From contig NZ_LT629748.1 of the NCBI RefSeq assembly GCF_900105005.1, positions 3,224,001 through 3,288,000 of the forward strand: DNA of 64,000 nucleotides, read 5' to 3'. The position numbers and the translations under genes were made by a program. Source of the DNA: Halopseudomonas litoralis (GTDB lineage Bacteria > Pseudomonadota > Gammaproteobacteria > Pseudomonadales > Pseudomonadaceae). The stretch's first letter is position 1, and each line of letters begins with the position of its first letter. The notes under the pieces were generated by a model that did not search any database, was not told the origin of the DNA, and saw nothing but the letters and a program-made list of their open reading frames with translations. Below are positions 1 to 64,000 of the stretch, piece by piece.

Positions 1-662
1 CGCCGCGCCGGAACCGGTTTGAGCATCTCGGCTCTCGCCTCCTCCAGGCTGATACCCTTGTGCTTTGCCAACTGGCTGGTCATATAGACCAGCCGATCGG
101 TCGCGATGCGTTCGGGCAAAAGGTTGTTGATCGTGACATTGTCACGGATGACCTCCACCGACAGGGCCTTCGAGAACGCCGTCAGCCCGGCCCTGGCCGC
201 TGTCGAGAGACCCATTGGCAACCGCGGGGACTTGACCATGGCCGAGGTGATATTGACGATCCGACCAAAACGACGCTCGCGCATTCCTTCAACGACTGCC
301 TGAATCAATAGGATGGCGCCGAGCATATTGGCCTCCAGCGCTTGCTGCCAGCAATCGAGGTCCCAGTCCTGGAATTTGCCCGGCGCGGGCCCACCATTAT
401 TGGTGATCAGAATATCCGGAGCGGGGCAAGCCGCAAGGAGTGTCTCCCGGCCAGCGCTGGTGTTGAGATCCGCCACCACCTGAATCACCTCAAGACCCGT
501 GCTGTCACGGATTGCCATCGCAGTCTCATTCAAACTGGCGGCGTCACGGCCGTTGATGAAAACCTCGCATCCTTCAGCTGCCAGCGCCATGGCGCACGCC
601 TTACCCAGGCCCCGCGAAGAGGCACAGACAATGGCTTTGCAACCGGCAATATTCAGATCCAT
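1..662 (-). CDS. SDR-family protein with non-classical active site (partial, runs off window start)
   Basis: Frame open from an ATG at 660-662 to the window edge, about 220 residues seen; the C-terminus is missing. Residues 13-22 (CASSRGLGKA) form a degenerate Rossmann nucleotide-binding loop, and NNGG near 88-91 matches the SDR NNAG motif. The catalytic Ser is present (S140), but the Tyr and Lys expected 13 and 17 residues later are S153 and R157. This fits the 3-oxoacyl-ACP-reductase-like SDR subgroup known to lack the usual tetrad. Whether it is a reductase is therefore uncertain. It is divergent from the TetR gene at 779, across 116 bp that probably hold both promoters, so TetR control is a reasonable inference. 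Substrate unknown. Confidence 0.85.
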   Translation of the reverse strand, partial: MDLNIAGCKAIVCASSRGLGKACAMALAAEGCEVFINGRDAASLNETAMAIRDSTGLEVIQVVADLNTSAGRETLLAACPAPDILITNNGGPAPGKFQDWDLDCWQQALEANMLGAILLIQAVVEGMRERRFGRIVNITSAMVKSPRLPMGLSTAARAGLTAFSKALSVEVIRDNVTINNLLPERIATDRLVYMTSQLAKHKGISLEEARAEMLKPVPAR

Positions 663-778
663 ATCTACTCCCGTGGCGACTCGCCAGCGGCTTGCGTTCA
701 TTACAGCGAGGCCGCAATCCTTTATGCTGATGGCACTGACGCCTGATGTTTTATCCATGAAACCGGAGACGAAATACA

Positions 779-1420
779 ATGAGCAACCCGTCAACCCGTG
801 CAGAACCTGGCAAGCGGGATACCATGAATCGTCTGCTCGCCGCCGCCAGGCAAATCTTTGCTCTGAAAGGCCTGGCGGGCGCCCGGGTAGAAGATATCGC
901 CCGCGAAGCCGGCGTCACCAAACAACTGGTTTATCACTATTACGGCTCCAAGGAAGTGTTGTTTTCAACCGTCCTGGATGACGCCTCGCAACAGATAATG
1001 CAGGAACTGATCGCCCTTGATATCAATGAACTGCCGCCGGAAGAAGCGCTGCGGAGATTGCTCAATTGCTGCTTTGACCAATATATGGAAGATCCGCTCC
1101 TGGGCGCTCTGGCCCTGGAAGGCATACGCTATCACGAAGCGTCGGAGACCAGGCCCAACAGCTTCACCAGCGAATCCCCGGCGCTTGTTATCAAGTTTTC
1201 AGCGGTTCTCAAGCATGGAATCGAAGCTGGCGTGTTCAAGCAGGATATCGATGCCCGTCTGTTTCTGGCGAGTTCCGCGCTGCTGATGTCCGGCGGGTTC
1301 ACCAATCATTACACCATGTCCGTCCTGGTCGGCTTTGATACTACCTCGGAGGATGGCATGCGGATCTGGCGTGAACACTCAGCCAACTTCATTCTTGCGA
1401 GCATCAGGCGACAGGCCTGA
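779..1420 (+). CDS. TetR/AcrR-family transcriptional regulator
   Basis: 213 residues, normal for TetR repressors. The N-terminal helix-turn-helix is clear at about residues 20-65: an AARQIFALKGLAG helix, then VEDIAREAGVTKQLVYHYYGSKE, with the typical YHYYGSKE end of the recognition helix. The rest is the variable ligand-binding/dimerisation domain, so the inducer cannot be read. A GGAG sits a suitable distance before the ATG. It is divergent from the SDR at 1-662 and convergent with the operon ending at 1470. It probably represses its own promoter and the SDR; control of the 1470-11216 operon is possible but unproven. Confidence 0.93.
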   Translation: MSNPSTRAEPGKRDTMNRLLAAARQIFALKGLAGARVEDIAREAGVTKQLVYHYYGSKEVLFSTVLDDASQQIMQELIALDINELPPEEALRRLLNCCFDQYMEDPLLGALALEGIRYHEASETRPNSFTSESPALVIKFSAVLKHGIEAGVFKQDIDARLFLASSALLMSGGFTNHYTMSVLVGFDTTSEDGMRIWREHSANFILASIRRQA

Positions 1421-1426
1421 TGCCTG

Positions 1427-1450
1427 TAGCGCCCCGGTTAGGGGGCGCTA
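1427..1450. terminator. Hairpin between convergent genes, probable bidirectional terminator
   Basis: A perfect 9-bp stem (TAGCGCCCC at 1427-1435 with GGGGCGCTA at 1442-1450) and a 6-nt loop lie between the stops of the tetR gene and the leftward SDR. There is no U-tract on either strand, so intrinsic termination would be weak. Confidence 0.5.
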
Positions 1451-1469
1451 ACCAGAGCCGCGTATTCCA

Positions 1470-2300
1470 TTACATGCCGCTGCGGTCCGACTGCTCGAAG
1501 AAGGCGCGCATTGCCACCAGTGAAGGCGTGTGACTGCCAAAACCGCCATCTGCTACCAGGGTGGTACCCGTCACGAACGATGACTCGTCGCAGGCGAGAA
1601 AGGCCACCACGTCAGCGATCTGGCGGGGGGTGCCCAGTTCAGGCGTCAGGTGATTGTCGCGCAGGATACTCAGCAGCTCGGGCGGCATGGAGCTGTGGGC
1701 GTTTTCCGCAGGCGCCAGACCAATCTGCACCGCGTTGCCGCGCACACCCAGCTTGCCGTACTGCGCCGCTACCAGCTTGGGCAGCATGTTCAAAGCAGCC
1801 TTGGTTGACGCGTAGCCGGTCAGGGACAGATCCCCTTGGGCACCCAGTCCGGAGGTAGCAAAGATTACCGAGCCCTTGCCCTGTTTCAGCATCACCGGAA
1901 TGACATGCTTGGAACACAGCACGGCGCCGCGCAAATTCACCGCGATAGCGCGATCAAAGGCGTCCATATCCAGGTTGCAGATATCGCGGTCTTTCTGGCG
2001 TTGGTTCACATCCAGCACAGCGGCATTGTTGTGCAGCACATCGATACGGCCGAACCGGTTCATCACCTGTTCGACCATCGCCTTGACGTCGTCTTCGCTG
2101 GATACATCGGTGCGTATGGCAATGGCCTGGCCACCGGCCGATTCAATTTCTGCCGCCACATTGGCCGCCGCTTCCTGATTGATATCGACGATCGCGATGG
2201 CGGCACCATGGGAGGCCAGTACCCGCGCGCACTCGGCACCCAGACCACCACCAGCGCCGGTGATGATCGCTACACGATCCTTGAGCTTGTCTGTTGTCAT
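1470..2300 (-). CDS. Short-chain dehydrogenase/reductase (SDR)
   Basis: 276 residues from the ATG at 2298-2300. This start is chosen because the glycine-rich loop (TGAGGGLGAECA) then lies near the N-terminus as in other classical SDRs; a longer frame to 2399 would add 33 residues overlapping the enoyl-CoA hydratase gene. Cofactor loop, NNAA, catalytic Ser (ATSGLG) and the YASTK active-site motif are all present, so this should be an active NAD(P)-dependent alcohol dehydrogenase or ketone reductase. An Asp after the second beta strand (VDINQE) suggests NAD(H). It is the last gene of the leftward operon after the enoyl-CoA hydratase, so a 3-hydroxyacyl-CoA-type oxidation is plausible but inferred. 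Confidence 0.9.
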   Translation of the reverse strand: MTTDKLKDRVAIITGAGGGLGAECARVLASHGAAIAIVDINQEAAANVAAEIESAGGQAIAIRTDVSSEDDVKAMVEQVMNRFGRIDVLHNNAAVLDVNQRQKDRDICNLDMDAFDRAIAVNLRGAVLCSKHVIPVMLKQGKGSVIFATSGLGAQGDLSLTGYASTKAALNMLPKLVAAQYGKLGVRGNAVQIGLAPAENAHSSMPPELLSILRDNHLTPELGTPRQIADVVAFLACDESSFVTGTTLVADGGFGSHTPSLVAMRAFFEQSDRSGM

Positions 2301-2337
2301 TTTATTCTTCTCTTGGCTTGATACGAGATGATCCGCT

Positions 2338-3150
2338 TCACTCACCGGTGAACTGCGGCGCGCGACGCTCGGCAAAGGCCAGAGCAGCCTCCTTGGCATC
2401 CTTGGTGGTAGCCAGCAACGAAAACAGGTCCAGTTCGAGATCCAGACCCTTTTTCAAATCGACTTCCGAGGCAGCTCGCGCGGCTCTTTTTGCATACACC
2501 GAGGCCATTGGCGATTTGCCGGCGATCTGCAACGCCAGCGCCGACACTTCCTCGAGCAAGGTTTCAGCGGTCTTGGCGACACGCGATACCAAGCCAATCT
2601 GCCGCGCCCTTTCGGCATCCAGGCGTTCACCTGTGAGCAGCAAATCAAGCGCATAACCTGGCGCCACCACCCTGCACAAACGCTGCGTACCGCCGCCGCC
2701 CGGGATCAATCCCAGACCGGTTTCCGGCAGCGCCAGCACCGCATTGGGCGACGCAAAACGGATATCACAGGCTAGAGCCAATTCCAGGCCTCCGCCCATG
2801 CAGTAACCCTGAATCGCGACGATAACCGGCTTGCTTACTGCATCGATAGCTTCGATCCAGCGGGCGCCCTCCATCCGTTTTCGCACCTGGATGGAGGTCT
2901 CGACACCACGCTTTTCCTTGATGTCAGCCCCCGCGCAAAACCCCCGCGCGCCCTCACCGCGGATCACTATGACGTGAATCCTGGGGTCGTTCTCCAGCCG
3001 TTCGAGGGCCGCTGGAACACCCTCGCGAATAGCGTCGTTGATGGCGTTGATCTGGCCAGGACGGGTGAGCACCACCCACCCCACGGCCCCATCACAGTGC
3101 ATCTGCACTGCTTCGTTGATTACTTCGGGCAGGCTTTCCTCAATGCTCAT
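2338..3150 (-). CDS. Enoyl-CoA hydratase/isomerase family protein
   Basis: 270 residues, normal crotonase length. The CoA/oxyanion-hole motif GFCAGADIKE (about 70-80) and the GGGLELALACDIRFA block are clear. Both catalytic glutamates are present, in GGLELA and in LPETGLGLIPGGGGTQRL, so hydratase activity is expected. Acyl-CoA substrate unknown. The start lies one base from the stop of the VOC gene upstream (TGA-C-ATG), indicating translational coupling. Together with the downstream SDR it could perform the hydration and oxidation steps of a beta-oxidation-like sequence on a compound handled by the envelope proteins of this operon. Confidence 0.92.
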   Translation of the reverse strand: MSIEESLPEVINEAVQMHCDGAVGWVVLTRPGQINAINDAIREGVPAALERLENDPRIHVIVIRGEGARGFCAGADIKEKRGVETSIQVRKRMEGARWIEAIDAVSKPVIVAIQGYCMGGGLELALACDIRFASPNAVLALPETGLGLIPGGGGTQRLCRVVAPGYALDLLLTGERLDAERARQIGLVSRVAKTAETLLEEVSALALQIAGKSPMASVYAKRAARAASEVDLKKGLDLELDLFSLLATTKDAKEAALAFAERRAPQFTGE

Positions 3151-3151
3151 G

Positions 3152-4117
3152 TCAGCACTCCTCGAACTCGAACAACTGCCCTCTAAGCTCAGACGGATCG
3201 ATCCTGATCAGCGACTTGCCACCCACCGCATCGCTGGACTCGATCCAGCTGAACGCCGTGCCCCGCGCCCGGAGATCTTCAGCCTTCGCCGCCAGATCGT
3301 TTACGGCGATGCGGATGTAATAGGGGCCTGGACCCCAGCTGTTGACGTACAGGCCGGCTTCACTGTTCCAGCGAGTCGCTTCGATGATGTCCAGCGTGGC
3401 ACTGTTAGCCAGGGTGAAGCCCATGCGCGCGCGGCGATACCCTTCGCCCTCCATCAGCTCAACCGGACCTGAGGGTTCCCAATCAAGATTGGCAGAGCAC
3501 CGGCGAAGGGTCTCGTTAAGGTCACGCACCAGATAGCCACGGGCAGAAACACGCACCATATCGCCGGGCTTGGAATCAAGCGGCTGCGGAGCGGGTACCG
3601 AGAACGTTTCGGCCGGCATCTGCAGTGGCTCCATTGGCATGATCTCGATACACAATCCGCCATCGACGATAGGATCGTAGACGGGTTTTTCTGGCGACGC
3701 TCCCAACCACAGGCGGTCGAAGGGCATATCTGGCGTGCGTTGCGCCATTCGGAACGGTAGACGCCGACGCATCAGTTTCGCCACCAGCGCATCGAATTTA
3801 TCCCCGTGCAGGCTCAGCACGATAGAGTGAGTCAGCATCGGACGGTGCCGGCCCTGGTACTCCTTCAGGCTTTCCAGGAAATCATGGAACATCGGATCAC
3901 CGGGGTTGGGGCGGTCCAGATGCCACTGCGGCTCGACCCTGGTCGGTGACACCGCCAATGATTTGTGCACTCGCAGGAAGTGGGCAATATAGGGATGGTC
4001 ATCAAAGGCCTGGCGCCAGCGCTCGTGCTTGTGGATGCCCAGCTTGTCCACCAGCAGTTCGGTCATTCCATCCGGGTCTGGCACCATCATGTCGGCGCTC
4101 ATCAGCAATTCGAACAT
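3152..4117 (-). CDS. VOC/glyoxalase-fold protein, two-domain
   Basis: 321 residues from the ATG at 4115-4117, chosen because GGAG lies 7 nt upstream; an in-frame ATG four codons earlier lacks a ribosome-binding site. The sequence suggests two VOC modules: an N-terminal half (LTHSIVLSLHGDKFDALVAKLMRRRLPFR) and a C-terminal half from about 185 (RVSARGYLVRDLNETLRRC) ending in a beta-strand (LIRIDPSELRGQLFEFEEC). VOC proteins include glyoxalases, extradiol dioxygenases and epimerases; the metal ligands cannot be assigned by eye. Operon position between the RND transporter and the enoyl-CoA hydratase suggests a catabolic role on a hydrophobic substrate. Specific function not recognised. Confidence 0.7.
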   Translation of the reverse strand: MFELLMSADMMVPDPDGMTELLVDKLGIHKHERWRQAFDDHPYIAHFLRVHKSLAVSPTRVEPQWHLDRPNPGDPMFHDFLESLKEYQGRHRPMLTHSIVLSLHGDKFDALVAKLMRRRLPFRMAQRTPDMPFDRLWLGASPEKPVYDPIVDGGLCIEIMPMEPLQMPAETFSVPAPQPLDSKPGDMVRVSARGYLVRDLNETLRRCSANLDWEPSGPVELMEGEGYRRARMGFTLANSATLDIIEATRWNSEAGLYVNSWGPGPYYIRIAVNDLAAKAEDLRARGTAFSWIESSDAVGGKSLIRIDPSELRGQLFEFEEC

Positions 4118-4189
4118 CTTTATCTCCATTTTTACAGGGGAGCGAAAATTCAGTGTTAGGTTGGAAGCGCCATTCCTTGGCGCTGTACT

Positions 4190-6706
4190 TCAATTGGTAT
4201 TCACTGATTCCTGCTTTGTGTAGCGTGCGGGTTCAGACGAAGGCCGCTCGATGGGTACGTCTGCGGGCGACGCCACTGCGCCACCTTTCCGGTTCCGAGC
4301 TCCCACATCCTGGAGAAGGAAGTGCGAGAGCGCGGGGATCAGAATCAAGGCACCGAGCATGTTCCACAGGAACATGAAGGTCAGCAAAATGCCCATGTCA
4401 GCCTGGAACTTGATGGGTGACCATGCCCAGGTGACAACCCCTGCTGCCATGGTCAAACCAATCAACGCCACGACCTTTCCAGTGAAATCCAAAGAACGGC
4501 GATAGGCTACGGCAAGGGACTCGCCACGTGCCTGGACAGCCAGCTGAACACTGAGCAGATAGAGTGCATAGTCGACCCCGACCCCCACGCCGACTGCCAT
4601 GACCGGGAGCGTCGCGACCTTGAGGCCGATGCCGAGCCATACCATCAGCGCCTTGCAGATGATGGTTGTCATGATCAGAGGGATGAGCGCGACCAAGGTC
4701 GCGCGGATGCTGCGGAAGGTGATGAGACATAGCAATGCAGTTGCGCCGTATACCGCAAAGTACATAACCATAATGCCGCGGCGAACTTCGATGTTGGTTG
4801 CCGCCTCGATACCCGCATTACCCGCTGCCAGCAGGAACTCCACAGGATGCTCGGCATCAGGGCCGGTATTGTACTCGGCGGAAAATTCCTCGACGACGTT
4901 CAGGACGCGCGTCAGCGTATCGGCCTTGTGATCGGTCAGATAAGCAATCAGGGGGGTGACCGAACAGTTCTGGTTGGTAGTACCCGGCGAGGAAATCATC
5001 GCAGCATCGACTGACGCGTTGGTAATCGCCTGATCACGACTTATGGTCAACCATTTGGCGCTGCCTTCAGCCATGCCAGAGGTCATGGAGCGGACGGTAC
5101 CGGCCAGCGATGTAGTAGTCTGTACCCCCTCGGTCTGGCGTAGACGCCAGGCAAGCTCATCCATGGTCTGCAATGGGCCGAAGAAACGACACCCATCGGC
5201 TTCGGTCTTCATGATGACTACGAATTGATCACTCGAGAGACCGTAATTGGCGGTGATAAAGGCGTTATCCATATTATAGCGCGAGTCAGGACGAAGCTCC
5301 GGCGCACCCGGATCCAGGTCGCCTATTTTTAGATCGAGCATGGCTACCGAGCTGACCGCTGTAATCACCACAGAGACGCTTATGGCAATGATCGCCCACT
5401 TGCGTTCGGTAAATCTGTTCAGGCCCTGCCACACCTTGCCCTGCCAGTTGCGATTCTGCTGTATGTTCTTGTCTTTTTCGATGGCAATCCGCGCCGCTTT
5501 CTTGCTGACGCCTAGGTATGACAACGCAACCGGAATTAGGATGAGTTTGGTGAAGATCAGGACGGTGACACCGATACTGGTCGTCAGCGCCAAGTCCCGG
5601 ATAACCGGAATGTCGATGATGGCCAGAACGGCGAACCCCACCACGTTTACGAGCAGTGCTGTCAGCCCGGTCAGAAACAGCCGCCGGAAGGTGTAACGTG
5701 CAGCGACATACTTATGGGTCCCACGGCCAATATCCTGCAGGATGCCATTCATTTTCTGGGTGCCGTGGGAAAGGCCGATCGAAAAGATCAGGAAAGGCAC
5801 CAAAATGGAATAGGGGTCCAGCTCATAACCGAGTAACTGCATCAGACCGAGAAGCCAGACGACCCCCGTAATCGCTATGCTCACCAGCAACAGGGTACTG
5901 CGTACGCAATGTGTGTACAGATACACAAAGAGTGCGGCCACCACTACGGATATACCGAAGAACATCATTACCGCTTGAAGGCCCTCGATCAGATCACCGA
6001 CCAGCTTGCTGAACCCGACGATATGAATGTCCACATTGTCGCTTTCAAATGAGCGGATTTTGTCCTCGAGCTGTTTAGAGAACTCGCTGTAATCCAGCGG
6101 CTCGCCGGTCTGGGGATTGGTCTCCAGCAGGGGCGCCAAGATCATGCTGGAACTGGCGTCATTGGCGACCAGGCTGCCCGACAACCCGGCGCGGGTAATG
6201 TTGCGTCTCAGGGCGCGGATGCTGGTTTCGCTACCGTCGTAGTCGGAAGGCATAACCGCACCGCCACTGATGCCATCCTCAGTAACTTCCCGCCACCGTA
6301 CGATAGGCATCCACAGCGACCGCATCCAGGACCGATCAATGCCGGGAATCAGATAAAGCGTGTCATTCACCTCCTGCAGCACCTGCAGGTATTCCGGGTC
6401 ATAAATATCGCCGTTCTTGCTGGCAACCACCACGCGGATGTTATTACCCAGGCCCGGTAGTTCACTCTTGTGTTCGAGGTAATTCTGTATGTAGGGATTA
6501 TTGACCGGGATCATTCGCTCGAAACTGGCATTGACATCCAGCTTGGTAGCAAACGTGCCCAGCACAATGGTCACCAGAAGACAAGTCAGGAGCACTAGTA
6601 TTCGATTATGAAAAATAATGCGCTCAAACAGGCTACCCGAGCTTTTGTCGAAGTCTTGGAGGTCACGTACTACCGGCATCCCGTTATTGTTATTCAGATC
6701 GACCAT
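4190..6706 (-). CDS. MMPL/RND-superfamily transporter
   Basis: 838 residues from the ATG at 6704-6706, which has GGAG 7 nt upstream; a TTG four codons earlier is a poorer start. It has the two-fold RND plan: TM1 near residues 38-58, a large periplasmic loop, a TM bundle near 230-400, then a second TM (about 440-460), a second periplasmic domain and a final TM bundle near 660-820. The family exports or moves lipids, sterol-like and other hydrophobic molecules using the proton gradient. Here it follows DUF1302, DUF1329 and Ycf48-like genes, a combination recurring in proteobacteria beside hydrophobic-compound catabolism. Substrate and direction of transport are not known. Confidence 0.88.
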   Translation of the reverse strand: MVDLNNNNGMPVVRDLQDFDKSSGSLFERIIFHNRILVLLTCLLVTIVLGTFATKLDVNASFERMIPVNNPYIQNYLEHKSELPGLGNNIRVVVASKNGDIYDPEYLQVLQEVNDTLYLIPGIDRSWMRSLWMPIVRWREVTEDGISGGAVMPSDYDGSETSIRALRRNITRAGLSGSLVANDASSSMILAPLLETNPQTGEPLDYSEFSKQLEDKIRSFESDNVDIHIVGFSKLVGDLIEGLQAVMMFFGISVVVAALFVYLYTHCVRSTLLLVSIAITGVVWLLGLMQLLGYELDPYSILVPFLIFSIGLSHGTQKMNGILQDIGRGTHKYVAARYTFRRLFLTGLTALLVNVVGFAVLAIIDIPVIRDLALTTSIGVTVLIFTKLILIPVALSYLGVSKKAARIAIEKDKNIQQNRNWQGKVWQGLNRFTERKWAIIAISVSVVITAVSSVAMLDLKIGDLDPGAPELRPDSRYNMDNAFITANYGLSSDQFVVIMKTEADGCRFFGPLQTMDELAWRLRQTEGVQTTTSLAGTVRSMTSGMAEGSAKWLTISRDQAITNASVDAAMISSPGTTNQNCSVTPLIAYLTDHKADTLTRVLNVVEEFSAEYNTGPDAEHPVEFLLAAGNAGIEAATNIEVRRGIMVMYFAVYGATALLCLITFRSIRATLVALIPLIMTTIICKALMVWLGIGLKVATLPVMAVGVGVGVDYALYLLSVQLAVQARGESLAVAYRRSLDFTGKVVALIGLTMAAGVVTWAWSPIKFQADMGILLTFMFLWNMLGALILIPALSHFLLQDVGARNRKGGAVASPADVPIERPSSEPARYTKQESVNTN

Positions 6707-6848
6707 TTTCTTCTCCAAAGGTCAGATTGCGACCACCAAACACATAGGCCAGCGCATCCCGGATAAAATTTCAATGATACTAATAGGCGTTCCTGGCTCG
6801 GCCATCCGGTTCCCTCAATTACGAGGTCAATAACCGTGTGGTACTACA

Positions 6849-8033
6849 TCAAGTCGCTGGTACTGGAATCGACTTGCCGAGCTGGCTAATATCTATCTTT
6901 CTGACACCAGAGAACTGGGTAACCACCAACTCTCTGGAGCCGTTCAACATGGCCGCGGAGGACACTTCCCCGGTGAAGGGAACCTCCAGTCTGGCCGTTT
7001 CAAGACTGCGGGAATCCAGGCGTACCAATTCGCCGCGCTGGCTTACCAATATCGAGTGGTAGGGCCCATCTTCCAGCGAATCCACCAGGCTGGCTTGCTG
7101 CTGGGTTTCAACCTGATCCCAGGTCGCACCTTCATCTCGGCTGACATACAGATTGCCCCGCAGGCCGTACGTCATGACCAGGCCGTCACGAACGTGCACA
7201 CCAAAGAAGGTGCCGGCATAGGATGTTTCCAGGCGAACGAAACGGCCAAGCTCACGATCCAGTCGCATGACAAGCCCCTGCTCGCCGCTTATGTAGGCCT
7301 GATCACCCTGCATGTCGATGCTGTACAGGTGCATACGACGGTCGTTCTCGGTATGTTCGGTCCAGGGTGTCCAAGTAGCACCGCTGTCGGTAGTGCGCAA
7401 CAGCATGCCAAAGGCGCCCAGCACGAATCCTTCGCCGTTTTCCTTCACAAATACATCGAGGAACGGCGTGGCCATGATGTCGGGACTGTAGGAAGTGCTG
7501 GTCGCAAGATCGACTTCCCGGAGCATGCTTTCCGCTTCGAACTCATCAAGGTCCGCGGCGTTGGCATAATATTCCTTGAGCAGAGTGACCAGACGCCGGC
7601 CATCCAGCTGCACTTCCCATGTAAGCCCACCATCGGTGGTTGCCAGCAGCACAGAATCATGCCCGACTGCCCAGCCATTTAGCTCATTCTGGAAATACAC
7701 CTCAATCAGATCGACAGCCACCGGACTCGGGGACTGCATCCAGGTTTCGCCATCATCGCGGGATATCATGATCAACCCGCGCAGGCCGACACTCACGAGA
7801 TTCTCACCAGCGCGGGTAACAGCCAGGGCAGGTTGCGAGCGCGCGCCGTCCTGAACCAAAGCGGATTGCTGCAACGGGTCATGGAAACCGGATGGTGACT
7901 GCGGAGCTTGCTCCGAAGCCATTACCGGCAATACCTGAACCATCAGACCAATACAGCAGGCACCTGCCATGGCGAGCGAGGCACGTGAGCAGCCCTTACC
8001 AGGAAACCAATTAAACAGACGGGATACATTCAT
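6849..8033 (-). CDS. Ycf48-like/BNR-repeat beta-propeller, exported
   Basis: 394 residues with an N-terminal signal sequence (hydrophobic stretch about 19-38, ending near VMASEQA). At least four Asp-box/BNR repeats of the form S/T-x-D-x-G-x-x-W are visible (SRDDGETW, TTDGGLTW, TTDSGATW, SRDEGATW), typical of six- or seven-bladed propellers related to the photosystem II assembly factor Ycf48. There is no photosynthesis context, so it more likely acts as a periplasmic scaffold or partner of the RND transporter encoded next. A GAGG motif precedes the ATG. The 120 bp separating it from the DUF1329 gene upstream contain no evident terminator. Confidence 0.85.
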   Translation of the reverse strand: MNVSRLFNWFPGKGCSRASLAMAGACCIGLMVQVLPVMASEQAPQSPSGFHDPLQQSALVQDGARSQPALAVTRAGENLVSVGLRGLIMISRDDGETWMQSPSPVAVDLIEVYFQNELNGWAVGHDSVLLATTDGGLTWEVQLDGRRLVTLLKEYYANAADLDEFEAESMLREVDLATSTSYSPDIMATPFLDVFVKENGEGFVLGAFGMLLRTTDSGATWTPWTEHTENDRRMHLYSIDMQGDQAYISGEQGLVMRLDRELGRFVRLETSYAGTFFGVHVRDGLVMTYGLRGNLYVSRDEGATWDQVETQQQASLVDSLEDGPYHSILVSQRGELVRLDSRSLETARLEVPFTGEVSSAAMLNGSRELVVTQFSGVRKIDISQLGKSIPVPAT

Positions 8034-8153
8034 TATTTTTATCCTCGGTAATCCTAGAGTTCCCTATGTGCGAGATTCCCACGGTCGACCGGTAACTGAG
8101 TGGCAGCGCTTTATCCGTCCCTGGAGAAACAGCGCTGCCTTGGTCAGATCTGA

Positions 8154-9521
8154 TTAGCGAACGGTCTCTCTGCCCACGATCGCTTCAGGGTTCAACTCGC
8201 GCTCGGAAAGAGGCTTTTCCAGTACCTGATAGCCGCCATTGAGAGCGTCATTGATCAAACCGTACATGCCCTTGCTGAAGTCATAGATTGAGTGTTTGAC
8301 TATGTAGGGAATGTCGTGATTATAAAGCTGCACGCCACCGAGCATCATTGAACGATACAGCTGACCACTTTGGTCCCAGGCGTCATACAGCCCAGCCCCA
8401 TAGGTGTCTTCGTCCAGGTAGTAGGTCCGCTTGCTGTAGACGTGACGGTTGCGTTCTTTCAGCGTCGCTTCCACTTCCCATACACGGTGCAGCTCCCACC
8501 GCTCACATTCGGGATTGACGTGGGAGGCCATCAGCTGGGTGTCGGCGTCGCAGTCAAAGTACAGCTCGTAGTTGTTGTAAGGAATGTACATCTCCTTTCT
8601 ACCAACCAGATTGAAGTCGAAGCGGTCCTGCATGCCCGAAAACATGAAGAGTTCATCGAACAGCTCCAGCCCGCCCATACTGGCTACCGGGGTATCGTAG
8701 GCAAATTCGGGGGCTAATTTGACCCGGCGCTGCCCTGGGGTATAGCTCCAGGCACGACGTGGTTGCTGGGTCGGGTCAAGGAAATCGGTGTATCCGGTCA
8801 GCTCTCCGGCACGGCGCGCAGGTGCTTTGGTTACCGAATACACGCGGGTGTACATCTGCGGATCACGTTCTTCCAGATCCGTCTGATAGTAAGGACGCTC
8901 AACGAACGTGGATTGCTCGGAAGCCTTGGTCACGGTGCCGTTGGAGGCTACGATCCAGCTATTGGAAGAGGCGGTAGTGGTACCGTACTTACCATCGTTG
9001 TAACGTGTTTGCTGGTTCCACATCACCTCGTGCCCGGTCTGTGGAATCGGGAACGGTATACCGCCCCGGCATTCCGGTCCCAAGGCAAGACCATCTTTCA
9101 CGGTTTCACAGGTTGTGGCATTGCGCACGGTGGCGTCGAGAACATCCTGGGGATGAGCCGCAGTACGGTGGCTTGGGTAGATATCCATGTAATAGGTGTC
9201 TGGATTGCGCTTGAGCAATTCAATCTGGCCCGCACTCAACTGTTCTGCGTACTGCTCATAGTTGCTGGCATCGATACGGAACAATGGCTCTTCATCCTTG
9301 AAGGGATTCGCCCAATAACCGCTACCCGGTTCGAAACCAGCAGGAGCTTCACGAAGCCCCCCTTCAAAAGGGGGGATAGTGCCAGCTTCATTGCCCGCTT
9401 GAATCGCCCCGAGCAGCGTAAGAGACTCGCCAAGCTTGGCGACCTCCTGCGCAGGCACTGCGGCCAGTGAATACGCCGCCATCCCGGTCAAAGCGATACT
9501 TAAGGCAAAATGAAGTTTCAT
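8154..9521 (-). CDS. DUF1329-family exported protein
   Basis: 455 residues with a cleavable signal peptide (MKLHFALSIALTGMAAYSLA, cleavage after about residue 20). Length and features match DUF1329 proteins: the early GESLTLLGAIQAGN segment, many aromatic residues, and a central region rich in YxxxxY and WxxxxxWE. DUF1329 has a LolA/LolB-like lipid-binding fold and nearly always sits beside a DUF1302 gene, as here. Likely role: periplasmic carrier or outer-membrane partner for a hydrophobic molecule. A GGAG precedes the ATG, and the gene lies 24 bp after the DUF1302 gene. No lipobox cysteine is evident, so it is probably soluble or peripherally bound. Confidence 0.87.
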   Translation of the reverse strand: MKLHFALSIALTGMAAYSLAAVPAQEVAKLGESLTLLGAIQAGNEAGTIPPFEGGLREAPAGFEPGSGYWANPFKDEEPLFRIDASNYEQYAEQLSAGQIELLKRNPDTYYMDIYPSHRTAAHPQDVLDATVRNATTCETVKDGLALGPECRGGIPFPIPQTGHEVMWNQQTRYNDGKYGTTTASSNSWIVASNGTVTKASEQSTFVERPYYQTDLEERDPQMYTRVYSVTKAPARRAGELTGYTDFLDPTQQPRRAWSYTPGQRRVKLAPEFAYDTPVASMGGLELFDELFMFSGMQDRFDFNLVGRKEMYIPYNNYELYFDCDADTQLMASHVNPECERWELHRVWEVEATLKERNRHVYSKRTYYLDEDTYGAGLYDAWDQSGQLYRSMMLGGVQLYNHDIPYIVKHSIYDFSKGMYGLINDALNGGYQVLEKPLSERELNPEAIVGRETVR

Positions 9522-9545
9522 AACGTGCTCCGATATTGTGTTTAT

Positions 9546-11216
9546 TTAAAAGGAAGTCTTGTAGGTCAGCGAAACCCAACCGCGGTCGGTACCACCTACA
9601 TTGCCGTTGCCATTGACCATCTCGTCGCCATTGGCATTCAGGGTGTTCTTCTCCTGAGCTGAAGTATCTGCGTAGCGCAAAGTAAAGTCGTGTTTCTGAC
9701 GATAGGTCATTTGCGCACCAACAGACCAGGCCAACGCGCCCTCGGATCCACCCCCCGCATTGGCAGCGTTGCCATACAACCCGTAGTTGAGGGTTAGCGG
9801 AACGGACAGGTCCCAAGAAGGCAGGATGGCCAGGTATTGCGGTGTATAGTTCACAGCTACGGCTGAATAGTTCCGGGTAGAACAACCGTCTTCCTTATCG
9901 CCAGAGCCTGGAATGCCCGGCGTGCGAAGATCGGTACAGGCGGCGTTACCTCGTCCTTTGTAAAACTCTTCGTTCTCGGTGACCTTATCCAGATGACTGA
10001 ATACCAGTTCAGCTACCAGCACCGAGTTATCTGCGAGCCAGTTGCGAGGCACACCGTACACTGCGTTCAACACAGCATGGTAGGTATCACCGCGGGGGCC
10101 TTCGTTAGTTATGGGGCTGATACCGGTGGCGTTCAGTGCACCGTCCTGGCGGTAAGACAGTTCAGCGCCAATGGAAGCCGAGCCTACGTTGCCTGCATAG
10201 CTGATACCCATCAGTTTCACGTTTCGTGGGTAAACCAGACGGTATTGGCCGGCGGCCATATCAATCTGAGGAGACAACCATGCCTGATAGTCATCAAACT
10301 GACGGTAATAGGCTCCCACCGTTGCACCTAGGCTCTGAATATCATAGCGCGCCATGACACCCCAGTTGGCGTCATCGCGTCCGAATTTGGAATCACCCCG
10401 TCGCAAATCGAAACCGGGCGCCGCTGCCAAACGGTCTGGACCTTCAAAGAAAGGGTCAGCTGCGCCAAAATAGGTGCCGCCATACGGCATGCGAGTGTGA
10501 TCCCACTCATAGAAATATTGTCCGGAAATGGACAGATTATTCGTTACCTGCGCCTTGGCAGACACCTGCCCGATCGGCAGAAAGACTTCTTTCGTTTCGA
10601 TGCCTGGACTGGTAACGGCTTTCACAGCGTCCATCGGAGCCTGGGAATAGGAAATGGCATGCGCGCCAAACAGCAACCCTTCACCCCAGTAATTGGTGTG
10701 CTTGCCCACCTTGACGTTGACCGGCGTGTCTCCCAGATCAAAATTGCCCCACACAAACGCATCCAGAATCTCTCCGGAGGGGCCGTAGACATAACGCTCG
10801 ACTTCAGAGCTGTAACGGTCGTTATCATAACTCGTCGAATAGCCTGGCACGTTGCCATCAACGGTACGATCGCTGTATGCATCGTCGTACCAGGCAGCGG
10901 CGCTGACCCGCGCACCGAAATGCCATTTGTAGGCAAGGTCGATTTCCGTCAGCAGATCGAGACGGTTGGTGACGATGTCGCCTTTGTCGAACTTCCCGTC
11001 TGACTCGTCGAAGTTCGGGTTGTTCATGATCGCGCTATCCTGGTCTTCCGCCCGGATACCCAGGTTGTAGCGAACGGTATTATCCCAGCGCAGCCGTATA
11101 TCAGGATTGCCGACATCGATCTGCATGGCTGAAGCGCCGCCTGTAGCCGCTAGAACTGCAAGAGCCAGCGCACTGCAAGCCAAACCGTTGTGACCAAATC
11201 TGAGCTTAGTGTTCAT
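9546..11216 (-). CDS. DUF1302-family outer-membrane beta-barrel
   Basis: 556 residues. The signal peptide spans about residues 1-30 (ending GGASA), followed by alternating amphipathic strands (IRLRWDNTVRYNLGIRAE, LAYKWHFGARVSAAAWYDD) and a C-terminal Phe (LTYKTSF), the usual BAM recognition signature of outer-membrane barrels. Length matches DUF1302. Proteins of this family are predicted porin-like channels and pair with DUF1329; function is not established. It is the first gene of the leftward operon, with AAGGA before the ATG and a 443-bp AT-rich upstream region that should contain the promoter. Confidence 0.88.
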   Translation of the reverse strand: MNTKLRFGHNGLACSALALAVLAATGGASAMQIDVGNPDIRLRWDNTVRYNLGIRAEDQDSAIMNNPNFDESDGKFDKGDIVTNRLDLLTEIDLAYKWHFGARVSAAAWYDDAYSDRTVDGNVPGYSTSYDNDRYSSEVERYVYGPSGEILDAFVWGNFDLGDTPVNVKVGKHTNYWGEGLLFGAHAISYSQAPMDAVKAVTSPGIETKEVFLPIGQVSAKAQVTNNLSISGQYFYEWDHTRMPYGGTYFGAADPFFEGPDRLAAAPGFDLRRGDSKFGRDDANWGVMARYDIQSLGATVGAYYRQFDDYQAWLSPQIDMAAGQYRLVYPRNVKLMGISYAGNVGSASIGAELSYRQDGALNATGISPITNEGPRGDTYHAVLNAVYGVPRNWLADNSVLVAELVFSHLDKVTENEEFYKGRGNAACTDLRTPGIPGSGDKEDGCSTRNYSAVAVNYTPQYLAILPSWDLSVPLTLNYGLYGNAANAGGGSEGALAWSVGAQMTYRQKHDFTLRYADTSAQEKNTLNANGDEMVNGNGNVGGTDRGWVSLTYKTSF

Positions 11217-11659
11217 CTGTATTCCTTGTTTTTATTTTCAGTGGCTAATGAAAATTATTCGCGTATCGCTGCAAGACCACAAGCATCTTCAACCGCAACA
11301 CCAGTTGGTTAGCCTCCTGCGCTCCGTTCAGCGTCTGGCCATCCTAGCGGAACAAAACTCACAATTCCATATCAAGATTTTCATTCTACATTCAGATTTG
11401 AAAATAACAGCGAAATCGGAGCAGATGCAACAGCCATCAAATTCGCGGTAGAGCCGCTAAAACCGCGCGCTCGTCATTTTTTGACCGTAATCAATGACAC
11501 AAATTAAACATAAATATGCCTTTTGTTCAATTTGTGTTTCTTTCTTTCGGCAGTTGTCGTTTTAATAGAAAGCAGGACCTCGGCTGAAATGCCCTAAAAT
11601 GGCGCTTCCAGCCGCGGTTAGAGCGGGAAGAGCCCGACTTCCATCACTACGGAGAATGT
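11217..11659. promoter_or_regulatory. Divergent intergenic region between DUF1302 operon and SDR gene
   Basis: 443 bp without a credible gene, clearly more AT-rich than its flanks. It separates two divergent transcription units, so it should hold both promoters. The notable structure is a perfect inverted repeat, ACACAAATT at 11497-11505 and AATTTGTGT at 11529-11537, listed separately. Small frames here show no codon bias or family motif. Confidence 0.6.
11497..11537. repeat. 9-bp inverted repeat, candidate operator
   Basis: ACACAAATT at 11497-11505 pairs exactly with AATTTGTGT at 11529-11537 across a 23-bp spacer. Arm centres are 32 bp apart, about three helical turns, which suits two half-sites of a dimer of dimers. 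It lies 123 bp upstream of the SDR at 11660 and 281 bp from the DUF1302 start. Confidence 0.4.
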
Positions 11660-12511
11660 ATGAATATTGATTTAAGTGGTAAGCGAGTGATCATTACAGG
11701 CGCCTCCCGGGGCATTGGCCGAGCGATTGCCAGAGCGTTTGCGAGGGATGGTGCCAGAGTGGCTATCTGCGCGCGGGATCCGCAAGCCGTTGCGGAAACC
11801 GGCAAGGAGCTGGAGAGCAGCGCCGCAGCGGTCATCGCCCGCTCTGTCGACGTCACTGATACCGCGGCGGTCCAGGCTTTCGTTGCGGAGATCGCCGAAG
11901 CCTGGGGCGGTGTGGATGTGCTGGTCAATAATGCCGGCCAGGGTAAAGGCGGCAATCTGGACACCCTCACGCCCGAAGACATCCTCGCCCACGCCAATGT
12001 GTTGCAGATGGGTCACTTTCGCTTCGTTCAGGCTGTTGTGCCTTTCATGCGCAGGCAGCGCTGGGGCAGAATCATCGAAATCAATGCGCTGGCAGGCGTG
12101 GTGCCCACCCCAGAAGGCATTCCGTCGGTAATCAACCGAGCCTCCTGTGTAGCCCTTTCAAAATCGCTTGGCATGTCACTGCCCAAAGACAATATCCTGG
12201 TCAACTCCCTCAACATGGGTTGGATCGATACCGGTCAGTGGGATCGGCACTTCAAGGAAATGGGGCCAGGTGTAACTCGGGAGGAATTCGATGAAATGGT
12301 CATGAAAGTCGTCCCGCTGGGACGCTACGGCCGCCCGGAGGACGTGGCTGGTATGGCGCTGTTCCTTGCCAGTGATTACGCGAACTTCATCAGCGGTGCG
12401 TCTATTGATATTGCCGGCGGCATGGGCGGGCAGATTGCCTACTTCCCTACATTAAAGCGCGACTTCACCGAGTCGATCCGTCAGCGCAGAGAAAACGCCG
12501 CGCAGGACTGA
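11660..12511 (+). CDS. SDR-fold protein lacking the catalytic triad
   Basis: 283 residues. The cofactor loop TGASRGIGRA (13-22), the NNAG motif (90-93) and the SDR C-terminal region (RYGRPEDVAGMALFLASDYANFISG) are well preserved. The catalytic residues are not: aligned to FabG, the Ser, Tyr and Lys positions are A143, S156 and R160. It therefore belongs to the SDR subgroup without the normal tetrad and may bind NAD(P) without classical reductase chemistry, or act by another mechanism. GGAG lies 8 nt before the ATG. It is transcribed away from the DUF1302 operon and is convergent with the LysR gene. Physiological substrate unknown. Confidence 0.87.
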   Translation: MNIDLSGKRVIITGASRGIGRAIARAFARDGARVAICARDPQAVAETGKELESSAAAVIARSVDVTDTAAVQAFVAEIAEAWGGVDVLVNNAGQGKGGNLDTLTPEDILAHANVLQMGHFRFVQAVVPFMRRQRWGRIIEINALAGVVPTPEGIPSVINRASCVALSKSLGMSLPKDNILVNSLNMGWIDTGQWDRHFKEMGPGVTREEFDEMVMKVVPLGRYGRPEDVAGMALFLASDYANFISGASIDIAGGMGGQIAYFPTLKRDFTESIRQRRENAAQD

Positions 12512-12559
12512 ACGATTTCTGATCGGACAATGCGTCGCCTGCCTGAGCAGCGCGACGGA

Positions 12560-13468
12560 TCACGATCCGCAAGCATGAATAAGGAACTGCTGGAAAGCAC
12601 TGGCAGCCTCGTTCAGGCTTGCGCCTTCACGCCACAGCAGGCCCAGCTCCATCGGTGGGACGGCGTCGGTAAGCGGGCGGATTTCAATCTTTTTGCCTTC
12701 CAGCGACCAGGCGCGATAAAGCATGTCTGACAGAATGGTCACCCCAAAACCGTGAGCCACCAGCCCGCGCAACGATTCCATGGAAGACGTGCGGAAAGCC
12801 ACCTGCGGCTCAAGGTCCTGGCTATGCCAGTAACGCAGCGCCGACGTTTCGCCTTCGTCTACCGTGGGCATGATATAGGCATGTCCGGCGACATCCTTCA
12901 AGGTGATGGACGCCGACTGTAACAGGGGGTGGGCGGAAGCCAGCCACAATTGCCGCCGGGACCTGATCAACACGCTGTGCTCCAAGCCGCCGAGATCGCT
13001 GGCGTTAGATATTACCGTCAGACCCACGTCCAGCTCGCCCGAAGTGACGGCGGCCTCGATGCTACTCCGCTCCATATCAATCAGATCAATCTCGACATCC
13101 GGATAATTACGCTTGAACCGTGCCAGCAGATTAGGCAGGAAGTAGCCCAGCACTGTATAGGACGCTCCTACCCTTACCACACCGCTGATCGCATGGCTGA
13201 GAAAGAACGGCTCGCTAAGAGCATCCTGCAACGTATCAAGAATATGACTGGCATGCTGCAAGAACTTGTTGCCCTCCGCCGTGAGGCTGACGCCGTAGGG
13301 CATCCGTTCGAACAGTTTCACGCCCAGGCGCTCTTCCAGCTGCATGACCGCAGCAGTGATAGCCGACTGCGATACATGCACCTTGCTAGCCGCTTGGGAA
13401 AATTGGCCGGTCTCCGCAGCTGCAACGAAGTATCGCAACTGGCGCATCGAAACATCATGCTTTGTCAT
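12560..13468 (-). CDS. LysR-family transcriptional regulator
   Basis: 302 residues from the ATG at 13466-13468; a TTG four codons upstream is a less likely start. The N-terminal winged helix-turn-helix is clear (MRQLRYFVAAAETGQFSQAASKVHVSQSAITAAVMQLEERLGVKLFER, about 8-55, non-contiguous motifs). A LysR substrate-binding domain follows from about residue 90. It is divergent from the oxidoreductase gene at 13599 with 130 bp between them, the usual arrangement for a LysR activator and its target. It is thus the best candidate regulator of the 13599-26488 catabolic block, which lacks the MerR-type LiuR often found beside liu genes. Effector unknown. Confidence 0.92.
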   Translation of the reverse strand: MTKHDVSMRQLRYFVAAAETGQFSQAASKVHVSQSAITAAVMQLEERLGVKLFERMPYGVSLTAEGNKFLQHASHILDTLQDALSEPFFLSHAISGVVRVGASYTVLGYFLPNLLARFKRNYPDVEIDLIDMERSSIEAAVTSGELDVGLTVISNASDLGGLEHSVLIRSRRQLWLASAHPLLQSASITLKDVAGHAYIMPTVDEGETSALRYWHSQDLEPQVAFRTSSMESLRGLVAHGFGVTILSDMLYRAWSLEGKKIEIRPLTDAVPPMELGLLWREGASLNEAASAFQQFLIHACGS

Positions 13469-13598
13469 CTGTTTTTCCAATAACTGCGTCTGGTTTTTAT
13501 AATTTTACGATACCAGCCGCTCTTCATATACTCCAGTCAATCCGTACTACCGTGCATTGCAGTAGCCATAAACAGAACAAGACAGGTAATGATCAGCC

Positions 13599-16500
13599 AT
13601 GGGAACTTCCCTCTCGCTTGACGACAAGTATACGCAGATAAGCGGATATCAATTGATGACCGGAGTCCAGGCGCTGGTCCGGTTGCCGCTTATGCAACGC
13701 CAGCGTGATCTGGCTGCGGGGCTGAATACCGCTGGCTTTATCTCCGGCTATCGGGGCTCGCCCCTAGGTGGCTTCGATCAGCATCTATGGCGTGCTCGGG
13801 AATACCTGAAGGAGAGCCACACCCATTTCCAGCCAGGCGTTAACGAAGAACTGGCCGCCACCTCCATCTGGGGTACCCAGCAGGTCAACATCTTTGAAGG
13901 CGCCACCTATGATGGCGTATTCGGCATGTGGTACGGCAAAGGTCCAGGTGTTGACCGCTCCGGAGACGTTTTCCGCCATGCTAATGCTGCCGGCACCTCG
14001 AAGTTTGGTGGTGTGCTGGCCGTAGCCGGTGATGACCATGGCGCCCGCTCCTCTTCGCTGCCACATCAGACAGAACATATCTTCAAAGCCGTGATGATGC
14101 CGGTGCTGGCACCTTCCGGTGTACAGGAATACCTCGATTACGGCATTCACGGCTGGGCCATGTCTCGCTATTCCGGATGCTGGGTGGCGCTGAAAGCCGT
14201 CGCCGATACCGTTGAGAGCGCAGCGATTGTCGATATCGATCCGTTTCGCGTTGAGTCGATCATTCCCGACTTCCAGATTCCCGAAGGCGGTCTGAACATC
14301 CGCTGGCCCGATCCGCCGCTCGCCCAGGAACAGCGCCTGCTCGAACACAAGCTGTACGCCGCCCTGGCGTATGCCCGCGCCAACCGTATCGACCGCGTGG
14401 TCATGGACTCGCCCAACGCCCGAATCGGTATCATCACCGCAGGCAAATCTTACCTGGACGTCTGTCAGGCGCTGGAGATGCTCGGCATCGGTGCAGAGCA
14501 GGTCCAGCAGATGGGTCTGCGGGTTTACAAAGTGGGCATGGTCTGGCCGCTTGAAGCCGAAGGCGTACGCCATTTCGCCGAGGGTCTGGAAGAAATCATA
14601 GTGGTGGAAGAAAAACGCCACATGATCGAATACCAGATGAAGGAAGAGTTATATAACTGGCGCGAGGACGTGCGGCCACGCATCGTCGGCAAGTTCGACG
14701 ACAAGGGCGAGTGGAGCATGCCCCACACTGACTGGCTGCTTCCGGCCATCAGTGAACTGACGCCGGCGCACATCGCTCGCGCCCTGGCCAAGCGGATTCT
14801 GCGCCTGCGCCCGGACGACAGATTGCAGAACCGTTTGGAGCAACTCGAAGCACAGCTCACCACCAAAAACGTAATGGGCGCGCTGATGGATCGGGTACCT
14901 CACTACTGTTCGGGCTGCCCACACAACATCTCCACCAAGGTGCCGGAAGGCAGCCGGGCGCTGGCGGGTATTGGCTGTCATTACATGGCCGCGTGGATCT
15001 ATCCGCAAACCCAGACCTTCAGCCAGATGGGCGGTGAAGGCGTAGCCTGGATCGGCCAGGCGCCGTTTACCACCACCAAGCACGTATTCGCCAACCTGGG
15101 CGACGGTACCTACTTCCATTCCGGCATCCTGGCAATCCGCGCAGCGGTCGCTGCCAAGGCGCAGATCACCTACAAGATTCTGTACAACGATGCCGTAGCC
15201 ATGACCGGCGGGCAACCGGTTGACGGCACCCTGACTGTGCCGCAGATCACCCAACAACTGGCTGCTGAGGGGGTCAAGCGTATTGCTGTGGTGACCGACG
15301 AGCCGGAAAAATACGAATCAGTGAAGAACCTGGCCGACGGCGTGCCAGTCCTGCACCGCGAAGAAATGGAAAAGCTGCAGAAGGAGCTGCGCGAGTTCGA
15401 CGGCGTGTCCGCTATCGTTTACGACCAGACCTGCGCTGCCGAAAAACGCCGCCGCCGCAAGCGCGGCAAGTTCCCTGATCCGGCGCGCCGGGTAGTCATC
15501 AACCAGGCGGTTTGCGAAGGTTGCGGCGATTGCAGCAGCAAGTCCAACTGCATGTCGGTGGTGACCGTCGATACCGAATTCGGCCAGAAGCGCAGCATCG
15601 ACCAGTCATCGTGCAACAAGGACTTCTCCTGCCTGTCCGGCTTTTGCCCGAGCTTCGTGACCGTGGAAGGCGGCGCATTGCGCAAGGCCAAGGCGCTGGG
15701 CAACACCGGTGCCGATGAATGGCATCTGCCAACGCCGGCCATGGCCTCACTGGATCAGCCCTACAGCATTCTGGTCACTGGCGTGGGCGGCACCGGCGTG
15801 GTGACCATCGGCGCCTTGCTCGGCATGGCTGCCTACATCGAAGGCAAAGGCGTGCTGAACCTAGATATGGCCGGCATGGCGCAGAAAGGCGGCGCCGTGT
15901 GGTCGCATATCCGCATCGCTGCCGAGCAATCGCAGCTGCATGCACCGCGCATTGCTGCAGGCGAAACCAGCCTGCTGCTGGGTTGCGATCTGGTGGTCAG
16001 CGCCAACAACGAGACCCTGGAAAAACTCCGCCACGGCTTGACCCATGCCGTGGTGAATTCGGACGAGAGCATCACCAGCGAGTTCGTGCGCACCTTTGCC
16101 CTGCAGGCCGAGAGCGGCGACCTCGAAGCGCACCCCGATCCCAAGTTCCGCACCCAGGCCATGTCGGCGCAGATTGCCGAAGCGGTTGGTGAAGGCCAGT
16201 CCAGTTTCCTGGATGCCAGTCGTATCGCCACAGTACTGATGGGCGACTCGATTGCCACCAACACCTTCATGCTCGGCTTCGCCTATCAGAAGGGCTGGTT
16301 GCCTGTCGCGCAAGAATCACTGGTCCAGGCCATCGAGCTGAACGGCACCGCTATCGAGTTCAACCTCAAGGCATTCGACTGGGGCCGCCGCGCCGCAGCG
16401 GATTTGCCACGCCTGCGCAGCCTGATCGACAGCAACAGCAGCAAAGCCGCAGCGCAACCGCTGTCGCAGAACCTGGATGAGGTCATTCAGCGCCGTATCG

Positions 16501-17162
16501 CCACTCTTACCGAGTATCAGAACGCCAAACTGGGTGACAAATACCTGGCGCGCGTGCAGCAGTTCCGCGAGGCTGAAACGCGAATCGCTGGCGAGCCGGG
16601 CAAGCTGACCGAGACCGTCGCACGTAATTACTTCAAGGTGCTGGCTACCAAGGACGAATACGAAGTGGCGCGGCTGTATACCAACGGCGATTTCATGAAA
16701 AAGATCGAAGCGCAGTTCGAGGGCAACTACAAGCTCAACTTCCACCTGGCTCCGCCCATCATGAACAACGCCAAGCCAGGCGAAGAACCAAAAAAACGCA
16801 GCTTCGGCCCGTGGATGATGCGCAGCTTCAAGTTGCTGGCACGTCTGAAGTTCCTGCGTAATTCGGTCATCGATCCCTTTGGCTATACCGCCGAGCGCAA
16901 GGTAGAACGCGAATGGCTGGCGACTTACGAAGGCATTCTTGACGAGGTGCTCGACAAGCTGACCGCAGAGAAACTGCAAACCGCCGTAGAGCTTACCAAC
17001 CTGCCAGACATCGTTCGCGGCTACGGTCCGGTCAAGGAGCGTTTCCTGGATCAGGCCCGCATTCAGCACGCCCGGCTGCTATCGGCATGGCGCAATGAGC
17101 GCAAAGCGGAATTTCACGACGCCACCGCCAAGGATGCGCGCATCCAGGCCACGCAGCTATAA
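13599..17162 (+). CDS. Fused indolepyruvate/2-oxoacid:ferredoxin oxidoreductase
   Basis: 1187 residues, the length of the single-chain IOR-type enzymes of aerobic proteobacteria. Order: TPP-enzyme N-terminal domain with [11 protein letters not shown] (about 50-60); a TPP-binding core with YCSGCPHN and GIGCHYMA (about 430-465); a cysteine-rich iron-sulfur segment with VCEGCGDC and [13 protein letters not shown] (about 635-690); a gamma-type domain with [15 protein letters not shown] (about 727-741). The reaction is oxidative decarboxylation of a 2-oxo acid to acyl-CoA with ferredoxin reduction. Located directly before liuA, it could supply isovaleryl-CoA from 2-oxoisocaproate in place of the branched-chain dehydrogenase; arylpyruvates are the alternative. 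AGGT precedes the ATG. Confidence 0.9.
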
Positions 17163-17187
17163 ACATAAGAACAGGAGATTACATAGT

Positions 17188-18369
17188 ATGAGCGCTATAC
17201 CCGGACTGGACTTCTTCCTTGGTGAAGACATCGACATGCTGCGTGATTCGGTTGCCGGCTTTGCTGCCAAGGAAATCGCCCCGCGTGCCGCCGAAGCCGA
17301 CCGCACCGACGAGTTTCCGATGGATCTGTGGCGCAAATTTGGCGACATGGGCCTGCTTGGTCTTACCGTGGCCGAAGAATACGGCGGCTCGGGTATGGGC
17401 TATCTGGCGCATATGATCGCCATGGAAGAAATTTCCCGCGCAGCGGGCGGTATCGGCTTGTCCTACGGAGCGCATTCGAACTTGTGCGTGAACCAGATTC
17501 ACCGCAACGGCAGCGAAGCGCAGAAGCAGAAGTTCCTGCCCAAGCTGATCTCCGGCGAGCACATCGGCGCCCTGGCCATGAGTGAGCCGAATGCCGGCTC
17601 TGATGTGGTCTCCATGAAACTGCGCGCCGACAAGAAAGGCGACCGTTACGTGTTGAACGGCACCAAGATGTGGATCACCAACGGACCTGATTGCCACGTG
17701 TTGGTGGTCTACGCCAAGACCGATCTCACCGCCGGTGCCAAAGGCATGACTGCCTTTATCCTAGATACCAATACCCCTGGTTTCTCCGTTGCGCAGAAGC
17801 TCGACAAGCTCGGCATGCGCGGCTCGCACACCGGCGAGCTGGTATTCAACAACGTTGAGATCCCGGAAGAAAACATTCTCGGCGGCCTGGGTGAAGGCAC
17901 CAAGGTGCTGATGAGCGGCCTGGACTATGAACGCGCGGTGCTGAGCGGTGGCCCGATGGGCCTGATGCAGGCGTCCATGGACATCGTCACGCCCTATATT
18001 CATGACCGCAAGCAGTTCGGTCAGAGCATCGGCGAGTTCCAGCTCATTCAGGGCAAGGTCGCTGACATGTACAGCACCCTCCAGGCGTGCCGCGCCTATC
18101 TCTACAGCGTCGGCAAATACCTCGACGCCATGGGCAGCGGGCATGTCCGCCAGGTGCGCAAGGATTGTGCGGGCGTGATCCTGTATACCGCCGAAAAAGC
18201 CACGTGGATGGCCGGTGAAGCAATCCAGATCCTCGGCGGCAATGGCTATATTAATGACTACCCCACCGGCCGCATCTGGCGTGACGCAAAACTGTACGAG
18301 ATTGGCGCAGGCACCAGCGAAATTCGGCGCATGCTGATCGGGCGAGAACTGTTCAACGAGACCCGGTGA
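17188..18369 (+). CDS. liuA: Isovaleryl-CoA dehydrogenase
   Basis: 393 residues from the ATG at 17188, which has AGGAG 10 nt upstream; an in-frame start at 17095 lies inside the preceding gene and is rejected. Acyl-CoA dehydrogenase fold with [13 protein letters not shown] and [11 protein letters not shown] (FAD-binding middle domain). The catalytic base is E248 in [13 protein letters not shown], the position characteristic of isovaleryl-CoA dehydrogenases rather than the C-terminal Glu of medium-chain enzymes. The C-terminal [31 protein letters not shown] region (split motif) is also typical. It converts isovaleryl-CoA to 3-methylcrotonyl-CoA, passing electrons to ETF. First of five liu genes in order. 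Confidence 0.95.
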
Positions 18370-18409
18370 AGCCCCTCATAAAAAGCGCCCTTATAAAAAG
18401 AGATAACCC

Positions 18410-20017
18410 ATGAGCATTCTCAACAGTCAAATCAACCGCAACGCGCCAGAATATGCGGTTAACTGCTCGGCCATGCAGACACTGGTGACGGACCTGCGCG
18501 AGTTGCTGGCGCGCGTTGCCGAAGGCGGCGGCGCCAAGGCCCAGGAGCGCCACCTCTCGCGCGGCAAACTGTTGCCCCGCCAGCGCATCGATGCCCTGCT
18601 CGACCCAGGTTCGCCGTTTCTGGAAATCGGCCAACTGACCGCCCATGAGGTCTACGGCGAAGACGTGCCCGCCGCCGGTCTGATCGCCGGTCTAGGGCGT
18701 GTGGAAGGTGTCGAATGCATGATCGTGGCCAACGACGCAACGGTCAAAGGCGGCTCCTATTATCCGCTGACAGTTAAGAAGCACCTGCGCGCGCAGACCA
18801 TTGCCCTGCAGAACCGCCTGCCGTGCATCTATCTGGTGGATTCCGGCGGCGCCAACCTGCCACGCCAGGATGAGGTCTTTCCCGACCGCGAGCACTTCGG
18901 CCGCATCTTCTTCAACCAGGCCAACATGAGCGCCCAGGGCATTCCGCAGATTGCCGTGGTCATGGGCTCCTGTACCGCTGGCGGCGCGTATGTGCCAGCG
19001 ATGGCAGACGAAGCCATCATGGTGCGCAACCAGGCAACCATTTTTCTTGCCGGCCCACCGCTGGTCAAGGCCGCCACCGGTGAAGTGGTCAGCGCCGAGG
19101 ATCTGGGCGGCGCCGATGTGCACTGCAAGACCTCAGGCGTGGCCGATCACTATGCCGAGAACGACGAACACGCCCTGGCCCTGGCCCGGCGCTGCATCGC
19201 CAATCTGAACTGGCGCAAGCAGGGTGAGCTGAACTGCCGCGCACCAATCAACCCGCGCTACGCCAGCGACGAGCTATACGGCATCATCCCGGCCGATGCC
19301 AAGCAACCCTTTGATGTGCGCGAAGTGATTGCCCGCCTAGTCGACGACAGCCAGTTCGATGAATTCAAGGCGCTGTATGGCACCACGCTGGTATGCGGCT
19401 TTGCCCATCTGCATGGGCATCCGGTAGCGATCCTGGCGAACAACGGCATCCTCTTCGCCGAGTCCGCGCAGAAAGGCGCCCACTTTATCGAACTGGCCTG
19501 CCAGCGCGGCATTCCGCTGCTGTTCCTGCAAAACATCACCGGCTTTATGGTCGGTCAGAAATACGAGGCCGGTGGTATCGCCAAGCACGGCGCCAAACTG
19601 GTTACCGCTGTGGCCTGCGCCCAGGTGCCAAAATTCACCGTGATCATCGGTGGCAGCTTCGGTGCCGGCAACTACGGCATGTGTGGCCGCGCCTACGATC
19701 CCCGTTTCCTGTGGATGTGGCCCAATGCGCGCATTTCGGTGATGGGCGGCGAACAGGCAGCAGGCGTGCTGGTGCAGGTCAAGCATGAGCAGGCTGAACG
19801 CGCCGGCGAGACCTTCAGCGCCGAGCAGGAACAGACGCTGCGCAAACCGATTCTTGAGCAGTACGAGCGGCAGGGTCATCCCTACTATTCCAGCGCGCGG
19901 TTATGGGACGACGGGGTAATTGACCCGGCGCAGACCCGCGACGTGCTCGGTCTGGCGATATCGGCCGCGCTAAATGCGCCTATTGCACCGACCCGCTTTG
20001 GGGTGTTCAGGATGTGA
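18410..20017 (+). CDS. liuB: Methylcrotonoyl-CoA carboxylase, carboxyltransferase (beta) subunit
   Basis: 535 residues, the usual length. Carboxyltransferase motifs are present: [23 protein letters not shown] (near 145, split), a [20 protein letters not shown] block (near 185-205) and [31 protein letters not shown] near 425-455 (split). The specific wording of these matches MCC-beta rather than propionyl-CoA carboxylase. It transfers carboxyl from carboxybiotin to 3-methylcrotonyl-CoA, giving 3-methylglutaconyl-CoA, in complex with the biotin subunit LiuD two genes downstream. Separated from liuA by 40 bp, with a purine-rich AGAGAT ahead of the ATG. Confidence 0.95.
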
Positions 20018-20077
20018 TTGCTTTCAGCTGCCGCTTCACCCAGGCGGCTGATTGCCACAACACGGATTGAGAAAGCC

Positions 20078-20872
20078 ATGACCAGCTTCAAGACAATCGA
20101 ACTCGAATACAGCGACAACGGCGTAGCAACCCTGTGGCTGAACCGGCCCGAACGCAACAACGCGTTCAATGCCGAGATGATCCGTGAGCTGCTGGCAGCC
20201 ATGGATGAGGTTCAGGCCGCCAAAGGGCTGCGGTTTCTCCTGCTGCGCGGGCGCGGCAAGCACTTTTCTGCCGGAGCCGATCTGGCCTGGATGCAGGAGT
20301 GCGCCAAGCTCGATTATCAGGCCAACCTGAGTGATGCCCGAGAACTTGGGCAACTGATGGCCAGTCTGGCGCAGCTCAGCCTGCCGACTCTGGCCGTGGT
20401 ACACGGGGCAGCCTTTGGTGGTGCGCTGGGTTTGATCAGTTGCTGCGATATCGCTATTGGCACCAACGACAGCCTGTATAGCCTGTCCGAGGTGCGTATC
20501 GGCTTGCTTCCCGCAGTCATCAGCCCCTATGTAGTGCAAGCCATCGGGCAACGGGCGGCGCGCCGCTACGCCCTGACCGCCGAGCGTTTCAGCGGTGAAC
20601 GGGCGCGGGAACTGGGATTGCTCGTCGAATGCTATCCGGCCGAGAAGCTGGACGTGGCGCTACAGGAGTGGGTCGATAACCTGCTGCTGAACAGCCCCCA
20701 GGCCATGAATGCGACCAAGGCGCTTATGCAGACCGTCAAGCACGGTGAACTGACCGGGGAAGTACGCAGTTATACCGAAGCGGCCATTGCCGGCATCCGG
20801 GTCAGCGCGGAAGGTCAGGAAGGCCTGAGCGCCTTTCTGGAAAAGCGCAAACCGGCATGGCAGCCAGACTGA
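20078..20872 (+). CDS. liuC: Methylglutaconyl-CoA hydratase (crotonase family)
   Basis: 264 residues from the ATG at 20078 (GAGAAAG upstream). A frame from a TTG at 20018 adds 20 poorly conserved residues and is rejected. The crotonase CoA-binding motif (HFSAGADLAWMQ) and VHGAAFGGALGLISCCDIAIG are present. Position 2 of the active site reads LSEVRIGLLPAVISPYV, as in 3-methylglutaconyl-CoA hydratases and AtuE/LiuC-type enzymes, where the first catalytic Glu of classical enoyl-CoA hydratase is replaced (GGALGL). It hydrates 3-methylglutaconyl-CoA to HMG-CoA. Gene position between the two carboxylase subunits is the standard liu order. Confidence 0.92.
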   Translation: MTSFKTIELEYSDNGVATLWLNRPERNNAFNAEMIRELLAAMDEVQAAKGLRFLLLRGRGKHFSAGADLAWMQECAKLDYQANLSDARELGQLMASLAQLSLPTLAVVHGAAFGGALGLISCCDIAIGTNDSLYSLSEVRIGLLPAVISPYVVQAIGQRAARRYALTAERFSGERARELGLLVECYPAEKLDVALQEWVDNLLLNSPQAMNATKALMQTVKHGELTGEVRSYTEAAIAGIRVSAEGQEGLSAFLEKRKPAWQPD

Positions 20873-20940
20873 GAGCTACCCGGTAAAGATAGTGAAAACC
20901 GAACAACATAAAACTTCGCCATGATGTGGGACGAACAAAA

Positions 20941-22884
20941 ATGATCAATACCCTGCTTATCGCCAACCGCGGCGAAATTGCCTGCCGGGTCATGCGCACC
21001 GCCAGCGAGATGGGCATTACCACTGTCGCCGTACACAGTGACGTTGACCGTCAGGCACAGCACGTCCTGCAAGCCGATATAGCCATCGGCCTTGGTGGCG
21101 CGAAACCAGCGGACAGCTATCTGCTGGTCGACAAGATTCTCGCCGCCGCCCACGCCAGCGGTGCCCAGGCGATTCATCCCGGCTACGGTTTTCTGTCCGA
21201 GAATGCCGGTTTTGCCCGTGCCTGCGAAGAGCAGGGCCTGATCTTCGTCGGGCCACCCGCCTCGGCCATCGATGCCATGGGCAGCAAATCAGCGGCCAAG
21301 GCGTTGATGGAAAAGGCCGGCGTGCCGCTGGTGCCCGGCTACCATGGCGACGAACAGGACCTGCAGACCTTCGTAACGGCTGCCGAGCGCATCGGCTACC
21401 CGGTGTTGCTCAAGGCAACCGCCGGTGGCGGCGGCAAAGGCATGAAGGTGGTCGAGCGCGAAGCGGATATGGCTGAAGCACTGGCGTCGGCGCAACGGGA
21501 GGCCCAGTCCTCCTTTGGCGATGCGCGCATGCTGGTGGAAAAATACGTGTTGCAGCCCCGACACGTGGAAATTCAGGTGTTTGCCGACCAGCACGGCAAT
21601 GGTGTGTACCTGAACGAACGCGATTGTTCGATCCAGCGCCGTCACCAGAAGGTGGTTGAGGAAGCCCCTGCACCAGGGCTTTCGCCCGAGCTGCGCAAGG
21701 CCATGGGCGATGCCGCGGTGACGGCCGCCCAGGCTATCGGCTACGTCGGTGCCGGCACGGTGGAGTTTCTGCTGGACGCGCGCGGCGAATTCTTTTTTAT
21801 GGAAATGAACACCCGCCTGCAGGTCGAGCATCCGGTCACCGAAGCCATCACCGGGCAGGATCTGGTTGCGTGGCAGCTGCGTGTGGCCCAGGGCGAAAAG
21901 CTCCCGCTGACCCAGGAGCAGGTCCCGCTGATGGGGCACGCCATTGAAGTGCGCCTGTACGCTGAAGATACCGACAACGACTTTCTCCCGGCCAGTGGCA
22001 CTTTGCAGCTGTATCGCGAGCCGCCCGCCGGCGAGGGCCGCCGCGTGGACAGCGGCGTTACCGAAGGCGACGTGGTCTCGCCTTTCTATGATCCAATGAT
22101 CGCCAAACTGATTGCCTGGGGCGAGACGCGGGAAGAAGCACGCCTGTCCCTGCTGGCCATGCTGCGCGAGACCGTGGTGGCTGGCGTGCAGACCAACCTG
22201 AAATTCCTGACCCGTATTCTGGCCCACCCCGCCTTCGCTCGGGCCGAACTGGACACCGGGTTTATCCCGCGTCATGCAGAACAATTGCTGCCCGCGCCTG
22301 AAGCACTCGACGACCGGTTCTGGCGCACCGCAGCGAAGGCCTGGTTGCTGGCGATGCCAGCCAACTCCTCCTCGGTGGCAGGCGACCCCTGGACTGGCCT
22401 GACCAGCTGGCGCGCCGGACTGCCCGCGCAGAGCCGCCTGCACCTGCGTTGCGGCGAACTGGACCAGCCGTTTGCCACCGTAGATATAACCGGTTGCTCG
22501 TATTGCCCGATCACCCAGACGCTGTTGATCACCGAGGAGCAGCAAACCCGCCGCCACCGTGTGCTGATCAGCGATGGCGCCCTGTATCTGCACTGGCTCA
22601 ACAGCTGGCAGCGGATCGATCGATTTGACCCGATTGCTGAAGTGGACCATTCCCACCAGCACGCCGGTGGTTTGCAGGCGCCGATGAATGGCAGCGTGGT
22701 GCGCGTCATGGTCGAGCCAGGCCAACAGGTCGAGGCTGGCGCCGTACTGCTGGTGCTCGAAGCGATGAAGATGGAACATAGCATTCGCGCAGCCGAAACC
22801 GGCACGGTGAAAGCAATCTTCTGCGCCGAAGGCGAGCTGATCGCCGAGGGCACCCTGCTGGTGGAAATGGAGGAAGCGCAATGA
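20941..22884 (+). CDS. liuD: Methylcrotonoyl-CoA carboxylase, biotin-containing (alpha) subunit
   Basis: 647 residues from the ATG at 20941 (the upstream alternative at 20926 adds five residues). The biotin-carboxylase domain covers about 1-450: [31 protein letters not shown] (ATP grasp), [21 protein letters not shown] and [15 protein letters not shown] linker of about 100 residues follows, then the biotinyl domain with EAMKMEH; the biotin lysine is K610. Carboxylates its own biotin with ATP and bicarbonate for transfer by LiuB. The last four bases (ATGA) overlap the start of liuE, indicating coupled translation. Confidence 0.95.
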
Positions 22885-23789
22885 GCCTGCCCGCCTCGGT
22901 CAAACTGGTCGAAGTAGGCGCGCGTGACGGCCTGCAGAATGAAGCCCAGCCGGTCAGCAACACTGACAAGATCCGTCTGATCGACGACCTGAGCAACGCC
23001 GGGGTGAGCTATATCGAAGTGGGCAGTTTCGTCTCGCCCAAGTGGGTCCCGCAGATGGCCGGCTCACAGGACGTATTTGCCGGAATTCAGCGGCGCTCGG
23101 GCACAACTTACGCGGCGCTCACGCCGAACCTGAAAGGTTTTGAATTGGCTCTACAAGCCGGCGCTGAAGAAGTGGCGGTGTTTGCCGCGGCCTCCGAGGG
23201 GTTTTCACAGCGCAATATCAACTGCTCGATCAGCGAAAGCATACAGCGTTTCGAACCCGTCATCAGCGCGGCAGCCGAAGCCGGCGTGCGGGTACGCGGC
23301 TATGTATCCTGCGTGCTGGGCTGCCCCTATGACGGCGAGATCGCCGCCAGCCAGGTGGCCGACGTAGCCCGCGAACTGCACGCCATGGGCTGCTACGAAA
23401 TCTCCTTGGGCGATACCATTGGCACCGGAACGCCCGGCGCCACGCGCAACCTGTTTGAAACCGTTGCGCAGCATATTCCCCGTGATCAACTGGCCGGCCA
23501 TTTTCACGATACCTACGGGCAGGCGCTGGCCAATATTTACGCGGGACTGTTGGAAGGCATCCAGGTATTCGACAGTTCGGTTGCCGGCCTTGGCGGGTGC
23601 CCCTACGCCAAGGGCGCCACCGGCAATGTCGCCACCGAAGACGTTCTCTACATGCTCAATGGCCTGGGTATCCACACTGGAATAGACCTGGACGCGCTGA
23701 TTCAGGCCGGGAACCGCATTAGCAGGTTGTTGAACCGGCCGTCCGGCTCGCGTGTTGCCAAAGCCAAAAGCAGTCAGCTCGATCAATGA
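22881..23789 (+). CDS. liuE: Hydroxymethylglutaryl-CoA lyase
   Basis: 302 residues, normal for bacterial HMG-CoA lyases. The DRE-TIM motif region [10 protein letters not shown] (about 12-21), metal-site [12 protein letters not shown] (about 213) and the catalytic-cysteine signature [19 protein letters not shown] (about 240) are intact. It cleaves HMG-CoA to acetoacetate and acetyl-CoA, ending the leucine pathway. Overlaps liuD by 4 bp. The next gene, 36 bp on, encodes the CoA-transferase that would activate the acetoacetate produced here. Confidence 0.95.
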
Positions 23790-23825
23790 CGAAACACTTT
23801 AACGGGAAGAGGAGCATCTATAACA

Positions 23826-24524
23826 ATGAACAAAATCTATCCTAACGCCCGGGAGGCTCTCGCCGGGCTTGTCGACGACGGCATGACACTGGCGGTCGGC
23901 GGGTTCGGGTTGTGCGGTATTCCCGAAGCGTTGATCGAAGCCCTGCGCGATACGCAGAAGAAGGATCTTACCGTTATCAGCAATAACGCTGGTGTTGACG
24001 GTTTCGGGCTTGGGCTGCTGCTTGAATCCCGCCAGATTCGCAAGATGGTCTCGTCCTATGTGGGCGAGAACAAAGAGTTCGAGCGCCAGTACCTTTCAGG
24101 CGAGTTGGAACTCGAATTTACTCCCCAAGGCACACTTGCAGAAAAGCTTCGGGCTGGCGGTGCTGGTATTCCGGCTTTTTATACCAAAACCGGCTACGGC
24201 ACGCTGATCGCCGAGGGCAAGGAATCCCGCCAGTTCAACGGCGAGTGGTACGTCATGGAAACCTCCCTGACGGCCGATGTGGCGCTGGTCAAAGCCTGGA
24301 AGGCTGATAAATCCGGCAATCTGGTTTTCAACAAGACCGCGCGCAACTTCAATCCCCTGGCCGCTACGGCCGGCAAGATCTGCATTGTCGAGGTCGAGGA
24401 AATCGTCGAAACCGGCGCGCTCGATCCCGATCAGGTTCACCTGCCGGGAATCTATGTGCAGCGGATTGTGCTCAATGCCAATCCGGAAAAACGTATCGAA
24501 AAACGTACCACACGGAGCGCTTGA
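23826..24524 (+). CDS. scoA: 3-oxoacid CoA-transferase, subunit A
   Basis: 232 residues. The N-terminal glycine-rich motif [16 protein letters not shown] (about 24-40) and [18 protein letters not shown] are typical of the A subunit of succinyl-CoA:3-oxoacid CoA-transferase; the related acetate- and oxoadipate-CoA-transferases are close relatives. GAGGAG precedes the ATG. It works as a heterodimer or heterotetramer with the product of the next gene, moving CoA from succinyl-CoA to acetoacetate. The placement directly after HMG-CoA lyase supports acetoacetate as substrate. Confidence 0.9.
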
Positions 24525-24526
24525 TC

Positions 24527-25177
24527 ATGGCTTGGACACGCGAACAAATGGCGCAACGAGCTGCTCAGGAACTGGCTGACGGCTTCTACGTAAACCTTGG
24601 CATCGGGCTACCAACATTGGTAGCCAACTATATCCCCGAGGGAATGGATGTATGGCTGCAGAGCGAAAACGGTCTGCTCGGCATTGGCCCCTTCCCGGAG
24701 GAAGACAAGGTCGATCCGGATCTGATAAACGCAGGGAAGCAGACTGTTACCAGCCTGCCCGGCAGCAGCTTCTTCGACAACGCAGACTCCTTCGCAATGA
24801 TCCGTGGCGGACATATCAACCTGGCGATTTTGGGTGCGATGCAGGTGTCGGAGAAGGGTGATCTGGCCAACTGGATGATCCCTGGCAAGATGGTCAAGGG
24901 TATGGGCGGCGCGATGGATTTGGTCGCCGGCGTCAAGCGCGTCGTGGTGCTGATGGAGCACAACGCCAAGGACGGCAGCCCGAAGATTCTCAAGCAGTGC
25001 GAACTGCCGCTCACAGGCCTGGGTGTGGTCACCCGGATCATCACCGACCTCGCCGTGCTGGACATTACCGACGCCGGCCTGGAGCTACTCGAACTGGCAC
25101 CCGGTATCACCGTCCAGGCATTGCAGGAAGCCACCGGCTGCCCGGTATTGACCGAGCAATATCAAAGCAAGTACTAG
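24527..25177 (+). CDS. scoB: 3-oxoacid CoA-transferase, subunit B
   Basis: 216 residues from the ATG at 24527, two bases after the stop of the A-subunit gene. The catalytic glutamate is E47 in [12 protein letters not shown], the SENG signature of class I CoA-transferases; [28 protein letters not shown] (split) and [13 protein letters not shown] also match. Forms the active enzyme with subunit A. The following 130 bp contain a terminator-like hairpin immediately in front of the thiolase gene. Confidence 0.92.
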
Positions 25178-25258
25178 GCCGCCCTACCAGGTAAGGCTTT
25201 ACTGGTTTCCGGAGTAGCTGACCAAGCTGCCCTGGGAGTGCTGCCCGTTGAAGGTTTT

Positions 25259-25294
25259 ACGTGGCTTTCCATTGCGGGTAGCCACGTTTTTTTT
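25259..25294 (+). terminator. Rho-independent terminator or attenuator abutting the thiolase RBS
   Basis: An 8-bp perfect stem (ACGTGGCT at 25259-25266 with AGCCACGT at 25280-25287), a 13-nt loop and a run of eight T (25287-25294). The T-run is followed at once by GGAG (25295-25298), the ribosome-binding site of the thiolase gene starting at 25307. There is no room for a promoter between hairpin and gene, so it may attenuate read-through rather than end the operon. Confidence 0.75.
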
Positions 25295-25306
25295 GGAGAA
25301 AAGATC

Positions 25307-26488
25307 ATGCAAGACGTCGTCATTGTCGCAGCAACGCGTACCGCCATCGGGAGTTTTCAAGGCGCGCTGGCCAACGTGCCTGCCGTTGAACTGGGCGCCA
25401 CCGTTATCCGCTCGTTAATAAGCAGCACCGGCCTGGATGCCAGCCAGGTGGATGAAGTCATCCTCGGCCAGGTGCTGTCTGCCGGCTGCGGCCAGAACCC
25501 GGCCCGGCAATCGGCGATCAATGCCGGCCTGCCGTTCAGCACCCCGGCGCTGACGCTGAACAAGCTGTGCGGCTCCGGCCTCAAGGCCGTGCACATGGCG
25601 ATCCAGGCGATCCGCTGTGGCGACGCCGAGATCATCATTGCCGGCGGTATGGAAAGCATGAGCCTGGCGCCCTACGTGCTGCCCAAGGCGCGCACCGGCC
25701 TGCGCATGGGCCATGCCCAGCTCGAAGACAGCCTGCTGAAAGACGGCTTGACCGACGCCTTCAACGATTACCACATGGGCATCACCGCCGAGAACCTGGC
25801 AAGCCAGTATCAGGTCAGCCGTGAGGATCAGGACGCCTACGCCCTGCTCTCTCAGCAGCGCGCCAATGCGGCAATCAGTGCCGGACGCTTTCAGGATGAA
25901 ATCACCCCGGTGATGATTCCCCAGCGCAAGGGCAATCCCGTTGCCTTCGATACCGACGAGCAACCCAGAGCCGACACCTCTGAAGACAGCTTGGCGGGTC
26001 TGCGTCCGGCATTTAAAAAAGACGGCAGCGTCACCGCCGGCAACGCCTCGACCCTGAATGACGGCGCAGCGGCAGTCATGCTCATGACGGCGGACAAGGC
26101 GAAGACGCTGAATCTGCCGGTGCTGGCTCGTATCAAGGGCTATGCCAGCGCAGCGGTCGATCCGGCGATCATGGGTATCGGACCGGTGCCCGCCAGCAAG
26201 AAATGCCTCAGTAAAGCCGGCTGGTCTATCGCGGAACTGGACCTGATCGAAGCCAACGAGGCCTTCGCCGCCCAGTGCCTGTCGGTCGGCAAGGAACTGG
26301 AATGGGACGTGTCGAAGGTCAACGTCAACGGTGGCGCTATCGCCCTGGGGCATCCCATTGGTGCATCCGGCTGCCGTGTGTTGGTAACCCTGCTCTATGA
26401 AATGGCGCGGCGTGATGCCAAGAAAGGATTGGCGACGCTGTGTATCGGTGGTGGACAAGGTGTTGCGCTGGCAGTCGAGCGCGATTGA
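25307..26488 (+). CDS. atoB: Acetyl-CoA C-acetyltransferase (thiolase)
   Basis: 393 residues from the ATG at 25307 (GGAG upstream); a longer frame from 25238 would run through the terminator-like hairpin and is rejected. The three catalytic elements of degradative and biosynthetic thiolases are present: C88 in [10 protein letters not shown], His in [14 protein letters not shown] and the C-terminal Cys in [10 protein letters not shown]. The [13 protein letters not shown] wording and length match acetoacetyl-CoA thiolases. It would split acetoacetyl-CoA from the CoA-transferase into two acetyl-CoA, completing the pathway begun at 13599. Confidence 0.93.
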
Positions 26489-26659
26489 TCGGAGCGGGTG
26501 CTGAGGTTGAGTCGACCAAAGCGCCCATTTCCCCTGTATTGCCGAGCCTGTGACTTGCCTCTTTTAGCGATTCTGACCTTTCTACTCCAGGCTCCGAAAT
26601 GCCCATGGAGACCAGATCAGAACGCCATAACTCACGCAAGCAACCACACTGGCATTCTT

Positions 26660-26688
26660 TTGACAGAATGCGAATCTTATTACAGAAT
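26660..26688 (+). promoter_or_regulatory. Candidate promoter with ACAGAAT direct repeat (copy 1)
   Basis: A perfect -35 box TTGACA (26660-26665) stands 17 bp before CAGAAT (26683-26688), a usable -10. ACAGAAT occurs at 26663-26669 and 26682-26688, 19 bp apart, so the repeat overlaps both promoter elements. The same arrangement with the same spacings precedes the paralogous gene at 33467, which argues for function. Confidence 0.55.
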
Positions 26689-26780
26689 ACCAGTCTACCT
26701 CAGCGCAACGATACATCCTCAAACCGGGCCACTAGCCCAGTCGACTCGCGAACACCGCAGCATCGACAAAGGAGACAATA

Positions 26781-27707
26781 ATGAAAGCAGCTGTCATTAC
26801 TGAACGCGGCGCAACGCCCGTCATGCAGGAATTCAAGAAACCGACTCCCCAGGAAGGCGCCGTACTTATTCATGTCGATACCGCCGGCCTGGGTGGCTGG
26901 GACGTACTCGGGGCCTATCGGTTAGGCGTCGAGTATCCCTGCGTGATTCGCGGCGAAGGGGTAGGCCGCACTGATGATGGAAGACGGGTTTATTTCGGCG
27001 AACGCTCAGTGCTTCCGTTTGGCGCTTGGGCGGAGCAAACAGTAGTTCCCGCGGAAGAAGTCTGGGATGTGCCGGACCACATCGATGATCGCACGGCTAT
27101 TACCATGGGGATCGCGGCCACAGGCGCGCTGGTTCCGCTGGAAGCAGCCAGTATCCAGCCAGGTGAAAACGTTCTGATCCTGGGCGGTACCGGCACGCTC
27201 GGCCAGATTGCTTTGCAGTTGGCACGCTACCTTGGGGCTGGCAGGGTCGTCGCAGCAGGCCGAAGCGAGAAGGCTCTGGCCCGGCTGACGGAACGTGGTA
27301 TCGCCGATGCAACAGTCTGTCTGAAAGGCGACGACACTGACGTTGCGGCGCTGAAAAAGGAAGCTGGCGACGGTTTCGACGTGGTGCTCGACCTGGTATG
27401 CGGACAGCCCATGCTCAATGCATTAAAAGCGGCGCGCTGGGGCGCCAGGATCATGACCATCGGGACCGGAGCCGGTCGTCAGGTCAATCTCGATATCGCC
27501 GATCTACTGTTCAAAACGCTTTCCTGCATCGGCACTGGCCAACGCCCCCCTGCAGACCGCCGCCAGATTTGGGAACGCCTTCTCACCATCGCAACCGAGC
27601 AGAACATTTCCGTGGATTATTCCGAGTTTGCCTTTGATGACTCGCCCCAAGCCTGGACGTCCCAGGTCGACGGTCCACACGCCAAGATCTACGCCAAAGT
27701 CAGATAG
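26781..27707 (+). CDS. Zinc-independent quinone oxidoreductase-like MDR protein (copy 1)
   Basis: 308 residues of the medium-chain dehydrogenase/reductase superfamily. It has an N-terminal GroES-like domain (GLGGWDVLGAYRLG, CVIRGEGVG), then a Rossmann domain with ILGGTGTLGQIALQLARYLGAGRVVAAGRS (near 133-162, split), the NADP(H)-type quinone reductase plan. Structural and catalytic zinc cysteines are missing. Likely reaction: NADPH-dependent reduction of a quinone or enone; substrate unknown. AGGAG lies before the ATG. More than 80% of residues match the frameshifted copy at 33467 over the shared C-terminal part. It is followed by an intrinsic terminator, so it is probably monocistronic. Confidence 0.88.
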   Translation: MKAAVITERGATPVMQEFKKPTPQEGAVLIHVDTAGLGGWDVLGAYRLGVEYPCVIRGEGVGRTDDGRRVYFGERSVLPFGAWAEQTVVPAEEVWDVPDHIDDRTAITMGIAATGALVPLEAASIQPGENVLILGGTGTLGQIALQLARYLGAGRVVAAGRSEKALARLTERGIADATVCLKGDDTDVAALKKEAGDGFDVVLDLVCGQPMLNALKAARWGARIMTIGTGAGRQVNLDIADLLFKTLSCIGTGQRPPADRRQIWERLLTIATEQNISVDYSEFAFDDSPQAWTSQVDGPHAKIYAKVR

Positions 27708-27750
27708 CTAGGTGCGTAACTGGGACGCATTCGGTTGATGATTCCCCCTG

Positions 27751-27787
27751 GGAAGGACGAGCTTTTTAAGCAGATCCTTCCTTTTTT
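27751..27787 (+). terminator. Rho-independent terminator after the first MDR gene
   Basis: GGAAGGA (27751-27757) pairs with TCCTTCC (27775-27781) across a 17-nt loop and is followed by six T. It lies between the convergent MDR gene (stop at 27707) and the leftward ferredoxin gene (stop at 27808). Confidence 0.65.
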
Positions 27788-27807
27788 ATCTGCGTAATCC
27801 CCTGGTC

Positions 27808-28131
27808 TCAAATCTGGGTTGGAGGAAACGTCACCGCCATCCCCTCATGTTCGGCCTGCAAGGTTACACAGCAGCCCAGCCGGCTCTGGGCAAGCCGGGG
27901 AGCCGCGACCCCTTCAAGCATGTCGTCTTCCATGCCATCCATTTCCGGCAACCGATCCAGCCACGACTCGTCAATATAAACGTGGCAGGTGGCGCACTGG
28001 CACGCCCCTCCACAATCACCCAGGATCCCTTCCAGACCGTGATTGGCCGCAACCTGCATGAGCGTCTGGCCCGCAGCGGCTTCTACAACCTGTTGACGAT
28101 CATCTGAAAAATTGAAAATTACAGTTGGCAT
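27808..28131 (-). CDS. Adrenodoxin-type [2Fe-2S] ferredoxin
   Basis: 107 residues from the ATG at 28129-28131; a longer frame to 28176 adds 15 atypical residues. Cluster ligands follow the C-x5-C-x2-C pattern at C40, C46 and C49, with the fourth at C87 (RLGCCV). The acidic MDGMEDDMLEG helix matches the partner-binding region of adrenodoxin/putidaredoxin-type ferredoxins that serve oxygenases. It is divergent from the Rieske-family pair starting at 28331, across a 199-bp region with a perfect inverted repeat. It is therefore the probable electron donor to that oxygenase. No ferredoxin reductase is encoded nearby. Confidence 0.92.
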   Translation of the reverse strand: MPTVIFNFSDDRQQVVEAAAGQTLMQVAANHGLEGILGDCGGACQCATCHVYIDESWLDRLPEMDGMEDDMLEGVAAPRLAQSRLGCCVTLQAEHEGMAVTFPPTQI

Positions 28132-28208
28132 TGGGGCTCTCCGCGCCTGACGGCTTCCGGTAACTGGGTAATTCATGATGCCTTAAGAAATCGCCGATTT
28201 GAACATTT

Positions 28209-28240
28209 TTAAAATATCTGTCTATTTTAATTTGATCAAA
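28209..28240. promoter_or_regulatory. Candidate operator in the ferredoxin/Rieske divergent promoter region
   Basis: TTAAAATA (28209-28216) and TATTTTAA (28223-28230) form a perfect 8-bp inverted repeat with a 6-bp spacer, immediately followed by the palindrome TTTGATCAAA (28231-28240). The 199-bp gap is strongly AT-rich against its flanks and must carry both divergent promoters. Confidence 0.45.
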
Positions 28241-28330
28241 ATGCCGAGCCAGCCTAAAGTATTTTCAGGCATTTTCCGCAAGGCGAAGGCCGCACATAAC
28301 ACCAAAACAACAATAACGAGGTAAACCCTG

Positions 28331-29272
28331 ATGGTTAATAGCGCTTGGTGGGCTTCGGCTTTATCCGAGGCCGTAAACAATGAAAAGCCCCTGGCAGTTG
28401 TCTGCAATGGCGAGGAGCTAGCCCTGTTTCGGGATGGGCAAGGTCAGGCGTTTGCATTGGAAGACCGCTGCCCCCACCGCCGCGTGCCCCTATCCCTTGG
28501 CTGCGTTATAGAGAGCGGAATCCAGTGTGGCTACCATGGCTGGACATTTGACGGCGCCAGCGGCGCTTGCACGACGATACCCAACCTGCACGCCAATGAA
28601 CGAGTGCCTGCCCGATATGCGGCGCGACCCTACCCTGTGGCTGAGCGAAACGGATTTGTTCACGTCTGGTTAGGGGAAGGTGAGCCGAATGAGTCGGTGC
28701 CTGCGGCAACTTATCAGCCTGAAGGTTGCGAATATACCGGCGCGGGCACCATCAGTATTCTGCACGAGGAATATCTTGCCGCAATGCTCGATGGGCCCCA
28801 CTGCCTGATCAGTTTTGACGCGGTAAAGATGACTGACTTCTTTTTGGGCGATCCCCGTCTGCAGGATGACCATCTGGTTCTTGACCGAGGCGCAGTCTGG
28901 TCAACCAGGGTGCTGCCGCCGCAGTTCGTTGTCGACTATCCCCTGATCGTCCGTACGTCTGTTCCTGTGCGCGGAGGCGACATTCGCGTTGACCTTCTCA
29001 CCGAACAGGAAGCGCCGTTGTGCACCGTTTTCATTGCCTCGGGGGCCAACCGACGCGGTACCACCAGTATCTGTTGGCGAGGCTTCCTGCCCCAGAGTGA
29101 TGTCAGCCACGTACCGCTGCGCTGGAGGGTGGCACGCAAAATGAAACGCCCGCCCTTCCGAGTGCACACTCAGGTTGACGGCAAGCTCCTAGCCGCTCTG
29201 CTGGAAGCACCCTCCCGTGATCTGGCAAGGCTACATGACTCGTCACTAATCCCCCTACGTGCCGCCGTCTGA
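28331..29272 (+). CDS. Rieske-oxygenase-family protein with intact Rieske site and defective mononuclear-iron site
   Basis: 313 residues; GAGG precedes the ATG. An N-terminal Rieske domain has all four ligands: C47, H49, C66 and H69 (CPHRR and CGYHGW). The C-terminal half follows the VanA/KshA-type oxygenase plan, but the mononuclear-iron motif is damaged. Where N-x2-D-x2-H-x4-H is expected, A151, D154, H157 and F162 are seen, so the second His ligand is a Phe; D283 may be the carboxylate ligand. On its own it should not hold a normal 2-His-1-carboxylate iron. The next gene has exactly the opposite defect, so this protein is inferred to be the electron-transfer subunit of a two-protein oxygenase. 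Confidence 0.88.
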   Translation: MVNSAWWASALSEAVNNEKPLAVVCNGEELALFRDGQGQAFALEDRCPHRRVPLSLGCVIESGIQCGYHGWTFDGASGACTTIPNLHANERVPARYAARPYPVAERNGFVHVWLGEGEPNESVPAATYQPEGCEYTGAGTISILHEEYLAAMLDGPHCLISFDAVKMTDFFLGDPRLQDDHLVLDRGAVWSTRVLPPQFVVDYPLIVRTSVPVRGGDIRVDLLTEQEAPLCTVFIASGANRRGTTSICWRGFLPQSDVSHVPLRWRVARKMKRPPFRVHTQVDGKLLAALLEAPSRDLARLHDSSLIPLRAAV

Positions 29273-29293
29273 ATGCTGCCAGGAGAATTCAAA

Positions 29294-30331
29294 ATGCACA
29301 CTGTATCCACCAGCGACACCGCCGCAGGGCAGCGCACCAAGCGTCCCTCCGACTGGACTCCGGTCAATTATGATCTGCACGATACTTGGTTTCCGGTCTC
29401 GCACAGTCGCGACGTGACTTCAAGACCCATCCGCCGGATCATCCACTCCCAGCCTTATTTTCTCTGGCGTGAAAACGGTATACCTCAAGCGGCAGAGTTT
29501 CATCCATCACGGCTGGCAGCCCTGCGCCACTCCAGCAGCGCCTTCACCGGCGGTTCCGGCAGCTATCCTGTCATCGAACGCTACGGCTATATCTGGGCGT
29601 GGTATGGCGACCCCGACCACGCGGATATCCAACTATTGCCCCATATCCCCTTCCTGCCCCTGGACGGCAATATTCCGGGCTACACGCAGCGGACCGTCCG
29701 GTTCGACGCCTCATCGGCGCTCTCGGTGGAAAACCTCATCGACCTGACCCACGCCGATTTTCTGCATGCCAATACTATCGGCGACGGCATCTCCGAATCC
29801 GACGTCGTCGAAGTGGAATGGACGTCCGAAACGGTAACCAGAACCCGTATGGTCACGCAGAAGTCAGTCGCGCCAGTCATGCGCTGGGTGGGCGGGATAC
29901 GCGCCAGGTATCAGGATTTCCGTGCGGTGCTGCATATTCATCTGCGCAGCAATGTCTGCATCTCCTACCCACGGTTCCGGCCAGGCTACGACATTCCCAA
30001 TCTGCAGCCGTTTCTGCCGGTAGGCAGGCATCGCTCGCGTTGCGACGTGACCTTCAATACTACCGCTGCACCCTCCCCCTTTCGCTATCTGATGCCGCGA
30101 ATCAATTACATCATCCAGCCCCAGGACAACTCGGTGGTACGTCCGCAGAATGAGCGTTATCTGGACGCATCAGACAGGCGTGACCTGCATTCTCGCTTCG
30201 ATGCGCCTGGCACCCGATACCGTTACCAGATGGAACAACTGGCCGAGCGCCAGCGCCGAGGGGACTTCTCCTATGGCGCTGATGCCGAACCGGGACGTGA
30301 CATTACTGCATTGCTAGGCATGGATGGCTAA
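29294..30331 (+). CDS. Rieske-oxygenase-family catalytic protein lacking the Rieske cluster ligands
   Basis: 345 residues from the ATG at 29294, chosen because AGGAGA lies 7 nt before it; an ATG at 29273 would place this site inside the gene. The N-terminus starts like a VanA-type oxygenase (DTWFPVSHSRDV, then YPVIERYGYIWAWYGDPDHAD), but the segment between, which should carry CxH and CxxH, is cut to about 24 residues (67-90) with no cysteine. The mononuclear-iron motif is canonical: N147, D150, H153 and H158 (ENLIDLTHADFLH), with D278 the probable third ligand. It lies 21 bp after the Rieske-bearing gene. Inferred: catalytic subunit receiving electrons from that neighbour across a subunit interface. 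Confidence 0.88.
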   Translation: MHTVSTSDTAAGQRTKRPSDWTPVNYDLHDTWFPVSHSRDVTSRPIRRIIHSQPYFLWRENGIPQAAEFHPSRLAALRHSSSAFTGGSGSYPVIERYGYIWAWYGDPDHADIQLLPHIPFLPLDGNIPGYTQRTVRFDASSALSVENLIDLTHADFLHANTIGDGISESDVVEVEWTSETVTRTRMVTQKSVAPVMRWVGGIRARYQDFRAVLHIHLRSNVCISYPRFRPGYDIPNLQPFLPVGRHRSRCDVTFNTTAAPSPFRYLMPRINYIIQPQDNSVVRPQNERYLDASDRRDLHSRFDAPGTRYRYQMEQLAERQRRGDFSYGADAEPGRDITALLGMDG

Positions 30332-30404
30332 CCGCTACGTGCCTAAGTAACCTCTTAAACCGACTGAGCGCCATGAAAGGCGCGTTAACCAGGAGAATCG
30401 TCCT

Positions 30405-30779
30405 ATGTTTTCACACGTCACTTTGGGTACCAACGACCTATCCAGAGCTCGTATCTTCTACGATTCAGTGCTTGGCGCACTGGGTTATGAAAACCTTGGT
30501 AATAAGGAAACAGCATCGCTCTGGGGCGGCGCGGGCCCGCGCTTCGTCGTGCTAAAGCCCGCCGACGGTAACATAGCCAGTGTAAGCAATGGCCTGACAG
30601 TAGGCTTTGCAGCAGCGAACCGAGCCGCAGTGGATGAGTTCCACAAGTGTGCGCTGCAAGCAGGAGGCACAGATGCTGGCGCACCCGGATTCAGAGATGT
30701 GGGGCCGAATGTGTACGCAGCCTATGTGCGCGACCTTGATGGCCACAAGATAGTAGCCAGCTGCATCAGCGAGCGCTGA
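30405..30779 (+). CDS. Small VOC-family protein
   Basis: 124 residues, a single glyoxalase/bleomycin-resistance fold. It begins MFSHVTLGTNDLSRARIFYD with a His at position 4 and ends YVRDLDGHKIVASC, the usual VOC pattern with a late His before the final strand. AGGAGA lies upstream of the ATG. It follows the split oxygenase by 73 bp and is probably co-transcribed, so it may act on the oxygenase product or protect against it; this is inference. The 158 bp after it, before the convergent YdeP-like gene, show nothing beyond a short hairpin at the other gene's stop. Confidence 0.85.
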   Translation: MFSHVTLGTNDLSRARIFYDSVLGALGYENLGNKETASLWGGAGPRFVVLKPADGNIASVSNGLTVGFAAANRAAVDEFHKCALQAGGTDAGAPGFRDVGPNVYAAYVRDLDGHKIVASCISER

Positions 30780-30937
30780 CTGGCACAGCGCTGGAAGCAA
30801 GGCCGCGGGGTAAGCTACTTCAGCGGCCGATCATACTCCATGGAGTCCCCCGGCTCGCCCAGATCCACCCACCTTCGTGAACACTTCCTACCAGGACTCA
30901 CTGAAATCGAATGGGAATAATGCAACGCATGAAGCTT

Positions 30938-33274
30938 TCAGGCTTCAGTTAATTCGAGCTTCGCTCCCCTCTCTCCAGGCAACAGTTTGATCGGTATAAA
31001 TTTTGATGCCGGGGTGAAACTGTCCACGCCGAAACTGTCCAGCGGAACCAGCGGATTTATCTCAGGATAGTAAGCCGCCGCCTGCCCTTCAGGAATATCG
31101 TAGGGAAGCAGCGTGAACCCTTTGACTTTCCGTTCAACCCTGTCATCCCACAACGAAACCAGATCAACCTTCTCGCCGGCCTCGAAGCCCAGCCGGTCAA
31201 TGTCCGCCTGGTTGATGAACAATACTTCGCGCTGCCCGGATACGCCCCTATAGCGGTCGTTCAGGCTGTATATCGTGGTGTTGTACTGATCGTGAGAGCG
31301 CAAGCTCTGGACAATCAGATCGTGGCGCTGCCCACTGGCCCGCACCTTCTCGTGAACCAGACTATCCGGCAGGAAGGTAGCTGAAAAACGCGCCTTCTCG
31401 GTGCTGGTACGCCACACACGCTGGCTGGCCGAGTTGGGCAAGTGAAAGCCTCCAGGCTGTTTCAGACGGTCTTCAAACTGATCGAAACCGGGCACCGTCC
31501 GGGCAATCGCGTCCCGGATCAGCCGATAGTCGTCACGCATCGCCTGCCAGCTCACGGGATGATTGCCCAGCGTGGCCTCGGCGATGCCGGCTATGATCCA
31601 GGGTTCCGAGCGCATCTGCTTTGATAGAGGCTCTAGTTGCCCAAACGATGCGTGCACCATGCTGAAGGAATCCTCAACGGTGACGCATTGTGCGCCTGCT
31701 GCCTGTTGATCGATATCCGTTCTGCCAAGACACGGTAGAATCAGGGCGTCCCTGCCCACCATCAGATGGCTACGATTGAGCTTGGTGCTGATCTGCACCG
31801 TCAGCGCACAGTTCCTCAGCGCCTGATGAGTCAACACGCTGTCGGGCGTGGCTTGCGCAAAGTTACCCCCCAAAGCTACAAACACACGGGCTTCGCCCTT
31901 CAGCATGGCGTGGATAGCTTCAACGGTGTTATGGCCATTGCCGCGTGGCGGCTCGAAACTAAAGCTCTCCGCCAACCGGTCGAGGAATTCCTGCGGCGGC
32001 CTTTCGTTGATGCCCATGGTGCGGTCACCCTGAACGTTGCTGTGCCCGCGCACAGGGCAGAGGCCAGCGCCCAGGCGACCGACGTTCCCGCGCAATAGCT
32101 GCAGGTTTACTATTTCCTGAATAGTCGCCACGCCGTGATGATGTTGGGTGATGCCCATCGCCCAGCAGAAGATGACGTTGGAAGCCTCGCAATAGAGCTT
32201 GGCGGCCCTCTCGATCTGACCCAGACTCAGGCCTGATTGCTCAACGATATGCGCCCAATCGGTGGCGTCCAGTACCTCAAGATAGGCGGCAAATCCATCG
32301 GTCTGCAGGAGGATGAAGTCATCGTCCAGTACGCCGGAAACCCCGCGGCGTTGCGCATCTCTTTCCCATGCCAAAAGGAATTTTGCCATGCCTCGGAGAA
32401 TGGCCATATCACCACCCAGCGCCGGTTGAAAGAAATCCGTATGCATCGGTTTCGATCGGTTGGTGAGCATTTCCGACATCTTCTGCGGATGCTGAAATCG
32501 CTCCAGCCCGCGCTCCTTCAATGGGTTGAAACACACCACCTTCGCGCCGCGCCTGACGGCATCCCGCAGCGGCTCAAGCATGCGTGGGTGATTAGTGCCA
32601 GGATTCTGTCCCAGAACGAATATGGCATCGGCGTGCTCGAAGTCTTCGAAGGTCACCGTGCCCTTGCCCGTTCCCAGACTCCCGTTCAGCGCTACACCGC
32701 TCGCCTCATGGCACATGTTCGAGCAATCGGGAAAATTATTGGTACCGTAGGCACGGGCGAACAACTGGTAGAGAAAAGCCGCCTCGTTGCTGGCGCGACC
32801 CGACGTATAAAATTCAGCCTGATCCGGAGATTCGAGATGATTGAGGTGGCCGGCAATCACCGCAAACGCAGCATCCCAACTGATCGGAAGATACCGATCG
32901 GTCGCTGCGTCGTAGCGCACCGGTTCCGTCAAGCGTCCCTGGTATTCAAGCCAGTAGTCACTTTGCTCACGCAACTGGGTGACGCTGTGCCGGGCGAAAA
33001 ACGTGGCGTCCACGCGGCGGCTGGTCGCTTCCCAATTGATCGCCTTGGCGCCATTTTCACAGAATTTGACCGCGCCGGAATCTGGTGGATCGCCCCAGGC
33101 GCAACCGGGGCAATCAAAGCCTCCGTGTTGATTGGTTCTGAGTAACGCCTTGACGTTCTTGATGGGCTGTTCGCTGTTCAGCCACGCATGGGTAACGCTA
33201 AGCAACGCACCCCAGCCAGCTGCCGGGCCATTGTAGATTTTGAACTGCGTTTTGCGGTTATGTAACCAACTCAT
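30938..33274 (-). CDS. YdeP/FdhF-like molybdopterin oxidoreductase
   Basis: 778 residues from the ATG at 33272-33274 (GTG/TTG alternatives lie up to four codons upstream). It starts with the GGFDCPGCAWGDP motif typical of the YdeP family and continues with molybdopterin-binding features (NMCHEASGVALNGSLGTGKGTVT in two parts, FVLGQNPGTNHPRML, GNVGRLGAGLCPVRGHSNVQGDRT in two parts). A C-terminal molydopterin-dinucleotide domain follows (SHDQYNTTIYSLNDRYRG, split). Family members resemble formate dehydrogenase H; in E. coli YdeP is linked to acid resistance, but the reaction is unproven. No partner subunit is adjacent. It is divergent from the frameshifted MDR gene. Confidence 0.9.
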   Translation of the reverse strand: MSWLHNRKTQFKIYNGPAAGWGALLSVTHAWLNSEQPIKNVKALLRTNQHGGFDCPGCAWGDPPDSGAVKFCENGAKAINWEATSRRVDATFFARHSVTQLREQSDYWLEYQGRLTEPVRYDAATDRYLPISWDAAFAVIAGHLNHLESPDQAEFYTSGRASNEAAFLYQLFARAYGTNNFPDCSNMCHEASGVALNGSLGTGKGTVTFEDFEHADAIFVLGQNPGTNHPRMLEPLRDAVRRGAKVVCFNPLKERGLERFQHPQKMSEMLTNRSKPMHTDFFQPALGGDMAILRGMAKFLLAWERDAQRRGVSGVLDDDFILLQTDGFAAYLEVLDATDWAHIVEQSGLSLGQIERAAKLYCEASNVIFCWAMGITQHHHGVATIQEIVNLQLLRGNVGRLGAGLCPVRGHSNVQGDRTMGINERPPQEFLDRLAESFSFEPPRGNGHNTVEAIHAMLKGEARVFVALGGNFAQATPDSVLTHQALRNCALTVQISTKLNRSHLMVGRDALILPCLGRTDIDQQAAGAQCVTVEDSFSMVHASFGQLEPLSKQMRSEPWIIAGIAEATLGNHPVSWQAMRDDYRLIRDAIARTVPGFDQFEDRLKQPGGFHLPNSASQRVWRTSTEKARFSATFLPDSLVHEKVRASGQRHDLIVQSLRSHDQYNTTIYSLNDRYRGVSGQREVLFINQADIDRLGFEAGEKVDLVSLWDDRVERKVKGFTLLPYDIPEGQAAAYYPEINPLVPLDSFGVDSFTPASKFIPIKLLPGERGAKLELTEA

Positions 33275-33355
33275 CCGATTCACCAAGTGCGGGTGCTTGG
33301 GTCAGAGTATCGCGAAGAGACTTTAGAAATCCTGCATTCGCCACGCCCCGTTCTT

Positions 33356-33384
33356 TTTACAGAATACCAATCTTACTACAGAAT
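33356..33384 (+). promoter_or_regulatory. Candidate promoter with ACAGAAT direct repeat (copy 2)
   Basis: TTTACA (33356-33361) stands 17 bp before CAGAAT (33379-33384). ACAGAAT occurs at 33359-33365 and 33378-33384, again 19 bp apart. Spacing and most flanking bases match the copy ahead of the paralogue at 26781. Confidence 0.55.
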
Positions 33385-33466
33385 AATATCCTGCTACAGC
33401 GGATAAACATGCCCGACATCAGCTGGAGGTTCCCTCTCGCGCATTTGTCGGCAACAGGAGATAACA

Positions 33467-34395
33467 ATGAAAGCAGCTGTCATTACCGAACGCGGCGCCC
33501 TTCCCGTCAAGCAGGACTTTAAGGAACCGGAAGCCCAGGACGGCGCGATACTGATCGATGTTGAGACTGCAGGCCTCGGCGGCTGGGACGTGCTCGGCGC
33601 GTATCGATTGGGCGTAGCCTACCCCTGCGTCATCCGGGGCGAGGGCGTCGGTCGCACGGTGGAAAGCGAGTGTACTTCGGCGAACGTTCTGTACTGCCTT
33701 TTGGCGCTTGGGCCGAACGCACGCTGGTCCCTGCCGAAGAAGTCTGGGATGTGCCGGACCATATCGATGACCGCACCGCCATCACCATGGGTATCGCCGC
33801 AACCGGCGCGTTGATTCCGCTGGAAACCGCAAAGATTCAGCCCGGTGAGACCGTATTGATCCTCGGCGGTACCGGCACGCTCGGGCAGATCGCCTTACAG
33901 CTTGCCCGTTATCTGGGAGCAGGCAAGGTCGTTGCCGCAGGCAGAAGCGAAGCGGCTCTGGCACGCTTGAAAGAGCGGGGAATCACCGACGCGACGGTCT
34001 GCCTAAAAGGCGACGAAACTGATGTGGCGGCACTCAAGGCCGAAGCCGGAGAAGGTTACGACGTAGTGCTTGATCTGGTATGTGGTCAACCCATGCTAAA
34101 TGCATTGAAGGCAACGCGGTGGGGAGCACGCATCGTTACCGTCGGCACCGGTGCGGGACGGCAACTCAACCTGGATATAGCTGATCTTTTATTCAGAACG
34201 CTTTCATGCATCGGTACCGGTCAGCGCCCTCCGGCGGATCGTCGCAAAATCTGGGAACGCTTACTGGATATCACCACCACGGAGAATATCACTGTGGACT
34301 ATGCCGAGTTTGACTTCGACGAGACACCAAAAGCTTGGGAATCACAGGTAAATGGCCCACACGCAAAAATCTACGCAAGGGTTAGTGAATCTTGA
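33467..34395 (+). pseudogene. Frameshifted second copy of the MDR quinone-oxidoreductase gene
   Basis: The N-terminal part (MKAAVITERGALPVKQDF to GEGVGRT, 33467 to about 33658) and the C-terminal part (YFGERSVLPFGAW onward, from about 33673) lie in different frames. Compared with the intact gene at 26781, four bases are missing between CGCAC (ending about 33658) and the YFGERS codons, where the intact copy has TGATGATGG and this one GGTGG. The first frame runs on into unrelated codons and stops at 33814. Both parts are otherwise well conserved, as are ribosome-binding site and promoter, so the loss looks recent. A sequencing error or a translated second part from the GTG at 33670 are alternatives. 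Confidence 0.8.
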
Positions 34396-34430
34396 GCATA
34401 CACAAGTCGAACGCGACCAATTTACCCCAG

Positions 34431-35482
<1,052 letters not shown>

Positions 35483-35587
35483 TGTACCGTTTTGGTAGAG
35501 CGCTCGTCGTAACTGGGTATAGCTTAAAGCCGAACCACCTCAATCAAAATGATCGCTGACCGCCGTACCGGATTGGCCTCCGAAGTT

Positions 35588-36340
35588 TCACTCTCCCCCC
35601 AAACGCCTGATCCCCCCGGGCGTACTTCCCCAATGACGCCGAAAGGCATGAGTCAGCGCACTCTGGCTGGAAAAGCCCACCTGCTCGGCAATGCAGCCGG
35701 GGGCCAGGCGGGTTTCCAGTAAAAGATCACGGGCGCGCTCCAGACGAGCCTGCAGTAAATAATGGGCAGGGGTTGTACCTGTGGCCTGTCTGAACAGCTG
35801 GTGAAAGTGTCCGGTACTGACACACGCCACCTGTGCCAACTGCTCCACCGTCAAAGGTTCGGCCAGGTGCTGCTGAATATAGTTATCCAGTTGCAGCAGA
35901 TTCAGACGCTGCGACACCGCAGGCAGACGCGGCGTGTGATCGAAAAGGCGTTGATGCAGACTGGAAATGATGACCTGGGCCATACCCTCTGCCGCCAATG
36001 TGGACCCCTGCCACAGGCTTTCTTCCTGATCGATAAAACTCAGCAGCAGGCGCAGGCTGGCGTCGGCCGTGAAATAGCGCGGCCGGTCAAACAGGCGCTC
36101 CAGTTCGGCAGAGTCGGGGTTGTAGTGATCCAGCACCACATGGCGATTATCCCCAGTGCCTTCATAGAAGTGCACCTCACCCGCAGGCACCAGACAGCCA
36201 TGCATGGCATCCACACGCCCGCCGTGGCCGGCGATCTCGAATTCAGCCTGGCCGGACAGGGCAATGACCATCTGATGCCATGGGTGGTCATGGTGCACGC
36301 CGCTGGTCGGCAGCGTGCAATGACGGATGATAGCCTGCAT
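35588..36340 (-). CDS. pruR: AraC-family regulator, probable proline-utilisation activator
   Basis: 250 residues from the ATG at 36338-36340, which has AGGAG upstream; a longer frame to 36406 lacks support. The N-terminal cupin (HHDHPWHQMVIALSGQAEFEI) is followed by two helix-turn-helix motifs of the AraC/XylS type (LAQVACVSTGHFHQLFRQATG and RLAPGCIAEQVGFSSQSALTHAFRR, split), ending WGSTPGGIRR. It is divergent from putA. In Pseudomonas aeruginosa an AraC/XylS activator, PruR, beside putA and putP controls proline use; this gene has the same place. Symbol assigned on family plus context. Confidence 0.85.
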   Translation of the reverse strand: MQAIIRHCTLPTSGVHHDHPWHQMVIALSGQAEFEIAGHGGRVDAMHGCLVPAGEVHFYEGTGDNRHVVLDHYNPDSAELERLFDRPRYFTADASLRLLLSFIDQEESLWQGSTLAAEGMAQVIISSLHQRLFDHTPRLPAVSQRLNLLQLDNYIQQHLAEPLTVEQLAQVACVSTGHFHQLFRQATGTTPAHYLLQARLERARDLLLETRLAPGCIAEQVGFSSQSALTHAFRRHWGSTPGGIRRLGGE

Positions 36341-36528
36341 ACCAGCTCCTTTTCCGCGAGATCGGTAACAATCAACTATAGTGAGGCCAGACGCATTTGG
36401 ACACAATCAAGGGCATTGGGGCGCCTCATCCTTCTGAACCTCAAACAAAAACTACCGAGTTCTGATCAAGACTTTGCTCGCCGCTTGCGACCACACTGCG
36501 GATCAAATCAAAAAACAGAAGGTGCGCC

Positions 36529-39500
36529 ATGCCTTTACCTCACCCGCTGTACGATCAGAATACCCAACATCACAGCACAGCTGACGAGTTGCTGCATCCG
36601 GATCTGGAGCAGCAGAACCTGCAGCAACTGGCCCAAAAGGCCAGCCAGTATTACATGGTGGATGAAGACACCCTGATGCCCGAGCTGATCCAGCTGCTCG
36701 ATCATCAGCCAGCCCACATTAAGCAACTGCACCAGAGCACGGCGGTTCTGGTCCAGCGGGTACGCAGCCAGGGTGATGCCGTCGACAGCCTGGATCAACT
36801 ACTGCAGCAGTACAGCCTCGACACCCAGGAAGGCGTACTGCTGATGTGTCTGGCCGAAGCGCTGCTGCGCATTCCTGACTCACGTACCGCAGAAGCACTG
36901 ATTCGCGACAAGCTGTCGGTGGCTGACTGGAAAAGCCATCTGGGGCAGAGCGACTCGCTGCTGGTCAATGCCTCCACCTGGGGGCTGATACTGACCAAGG
37001 GGCTGGTGAAGATGGACCCGCGCGACGACCAGCCGGTGCCGGTCCTCAATCGTCTGGTCAGCCGCCTGGGTGAACCGGTGGTGCGTCAGGTCATGTCCCA
37101 TGCCATGAAGCTGATGGGGCACCAGTTCGTACTCGGACGCAACCTGCCCGAGGCGCTGAACAACGGCAAATCCCTGTTCAAACAGGGCTACACCTATTCC
37201 TTCGACATGCTTGGCGAAGCGGCCCGCACCCGTGAGGATGCCCAGCGTTATTTCGCTGCCTATCTGGATGCCATCGAGCGCGTCGGCCAGGCCAATGCCA
37301 AGGCCACTGCCGGCGCTGCGGCACCTTCCATTTCGATCAAATTGTCGGCCCTGCACCCGCGTTATGAGCGCAGCCAGCGTGAGCGGGTATTGAAAGAACT
37401 CGGCGCCACCTTGGCCCAGCTGGTGACCCGCGCTCGTGAGCTGGATGTGGCGATCACCCTGGACGCCGAAGAGGCGGACCGGCTGGAGCTGTCTCTGGAG
37501 CTGCTGGAGCAGGTCTACCGTCAGCAGGCCAAGGGCTGGGGCAAGCTGGGGCTGGTGGTGCAGGCCTATTCCAAGCGCGCCTTGCCGGTACTGCACTGGC
37601 TGACCAAACTGGCCGCCGAACAGGGTGACGAGATTCCGGTGCGCCTGGTCAAGGGCGCCTACTGGGATACCGAAATCAAGCTGGCGCAGATTGAAGGGCT
37701 GCCCAACTACCCGGTATTTACCCGCAAGGCCAATACCGACATCGCCTATCTGGCCTGTGCCCGCTACCTGCTCGCGGACATCAACCGGGGCCGCCTGTTT
37801 CCCCAGTTCGCCACTCATAATGCCCACACTATCATCTGCCTGCTCGCCATGGCCGGTGATCGACCGATCGAGTTTCAGCGGCTGCACGGCATGGGCGAGG
37901 CGCTCTACAAACAGGCGCTGCAACTGGCGCCAGCTGGGAGCTACTGCCGCATCTATGCGCCCGTGGGGGCGCACAAGGATCTGCTGCCCTATCTGGTGCG
38001 CCGCTTGCTGGAAAATGGGGCCAACTCGTCCTTCGTGCACCAGTTGGTTGATGAAGACGTACCTGTGGCCCAGCTGTGCCGCCACCCGCTGGAAGCCCTG
38101 GCCGGCAAGGCAAACTACCGCAATACCGCGATTCCTCTGCCCCACGATCTTTATGGCCCGCAGCGCCCGAATGCCAAGGGGCTTAACCTGATGATCAACA
38201 GCCAGCTCGAACCTCTGCTCCAGGCCATGCAACCCTGGAATCAACATCAGTGGCAGGGCGGACCTTTACTGGCTGCTGCCATCAACGCCGCGCCGGGGCC
38301 AACTCAGGCGGTCACCAGTCCCTTTGATCGGCAACAGCAGGTGGGGCAGATCCAGTGGACCAGCCCTGAACAGGTGCCCCAGGCGCTGGACGCCGCGGTC
38401 TTGGCCTTTCCGCGCTGGAATGCAGTTGCGGTGACCGAACGTGCCGCCTGTCTGCGCCGCTTGGCCGACTTGCTGGAGATGCATTTTGCCGAGCTGATGG
38501 CGCTCTGTGCCCGTGAAGCCGGCAAACAGCTCAAAGACGGGATCGCCGAGATCCGTGAGGCGGTGGACTTCTGCCGCTACTATGCCGATCAGGCCGAGCA
38601 GAAGATGGGCCAGCCCACTCTGCTGCCCGGCCCTACCGGTGAATCCAATGAGCTCTACCTCACCGGCAAGGGCGTGTTCGTCGCCATCAGCCCGTGGAAC
38701 TTCCCAGTGGCGATCTTTCTCGGGCAGATATCGGCAGCCGTGGCGGCGGGCAATGCGGTACTGGCCAAACCCGCCGAACAGACCTCACTGGCGGCCCACC
38801 GCTGCATCGAGTTGATGCATGAAGCCGGCGTGCCCCGTGATGTATTGCAACTGCTGCCCGGCTCCGGCAAGGAGCTCGGCCCCCTGCTCACCAGTGACCC
38901 GCGAGTGGTCGGGGTAGTGTTTACCGGCTCCACCGGCACCGCCCAACAGATCAATCTCGGCCTGGCCCAACGCGAGTCTGGCCCGCTGGCCACGCTGGTG
39001 GCCGAAACCGGCGGCCAGAACGCCATGCTGGTCGACTCCACCGCCCTGCCGGAACAGGTGGTGGCGGACGTGCTGGAGTCCTCCTTTGCCAGCGCCGGGC
39101 AGCGTTGCTCCGCCCTGCGGGTGCTGTTCCTGCAGGACGATATCGCCGACAAGGTAGAAGAACTGCTGGCCGGCGCCATGCAGGAACTGAAACTGGGTGA
39201 TCCGCGCGAGCTGGCCACCGATGTCGGCCCGGTGATTGACGCCCAGGCCCGGGGAAAGCTGCAGGCACATGTTGAGCATTACCGTCAGCTAGGCCGGGTT
39301 CTGGCCGAAACCAAGGTACCTGCGGCATGGTCACAGGGTGACTTCGTGGCACCTGTGGCTATCCGGCTGGACAGCATAGATGAGCTGACCAGCGAGCATT
39401 TTGGCCCGGTGCTGCATATCGTTCGTTACGCCTCGACCGATGTCATGCAGGTGGTCGAGAGCATCAACCGTAGCGGATTTGGTCTGACCTTCGGCATTCA

Positions 39501-39747
39501 GAGCCGCAATGAAGGTTTTGCTGCCGACATAGATAAACGCATTCGTGTGGGCAATGTGTATATCAATCGTAATATGATTGGTGCTGTTGTGGGCGTTCAG
39601 CCCTTTGGTGGCATGGGGCTTTCCGGTACGGGCCCCAAGGCAGGCGGACCGCATTACCTGCTGCGTTTTGTCACTGAGCGAACCCGTACCATCAATACTG
39701 CGGCGATAGGTGGCAATGCCAGCCTGCTGGCGCAGGGCGATGACTGA
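36529..39747 (+). CDS. putA: Bifunctional proline dehydrogenase / L-glutamate-gamma-semialdehyde dehydrogenase
   Basis: 1072 residues, the short PutA form. The proline dehydrogenase barrel is at about 190-490 (SIKLSALHPRYE, LDAEEADRLELSLEL, VRLVKGAYWDTEIK, FATHNAHT). The aldehyde dehydrogenase is at about 590-1050, with AISPWNFPVAIFLGQ, the catalytic Glu in VAETGGQNAML and the catalytic Cys in SAGQRCSALRV. The N-terminal ribbon-helix-helix DNA-binding domain of the 1300-residue PutA type is absent, so it is not expected to repress itself. Oxidises proline to glutamate at the membrane, delivering electrons to the quinone pool. The 188-bp gap to pruR should hold the promoter. Confidence 0.96.
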   Translation: MPLPHPLYDQNTQHHSTADELLHPDLEQQNLQQLAQKASQYYMVDEDTLMPELIQLLDHQPAHIKQLHQSTAVLVQRVRSQGDAVDSLDQLLQQYSLDTQEGVLLMCLAEALLRIPDSRTAEALIRDKLSVADWKSHLGQSDSLLVNASTWGLILTKGLVKMDPRDDQPVPVLNRLVSRLGEPVVRQVMSHAMKLMGHQFVLGRNLPEALNNGKSLFKQGYTYSFDMLGEAARTREDAQRYFAAYLDAIERVGQANAKATAGAAAPSISIKLSALHPRYERSQRERVLKELGATLAQLVTRARELDVAITLDAEEADRLELSLELLEQVYRQQAKGWGKLGLVVQAYSKRALPVLHWLTKLAAEQGDEIPVRLVKGAYWDTEIKLAQIEGLPNYPVFTRKANTDIAYLACARYLLADINRGRLFPQFATHNAHTIICLLAMAGDRPIEFQRLHGMGEALYKQALQLAPAGSYCRIYAPVGAHKDLLPYLVRRLLENGANSSFVHQLVDEDVPVAQLCRHPLEALAGKANYRNTAIPLPHDLYGPQRPNAKGLNLMINSQLEPLLQAMQPWNQHQWQGGPLLAAAINAAPGPTQAVTSPFDRQQQVGQIQWTSPEQVPQALDAAVLAFPRWNAVAVTERAACLRRLADLLEMHFAELMALCAREAGKQLKDGIAEIREAVDFCRYYADQAEQKMGQPTLLPGPTGESNELYLTGKGVFVAISPWNFPVAIFLGQISAAVAAGNAVLAKPAEQTSLAAHRCIELMHEAGVPRDVLQLLPGSGKELGPLLTSDPRVVGVVFTGSTGTAQQINLGLAQRESGPLATLVAETGGQNAMLVDSTALPEQVVADVLESSFASAGQRCSALRVLFLQDDIADKVEELLAGAMQELKLGDPRELATDVGPVIDAQARGKLQAHVEHYRQLGRVLAETKVPAAWSQGDFVAPVAIRLDSIDELTSEHFGPVLHIVRYASTDVMQVVESINRSGFGLTFGIQSRNEGFAADIDKRIRVGNVYINRNMIGAVVGVQPFGGMGLSGTGPKAGGPHYLLRFVTERTRTINTAAIGGNASLLAQGDD

Positions 39748-39828
39748 GCAAGGAGCAATTTCAATGCTGGATAACAACAATAACTCCGACCCCGCCTGCG
39801 GGGCCTCCCCACAGCAGAGGGCATTCCC

Positions 39829-41331
39829 ATGACCGAACAATCCTTTCAGCTGGTCGCCATCGGCCTGTACTTCCTGACGATGCTGGGCATCGGCTATTAC
39901 GCCTATCGCCAGACCACCGACCTGGATGACTATATGCTGGCCGGCCGCAAACTCTCTCCGGGTGTCGCGGCACTGTCCGCCGGTGCATCAGACATGTCCG
40001 GCTGGCTGTTGATGGGTCTGCCGGGGGCCATTTACGCCTCGGGCCTGGTGGAAGCCTGGATCGCCATCGGCCTGACCATCGGTGCCTATCTCAACTGGCG
40101 TTTCGTGGCACCGCGGCTGCGCTCCTACACGGAAGTCTCCAACAACTCGATCACCGTGCCGAGCTTCATGGAGAACCGTTTCAAGGACAAGACCCGTCTG
40201 CTGCGTATCGCCTCCGGCGTCATCATTCTGGTGTTCTTCACCTTCTATGTGTCATCAGGGATGGTCGCTGGCGGGGTGTTCTTCGAGGCGTCGTTCAATA
40301 CCCCGTACCTGTTCGGCATGCTGCTGGTATCCGGGATCACCCTGACCTACACGCTGTTCGGTGGTTTTCTCGGCGCTTCGCTGACCGACGTGGTGCAGGG
40401 GTTGTTGATGCTGGCTGCGCTGATCATAGTGCCGGTGCTCACCGTCATCGGCATGGGCGGCCTGGGTGAGACGATCGACGCCATCCACGCTGCGGATGCC
40501 GCCCACAACCTGGCCAATCCGGGTGACGAACTGCACCGCACCTCGCTGTTGTTCGGCGGCAGCCTGCTGGCCATCATCTCGGCCGCTTCCTGGGGGCTGG
40601 GCTACTTCGGCCAGCCGCACATCATCGTGCGCTTCATGGCCCTGCGTTCTTCGGCGGATGCCAAGGCCGGTCGCCGCATCGGTATCGGCTGGATGATTCT
40701 GGTGGCCAGCGGCGCGGTCTTCACCGGCCTGATCGGTGTTGGCTATTTCCACACCAGCAACGAGGTTCTGGATAACCCGGAAACCGTGTTCCTGCTGCTG
40801 TCGCAGATTCTGTTCCACCCGCTGGTAGCCGGCTTGGTATTGGCAGCGGTACTGGCGGCGATCATGTCGACGGTTTCTTCACAGCTGATCGTCTGCTCCT
40901 CGGCACTGGTTGAAGACCTGTACAAGATCTTCGGCAAGGACCTGACCGCACTGCAACAGGTTCGTCTGGGTCGTCTGGGGGTACTGACGGTCGCGGTGAT
41001 CGCCGCACTGCTGGCCATTGACCCACGCTCCAACATTCTTGGCCTGGTGGCCTTCGCCTGGGCAGGATTTGGCGCGGCCTTCGGCCCGATCATCCTGCTG
41101 TCGCTGTTCTGGCGCAAACTCACCGCAATGGGCGCGCTGGCCGGCATGATCACCGGTGCGGTGGTAGTGGGTATCTGGGGCAACATCGCCAGCCTGCAGG
41201 CGCTGATGTACGAGATCGTGCCCGGCTTCCTGGCCTGTACAGTGGTCGCCATTGTTGTTTCCCTGCTGATCAAGACACCTCACGACGAGGAAATTCAGGC
41301 AGAGTTCGACACCATGGAATCCCAGCACTAA
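39829..41331 (+). CDS. putP: Sodium/proline symporter
   Basis: 500 residues of the solute:sodium symporter family, about 13 predicted TM helices starting at residue 8. Family signatures seen: YYAYRQTTDLDDYMLAGRKL at the N-terminus, GASDMSGWLLMGLPGAIYASG, and the sodium-site region GYFGQPHIIVRFMA. The C-terminus (IKTPHDEEIQAEFDTME) is hydrophilic. It follows putA by 81 bp, a gap containing a small GC hairpin (CCCCGCCTGCGGGG), and shares its catabolic role by importing proline. AGAGG precedes the ATG. A hairpin after the gene probably ends the put transcript. Confidence 0.95.
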   Translation: MTEQSFQLVAIGLYFLTMLGIGYYAYRQTTDLDDYMLAGRKLSPGVAALSAGASDMSGWLLMGLPGAIYASGLVEAWIAIGLTIGAYLNWRFVAPRLRSYTEVSNNSITVPSFMENRFKDKTRLLRIASGVIILVFFTFYVSSGMVAGGVFFEASFNTPYLFGMLLVSGITLTYTLFGGFLGASLTDVVQGLLMLAALIIVPVLTVIGMGGLGETIDAIHAADAAHNLANPGDELHRTSLLFGGSLLAIISAASWGLGYFGQPHIIVRFMALRSSADAKAGRRIGIGWMILVASGAVFTGLIGVGYFHTSNEVLDNPETVFLLLSQILFHPLVAGLVLAAVLAAIMSTVSSQLIVCSSALVEDLYKIFGKDLTALQQVRLGRLGVLTVAVIAALLAIDPRSNILGLVAFAWAGFGAAFGPIILLSLFWRKLTAMGALAGMITGAVVVGIWGNIASLQALMYEIVPGFLACTVVAIVVSLLIKTPHDEEIQAEFDTMESQH

Positions 41332-41351
41332 GCAGGTAACATGTACTACCT

Positions 41352-41383
41352 ATAGCGGCGCCTGCGGGCGCCGCTATCGTTTC
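41352..41383 (+). terminator. Hairpin after putP, probable terminator
   Basis: Perfect 10-bp stem (ATAGCGGCGC at 41352-41361 with GCGCCGCTAT at 41368-41377), 6-nt loop, then a short weak T-run (CGTTTCC). It lies 20 bp after the putP stop. Confidence 0.65.
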
Positions 41384-41413
41384 CCGACAGACACACCGAA
41401 CCAGGAGAGCAAG

Positions 41414-41821
41414 ATGAGCACCGACCGCTACCAGAAGGGCATGGACAAACTGAAGGAACTGACAGTTGCCGACGCCAACAGCCCGACCGGGCATATGGAA
41501 GTAGGCGAAAGCTTCAAGGATATTGCTCCTGATCTGACCAAACTGGTGGTGGAGTTCGCCTTTGGCGACATCTATGCCCGCCCGGGTCTGGATAACAAAC
41601 AGAAAGTGCTGACCACCATTTCCGCACTGGTAGCACAGGGTACACCGCAGATTGGCATGCATGTGATTACCGGTCTGAACGTGGGGCTGACGGCGGATGA
41701 GATTGCCGGGTGCATCATGCACCTGATTCCCTACGTGGGCTTCCCCCGGGCGCTGAATGCGCTGAAGGTGGCGCAGGAGGTGTTTGCCGAGCAGGGGGTG
41801 AGTGTTACACCGCAGGATTGA
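41414..41821 (+). CDS. Carboxymuconolactone decarboxylase-family protein
   Basis: 135 residues, helical, of the CMD/AhpD-like fold: ELTVADANSPTGHMEVGESFKDIAPDL, then KQKVLTTISALVAQGTPQIGMHV in two halves, and the characteristic end ADEIAGCIMHLIPYVGFPRALNAL. The CxxC of peroxidase-active AhpD proteins is missing, so a thiol peroxidase role is unlikely. AGGAG before the ATG. It has its own space between the putP terminator and a hairpin at 41875, so it may be transcribed alone. Function not known. Confidence 0.85.
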   Translation: MSTDRYQKGMDKLKELTVADANSPTGHMEVGESFKDIAPDLTKLVVEFAFGDIYARPGLDNKQKVLTTISALVAQGTPQIGMHVITGLNVGLTADEIAGCIMHLIPYVGFPRALNALKVAQEVFAEQGVSVTPQD

Positions 41822-41874
41822 GGTCGTGGAGGGCCGGGTTCCATCCCGGCCGGTTGGGGTGCGGCGGAAGAGCT

Positions 41875-41896
41875 GTGTCGAGATGGAACTCGACAC
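41875..41896. terminator. Hairpin between convergent CMD and fdhE genes
   Basis: GTGTCGAG (41875-41882) and CTCGACAC (41889-41896) form a perfect 8-bp stem with a 6-nt loop, midway in the 153-bp gap between converging genes. No T-run follows. A second inverted repeat, GTTCCCGGG (41925-41933) with CCCGGGAAC (41979-41987), reaches into the end of fdhE. Confidence 0.4.
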
Positions 41897-41974
41897 TCCA
41901 TACCTGCCCGGCTCGATGCTTTTCGTTCCCGGGAGGGGGACACCCGTGCTTTCCGCGAGTGGTGCTCCCGGTGG

Positions 41975-42880
41975 TCAGCCCGGGAACAACAGGGGGTTGA
42001 GGCCGCTGCGTCCGAAGCCTTCCTGTTCCATTTCCGCATCCAGTGCCAGCGAGGCCAGGTCGTCGGCGACGACTTCCTGGTGCTTTGCACGGTCGAGGTG
42101 GAGGACCTTCAGGTAGCTGTTGCAGTCCCCGCAGCTCTCTGCCTTGAGCGGCGCTTCGCGGGTTTCCAGTGACCAGTATTCCAGCTTCTCGCTCTGCTCG
42201 CAGTTGCTGCACTTGATCCGCACCATATGCCAGCGGCTTTCGCACAGGCCGCAATGCAGGTAACGCAATCCGGCCTGGTCGCCACCCAATATCACGCTGG
42301 CACTGGGTGCGCTGGCACAGACCGGGCAGAACTGGCGCTGCTCACCCAGCTCGGCGACGGCTTCGAAGGGCAAGCGTGCGGCAAGCTGAATCCAGTACAG
42401 CGACAGCGCACTCCACAACAACAGCGCACGGCCACTGCCGACCTCGGCAAAGTTGCCGGCCAGCAGGTAACCGGCCCACTGCTCCAGCTGTGCGGCACTG
42501 CTGCCCTGCAGCTCGTCGAGTACCGCCAAGGTCTCGGGGTTGGCCTCGGCGCGCAGCTTGTCGATCAGTAGCCCCAGCGCCTGCTGCCAGTAGGCATCCC
42601 GCTGCAGCTTGTTCCAGGCCAGGGGAGCCTGACCGTCGATCAGCTCGATACGGGCGTTGGCCGTATCCGGCAGGGGCAGTTCATCGATGACCTGCTGCTG
42701 GGCGGCAACCAGTGCGGCGGTGAACTGCAGGTAGTCGCCCATGACATGCTCTTTGGCCAGGACCCCGAGCCGCTCGGCCCGGGCCTGATAGTGCTGGTTG
42801 AGCTGGGGCAGCAGCAGCGGGGCGATGTGTTTCACACCACCGGTAGGCTCCTGCACCGGTACCAGTTTGATACTGCTCAT
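41975..42880 (-). CDS. fdhE: Formate dehydrogenase accessory protein FdhE
   Basis: 301 residues. The C-terminal half has the four cysteine pairs typical of FdhE rubredoxin-like metal sites: FCPVC, HCGLC, KCSNC and SCGDC (about 185-265). FdhE is needed for maturation of respiratory formate dehydrogenases, binding the catalytic subunit before export. It is the last gene of the leftward fdo operon and overlaps the gamma-subunit gene by 4 bp (ATGA). Confidence 0.94.
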   Translation of the reverse strand: MSSIKLVPVQEPTGGVKHIAPLLLPQLNQHYQARAERLGVLAKEHVMGDYLQFTAALVAAQQQVIDELPLPDTANARIELIDGQAPLAWNKLQRDAYWQQALGLLIDKLRAEANPETLAVLDELQGSSAAQLEQWAGYLLAGNFAEVGSGRALLLWSALSLYWIQLAARLPFEAVAELGEQRQFCPVCASAPSASVILGGDQAGLRYLHCGLCESRWHMVRIKCSNCEQSEKLEYWSLETREAPLKAESCGDCNSYLKVLHLDRAKHQEVVADDLASLALDAEMEQEGFGRSGLNPLLFPG

Positions 42881-43521
42881 GAGCGTTCCTTTCTGGCGCT
42901 GTCACCGGTGACCTGGCGATACCAGCGTGGATGGTGGGTACGCGCCCACTTACGGCTGACGTAGCCGCTGGACATGCTGTCAACCGAGCCCTTGACCCAG
43001 AACGCCAGGTAGATATGGCCGATGATCAGCAACATCAGCAGCACACCGGCAAGGGCGTGGACAAACAGACCGATGCGAATCAGTGGAATGGAGAACAGCG
43101 GCGCAAACCAGGGCCGCCAGATCACCACGCCGCTGATCAGCAGCACGCTGATCAAGCCCATGATGCCCCAGAACAGCAGCTTCTGGCCGGCGTTGTACTT
43201 GCCGGTATCCAGTTCTTCGACATGCTCGCCCTTCGCTACCTTGCCAACGTTGGCGAACCATTTGCCGTCGCCTTTTTCAGGCAGGTTGTGACCAACCAGA
43301 CGGAAGAACATGTACAGCAGGAACACAAAGATCGCCACACCCAGGAAGGGGTGCAGGATACGCGCCAGCTGGGGGCCGCCCAGCAGGTTGTTCAGCCAGT
43401 TCAGTGACGGGAAGAACCACGACAGGCCGGACATGGCGACAAAGAAGAAACAGATCACCATCAGCCAGTGGCAGATACGCACCGTGTAAGGGGTACGTAG
43501 AAGGCTAGTGCGCTTATTCAT
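42877..43521 (-). CDS. fdoI: Formate dehydrogenase gamma subunit, cytochrome b556
   Basis: 214 residues with four TM helices (about 15-40, 55-75, 110-130, 150-175). Histidines placed for two b hemes include RICHWLM near the N-terminus and [17 protein letters not shown] in TM4. Carries electrons from the iron-sulfur subunit to quinone. Overlaps both neighbours (4 bp each), so the fdoH-fdoI-fdhE genes are tightly coupled. Confidence 0.94.
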
Positions 43522-44414
43522 GCCTTGGTCTCCTCGTCATCCGTTTCATCTTCATCCACCGTCTGCGCGCCCACGCCCACATAGTGGAACAGGGTGCCAC
43601 CGAGGGTCGCGAGGAAGGCGATGGCAGCCACGGGCTTGAGCCAGCCCTTCCAGCCATGAATGGCGCTGCTGATACGCGGGTCGGTAGGCAGCTTGTGATA
43701 CAGCTCCGGTTTGTCGGCATGCTGCAGTACGTAGACTACGTGCGTACCGCCGACGCCTGCTGGATCATAGATACCGGCACCGGCAAAGCCCCTACCCTTG
43801 AGCTCGTCAACCCGCTCCTCACCGTAGTGCAGCATGTCTTCCTTGCTGCCAAAACGGATAGCACCGGTCGGACAGGTCTTGACGCAGGCCGGCTCTTGGC
43901 CGACAGCGACACGATCGGAACACAGAGTGCACTTGTAGGCCTTGTTGTCCTGCTTGCTGATGCGCGGCACATCGAAGGGACAACCAGCAATGCAGTAGCC
44001 GCAGCCAATGCAGTGTTCAGAAATGAAGTCGACGATGCCATTGGCGTGCTGCACGATGGCCCCCGGCTGCGGGCAGGCGGTGAGACAGCCCGGCTCGGCG
44101 CAGTGCATGCAGCCGTCCTTGCGGATCAGCCATTCGAGCTTGCCCGATTCCTCGTTCTCATACTCGTCGAAGCGCATCAGCGTCCAGGTGTCTGCCGACA
44201 GGTCCCGGGGGTTGTCGTAGACACCGACGTTCTCGCCGACTTCGTCGCGCAGGTCGTTCCATTCACTGCAGGCCACCTGACAGGCCTTGCAGCCGATACA
44301 GGTGGTCACGTCGATCAGCTTGGCGACTTCCATCTTCTTGTCACGCACCTGGGCGGCGGGTGTCAGACCGTTGGTGGCAGAGCGCCGGATGATATCCTGA
44401 GATTGCATAGACAT
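43518..44414 (-). CDS. fdoH: Formate dehydrogenase beta subunit, four [4Fe-4S] clusters
   Basis: 298 residues with four ferredoxin-type cysteine clusters: [35 protein letters not shown] and CTLCSDR followed by CVKTC. A single C-terminal TM helix near 255-280 ([19 protein letters not shown]) anchors it. It links the periplasmic catalytic subunit to cytochrome b556. GGGAG precedes the ATG; 12 bp separate it from fdoG. Confidence 0.95.
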
Positions 44415-44426
44415 GAGTTCGCTCCC

Positions 44427-47400
44427 TTAAGCCTTTTCCAAGTTGACAAGGAAGGCCTTGTATTCCGGGGTATTGCTGTTTGCATCCCCCACGCCCGGGC
44501 TCAGTGTGTTGGCCAGGAAGCCCTTCTTGGTTGCGCCTTCATATCCCCAGTGACAGGGTATGCCGATCTGATGAATTTCCTGCCCGTCCACCTGCAGCGC
44601 ACGGATGCGCTTGGTCACCACTGCCTTGCCTTTGATGTAGCCGCGCTTGCTGCTGAGCTTGACCGTGTCGCCGTTGACGATGCCTTTCTCCTTCGCCAGC
44701 TTTTCGCCGATCTCGACGAACTGCTCGGGCTGGACGATGGCGTTGAGCTTGGCGAACTTGGTCCAGTGGCGGAACAGCTCGGTGATCGAATAGGTCGTCG
44801 CTACATAGGGGAAGTCCTCCCGGCTCCCCATGCGCGCCGCGTCGTCAGCCAGCAGACGCATGGTCGGGTTGGTACTGTCCCTGCGATTACGGTGCAGCGG
44901 GTTGGACGCCAGCGGCGACTCGACCGGCTCGTAGTGCTCGGGGAAAGGCCCTTCGTTCAGACCGACACCGGCAAACAGCCGTCCGACACCCTCGGGCAAC
45001 ATGATGAACGGTCCGGCGTCGTGGCCTGGCGGCAGGGTCGCGCCGTAGTCCGGCACGTCACTGCCGACCCAGCGGCTGCCGTTCCATTCCATGATCTTGC
45101 GTTTCGGATCCCAGGGCTTGCCCTGCGGGTCAGCCGAGGCACGGTTGTACAGGATGCGGCGGTTCTGCGGCCAGGCAAAGGCCCAGCCCGGCGTGCAACC
45201 CAGTCCGGTATCGGTGTTGTCCCGGCGGGCCATCATGTTGCCTTCCTCGGTCCAGGAGCCGGTGAACACCCAGCAATAACTGGAGGTCGAGCCGTCGTCG
45301 CGCAGCAGGGAGAAGTCGGACAGCAGCTCGCCCTTGCGGGCCAGCAGCTTGCCATCGTCATCATACAGATCCTGCAGGGCGTAGCCGTTGGCGCGCTTGG
45401 CGACCTCTTCCGGTTGCGGATCGCGCGGGTTGGCAAAATTCCAGTTCATGTTGAGGATCGGCTCGGGACAGACACCGCCCTCCTCCACGTACAGGTCGCG
45501 CACCGCCATGAAGAGATGCCCGAGGATCTTGCCGTCGTGCCAGGCTTCGCCCGGCGGCTCGGCACCAGCGAAGTGCCACTGCAGCCAGCGGCCGGAGTTG
45601 ACGATGGCGCCGTTCTCTTCGGCAAAGCAGGACGAGGGCAGACGGAAGACTTCGGTCTGGATGCTGGCGGTGTCCACGTCGTTGAACTCGCCGTGGTTCT
45701 GCCAGAAGGTCGAGGTCTCGGTGGGCAGCGGATCGATCACCACCATCCACTTGAGCTTCGACATGGCCGCGATGCCCTTGTTCTTGTCCGGCATGGCGGC
45801 GATCGGGTTGAAACCCTGGACGATGTAGCCGTTGACCTTACCTTCGCGCATGCGGTCGGTCATGCTGAGCATGTCGTATTCCTGGTCCCACTTGGGTAGC
45901 CAGTCGAAACCCCAGCTGTTTTCCGCTGTGGCCTTGTCGCCCCAGAGGTCCTTCATCAGGCTGGTAAAGAAACTCGGGATGTTCTTGTAGTAGTTGACCT
46001 GTTCTTCCTGCAGGGCCACCGGCGTGGTCTGCTCCAGGTAGGTCTTGAGGTCGGTCTGCTGGTCGGTCGGCAGGTTCATGTAGCCCGGCAGGCGGATCGA
46101 CAGCAGCCCCAGGTCGGTATACCCCTGGATGTTGGAGTGACCGCGCAGGGCGTTGATGCCGCCACCGGCCATGCCGATGTTGCCCAGCAGCAGCTGAATC
46201 ATGGCCGCGCCACGGATCATCTGCGCGCCGCTGGTGTGCTGGGTCCAGCCCAGCGCATAGAGGAAGGTCGCGGTCTTGTCCCGGGCGCTGGTCTCGCCGA
46301 GAATCCGGCAGATTTCAAGGAAGTCTTCCTTGGGCGTACCGCAGATGCTGGTGACCATCTCAGGTGTGTAGCGGCTGACGTGCTGCTTGAGCAGATTCAG
46401 CACGCAGCGCGGGTGCTGCAGCGTCAGGTCGCGTTTGGCATGGCCATTCTCGTCCAGCTCGTAGCCCCAGCTGGTACGGTCGTACTTTTTCACCGACTCG
46501 TCGTAGCCGCTGAAGATGCCCTCGTCGAAACGGAAGTCCTCGCTGATGATCAGGCTGGCGTTGGTGTAATGCCTGACGTATTCATGCTGGATCTTGTCGT
46601 TGAGCAGCAGGTAATTGACTACGCCCATGAGGAAGGCGACGTCGGAGCCGGCACGGATCGGCGAATACATGTCGGCCACTGCGGCACTGCGGTTGAAGCG
46701 CGGGTCAACCACGATCAGCTTGGCGCCGTTGCGCACCTTGGCCTCGATCGCCCACTTGAAGCCGACCGGGTGCGCCTCGGCGGGGTTGCCGCCCATGACC
46801 AGCACCACGTTGGCGTTCTTGATGTCGACCCAGTTGTTGGTCATGGCTCCGCGGCCGAAGCTTGGTGCCAGCGCCGATACCGTCGGGCCGTGGCACAGGC
46901 GTGCCTGGCAGTCCATGCCCAGCAGACCCAGCGCACGACTGAAATAGAAGTCGAGCATGCCGGTCTCGTTGGACGCCGCCGAGGAGGCCAGCATGCCGGT
47001 GGTCAACAGACGGTTGACCGTGGTGCCCTGCTCGTTCTTTTCGATGAAGTTGGCGTCGCGGTCATCCTTGATCAGGCGGGCAATGCGCTTGATCGCCTTG
47101 TCCCAGCTGATGCGCTCCCACTTGTCGGAACCCGGCGCGCGGTACTCGGGGTACTGCAGACGGTGTTCACTGTGGATATAGTCGATCAGGCCGGCGCCCT
47201 TGGGGCACAGCGAGCCACGGCTGACCGGGTGGTCCGGGTCGCCCTCGATGTGGAAGATCCGCTCCTTGGCGTTCTTCGCACCGTCCCCCAGGCTGTACAT
47301 CAATACACCGCAACCGACCGAGCAGTAGGTACAGTTGTTACGGGTTTCCTTGGCGCGCAGCAGCTTGTATTGCCGGGGCTGCGCGGCCTGGGCGACACTG

Positions 47401-47483
47401 GGAGCAAAGCCCAGCGTTGCGGCACTGGCCGTGGCAGCGCCTGCGGCACATAGCTTGAAGAACTGTCTTCTGCCGAGTTCCAT
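44427..47483 (-). CDS. fdoG: Formate dehydrogenase-N/O-type catalytic subunit, cysteine version
   Basis: 1018 residues. A twin-arginine signal (GRRQFFK, R5-R6) directs the folded enzyme to the periplasm. The [4Fe-4S] ligands are C51, C54, C58 and C93. The molybdenum ligand is C197 in ARLCHGPT, encoded by TGC, where E. coli FdnG/FdoG have selenocysteine; H198 follows as the conserved catalytic His. The bis-MGD binding domains fill the rest, and length equals the E. coli enzymes. Oxidises formate to CO2. GAGGAAA precedes the ATG. Operon: fdhD, fdoG, fdoH, fdoI, fdhE. Confidence 0.96.
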   Translation of the reverse strand: MELGRRQFFKLCAAGAATASAATLGFAPSVAQAAQPRQYKLLRAKETRNNCTYCSVGCGVLMYSLGDGAKNAKERIFHIEGDPDHPVSRGSLCPKGAGLIDYIHSEHRLQYPEYRAPGSDKWERISWDKAIKRIARLIKDDRDANFIEKNEQGTTVNRLLTTGMLASSAASNETGMLDFYFSRALGLLGMDCQARLCHGPTVSALAPSFGRGAMTNNWVDIKNANVVLVMGGNPAEAHPVGFKWAIEAKVRNGAKLIVVDPRFNRSAAVADMYSPIRAGSDVAFLMGVVNYLLLNDKIQHEYVRHYTNASLIISEDFRFDEGIFSGYDESVKKYDRTSWGYELDENGHAKRDLTLQHPRCVLNLLKQHVSRYTPEMVTSICGTPKEDFLEICRILGETSARDKTATFLYALGWTQHTSGAQMIRGAAMIQLLLGNIGMAGGGINALRGHSNIQGYTDLGLLSIRLPGYMNLPTDQQTDLKTYLEQTTPVALQEEQVNYYKNIPSFFTSLMKDLWGDKATAENSWGFDWLPKWDQEYDMLSMTDRMREGKVNGYIVQGFNPIAAMPDKNKGIAAMSKLKWMVVIDPLPTETSTFWQNHGEFNDVDTASIQTEVFRLPSSCFAEENGAIVNSGRWLQWHFAGAEPPGEAWHDGKILGHLFMAVRDLYVEEGGVCPEPILNMNWNFANPRDPQPEEVAKRANGYALQDLYDDDGKLLARKGELLSDFSLLRDDGSTSSYCWVFTGSWTEEGNMMARRDNTDTGLGCTPGWAFAWPQNRRILYNRASADPQGKPWDPKRKIMEWNGSRWVGSDVPDYGATLPPGHDAGPFIMLPEGVGRLFAGVGLNEGPFPEHYEPVESPLASNPLHRNRRDSTNPTMRLLADDAARMGSREDFPYVATTYSITELFRHWTKFAKLNAIVQPEQFVEIGEKLAKEKGIVNGDTVKLSSKRGYIKGKAVVTKRIRALQVDGQEIHQIGIPCHWGYEGATKKGFLANTLSPGVGDANSNTPEYKAFLVNLEKA

Positions 47484-47563
47484 GTCATTTCCTCATCAGG
47501 CGCAATCTGCGCTCATATTTTCTGCTCCAGCTTCGTCGTGGCTGGATGCGGTAATCGGGTGCG

Positions 47564-48454
47564 CTAAGGCTGTTCGCGCGCGGCTTCAGGGCTCGGACTG
47601 TAGACCCGGGGCGCGTCGCGGTGCGGTGCATGAATCAGGTTCAGGTGGTGCCGACGGGCCCAGTCCACGGTCAGACTGGTCGGCGCTGAAAGGCTGATCA
47701 GGGTTCCGATACCCACGCGCACGGCCTTGTGCAGCAATTCCAGGCCACAGCGGCTGGTTACCACGGCAAAGCCGTCGCGCATATCGTGGTCCGAGCGCAA
47801 CAGGGCGCCGATCAGCTTGTCCAGGGCGTTATGACGACCGATATCTTCCCGGCATACCAGCATGTTGCCCTGTCGATCGACAAAGGCGGCGGCGTGCAAC
47901 CCGCCACTGTGCCGGGCCAGCTGTTGCGCTGCACCCATGCGTTGACGCAGGTCCTGCAAGTGCGCAATATCCGGGAGTCTGGACGGTACCAGCGGTGTGA
48001 GGGGTGGCAGGGCTTGCTCCAGCGCCTCTACCCCGCACAGGCCGCAACCACTGGTACCCGCCATCTGCCGGCGGTGCTGTTTGAGGTTCCAGAAGGCGCG
48101 ACTGCTGATCTCGACATCCGCATGCCAGCTGTCGCCCTGCACCTGTTGCAGCTGCAGGTCATACAGCTCATCGATGTGCTGGATAATGCCGTTGGCGAAG
48201 CTGAAGCCCACCACGAAATCGTCAAGGTCGAGCGGGGAGACCATCATCACGGCCTGGTTCAGACCATTGAAGCTGATGGCCAGAGCCGTCTCGGTAGCCA
48301 GCGCAGCCTGCTGGGGAAGCTCGGTCGAGCTCAGTTCCGCATAGCTGTAGCGACTCGCTGCCGCATCCGGCAGTGCGCTGTCGCTGTCCGATACGCCAAT
48401 CGGTTGAGGCATGACCGAGCTACCCCGCCGTGTGACCTTTTGTCTCATTTTCAT
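47564..48454 (-). CDS. fdhD: Formate dehydrogenase sulfurtransferase FdhD
   Basis: 296 residues. The sulfur-carrying CxxC loop is CGLC in GTSGCGLCG (about 135-143). REDIGRHNALDKLIG and TSRCGLELLHKAVRVGI are the other FdhD signatures. It moves sulfur from IscS to the molybdenum cofactor of formate dehydrogenase. Start not certain: ATG at 48454, two codons later, or a Met at residue 15 are all possible, none with a strong ribosome-binding site. First gene of the leftward fdo operon and divergent from modA. Confidence 0.94.
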   Translation of the reverse strand: MKMRQKVTRRGSSVMPQPIGVSDSDSALPDAAASRYSYAELSSTELPQQAALATETALAISFNGLNQAVMMVSPLDLDDFVVGFSFANGIIQHIDELYDLQLQQVQGDSWHADVEISSRAFWNLKQHRRQMAGTSGCGLCGVEALEQALPPLTPLVPSRLPDIAHLQDLRQRMGAAQQLARHSGGLHAAAFVDRQGNMLVCREDIGRHNALDKLIGALLRSDHDMRDGFAVVTSRCGLELLHKAVRVGIGTLISLSAPTSLTVDWARRHHLNLIHAPHRDAPRVYSPSPEAAREQP

Positions 48455-48635
48455 ATTCTAAGCGCAGCGCGGGTAAATAGCCATTGACCCTGGCAAGTCG
48501 GGCCGGGCTATCCTGATGCTCAGGCGAAGCGGGGCTCTTACTGGGGTATACTCTTGCTCCTGTCAATCACGCCTGACGGCCTGCGACTAAGGTCTAATCT
48601 TTTCACGGCAAAAACTGTCTCACTCGGGAGTCACT

Positions 48636-49379
48636 ATGCGTAGAACCCTGCTTGCCGCCCTGCTCCTCTGCTGGGGGCCGCCGGGCCATGCCGATGACCT
48701 TACCGTCTCCGCTGCCGCCAGCCTGACCAATGCATTCAGGGAGATCACCGGGGCGTTCGAACAGGCCCACCCCGAGCACCAGGTCCAGCTCAACTTTGCC
48801 GGTTCGGGTGTTCTGCTGCAGCAGATCGTCCGGGGTGCGCCAGTGGATATCTTTGCCAGCGCCGATCAGGTCAGCATGGATCAGGCCGAACAGCAGAAGC
48901 TGGTAGATGCAGACAGTCGCCGTGACTTCGTCAGTAACGAACTGGTGCTGATCACTCCGGCCGGCGGCACTCCTGTCCGGAATTTAAAAGACCTGCTCGG
49001 GCCCGAGTACCAACGTATTGCCGTCAGCAACCCGGATAGCGTGCCGGTGGGCCGTTACAGCCGCGACGCCCTGGCCGGCCTGGATCTGTGGCAGCCGTTG
49101 CACGACAAACTCATCCGCACCCAGAACGTACGCCAGACGCTGGACTACGTGGCCCGCAACGAGGTGGACGCCGGTTTCGTCTACGCCACCGACGCGGCGC
49201 TGATGCCCGACCGGGTCAGCGTGCAACTGCAGGTGCCTGCTCCGACCGCCATCTTCTACCCCGTAGCCGTCACTGCCACCGGCGCGAACAAACCGGTCAG
49301 TGCTCTGTTTCTGGACTTCCTGTTCTCTGAACCCAGCCAGGCCGTGCTCACGCGCTACGGCTTCGGCCCGGCGAACTGA
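48636..49379 (+). CDS. modA: Molybdate ABC transporter, periplasmic binding protein
   Basis: 247 residues with a signal peptide (about 1-20, ending GHADD). ModA motifs: DLTVSAAASLTNAF at the mature N-terminus with the Ser residues that hold the oxyanion, FNFAGSG-type LNFAGSGVLLQQI, DIFASADQ, and the later RNEVDAGFVYATDA. GGGAG is before the ATG. Delivers molybdate to ModBC for the cofactor genes and enzymes of this block. Confidence 0.95.
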   Translation: MRRTLLAALLLCWGPPGHADDLTVSAAASLTNAFREITGAFEQAHPEHQVQLNFAGSGVLLQQIVRGAPVDIFASADQVSMDQAEQQKLVDADSRRDFVSNELVLITPAGGTPVRNLKDLLGPEYQRIAVSNPDSVPVGRYSRDALAGLDLWQPLHDKLIRTQNVRQTLDYVARNEVDAGFVYATDAALMPDRVSVQLQVPAPTAIFYPVAVTATGANKPVSALFLDFLFSEPSQAVLTRYGFGPAN

Positions 49380-49384
49380 GCGTG

Positions 49385-50062
49385 ATGGATAACGTCTGGG
49401 TTCCGCTGCTGCTGTCACTCAAGGTGGCCGGCTGGGCAACTGCCATCAATCTGGTGCTGGGCATTGCCACCGGTTTTTTCCTGGCCCGCACGCGCTTTCG
49501 CGGCCGCGACCTGCTCGACAGCCTGCTGACCCTGCCCATGGTCATGCCGCCGACGGTGCTGGGTTATTACCTGCTGGTGCTGACCGGCCGCAACAGCGCC
49601 TTCGGTGGCTGGCTGTACGACACCTTCGGTATCAACCTGATCTTCACATGGCAGGGCGCGGTGCTGGCGAGCTGCGTGGTGGCCTTTCCGCTGGTGTTCA
49701 AGCCGGCGCGGGCCGCGTTCGAGGAGGTCAACCCACAACTGGAACAGGCAGGCCGGGTGCTGGGGCTCAACGAGCTGGCGGTGTTCTTCCGCATCACCCT
49801 GCCGCTGGCCTGGCGCGGCATTCTGGCCGGGCTGCTGCTGGCCTTTGCCCGCGCCCTGGGCGAATTCGGTGCCACGCTGATGATTGCCGGCAGCATTCCC
49901 GGGCAGACCCAGACCCTGTCGATTGCCGTGTACGAAGCGGTGCAGGCCGGCCAGGACCATACCGCCAACCTGCTGGTGGCGATCACCTCGCTGGTGTGCA
50001 TCAGCGTTCTGCTCAGCGCTGGCTGGCTGTCCCGCGGGCATGACCGGAGACGTCAGGCATGA
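49385..50062 (+). CDS. modB: Molybdate ABC transporter, permease
   Basis: 225 residues from the ATG at 49385 (a GTG one codon earlier is also possible). Five to six TM helices are evident. The EAA-type cytoplasmic loop that meets the ATPase is the EQAGRVLGLNELAVFFRITLPLA region, followed by ALGEFGATLMIAGSIPG, a ModB signature. It lies 5 bp after modA and overlaps modC by 4 bp. Confidence 0.95.
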   Translation: MDNVWVPLLLSLKVAGWATAINLVLGIATGFFLARTRFRGRDLLDSLLTLPMVMPPTVLGYYLLVLTGRNSAFGGWLYDTFGINLIFTWQGAVLASCVVAFPLVFKPARAAFEEVNPQLEQAGRVLGLNELAVFFRITLPLAWRGILAGLLLAFARALGEFGATLMIAGSIPGQTQTLSIAVYEAVQAGQDHTANLLVAITSLVCISVLLSAGWLSRGHDRRRQA

Positions 50063-50754
50063 TCGAACTGCAGCTGGACAAGACCCTGACCTCGCCCAGA
50101 CGCCGCTTCAACCTGGCGCTGTCATTCAAAACCGATGCCCGCAGGCTGCTGGTTTACGGTCCTTCCGGCTCGGGCAAGACACTGCTGTTGCAGCTGATGG
50201 CCGGCCTGCAGACCCCGGATGCAGGCCTGATCAACGTTGCCGGACGCACGCTGTTTGATGCCAGCCGCGGCATCAATCTTCCGGCCCGCGAGCGGCAGAT
50301 GGGATTCGTGTTCCAGGACTATGCGCTGTTCCCGCATCTGAATGCCCGGCAGAACATCGCCTTCGGCCTGCGCCGCGGCGTGCTCAATCCCCGGCGCACT
50401 GCCAGCGCACCCCAGGTAGAGCAGTGGCTTGAACGTTTTTCACTGCACGACATCCAGCATCTGTACCCGCACCAGTTATCCGGCGGGCAGCGTCAGCGCA
50501 CCGCCCTGGCCCGCGCGCTGATCACCCAGCCGCGGGCATTGCTGCTGGATGAGCCCTTCAGCGCACTGGACCCGGCGCTGCGTCAGCACATGCGCCAGCA
50601 GCTGGCAACGCTGCAATCCCAGCTGGACATCCCGATGATCATCATCAGCCATGACCCGCAGGATCTGGTGTTCTTTGATGCGGCGGTGCTGCATATCGAA
50701 GCGGGGCGCCAGGCCGGCGCCCCGCCTCAGCCGAGGAGTTCGGAGAAGGGATAG
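50059..50754 (+). CDS. modC: Molybdate ABC transporter, ATP-binding protein, short form
   Basis: 231 residues. Walker A GPSGSGKT (about 34-41), Q-loop FVFQDYALFPHL, signature LSGGQRQR (about 141) and Walker B LLLDEPFSALD are intact, so ATPase function is expected. Usual ModC proteins have about 350 residues, with a C-terminal TOBE/Mop domain that binds molybdate; here the protein stops soon after the H-loop (IISHDPQDL). Its last 28 bp overlap the 3' end of the convergent moeA gene. Regulation of transport by bound molybdate should be absent. Confidence 0.93.
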   Translation: MIELQLDKTLTSPRRRFNLALSFKTDARRLLVYGPSGSGKTLLLQLMAGLQTPDAGLINVAGRTLFDASRGINLPARERQMGFVFQDYALFPHLNARQNIAFGLRRGVLNPRRTASAPQVEQWLERFSLHDIQHLYPHQLSGGQRQRTALARALITQPRALLLDEPFSALDPALRQHMRQQLATLQSQLDIPMIIISHDPQDLVFFDAAVLHIEAGRQAGAPPQPRSSEKG

Positions 50755-51926
50755 AAGTTCAGCAGGTCGCCCGGCTGGCAGGTGGTATTTTCCGGTATTT
50801 CCAGCAGGCCATCCGCCCAGGCGGCGCTGCTGAGAATGCCCGAGCACTGGTTGTCATACTGCTGCGCCCGCCCGTTGCGCCAGCCCACGCGCATGAACTC
50901 CCGGCGGCTGCCGGGTTCGGGCACGGCAAAATCCACCGGCACCGGGAAGCCCTTGGGTGCAACCTCCGGCAGGCCCATGCAACGCAGGATGTAGGGACGC
51001 GACAGCAGCGCGAAGGTCACCAGGGTGGACACCGGGTTGCCCGGCAGGCCCATGAAAGGGATGCCCTGGTAGCTGCCGAACGTCATTGGCTTGCCCGGTT
51101 TGAGCGCCAGTTTCCAGAAACCGACCTCGCCTTCCTCGCGCAGCAGCTGGCCCAGATAATCCGCTTCGCCGACCGAGACCCCGCCGGAGCTGAGTAACAG
51201 GTCGACATTGTCCAGGCTCGACAGTCGCGAGCGGATTTCCTGCAGGTTGTCCGGCAGACAGCCCAGATCCAGCACCTCGCAGCCCAGCCGCTGCAGCCAT
51301 TGCTGCAACAGGACGCGGTTGCTGTTGTAGATCTGTCCCGGCTGCAACGGTTGCCCGGGCTGCACCAGCTCGTCTCCAGTGGACAACACCGCGACGCGCA
51401 ACCGGCGGTACACGTCCAGTTTCGTGAGCCCCAGCGAGGCGGCCATGGCCAGCTCGATCGGACCCAGACGCGCCCCGGCGGCCAGCTTTTCCTGTCCCGG
51501 CAACGCCTCTTCACCGGCCGGGCGCACGAAGCGGCCGGCGCGTACCGCCTGGGTGAAGACCGCCTGGCCATCGTCCTGCACCTCGACGTTTTCCTGCATC
51601 TCCACCGCATCTGCACCCTCGGGCAGCGGCGCGCCAGTGAAGATGCGGGCACAGGTACCCGGCTGCAACGCCGGCGGCATCTGCCCGGCAAACACCTTCT
51701 GGCTGACCGGCAGCGGCTGGCCCGGTTGTACCTCGGCACTGCGCACGGCGTAGCCATCCATGGCACTGTTGGGCCAGGGCGGCAAGGTATGCTGGGCAAT
51801 GATCGGCCGGGCCAGAATGCGCCCGGCTGCGGCATGCGTGCCGACCGTTTCGACGTCGCTCACTTGCCGCTGATCAGCCTGATCCAGCAGCAACCTCAGG
51901 GCCTGATCCAGCGGCATCAGAGCCAT
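50727..51926 (-). CDS. moeA: Molybdopterin molybdenumtransferase MoeA (copy 1)
   Basis: 399 residues. Domain motifs in order: LPPWPNSAMDGYAV (about 50), GQPLPVSQKVFAGQ, TGAPLPEGADAV, VAVLSTGDELVQPGQPL, GQIYNSNR, SSGGVSVGEADYL and MGLPGNPVSTLVTF. Inserts molybdenum into adenylylated molybdopterin. It is translationally coupled to moaB upstream (1-bp gap), and its end overlaps modC. A second, diverged moeA lies at 55511. Confidence 0.95.
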   Translation of the reverse strand: MALMPLDQALRLLLDQADQRQVSDVETVGTHAAAGRILARPIIAQHTLPPWPNSAMDGYAVRSAEVQPGQPLPVSQKVFAGQMPPALQPGTCARIFTGAPLPEGADAVEMQENVEVQDDGQAVFTQAVRAGRFVRPAGEEALPGQEKLAAGARLGPIELAMAASLGLTKLDVYRRLRVAVLSTGDELVQPGQPLQPGQIYNSNRVLLQQWLQRLGCEVLDLGCLPDNLQEIRSRLSSLDNVDLLLSSGGVSVGEADYLGQLLREEGEVGFWKLALKPGKPMTFGSYQGIPFMGLPGNPVSTLVTFALLSRPYILRCMGLPEVAPKGFPVPVDFAVPEPGSRREFMRVGWRNGRAQQYDNQCSGILSSAAWADGLLEIPENTTCQPGDLLNFYPFSELLG

Positions 51927-51927
51927 A

Positions 51928-52464
51928 TCAGCCCCGGGTCTCGCAGGCGGCTGCCGGGGTCAGGTGAGGAACCATGTTGCAGGGGCCCTGACGCGAGTCC
52001 ATCTGCTTCTGCAGAATGCCTTCCCAGGCGGTACGGCAGGCGCCGGTGGAGCCGGGCACGCTGCACACCAGGGTGCCATTGGCCAGGCCGGCAAAGGCCC
52101 GGGACTGGATGGTGGAGGTGCCGATCTCCTCATAGGAAATCTGCCGGAACAGCTCGCCGAAGCCGTCGATGCGGCGGTCCAGCAGGCATTCGATAGCCTC
52201 GGGGGTGCTGTCACGGTCGGTGAAACCGGTGCCGCCGGTGGTCAGCACCACCTGCACACTGTCATCGGCAATCCACTGGGCAACCTGGGCGCGTACCTGG
52301 TAGCGGTTGTCCTGCAGGATCTGGCGGGCAACCACCTTGTGGCCCTCTTTTTCCAGCTGATCGACCAGATACTGGCCCGAGGTGTCGGTTTCCAGGGTGC
52401 GGGTATCGCTGACGGTCAGTACGGCAACATTCAGAGGAACGAAGACCTTGTTCGTATGGCTCAT
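51928..52464 (-). CDS. moaB: Molybdenum cofactor biosynthesis protein MoaB
   Basis: 178 residues of the MoaB/Mog family: LTVSDTRTLETDTSGQYL near the N-terminus, LTTGGTGFTDRDSTPEA (the TGGTG nucleotide loop, about 75-92) and CSVPGSTGACRTAWEGIL. The role is adenylylation of molybdopterin before MoeA, or a related step; length and wording favour MoaB over MogA. Same leftward unit as moeA, 27 bp after moaA. Confidence 0.93.
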   Translation of the reverse strand: MSHTNKVFVPLNVAVLTVSDTRTLETDTSGQYLVDQLEKEGHKVVARQILQDNRYQVRAQVAQWIADDSVQVVLTTGGTGFTDRDSTPEAIECLLDRRIDGFGELFRQISYEEIGTSTIQSRAFAGLANGTLVCSVPGSTGACRTAWEGILQKQMDSRQGPCNMVPHLTPAAACETRG

Positions 52465-52491
52465 TGATTATTCCTTGATAAAAAAATGCGG

Positions 52492-53484
52492 TTAACCGCC
52501 GCTGGCGTTCATGAAGCGCACAATCTGTACATCACCGTCGGCGCTGAATTCATGACGTTCGGGCTTGTATTTGAGTGCTGTTCTGACCGCATCCAGCAGC
52601 GGCTGGTCATCCAGCGGATGACGGCGCAACAGCGAGCGCATATCCAGGTCATGCTCGTTGCCCAGACACAACAGCAGCTTGCCTTCGGCGGTCAGCCGCA
52701 CCCGGTTGCAGGTGCTGCAGAAGTTGTTGCTGTGCGGAGAAATGAAGCCAATACGAGTCTGCGGATGATCCTGCAGATGCACGTAGCGCGCCGGCCCGCC
52801 GCTGTCGTCACTGCTCGGCATCAGGCGGTACTGCTGAGCCAGCAGATCGCGCACCTGGGTGCTGCTGAACAGCGAGCGGGCACGGTCGCGGCCGACGTGC
52901 CCCAGCGGCATTTCCTCGATGAAGGTGAGATCCAGCCCACGGCTGACGGCAAAGTCGGCCAGTCGGAGTACCTCGTCTTCGTTGCGGCCCTTGATGACCA
53001 CACTGTTGATCTTGACCGATTCGAAGCCCGCCTCGCGCGCGGCCTCGATCCCGTCCAGCACCTGCTGCAGATCACCGACCCGGGTCATCTCGCGGAAGCG
53101 TTCAGGATCCAGGGTATCCAGGCTGATGTTCAGCCGTTTCACCCCGGCTTCGGCCAGGGGCCTGGCGTAGCGCGGCAGCTGCGAGCCGTTGGTGGTCATG
53201 ACCAGCTCACGCAGCCCCGGCAGGGCGCTGATGCGTTCGCACAGCCCGACGACACCCTTGCGCACCAGCGGCTCGCCACCGGTCAGGCGGATCTTGGTGA
53301 CGCCGTTGGCGACAAACAACTGGGCACTGCGCAGGATCTCCTCCAGCGTCAGCACCTGTTCGCGCGGCAGGAAGGTCATGTCTTCGGACATGCAGTAGAT
53401 ACAACGAAAATCGCAGCGATCCGTCACTGACATACGCACGTAATCAATCGTGCGACCAAAGCCATCGACCCAGTTAGAGGCCAT
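52492..53484 (-). CDS. moaA: GTP 3',8-cyclase MoaA
   Basis: 330 residues from the ATG at 53482-53484; a longer frame to 53625 adds 47 residues without similarity to MoaA. Radical-SAM cysteines C24, C28 and C31 (CDFRCIYC) and a C-terminal three-Cys cluster ([19 protein letters not shown]) are present. It ends in GG, as required for activity with MoaC. The reaction is the first step of cofactor synthesis from GTP. Divergent from mobA across 219 bp. Confidence 0.95.
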
Positions 53485-53575
53485 ATACCTGACTCCCCTG
53501 TGCACGCGTACTGCAGCAATGGCCAGCCTGCCGTAAAGCAGTGCCATCATGATTGGCTGCACGGAATAATGTGTG

Positions 53576-53585
53576 AGTGTACACT
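53576..53585. promoter_or_regulatory. Palindrome in the moaA/mobA divergent region
   Basis: AGTGTACACT, a perfect 10-bp palindrome followed by six T, lies in the 219-bp gap between divergent moaA and mobA. It may be an operator; nothing else supports this. Confidence 0.25.
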
Positions 53586-53703
53586 TTTTTGCGGTCGTCG
53601 CGGTGCGACCAAACGGCGCCTCCACTTACAAAGCCGGGAGTTTATGACACACTGCTGCGCATTGCGTAAGTCCGCAAACCCTCCGTTTACAGGTAAAGCT
53701 GAC

Positions 53704-54303
53704 ATGTCTGACATGCACCCCCCTACTCCTCTGGCACACTGCAGCATCCTGCTGCTGGCCGGTGGCCGCGGGCAGCGCATGGGGGGCCAGGATAAAGGCT
53801 GGGTACGCTGGGGCGAGCACGCCTTGATCGAACATGTGCAACGCGTGGCCCGCCCGTTAACCGACGACCTGATCATCTCCTGCAACCGTAACCAGACACG
53901 TTATCGCGCGCTGGCCGACCAGCTGGTCAGTGACCCTGCCGATGACTTTCCCGGCCCCCTTATCGGCATCATTGAGGCACTGAAAATTGCCCGCCACCCG
54001 AACCTGCTGGTGTTGCCATGCGATGCGCCCAGAATCGACCGGCAACTGCTGGAGCACCTCTGCCAGCATGCAGGTGAGCGCCCGGTAATGCTACGCCAGG
54101 ACGGCTACTGGCAACCCCTGTTCAGCCTGCTGCCCACCGCCCTGCTGCCGCGTCTGCAACAGCAGTGGCAGGCCGGCCAGCGCAGCGTTCAGCGCGCCCT
54201 GCGCGAGCTGGACCCTGTCGCACTCGACTACCCAGGCGACGACCCGCGGCTGAGCAATTTCAACGAACCCGCACTGCTGGCCGATGCGCCAGTACAGGAT
54301 TAA
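53704..54303 (+). CDS. mobA: Molybdenum cofactor guanylyltransferase MobA
   Basis: 199 residues from the ATG at 53704; an upstream extension to 53500 is without similarity. The nucleotidyltransferase loop [17 protein letters not shown] (about 16-32) and metal-site [10 protein letters not shown] (about 100) are typical. Attaches GMP to form the bis-MGD cofactor used by formate dehydrogenase, the YdeP-like protein and the type II enzyme encoded downstream. First gene of the mobA-moaC-moaD-moaE-moeA run. Confidence 0.94.
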
Positions 54304-54305
54304 AC

Positions 54306-54779
54306 ATGCTTACCCACCTCGATAATCAGGGCCGCGCCAATATGGTTGACGTCACGGCCAAGTCCGTCACCGAGCGCCAGGCCACCGCCCAGGCGCTGGT
54401 GCAGATGAAAGCCGAGACCCTGGCCATGATCCAGGACGGCGGCCACCCCAAGGGCGACGTGTTTGCCGTCGCGCGCATTGCCGGCATTCAGGCTGCCAAA
54501 CGCACCCACGAGCTGATTCCCCTGTGCCACCCGTTGCTGCTGACCAGCGTCAAGGTCAACCTCGAAGCCCGGCCGCCGGAGCAGGTGCTGATCACCGCCA
54601 CCTGCAAGCTGGCCGGCCAGACCGGCGTGGAGATGGAAGCCCTGACCGCCGCCTCGATCGCTGCCCTGACCCTGTACGATATGTGCAAGGCCGTGGACAA
54701 GGACATGCAGATTCAGCAGGTCCACCTCGTAGAAAAGCTCGGCGGCAAATCCGGCCATTATGTACGCACCCAGGACTGA
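54306..54779 (+). CDS. moaC: Cyclic pyranopterin monophosphate synthase MoaC
   Basis: 157 residues from the ATG at 54306, two bases after the mobA stop. MoaC signatures: [45 protein letters not shown] (split) and [26 protein letters not shown] (split). Converts the MoaA product to cyclic pyranopterin monophosphate. Confidence 0.96.
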
Positions 54780-54791
54780 CAGGAGCCAGCC

Positions 54792-55040
54792 ATGATTACC
54801 GTATTGTTTTTCGCCAAGTACAAGGAAGAACTGCAGACCGACCAGCTGCAACTGGACTGGCAGCCCGGCTGGCAGACGCTCGGGGATGTACGCGACCACC
54901 TGGCCCGGCGCGGTGCACCCTGGACCCTGCTCGACGACCCCACGCTGATGTGTGCGCTGAACCAGGAAATGTGCCCGCTGGGCACGCCGATCCAGGCCGG
55001 CGATGAACTGGTCTTTTTCCCCATGGTGACCGGAGGTTGA
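54792..55040 (+). CDS. moaD: Molybdopterin synthase sulfur carrier MoaD
   Basis: 82 residues, ubiquitin-like, ending in the double glycine (FFPMVTGG) that is thiocarboxylated. It has AGGAG upstream and is followed by moaE after 3 bp. Provides sulfur for dithiolene formation by MoaE. Confidence 0.95.
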   Translation: MITVLFFAKYKEELQTDQLQLDWQPGWQTLGDVRDHLARRGAPWTLLDDPTLMCALNQEMCPLGTPIQAGDELVFFPMVTGG

Positions 55041-55043
55041 GTC

Positions 55044-55514
55044 GTGATCAGCATTCAGGTGCAGACTGCGCCCTTTGACCCCGGCCAGTTGACCAATGAT
55101 GCGCATGCCGGCGACCCGGCCATCGGCGCACTGGTCTGCTTTACCGGCTATGTACGTGACCTCAGTCAGCAACAGACTGTGGAAGGCCTGTTCCTCGAAC
55201 ATTTCCCCGGCATGACTGAAAAGTCGTTGCAGGGCATCGCTGAAGAGGCTGCCCGGCGCTGGCCCCTGCAACGGGTACATGTACTGCACCGCGTCGGGCA
55301 GCTGGGGCTGGCTGAGCCGATCGTCTTTGTCGCCGCCGCCAGCATGCACCGCGAGGATGCCTTTCAGGCCTGCGCCTTCATCATGGATTATCTGAAGACC
55401 CGCGCGCCCTTCTGGAAGAAAGAGCAGACCACCACCGGCAGCCACTGGGTCGAGGGCCGCACCAGTGACCTTGAAGCCGCTGACCGCTGGGCCGACGATA
55501 AGGATGCACCATGA
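55044..55514 (+). CDS. moaE: Molybdopterin synthase catalytic subunit MoaE
   Basis: 156 residues from a GTG start at 55044; GAGG-type purines lie within the end of moaD. MoaE motifs: ALVCFTGYVRD, MHREDAFQACAFIMDYLK and PFWKKEQTTTGSHWVEG, including the conserved lysines that meet the MoaD tail. Overlaps the following moeA by 4 bp. Confidence 0.95.
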   Translation: MISIQVQTAPFDPGQLTNDAHAGDPAIGALVCFTGYVRDLSQQQTVEGLFLEHFPGMTEKSLQGIAEEAARRWPLQRVHVLHRVGQLGLAEPIVFVAAASMHREDAFQACAFIMDYLKTRAPFWKKEQTTTGSHWVEGRTSDLEAADRWADDKDAP

Positions 55515-56740
55515 GTTCAGCATGTGAACAACCCGGAATGAGCAGCATCGAGCAGGCCGTCGAGGCCCTGACCGGTCTGCTGGCGCGTCCCGCTGCCAAC
55601 TTGCAGCTGCCCCTGTTGCAGGCCCACGGCCGGCTGCTGGCCGAGGATATCCATGCCCGCCACGACGTGCCGCTGTGGGATAACAGCGCCATGGACGGTT
55701 ACGCCCTGAACAGCGCCGATCTGCCGCCGGAAGGCGGGCGTCTGCCGCTGGCGGGCTGTCAGGCTGCCGGCGACGCTGCCATCGAGCTGCCCCCCGGGCA
55801 CTGCATGCAGATCTTTACCGGAGCAGTGGTGCCGGTGGGCGCCGACACCGTGATCCCCCAGGAAAACTGCCGGCGGGAGACCGACGGGGTTGTTTTTGCC
55901 CCGGTCAGACCCGGCCAGAATATTCGCCGACAGGGTGAAGAAACCCGAGTCGGTCAGCCGCTGCTGGGCAGCGGCACCCGCTTGCGCGCCCAGGAGATCG
56001 GCCTGCTGGCCAGCCAGGGCTACGCCGCGGTGAAGGTCAGCCGGGCGCTGCGCGTGGGCATCATCAGCAGCGGCAATGAATTGTGCGACCCCGGCTCGGC
56101 CCTCGGTCCCGGCCAGATCTATGACAGCAACCGCTATCTGCTGGCCAGTGTGCTGCAGGGCTGGGGGTTCGAGGTGCACCAGTATCCGCACCTGCGTGAC
56201 AATCTGGATGACACGGTTCAGCTGCTGCGCCGGGCCAGCGGGGAGCAGGACCTGCTGATCAGCAGTGGCGGCGTTTCCGTCGGCGAGGCGGATTACCTTA
56301 AACAGGCCGTCCAGCAACTGGGTCAGCTCAACCTGTGGCGGGTAGCCATCCAGCCGGGCAAGCCCCTGGCCTTCGGCACCATCGGCCAGACGCCCTGGAT
56401 AGGTCTGCCCGGCAACCCGGCGGCCAGCCTGGTTACCGCCCTGATCATCGCCCGCCCCGCCCTGCTGGCCACCCAGAGCCAGACGCCCGCGGCGCCGGCG
56501 ATACTGCCTGCGCTGGCTGATTTCGAGTGGCAGAAAACCAGCGTGCGCACCCGCTACCTGCAGGCCCGCCTGCAGGTCGGCAATGGCCAGATGCAGGCAC
56601 AGCTGCATCCCCAGCAGAGCTCCGCCATGCTGGCCAACTGCTGCTGGGCTGACGGCCTGGTGGTGATCCCTGCGCAACAGCCTGTGCAGCCCGGCGACCC
56701 GGTAGGCTTCATCCCATACCACGCCCTGCTTCAGCCCTGA
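55511..56740 (+). CDS. moeA: Molybdopterin molybdenumtransferase MoeA (copy 2)
   Basis: 409 residues with the same MoeA order of motifs: DVPLWDNSAMDGYAL, TGAVVPVGADTVIPQEN, VGIISSGNELCDPGSALGPGQIYDSNR (split), SSGGVSVGEADYL and IGLPGNPAASLVTAL. Diverged from copy 1 at 50727, so not a recent duplication. Last gene of the rightward cofactor run and directly upstream of the type II molybdoenzyme genes, so it may favour that enzyme; this is inference. Confidence 0.95.
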   Translation: MSSACEQPGMSSIEQAVEALTGLLARPAANLQLPLLQAHGRLLAEDIHARHDVPLWDNSAMDGYALNSADLPPEGGRLPLAGCQAAGDAAIELPPGHCMQIFTGAVVPVGADTVIPQENCRRETDGVVFAPVRPGQNIRRQGEETRVGQPLLGSGTRLRAQEIGLLASQGYAAVKVSRALRVGIISSGNELCDPGSALGPGQIYDSNRYLLASVLQGWGFEVHQYPHLRDNLDDTVQLLRRASGEQDLLISSGGVSVGEADYLKQAVQQLGQLNLWRVAIQPGKPLAFGTIGQTPWIGLPGNPAASLVTALIIARPALLATQSQTPAAPAILPALADFEWQKTSVRTRYLQARLQVGNGQMQAQLHPQQSSAMLANCCWADGLVVIPAQQPVQPGDPVGFIPYHALLQP

Positions 56741-56878
56741 AACCCGCTGGCGCGCTGTCCCATGACCTGGATCAACATCCCTGCAATCAAACTGATCTAC
56801 ACTGATTGCGCTTGGCTTATACGGCTACAATGAGTGCAGAGAGCCCGCCAGAGGCCCCTGACCGATGAGGAATATGCA

Positions 56879-57202
56879 ATGGTACGCCTGATGATGAAAG
56901 CCTCCGCAGCTGCGCTGCTGAGCGGCCTGGCCTTTTCCGGCCTGGCCAGTGCTGCCGGCGACCCCGCCGCTGGCGCCGAGAAAATCACCCTCTGTGTTGC
57001 CTGCCACGGAACCGATGGCAAGGCTACCGCCGCTATCTACCCCAGCCTGAGCGGCCAGTCTGCTACCTACCTGGATATGGCCCTCAAGGCCTACCGCGCC
57101 GGCGAACGTGGCGGCGGCATGTCCATGGTCATGACGCCCATGGCCGCCAGTCTCAGCGATCAGGATATTGCTGACATTTCCGCTTATTACAGCGAGCAAT
57201 AA
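56879..57202 (+). CDS. Periplasmic cytochrome c, single heme
   Basis: 107 residues from the ATG at 56879 (GAGG upstream). Signal peptide about 1-25 (ending GLASA), then one heme site CVACH (about 39-43) and a distal Met in the SMVMTPMAASLSDQDIADISAYY end. Class I cytochrome c fold, similar to cytochrome c4/c5 halves. It immediately precedes the type II DMSO-reductase-family genes, enzymes that commonly exchange electrons with a soluble cytochrome c in the periplasm. Proposed redox partner of that enzyme. Confidence 0.9.
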   Translation: MVRLMMKASAAALLSGLAFSGLASAAGDPAAGAEKITLCVACHGTDGKATAAIYPSLSGQSATYLDMALKAYRAGERGGGMSMVMTPMAASLSDQDIADISAYYSEQ

Positions 57203-57315
57203 GCCCGCCAGTTGCATTGATCGCAACTGACCTGCGCGCATCAACCAACACCAGACCTGTGTGCAACAGTGCTTCGCCAGCGCGCTGCGCGGCGGTCCGT
57301 GGTAAGGAGAAAGTT

Positions 57316-60093
57316 ATGGGTATCGGAATGTGGAAGGCCAAACGGCGCGACGTGCTCAAGGGCCTCGGCCTGACCGGGGTAGGCGCCATGCTCAGCGGCA
57401 ACGTCTGGTCGCTCAACCGGCTGGAACCCATCGGCGATACACTGGCCAGTGAATATCCCTACCGCAGCTGGGAAGACCTGTACCGCAACGAGTGGACCTG
57501 GGACAGCGTCGGCCATGCCGCACACTGCATCAACTGCATGGGTAACTGCGCGTGGAACGTCTATGTGAAGGACGGCATCGTTATCCGCGAAGAGCAGATT
57601 GCCAAGTATCCCCAGGTCAACCCCAATGTGCCGGATGCCAACCCGCGCGGCTGTCAGAAAGGCGCCATCCATTCCACTGCCATGTATGAAGCCGACCGGC
57701 TGCGCTATCCGCTCAAGCGGGCCGGCGAGCGCGGCGAAGGCAAGTGGCAGCGTATCTCCTGGGATCAGGCCACCGAAGAGATTGCCGACAAGGTGATCGA
57801 TATCTTCGAGAAGTACGGCCCCGGCAAACTCAAGACCCACCAGGGCTCAGGCAACCAGACCATGGTGCGCCAGTCGGGTGGGCAGCGTTTTGCCTCCTTG
57901 GTCGGCGGCATCCAGCTGGACGGTTTCACCGTGGTTGGCGACCTGCTCACCGGTGCGCATCTGACCTACGGTACGCCGCTGGAGAGCTTCACTTCAGACG
58001 CCTGGTTCGATGCCGATTACATCCTGCTCGGCATGATCAACCCCAACGCCACGCGGATCCCCGATGCGCACTATATCTGGGAAGCCAAGTACAACGGCGC
58101 GCGTATCACCAGCACCTCGCCCGACTACAACCCCAGCGCCATCCACACCGACCTGTGGATGCCGATCAATCAGGGCTCCGATCCTTTCTTCGCCATGTCA
58201 CTGGTCAATGTGATTCTCGAAGAGAACCTCTATCAGCCGGCGTTCATGAAAGAACAGAGCGACCTGCCGATGCTGGTGCGCAAGGACAACGGCAAACTGC
58301 TGCGCGAGGCCGATCTGGTCGAGGGCGGCAGCGACGAGGTGTTCTACCACTGGGACCTGAACAGCAACCAGGCCGTCAAGGCCAAGGGCTCCATGGGCAG
58401 TGACGAGAAGAGCATCAGCCTCGACGGCGTGGATCCGGCGCTGGAAGGTGAATTCACCGTCGAAGGCATCAAGGTCACCACCGTGTTCGAACAGGTGAAG
58501 CTCGAGGCGGCCAAGTTCACCCCGGAAAAAACCTTCAAGACCACCAATATCCACCCGGACGTGGTGCGTCAGGAAGCCCGGCACCTGGCCAAGGCGAAAA
58601 AAGCCATCGTCATGCTCGGCTACATCACCTCCAGCTACTCCAACTGTCTGTACACCTGCTGGAGCTACGCCCTGGCGCTGGCCCTGACCGGCCACGGCGG
58701 CCGTACCGGTGGGCTGGATACCTCGTGGATTTCCTGGAACCACCCGCGCTGGACCGAGCTGGCCACCTATGAAGGCAAGAAGTCCGCGCGCTACGAGCCG
58801 GGCGGTCTGGGCGAGTTCCTGCGTGGCGGCATGATGGAAGGCGCCCGCAAGCATTTCAATAATGCCAAGCTGAAGAAGCGTGTGGGTTTTGACCTGGACG
58901 AGATGGAAGAAATGATCCAGGAGTCGCTGGACAAGGGCTGGATGCCCTATTACGGCGAGATCAAGGGCATGATCTCGATCGCCGACAACACCTTCCGCCG
59001 CAACAAGTTTGCCGACAAGTACCGCGAGGAACACCTGCGCCAGGCCAGCGAACTGTTTGCCTGCATCAACGTGCGCATGGACTCCACCGCCGAATGGGCC
59101 GACTACGTGCTGCCGGCGGCCAGTCACTATGAGGCATGGGACCTGCGTACCCAGGGTTATCACCGTTTCTGTAACGTGTTCACCCCCTCGGTGAACCCGG
59201 TCGGTGATTCCAAGCCGGACTGGGAAATCCTGGTGCTGCTGACCAAGAAGATCCAGGAGCGCGCCATTGCCCGCGGCATCGGCCCGATCGAAGATGGCGA
59301 GGTCACCCGTGACCTGCATACCATCCACGACGATTTCACCCGCAACGGCAAATTCATGACCGACGAGGATGTGTGCCGTTACATCGTGGAGAACTCGCCG
59401 GAGTTCGGTGACATCACCCTGGAGCAAGCCGCCGAGCGGGGCTTCATTGTCATGAACGAGCATGCCGGTGTGAACCAGCCACTGCTCAAGGACGAACCCT
59501 ACAACCCCTTTGTCGCGCAGACCGAAGACAAGAAACCCTACGAAACCCTGACCGGGCGTCTGACCTTCTATGTCGACCATCCGCGCTTCATGAAGCTCAA
59601 GTCCACGGTGCCCACCGCCCGCCTGTATGGCGGCCCGGAAGCGTCGAATTATCCGCTGCATTTCTATTCACCGCACACCCGCTGGGGCATCCACTCCAAC
59701 TGGCGCAGCAACAAGTACATGCTGCGGCTGCAGCGCGGCGAGCCGAATATCTATATCAACCCCAAACTGGCCGCCAAGCGCGGTATCAAGGACGGCGACA
59801 CGGTACGGCTGTTCAACTCCACCGGTGATTTCTTTGCCCAGGCCAAGTTCTACCCGAGCATTCCTGAGCACTCGATCATGATGGAACACGGCTGGGAGCC
59901 GCATCAGTACATTCATCGCAAGCCGATGAACAACGCCATGGCCACCTTCCTGCAACCGCTGGAACTGGTCGGCGACTGGGGCCACCTGACCTACAAGTAC
60001 GCCATGTGGAACGCCAACCAGCTGCTGCACGAATCGAGTTTCGACATCGAGCTGGCCAAACCCGAAGATATCGCCGACCCACGGGTTGTTTAA
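57316..60093 (+). CDS. Type II DMSO-reductase-family molybdoenzyme, alpha subunit
   Basis: 925 residues from the ATG at 57316 (AAGGAG upstream). Twin-arginine signal with R10-R11 (KRRDVLKG). The first iron-sulfur cluster has the His-type ligation of type II enzymes: H70, C74, C78 and C113. The Asp in VVGDLLTGAHLTYG is a candidate molybdenum ligand. The C-terminal dinucleotide domain is intact (HSNWRSNKYMLRLQRG). Relatives include nitrate, selenate and chlorate reductases, dimethylsulfide dehydrogenase and ethylbenzene dehydrogenase. The alpha-beta-chaperone-gamma gene order matches selenate/chlorate reductase and dimethylsulfide dehydrogenase operons. The substrate cannot be decided from the sequence alone. 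Confidence 0.92.
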   Translation: MGIGMWKAKRRDVLKGLGLTGVGAMLSGNVWSLNRLEPIGDTLASEYPYRSWEDLYRNEWTWDSVGHAAHCINCMGNCAWNVYVKDGIVIREEQIAKYPQVNPNVPDANPRGCQKGAIHSTAMYEADRLRYPLKRAGERGEGKWQRISWDQATEEIADKVIDIFEKYGPGKLKTHQGSGNQTMVRQSGGQRFASLVGGIQLDGFTVVGDLLTGAHLTYGTPLESFTSDAWFDADYILLGMINPNATRIPDAHYIWEAKYNGARITSTSPDYNPSAIHTDLWMPINQGSDPFFAMSLVNVILEENLYQPAFMKEQSDLPMLVRKDNGKLLREADLVEGGSDEVFYHWDLNSNQAVKAKGSMGSDEKSISLDGVDPALEGEFTVEGIKVTTVFEQVKLEAAKFTPEKTFKTTNIHPDVVRQEARHLAKAKKAIVMLGYITSSYSNCLYTCWSYALALALTGHGGRTGGLDTSWISWNHPRWTELATYEGKKSARYEPGGLGEFLRGGMMEGARKHFNNAKLKKRVGFDLDEMEEMIQESLDKGWMPYYGEIKGMISIADNTFRRNKFADKYREEHLRQASELFACINVRMDSTAEWADYVLPAASHYEAWDLRTQGYHRFCNVFTPSVNPVGDSKPDWEILVLLTKKIQERAIARGIGPIEDGEVTRDLHTIHDDFTRNGKFMTDEDVCRYIVENSPEFGDITLEQAAERGFIVMNEHAGVNQPLLKDEPYNPFVAQTEDKKPYETLTGRLTFYVDHPRFMKLKSTVPTARLYGGPEASNYPLHFYSPHTRWGIHSNWRSNKYMLRLQRGEPNIYINPKLAAKRGIKDGDTVRLFNSTGDFFAQAKFYPSIPEHSIMMEHGWEPHQYIHRKPMNNAMATFLQPLELVGDWGHLTYKYAMWNANQLLHESSFDIELAKPEDIADPRVV

Positions 60094-60105
60094 GAGGAGA
60101 TTGCC

Positions 60106-61086
60106 ATGGCTGTCAAACGCCAACTGAGCATGGTGCTGGACCTGAACAAGTGTATCGGCTGCCATACCTGCTCCACAGCCTGCAAGCTGATGTGGACCAA
60201 CCGCAACGGCCGGGAATTCATGTACTGGAACAACGTCGAGACCCAGCCGGGTCTCGGCTACCCGCGTGATTATCAGCAGATGGGCGGTGGTTTCGATGCC
60301 GAGGGCGCGCTGCGCCTGGGGCGCCAGCCCAGCCAGGACGATTACGGGGTGCCGTGGGAATACAACTACGAAGAAGCCCTGATGACCGGTACCGACCCCT
60401 GGCTGCGCCCCAACGTCAAACCGACCTGGGGTGCCAACTGGGACGAAGACGAAGGCGAAGGCGACTACCCCAACAGCTATTACTTCTACCTGCCACGGCT
60501 GTGCAACCACTGCGACAACCCCGCCTGCCTGGCGGCCTGCTCGCGCAACGCCATCTACAAGCGCCAGGAAGACGGCATCGTACTGGTGGACCAGGAACGC
60601 TGCCGTGGCTATCGCTACTGCGTCAACGCCTGCCCGTACAAGAAGATCTACTTCAACGAGGAGATCTCCAAGTCGGAGAAGTGCATCTTCTGCTACCCGC
60701 GCATCGAGAAAGGCCTGCCCACCGCCTGCGCCCAGCAGTGTGTCGGACGGATCCGCTGGATCGGTTACCGGGACGACGAAGAAGGCCCCATCCACCTGCT
60801 GGTGGAAAAGTACAAGGTGGCGCTGCCGCTGCACGGTGAATGGGGCACCCAGCCCAACGTGTTCTATGTGCCGCCGACCTCGCCGTCGAAATACGCCTCT
60901 GATGGCCGGGCGATGGATGAGCAGCGCATTCCGCTGGAGTACCTGGAAAGCCTGTTCGGGCCGACCACCGGCGAGGCCCTGGCCACGCTGGAGCGGGAAC
61001 GCCAGGAGAAGGCCGAAGGCCGCGCCAGCGAACTGATGGATACCCTGATCGGCTTCAAGCACGCCGAAATGTTCAAGCTCAGCTGA
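60106..61086 (+). CDS. Type II DMSO-reductase-family enzyme, iron-sulfur beta subunit
   Basis: 326 residues. Four cysteine groups are seen: CIGCHTCSTAC, CNHCDNPACLAAC, CRGYRYCVNAC and CIFCYPR with CAQQC. In the third group a Tyr replaces one cysteine (CRGYRYC), which as in NarH-type proteins implies one [3Fe-4S] and three [4Fe-4S] clusters. Passes electrons between alpha and the heme-b gamma subunit. No signal peptide of its own, so it is presumably exported together with alpha by the Tat system. Lies 12 bp after alpha with AGGAGA upstream. Confidence 0.93.
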   Translation: MAVKRQLSMVLDLNKCIGCHTCSTACKLMWTNRNGREFMYWNNVETQPGLGYPRDYQQMGGGFDAEGALRLGRQPSQDDYGVPWEYNYEEALMTGTDPWLRPNVKPTWGANWDEDEGEGDYPNSYYFYLPRLCNHCDNPACLAACSRNAIYKRQEDGIVLVDQERCRGYRYCVNACPYKKIYFNEEISKSEKCIFCYPRIEKGLPTACAQQCVGRIRWIGYRDDEEGPIHLLVEKYKVALPLHGEWGTQPNVFYVPPTSPSKYASDGRAMDEQRIPLEYLESLFGPTTGEALATLERERQEKAEGRASELMDTLIGFKHAEMFKLS

Positions 61087-61101
61087 GACGGGAGACACGT
61101 C

Positions 61102-61842
61102 ATGACTGCAACCGCCGCCTACGCACCAGCCCCGGTCGAGATCGACCGGCTGGGCGCGCAGGAGACCATCTACCGGCTGGCCGCTGCGCTGTTCGGCTAC
61201 CCGCTGGAAGAAACCCAGCGCGCGCTGGAAGAGGGCCGGATACATGCCGCCCTCGCCCCGGCCTGGCAGACCGCAACCGGACAGACCTGGCCATCGCTGC
61301 CGCCCAGCAGCGATCTGGATGCACTGCAGATCGGTTATACCGGCACCTTCCTGCAGGCCCGGCGCAAGCGGCGGATACCGCTGATGGCCAGCGCACACGA
61401 AGAGCTGCTCGGGGGCGAAACGCCCGGCAACTATCTGCTCAACGTGCTGGCCTTCTATCGGCACTTCGGTCTGCAGACCGCGCAGGCCGATGAAGGTCAG
61501 GCCGAGGAGCCGGATCATCTGGTCGCCATGCTCGAATTCTGCAGCCTGCTGTGCTTTCTGGAACGCCGGGCGCTGATCCACGAGCAGGACACCAGCCCCT
61601 ATCAGCGCGCCCGGCGGGACTTCATTGCCCGCTACCTGGCCCCGCTGCTGGAGGCGATCAAGGCGCGCTACAGCCAGCTGCGCGACGCGAACCTGGATCC
61701 GACGCTGGCCTATCTGGTGGAGGTATTGCCCGACTGGGTCACCGAGCAGCAGGCCAGCCTGTCTTCCCGGGTCGGACCCTGTCCGCTGCCCGGTGCAGTC
61801 CAGATCCAGTCCGACACCGATTCACATCCGATGTGGGACTGA
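61102..61842 (+). CDS. TorD-like chaperone of the type II molybdoenzyme
   Basis: 246 residues, helical, no signal peptide. Resembles the chaperones of type II enzymes: ETIYRLAAALFGYPLEE near the N-terminus, the ANELFxGG-like LLGGETPGNYLLNVLAFYRHFG block near 115, and DHLVAMLEFCSLLCFLERRA. Expected to bind alpha and its Tat signal until molybdenum cofactor is inserted. Lies 15 bp after the beta gene; GGGAG precedes the ATG. Confidence 0.9.
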   Translation: MTATAAYAPAPVEIDRLGAQETIYRLAAALFGYPLEETQRALEEGRIHAALAPAWQTATGQTWPSLPPSSDLDALQIGYTGTFLQARRKRRIPLMASAHEELLGGETPGNYLLNVLAFYRHFGLQTAQADEGQAEEPDHLVAMLEFCSLLCFLERRALIHEQDTSPYQRARRDFIARYLAPLLEAIKARYSQLRDANLDPTLAYLVEVLPDWVTEQQASLSSRVGPCPLPGAVQIQSDTDSHPMWD

Positions 61843-61888
61843 CCACGCCGGTTGTCGGGGGCTGAGGCCCCCAGTGAGGAGATTTGCC

Positions 61889-62674
61889 ATGAAACTGAAA
61901 TCCATGCTGCGCAGCTCCCTGGCCCTGCTGGTCGCCTGCGCCGCCGGCGTTGCCCTGGCCGAGCACCCGGAAGCCAACCCCAACGTGCTGGAAATCAAGC
62001 CGGGTGACACCATCAAGGTGGCCCGCCTGCCCGACAATATCTACCTGCGCAGCCAGAACGATCCTGACGATCTGATCTGGCAGCGCATCCCGACCTACCG
62101 CACCCATGTGTTCCCGGCGCCGCCGGTGCACCAGTCGGTAGCGCTGCGTTTCGACGACGGCGCCATGCGCGGCAAGCACCTGTACTTCCAGGTGGCACGC
62201 ACCAGCGAACGCTTCTATGTGCGCCTGCACTGGAAGGATCACACCGAGGACCGTACCAGCGAAGTCGACGCCTTCGGCGATGGCGTTGCGGTACAGTACG
62301 CGCTGAACGGCACCGACACCTCCTACATGATGGGCAGCGGGCCGGAAAAACCGGTGAATATCTGGTACTGGCGCGCCGACCAGCGCGACGTCGAAAATCT
62401 CGCCGCCGGCGGTTTCGGCAGCACCACCCGGTTGCCCGAGCAGAGCGTGTCCGGTGACGGCCTGTATGTATCCCAGCAGATTGCCCAGGATAATGAATGG
62501 CAGGTGGTTATGTCCCGCCCGCTGGAGCCGGCCAGCAAACATGAAGTTGATTTCAAGCAAGGCATGGTTCCCCTGTCCTTTGCTGTCTGGCAGGGAAGCG
62601 ACAACGAGCGCGATGGCAACAAGCGCGTTACCCATACCTGGATTCTGCTGGACACCAGCGACAGCAAACGCTGA
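61889..62674 (+). CDS. Type II DMSO-reductase-family enzyme, heme-b gamma subunit
   Basis: 261 residues from the ATG at 61889 with GAGGAG upstream; a frame from 61625 overlaps the chaperone and is rejected. A Sec-type signal peptide (about 1-24, ending GVALA) leads to a beta-sandwich domain like ethylbenzene-dehydrogenase gamma. In this family one heme b is held by a Met and a Lys; candidates are the Met in TSYMMGSG and the Lys in EVDFKQGMVPL. It receives electrons from, or gives them to, the cytochrome c encoded upstream. Completes the ABDC-type operon. Confidence 0.9.
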   Translation: MKLKSMLRSSLALLVACAAGVALAEHPEANPNVLEIKPGDTIKVARLPDNIYLRSQNDPDDLIWQRIPTYRTHVFPAPPVHQSVALRFDDGAMRGKHLYFQVARTSERFYVRLHWKDHTEDRTSEVDAFGDGVAVQYALNGTDTSYMMGSGPEKPVNIWYWRADQRDVENLAAGGFGSTTRLPEQSVSGDGLYVSQQIAQDNEWQVVMSRPLEPASKHEVDFKQGMVPLSFAVWQGSDNERDGNKRVTHTWILLDTSDSKR

Positions 62675-62704
62675 CGCCGGCTTCCCGCAGTGGAGTGAGC
62701 AACA

Positions 62705-63820
62705 ATGTCGGTTTCCCAGTTCAACCCGCAGGACCCGCTGGCACTCGCGCCGGCGGACTGTGACCGCGGTCACGCCTGCCAGTTCTGTCCCGAAGAGCCA
62801 AGCTGCCGGCTGGACAAGGGCCACCACGAGAAGCTGGTACTGGACTCGCGCCTGACCCGCATCGACCAGATCATCATGGTCATGGCCAACAAGGGCGGCG
62901 TGGGCAAGAGCACGGTGTCGGCCAACATCGCCGCCGGGCTGGCAGCCCAAGGCTACCGCGTGGGCGTTGCCGATGCGGATATCCACGGTCCCAACCAGAG
63001 CCGCTTCTTCGGCTTTGTCGGCGAGCGCGTGCGTATCAGCAAGCGCGGCCTGTCGCCGCTGGCCTTCAATGCATCCGGCCTCGCGCATCCCATTCAGGTC
63101 GGCTCGCTGGCCTTCATGATGGAAAGTGACGACACGCCCATCGTCTGGCGCGACTCCTACAAGCACGACTTCATGCACCACCTGATCGGCTCCTTCGACT
63201 GGGGCGAGCTGGACTTTCTGATCATCGATATGCCACCGGGTACCGGCAACGAGCTGATCACCCTGTCCGACCTGCTGGAAGGCCAGAACGTCGCCGCCGT
63301 GCTGGTCACCACGCCCCAGGAAGTGGCGCTGATGGACAGCCTCAAGGCCGTGCGCTTCTGCCAGGAGCGCGGCATGCCGTTGCTCGGCGTGGTCGAGAAC
63401 ATGGCCGGCGTCACCTGCCCGCACTGCAGCGGCGAGTTCCACCTGTTCCCGCGTGATCATCTGGCCGAGGCTCTGGACAAGGCCGGGGTTGCCTCATTGG
63501 CCCAGGTGCCGTTTTCGCTGGCGCTGGCCAGCGGCTCGGACAGCGGCCAGCCGATCGTGCTCGACGCACCCGAGAGCGCCGAGGCCCGGGCGTTCAGCCT
63601 GGCGGTCAACGCCTGTGTCGATCAGGCCAAGGCCAACTTCGCCGCAGCGGCGGCGGATTCGCTGAAAGCCATGAACCAGGAAGCCCAACAGGCGCCGGAA
63701 CTGGAACAGGCACTCGCCGCGGTACCGGAGGAGCAGCGCGATGCCCTGCGCAGCGAACTGGCAGCCCTGCTGGGCAACCAGCCACTGCCCTCTGCCGGGC
63801 ACGACGGCAGCCCACGCTGA
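62705..63820 (+). CDS. Nbp35/Mrp-like iron-sulfur carrier P-loop ATPase
   Basis: 371 residues. Deviant Walker A KGGVGKST at 63-70, DADIHGPNQSRFFG switch and IIDMPPGTGNELI Walker B of Mrp/Nbp35 ATPases. The C-terminal cluster site CPHC is in VTCPHCSGEFHLF. An extra N-terminal cysteine set, C19-x5-C25-x2-C28-x5-C34, resembles the ferredoxin-like N-terminus of eukaryotic Nbp35, absent from ordinary bacterial ApbC. GGAG lies before the ATG. Lying 31 bp after the gamma subunit, it probably supplies clusters to this enzyme, which needs five. This assignment of target is inference. Confidence 0.88.
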   Translation: MSVSQFNPQDPLALAPADCDRGHACQFCPEEPSCRLDKGHHEKLVLDSRLTRIDQIIMVMANKGGVGKSTVSANIAAGLAAQGYRVGVADADIHGPNQSRFFGFVGERVRISKRGLSPLAFNASGLAHPIQVGSLAFMMESDDTPIVWRDSYKHDFMHHLIGSFDWGELDFLIIDMPPGTGNELITLSDLLEGQNVAAVLVTTPQEVALMDSLKAVRFCQERGMPLLGVVENMAGVTCPHCSGEFHLFPRDHLAEALDKAGVASLAQVPFSLALASGSDSGQPIVLDAPESAEARAFSLAVNACVDQAKANFAAAAADSLKAMNQEAQQAPELEQALAAVPEEQRDALRSELAALLGNQPLPSAGHDGSPR

Positions 63821-63878
63821 CGTCGTACCTGCGTCACCCCCTTGTTGTACTTCGTTTTATCTGTGAGGACGCTACACC

Positions 63879-64000
63879 ATGACCCAGGCACCCAACGCTG
63901 AACGTCGCCAATTCTTCCGCCAGCTGCTCGGCGGCACCAGCTCCCAGCCACACCGCGCACCCTGGCATCGGGTCCCGGAGGTGGGCGCCGGTGATGGCGA
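63879..64000 (+). CDS. Start of a protein with a twin-arginine-like N-terminus (partial)
   Basis: Only the first 40 codons are in the window, with GTGAGGAC before the ATG. The N-terminus reads MTQAPNAERRQFFRQLLGG, an RRxFFR motif like Tat signals or NapF/ferredoxin-like proteins of molybdoenzyme operons. No domain can be named. It is likely part of the same transcription unit as the ATPase 59 bp upstream. Confidence 0.7.
   Translation, partial: MTQAPNAERRQFFRQLLGGTSSQPHRAPWHRVPEVGAGDG

Follow-up and report, generated by a model that had tools for sequence, protein, structure and literature searches.

Electron passage between the subunits of Rieske oxygenases is known from structures and from mutants of the bridging residue, in enzymes whose subunits each carry both metals. 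Dicamba O-demethylase (DdmC) and guaiacol O-demethylase 7qwt are homotrimers of this kind, with both metals in one chain. Kunugi in 2013 is said to have placed the Rieske site of the Micromonas chlorophyllide a oxygenase (MpCAO) on one chain and the iron on the other. Another study describes MpCAO as two polypeptide chains, for which a heterodimer was earlier suggested and a trimer of dimers is likely (PMC9615114). For 7-methylxanthine N7-demethylase (NdmC/NdmD/NdmE), an iron chain is described, NdmC, that lacks a Rieske cluster, the cluster being on a Rieske domain fused to the reductase NdmD, with participation of the GST-like NdmE (PMC4408171).

We have examined a pair of adjacent genes, designated P1 and P2, in a 64,000-nucleotide stretch of DNA (the window) from Halopseudomonas litoralis, the source genome of which is a single contig of 3.99 Mb. 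As argued below, the products of these genes probably make up a single terminal Rieske oxygenase, as its two obligately paired chains. The relevant features are as follows.

28331-29272, + strand: P1, Rieske-bearing chain, 313 aa, with a full Rieske-oxygenase fold in the model and a dead catalytic site
28469-28477, + strand: P1 Rieske ligands C47 and H49 (CPH), in 84/84 homologues
28526-28537, + strand: P1 Rieske ligands C66 and H69 (CGYH), in 84/84 homologues
28781-28816, + strand: lost mononuclear-iron motif of P1, with A151, invariant D154, H157 (not conserved) and F162
29294-30331, + strand: P2, mononuclear-iron chain, 345 aa, with a VanA_C catalytic domain and a cluster-less Rieske-like N-terminal domain
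29498-29563, + strand: remnant in P2, F69 to S90, without Cys, both Rieske cluster loops missing
29732-29767, + strand: P2 motif N147-D150-H153-H158, comprising the bridging Asp and both His that bind iron, in 85/85 homologues
30125-30127, + strand: P2 D278, third iron ligand, in 84/85 homologues, the remaining row being gapped (truncated sequence)

The 2 open reading frames share a strand and a frame, with the P1 stop codon at 29270-29272 separated by 21 bp from the P2 ATG at 29294, and a promoter scan found none. The initial annotation of this locus had given these coordinates and this spacing correctly, and its residue assignments were also accurate, both for P1 (C47, H49, C66, H69, A151 and F162) and for P2 (N147, D150, H153, H158 and D278, numbered from 29294); the reduced, cysteine-free Rieske region that it had put at about 24 residues in P2 counts 22, F69-S90. 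In comparisons with Pfam, P1 matched the Rieske family at 74.6 bits and fell slightly under the cut-off of Rieske_2; it matched Rieske families only, with no catalytic-domain family (VanA_C included) and no flavin, NADH or reductase domain. P2 scored 113.9 bits against VanA_C (PF19112; gathering cut-off 23.5), which makes it a member of that family, and matched no Rieske family of Pfam. At 313 aa, P1 is not a Rieske ferredoxin of the AndAb/MocE type, which is a single domain of ~100 residues, and it scored below the cut-offs of both families (AndAb, 46.3 vs 150; MocE, 28.4 vs 136.15).

By these properties the pair can be set beside the described systems. It resembles NdmCDE in having a cluster-less iron chain that would obtain its cluster from another protein, and differs from it in that a chain of oxygenase shape, lacking reductase domains, bears the cluster. 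It is like MpCAO in being, probably, one oxygenase in two chains; the ligand pattern and the pairing described below place the metal centres of P1 and P2 on two co-occurring partner chains, as is reported for MpCAO. The two differ in that MpCAO serves chlorophyll synthesis in an alga, whereas P1 and P2 are proteobacterial proteins encoded by adjacent genes in catabolic-looking surroundings, with a catalytic domain of the VanA/dicamba type. DdmC and 7qwt differ from the pair in that both metals are in one chain. The P1/P2 arrangement has precedents in NdmC/NdmD and Micromonas MpCAO, and is new as a variant.

When genome contigs were scanned with a profile of aligned P2 sequences, 100 loci were confirmed, and the 80 best of these were analysed. 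Together with the H. litoralis genome and four plasmid records, the best 80 of 100 loci provided 84 sequences of P1 and 85 of P2, with 76 distinct ones in either set, drawn from the Gamma-, Beta- and Alphaproteobacteria. We observed that the complementary losses were identical without exception throughout this set and across the three classes. In the 84 P1 sequences, position 162 was F, I, L, M or V and never His, position 151 was never Asn, and column 157 held His in 7/84 and is hence not conserved; neither CxH nor CxxH occurred in any of the 85 P2 homologues. The 2 metal motifs that an ordinary Rieske oxygenase alpha subunit holds in one chain were thus divided over the two chains throughout the 84/85 sequences. 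The Asp of the 'bridging' column of P1, D154 (28790-28792), was present in 84/84 of the same set despite the absent iron site, a feature to which the initial annotation had not called attention. It should be noted that conservation of N147, D150 and H153 is partly selected, because the P2 collection scan used ENLIDLTH as one of its two seeds; this seed is absent from four fetched members (L027, L045, L070 and L073), the P2 sequences from H. litoralis and the plasmids were found without it, and P2 H158, P2 D278 and every P1 position lie outside the seed selection. The same ligand split was seen in L128, the pair with the lowest score in the genome searches, for which the nearest family members were at ~43-44% (P1) and 49% (P2). 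The complementary nature of the defects, to which the initial annotation had drawn attention, is fixed throughout the sequences examined, beyond chance.

The 2 genes also travel together. Among the best 80 of 100 loci, P2 was carried by Halopseudomonas (with H. bauzanensis as the nearest named match for this locus), Pseudomonas, Stutzerimonas, Marinobacter, Paraburkholderia, Polaromonas, Massilia, Zoogloea, Thauera, Aromatoleum, many sphingomonads, Acidocella, Hyphomonadaceae and others, and P1 immediately preceded it on the same strand in 79/80; in the remaining locus, L075, the contig begins inside P2, so that P1 would be beyond the edge. The gap between the genes in these 79 loci was -17 to 105 bp, depending on the starts chosen. 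Full-length pairs in the same gene order were also found on the plasmid records, from Massilia putida, Novosphingobium resinovorum and (two records) Croceicoccus marinus, where the genes are annotated as 'Rieske protein' and 'oxygenase' with no link between them; we found no description of a bacterial P1/P2 pair in searches of open-licence papers. In a genus sample, P1 was present in 8/37 genomes and P2 in the same 8. P2 was found in 13/248 genomes of the family sample, and P1 hits (E <= 1e-45) picked out exactly those 13. In the family of a Sphingobium genome, 4/199 genomes carried P2 and these 4 carried P1 as well, with five copies of either gene and adjacent listed coordinates. These genome counts are not independent events, because the sampled genomes are related. 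No genome with one gene alone was found among the 248 and 199 genomes, where a weak solitary member could have escaped a scoring confined to the top few candidates of each genome. The co-occurrence anticipated in the initial annotation was thus borne out. One sphingomonad genome carries two pairs (L124 and L128), and in Pseudomonas fluorescens isolate PS662 a pair was found on each of two different contigs (L043 and L044).

In a phylum sample of 398 genomes, P2 (E <= 1e-25) was found only in the H. litoralis genome itself, and the P1 profile reached 51 other genomes, chiefly through residues 1 to ~125. Inspection of 19 of these places revealed both metal motifs in every one, in 13 by a strict pattern and in six by eye (the His spacing was shorter in five, and the Asn was absent in one), so that these 19 matches are ordinary oxygenases. 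Neither a solitary nor a full-ligand member of the P1/P2 family was encountered among the sequences examined. A further scheme, for which NdmC provides a precedent (PMC4408171), is that P2 is fed by a Rieske-bearing reductase encoded elsewhere and that P1 is structural. We give this scheme the least credence of those considered here, since the Rieske site of P1 is complete in 84/84 and P1 travels with P2 (set from the best 80 of 100 loci), and since the cluster-bearing chain has no reductase domain by Pfam.

In a model of P1 fused to P2, both chains adopted Rieske-oxygenase folds, so that the predicted overall fold is that expected of Rieske oxygenase alpha subunits, and the pTM of 0.84 means that the relative placement of the 2 chains is predicted with confidence. 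A comparison model of P2 fused to a downstream SDR (21 rows) was unfolded (pLDDT 37.9, pTM 0.26), and the value for P1-P2 is thus without a valid control. The best fold match of P1 was DdmC, and DdmC and 7qwt were the two best solved sequence relatives of each chain; the matches being single oxygenase chains, such fold searches do not give the interface. For each chain, the functional half was the better conserved one, with mean majority shares of 0.69 vs 0.55 for the Rieske domain of P1 and 0.72 vs 0.67 for the catalytic domain of P2. The dead domain of P1 contains residues kept in at least 97% of distinct members, including D154, R186, W190, W249 and R250. Possibly, P1 is a soluble electron carrier, in effect a Rieske ferredoxin built on a former oxygenase scaffold, and docks only transiently on P2, itself a stand-alone oligomer. 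We regard this as unlikely, because a free carrier would have no need of so conserved a dead domain, nor of the whole oxygenase fold that P1 keeps in the model; the consistent pairing and the confident (albeit uncontrolled) predicted placement of P1 and P2 also argue against it.

A tree of 17 complete oxygenases, 17 P1 and 17 P2 sequences grouped P1 in one clade and P2 in one clade, with stem supports of 100/99 and 100/100. The 2 clades do not join: P2 is placed with VanA-type oxygenases (83/83) and P1 elsewhere (91/84). Because the stems are long (1.7 and 2.33), the tree is weak evidence that P1 and P2 arose separately. Direct sequence similarity between P1 and P2 is marginal, and a profile comparison aligned only 90 columns at the N-terminal end. 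One metal site is truly lost in each chain, as would suit decayed duplicates that are losing function, or regulatory pseudo-subunits of another complete oxygenase. Such an origin is nevertheless most improbable, in that P1 was a full-length open frame (301-327 aa) in 84/84 and P2 was full-length in 83/85, with a contig end truncating the two exceptions (L086 is one such case), in the set from the best 80 of 100 loci; furthermore, across three classes the retained ligands never vary and the losses are fixed, and the long-stemmed branches do not make P1 and P2 each other's closest relatives.

Three further genes of the window are considered here as neighbours of the pair.

26781-27707, + strand: oxidoreductase of the zinc-binding dehydrogenase family, a pathway neighbour
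27808-28176, - strand: divergent [2Fe-2S] ferredoxin (Pfam Fer2), candidate electron donor
30405-30779, + strand: small VOC/glyoxalase-like protein, downstream, which clusters with the Glyoxalase-family protein of L073 and has no Pfam match itself

The initial annotation had named the divergent ferredoxin as the donor, and this part of its proposal is only partly supported. We counted a Fer2-type gene in 31/84 loci, chiefly Halopseudomonas-like and alphaproteobacterial ones. The 84 loci of this count (the window, L012-L014 and L023-L102) draw on the best 80 of 100 loci, have flanks of differing length and are distinct from the 84-sequence P1 set; the motif was present in 32/84, from which L077 and L090 were removed as spurious by eye and to which L024 was added. 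For the Pseudomonas loci of the P. fluorescens type, and for those of Stutzerimonas, Paraburkholderia, Thauera, Aromatoleum and Zoogloea, the fetched flanks showed no Fer2 motif. With this count, the ferredoxin is a plausible electron donor in Halopseudomonas and the sphingomonads, yet no universal neighbour.

In the aggregate, the ligands, the fixed complementary losses, the consistent pairing and the confident predicted placement support the two-chain oxygenase that the initial annotation had proposed; a physical complex, its electron path, its stoichiometry and its oxygenase activity are what we infer for the pair. P1 would hold the sole [2Fe-2S] Rieske cluster and P2 the sole mononuclear iron. 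Because both chains keep the shape of an oxygenase subunit, they could pack head-to-tail like ordinary Rieske oxygenases. The P1 cluster would be reduced by a ferredoxin (where linked, the Fer2 protein of 27808-28176) or another donor, and the electron would then cross the P1-P2 interface, presumably via P2 D150, to the iron of P2, which would bind substrate and O2. In the Rieske oxygenase CntA, the distances between the centres are 44 Å within a subunit and 12.2 Å across the interface (PMC7948474); with so short a transfer distance, a P1 cluster beside P2 iron would need no new chemistry.

Some further points stand against the two-chain reading. Even alternation of two chain types is impossible in a head-to-tail trimer, P1 D154 is invariant in a chain without an iron site, which the reading leaves unexplained, and the ferredoxin gene is an inconstant neighbour. 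Tentatively, and with chances that we put somewhat below even, we suggest obligate, permanently specialised subunits in an even-numbered or mixed ring, e.g. P1(3)P2(3), with P1 D154 as a second subunit contact; if so, the ring would differ from the usual head-to-tail homotrimer. The pair raises the question of how a three-fold head-to-tail ring is made from two kinds of subunit. In P1 and P2, evolution would have separated donor and acceptor onto different chains, which would allow either centre to be emptied, reduced or mutated on its own. If the two-chain reading is true, the P1-to-P2 interface is the only possible electron route, and the novelty lies there; since P1 and P2 occur together in many bacteria, the pair would be a natural test of inter-subunit electron passage.

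The surroundings of the pair vary among relatives. Pseudomonas loci contain SDRs, a fused type III CoA-transferase, an acyl-CoA dehydrogenase, an APH-family protein, a glyoxalase-type protein and an MFS transporter. Betaproteobacterial loci contain an MMPL transporter, a YCF48-like protein and MFS proteins, some of them with an alpha-beta ring-hydroxylating oxygenase; a dehydrogenase of the 26781-27707 type also occurs in Massilia and others, and in M. putida its relative is directly upstream of P1. LLM luciferase-like enzymes, an FAD enzyme, a sulfotransferase and a TetR regulator are found in alphaproteobacterial loci, and the pair has a P450 close by in Massilia (by annotation) and in Paraburkholderia xenovorans LB400 (by motif). 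The SDRs, acyl-CoA dehydrogenase, type III CoA-transferase, MMPL/MFS transporters, LLM flavoenzymes and P450 among these neighbours suggest that the substrate of P1/P2 is a hydrophobic compound that is broken down. Since LB400 has the pair, we suspected membership in the abietane (dit) cluster, but did not assign the pair to it, as no further convincing oxygenase was seen nearby: a six-frame motif scan of chromosome 3 at ~620-695 kb gave, besides the pair, a single Rieske-pattern match, taken for spurious. No link to the pair was found in the papers on dit genes that were consulted.

Some minor observations concern the neighbouring DNA. On the sphingomonad plasmids L013 and L014, the annotation places genes for F420 biosynthesis, and several enzymes of the LLM/F420 type, beside the pair. 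In the window, the pair is adjoined by an FdhF/YdeP-type molybdopterin oxidoreductase (30938-33286, - strand; TIGR01701, 942.6 bits). A second copy of the 26781-27707 dehydrogenase lies at 33467-34395 (+ strand), apparently split into overlapping open reading frames (33467-33814 and 33670-34395), and is adjoined by transposase-like frames, of IS3 type by eye, at 34588-35352 (- strand).
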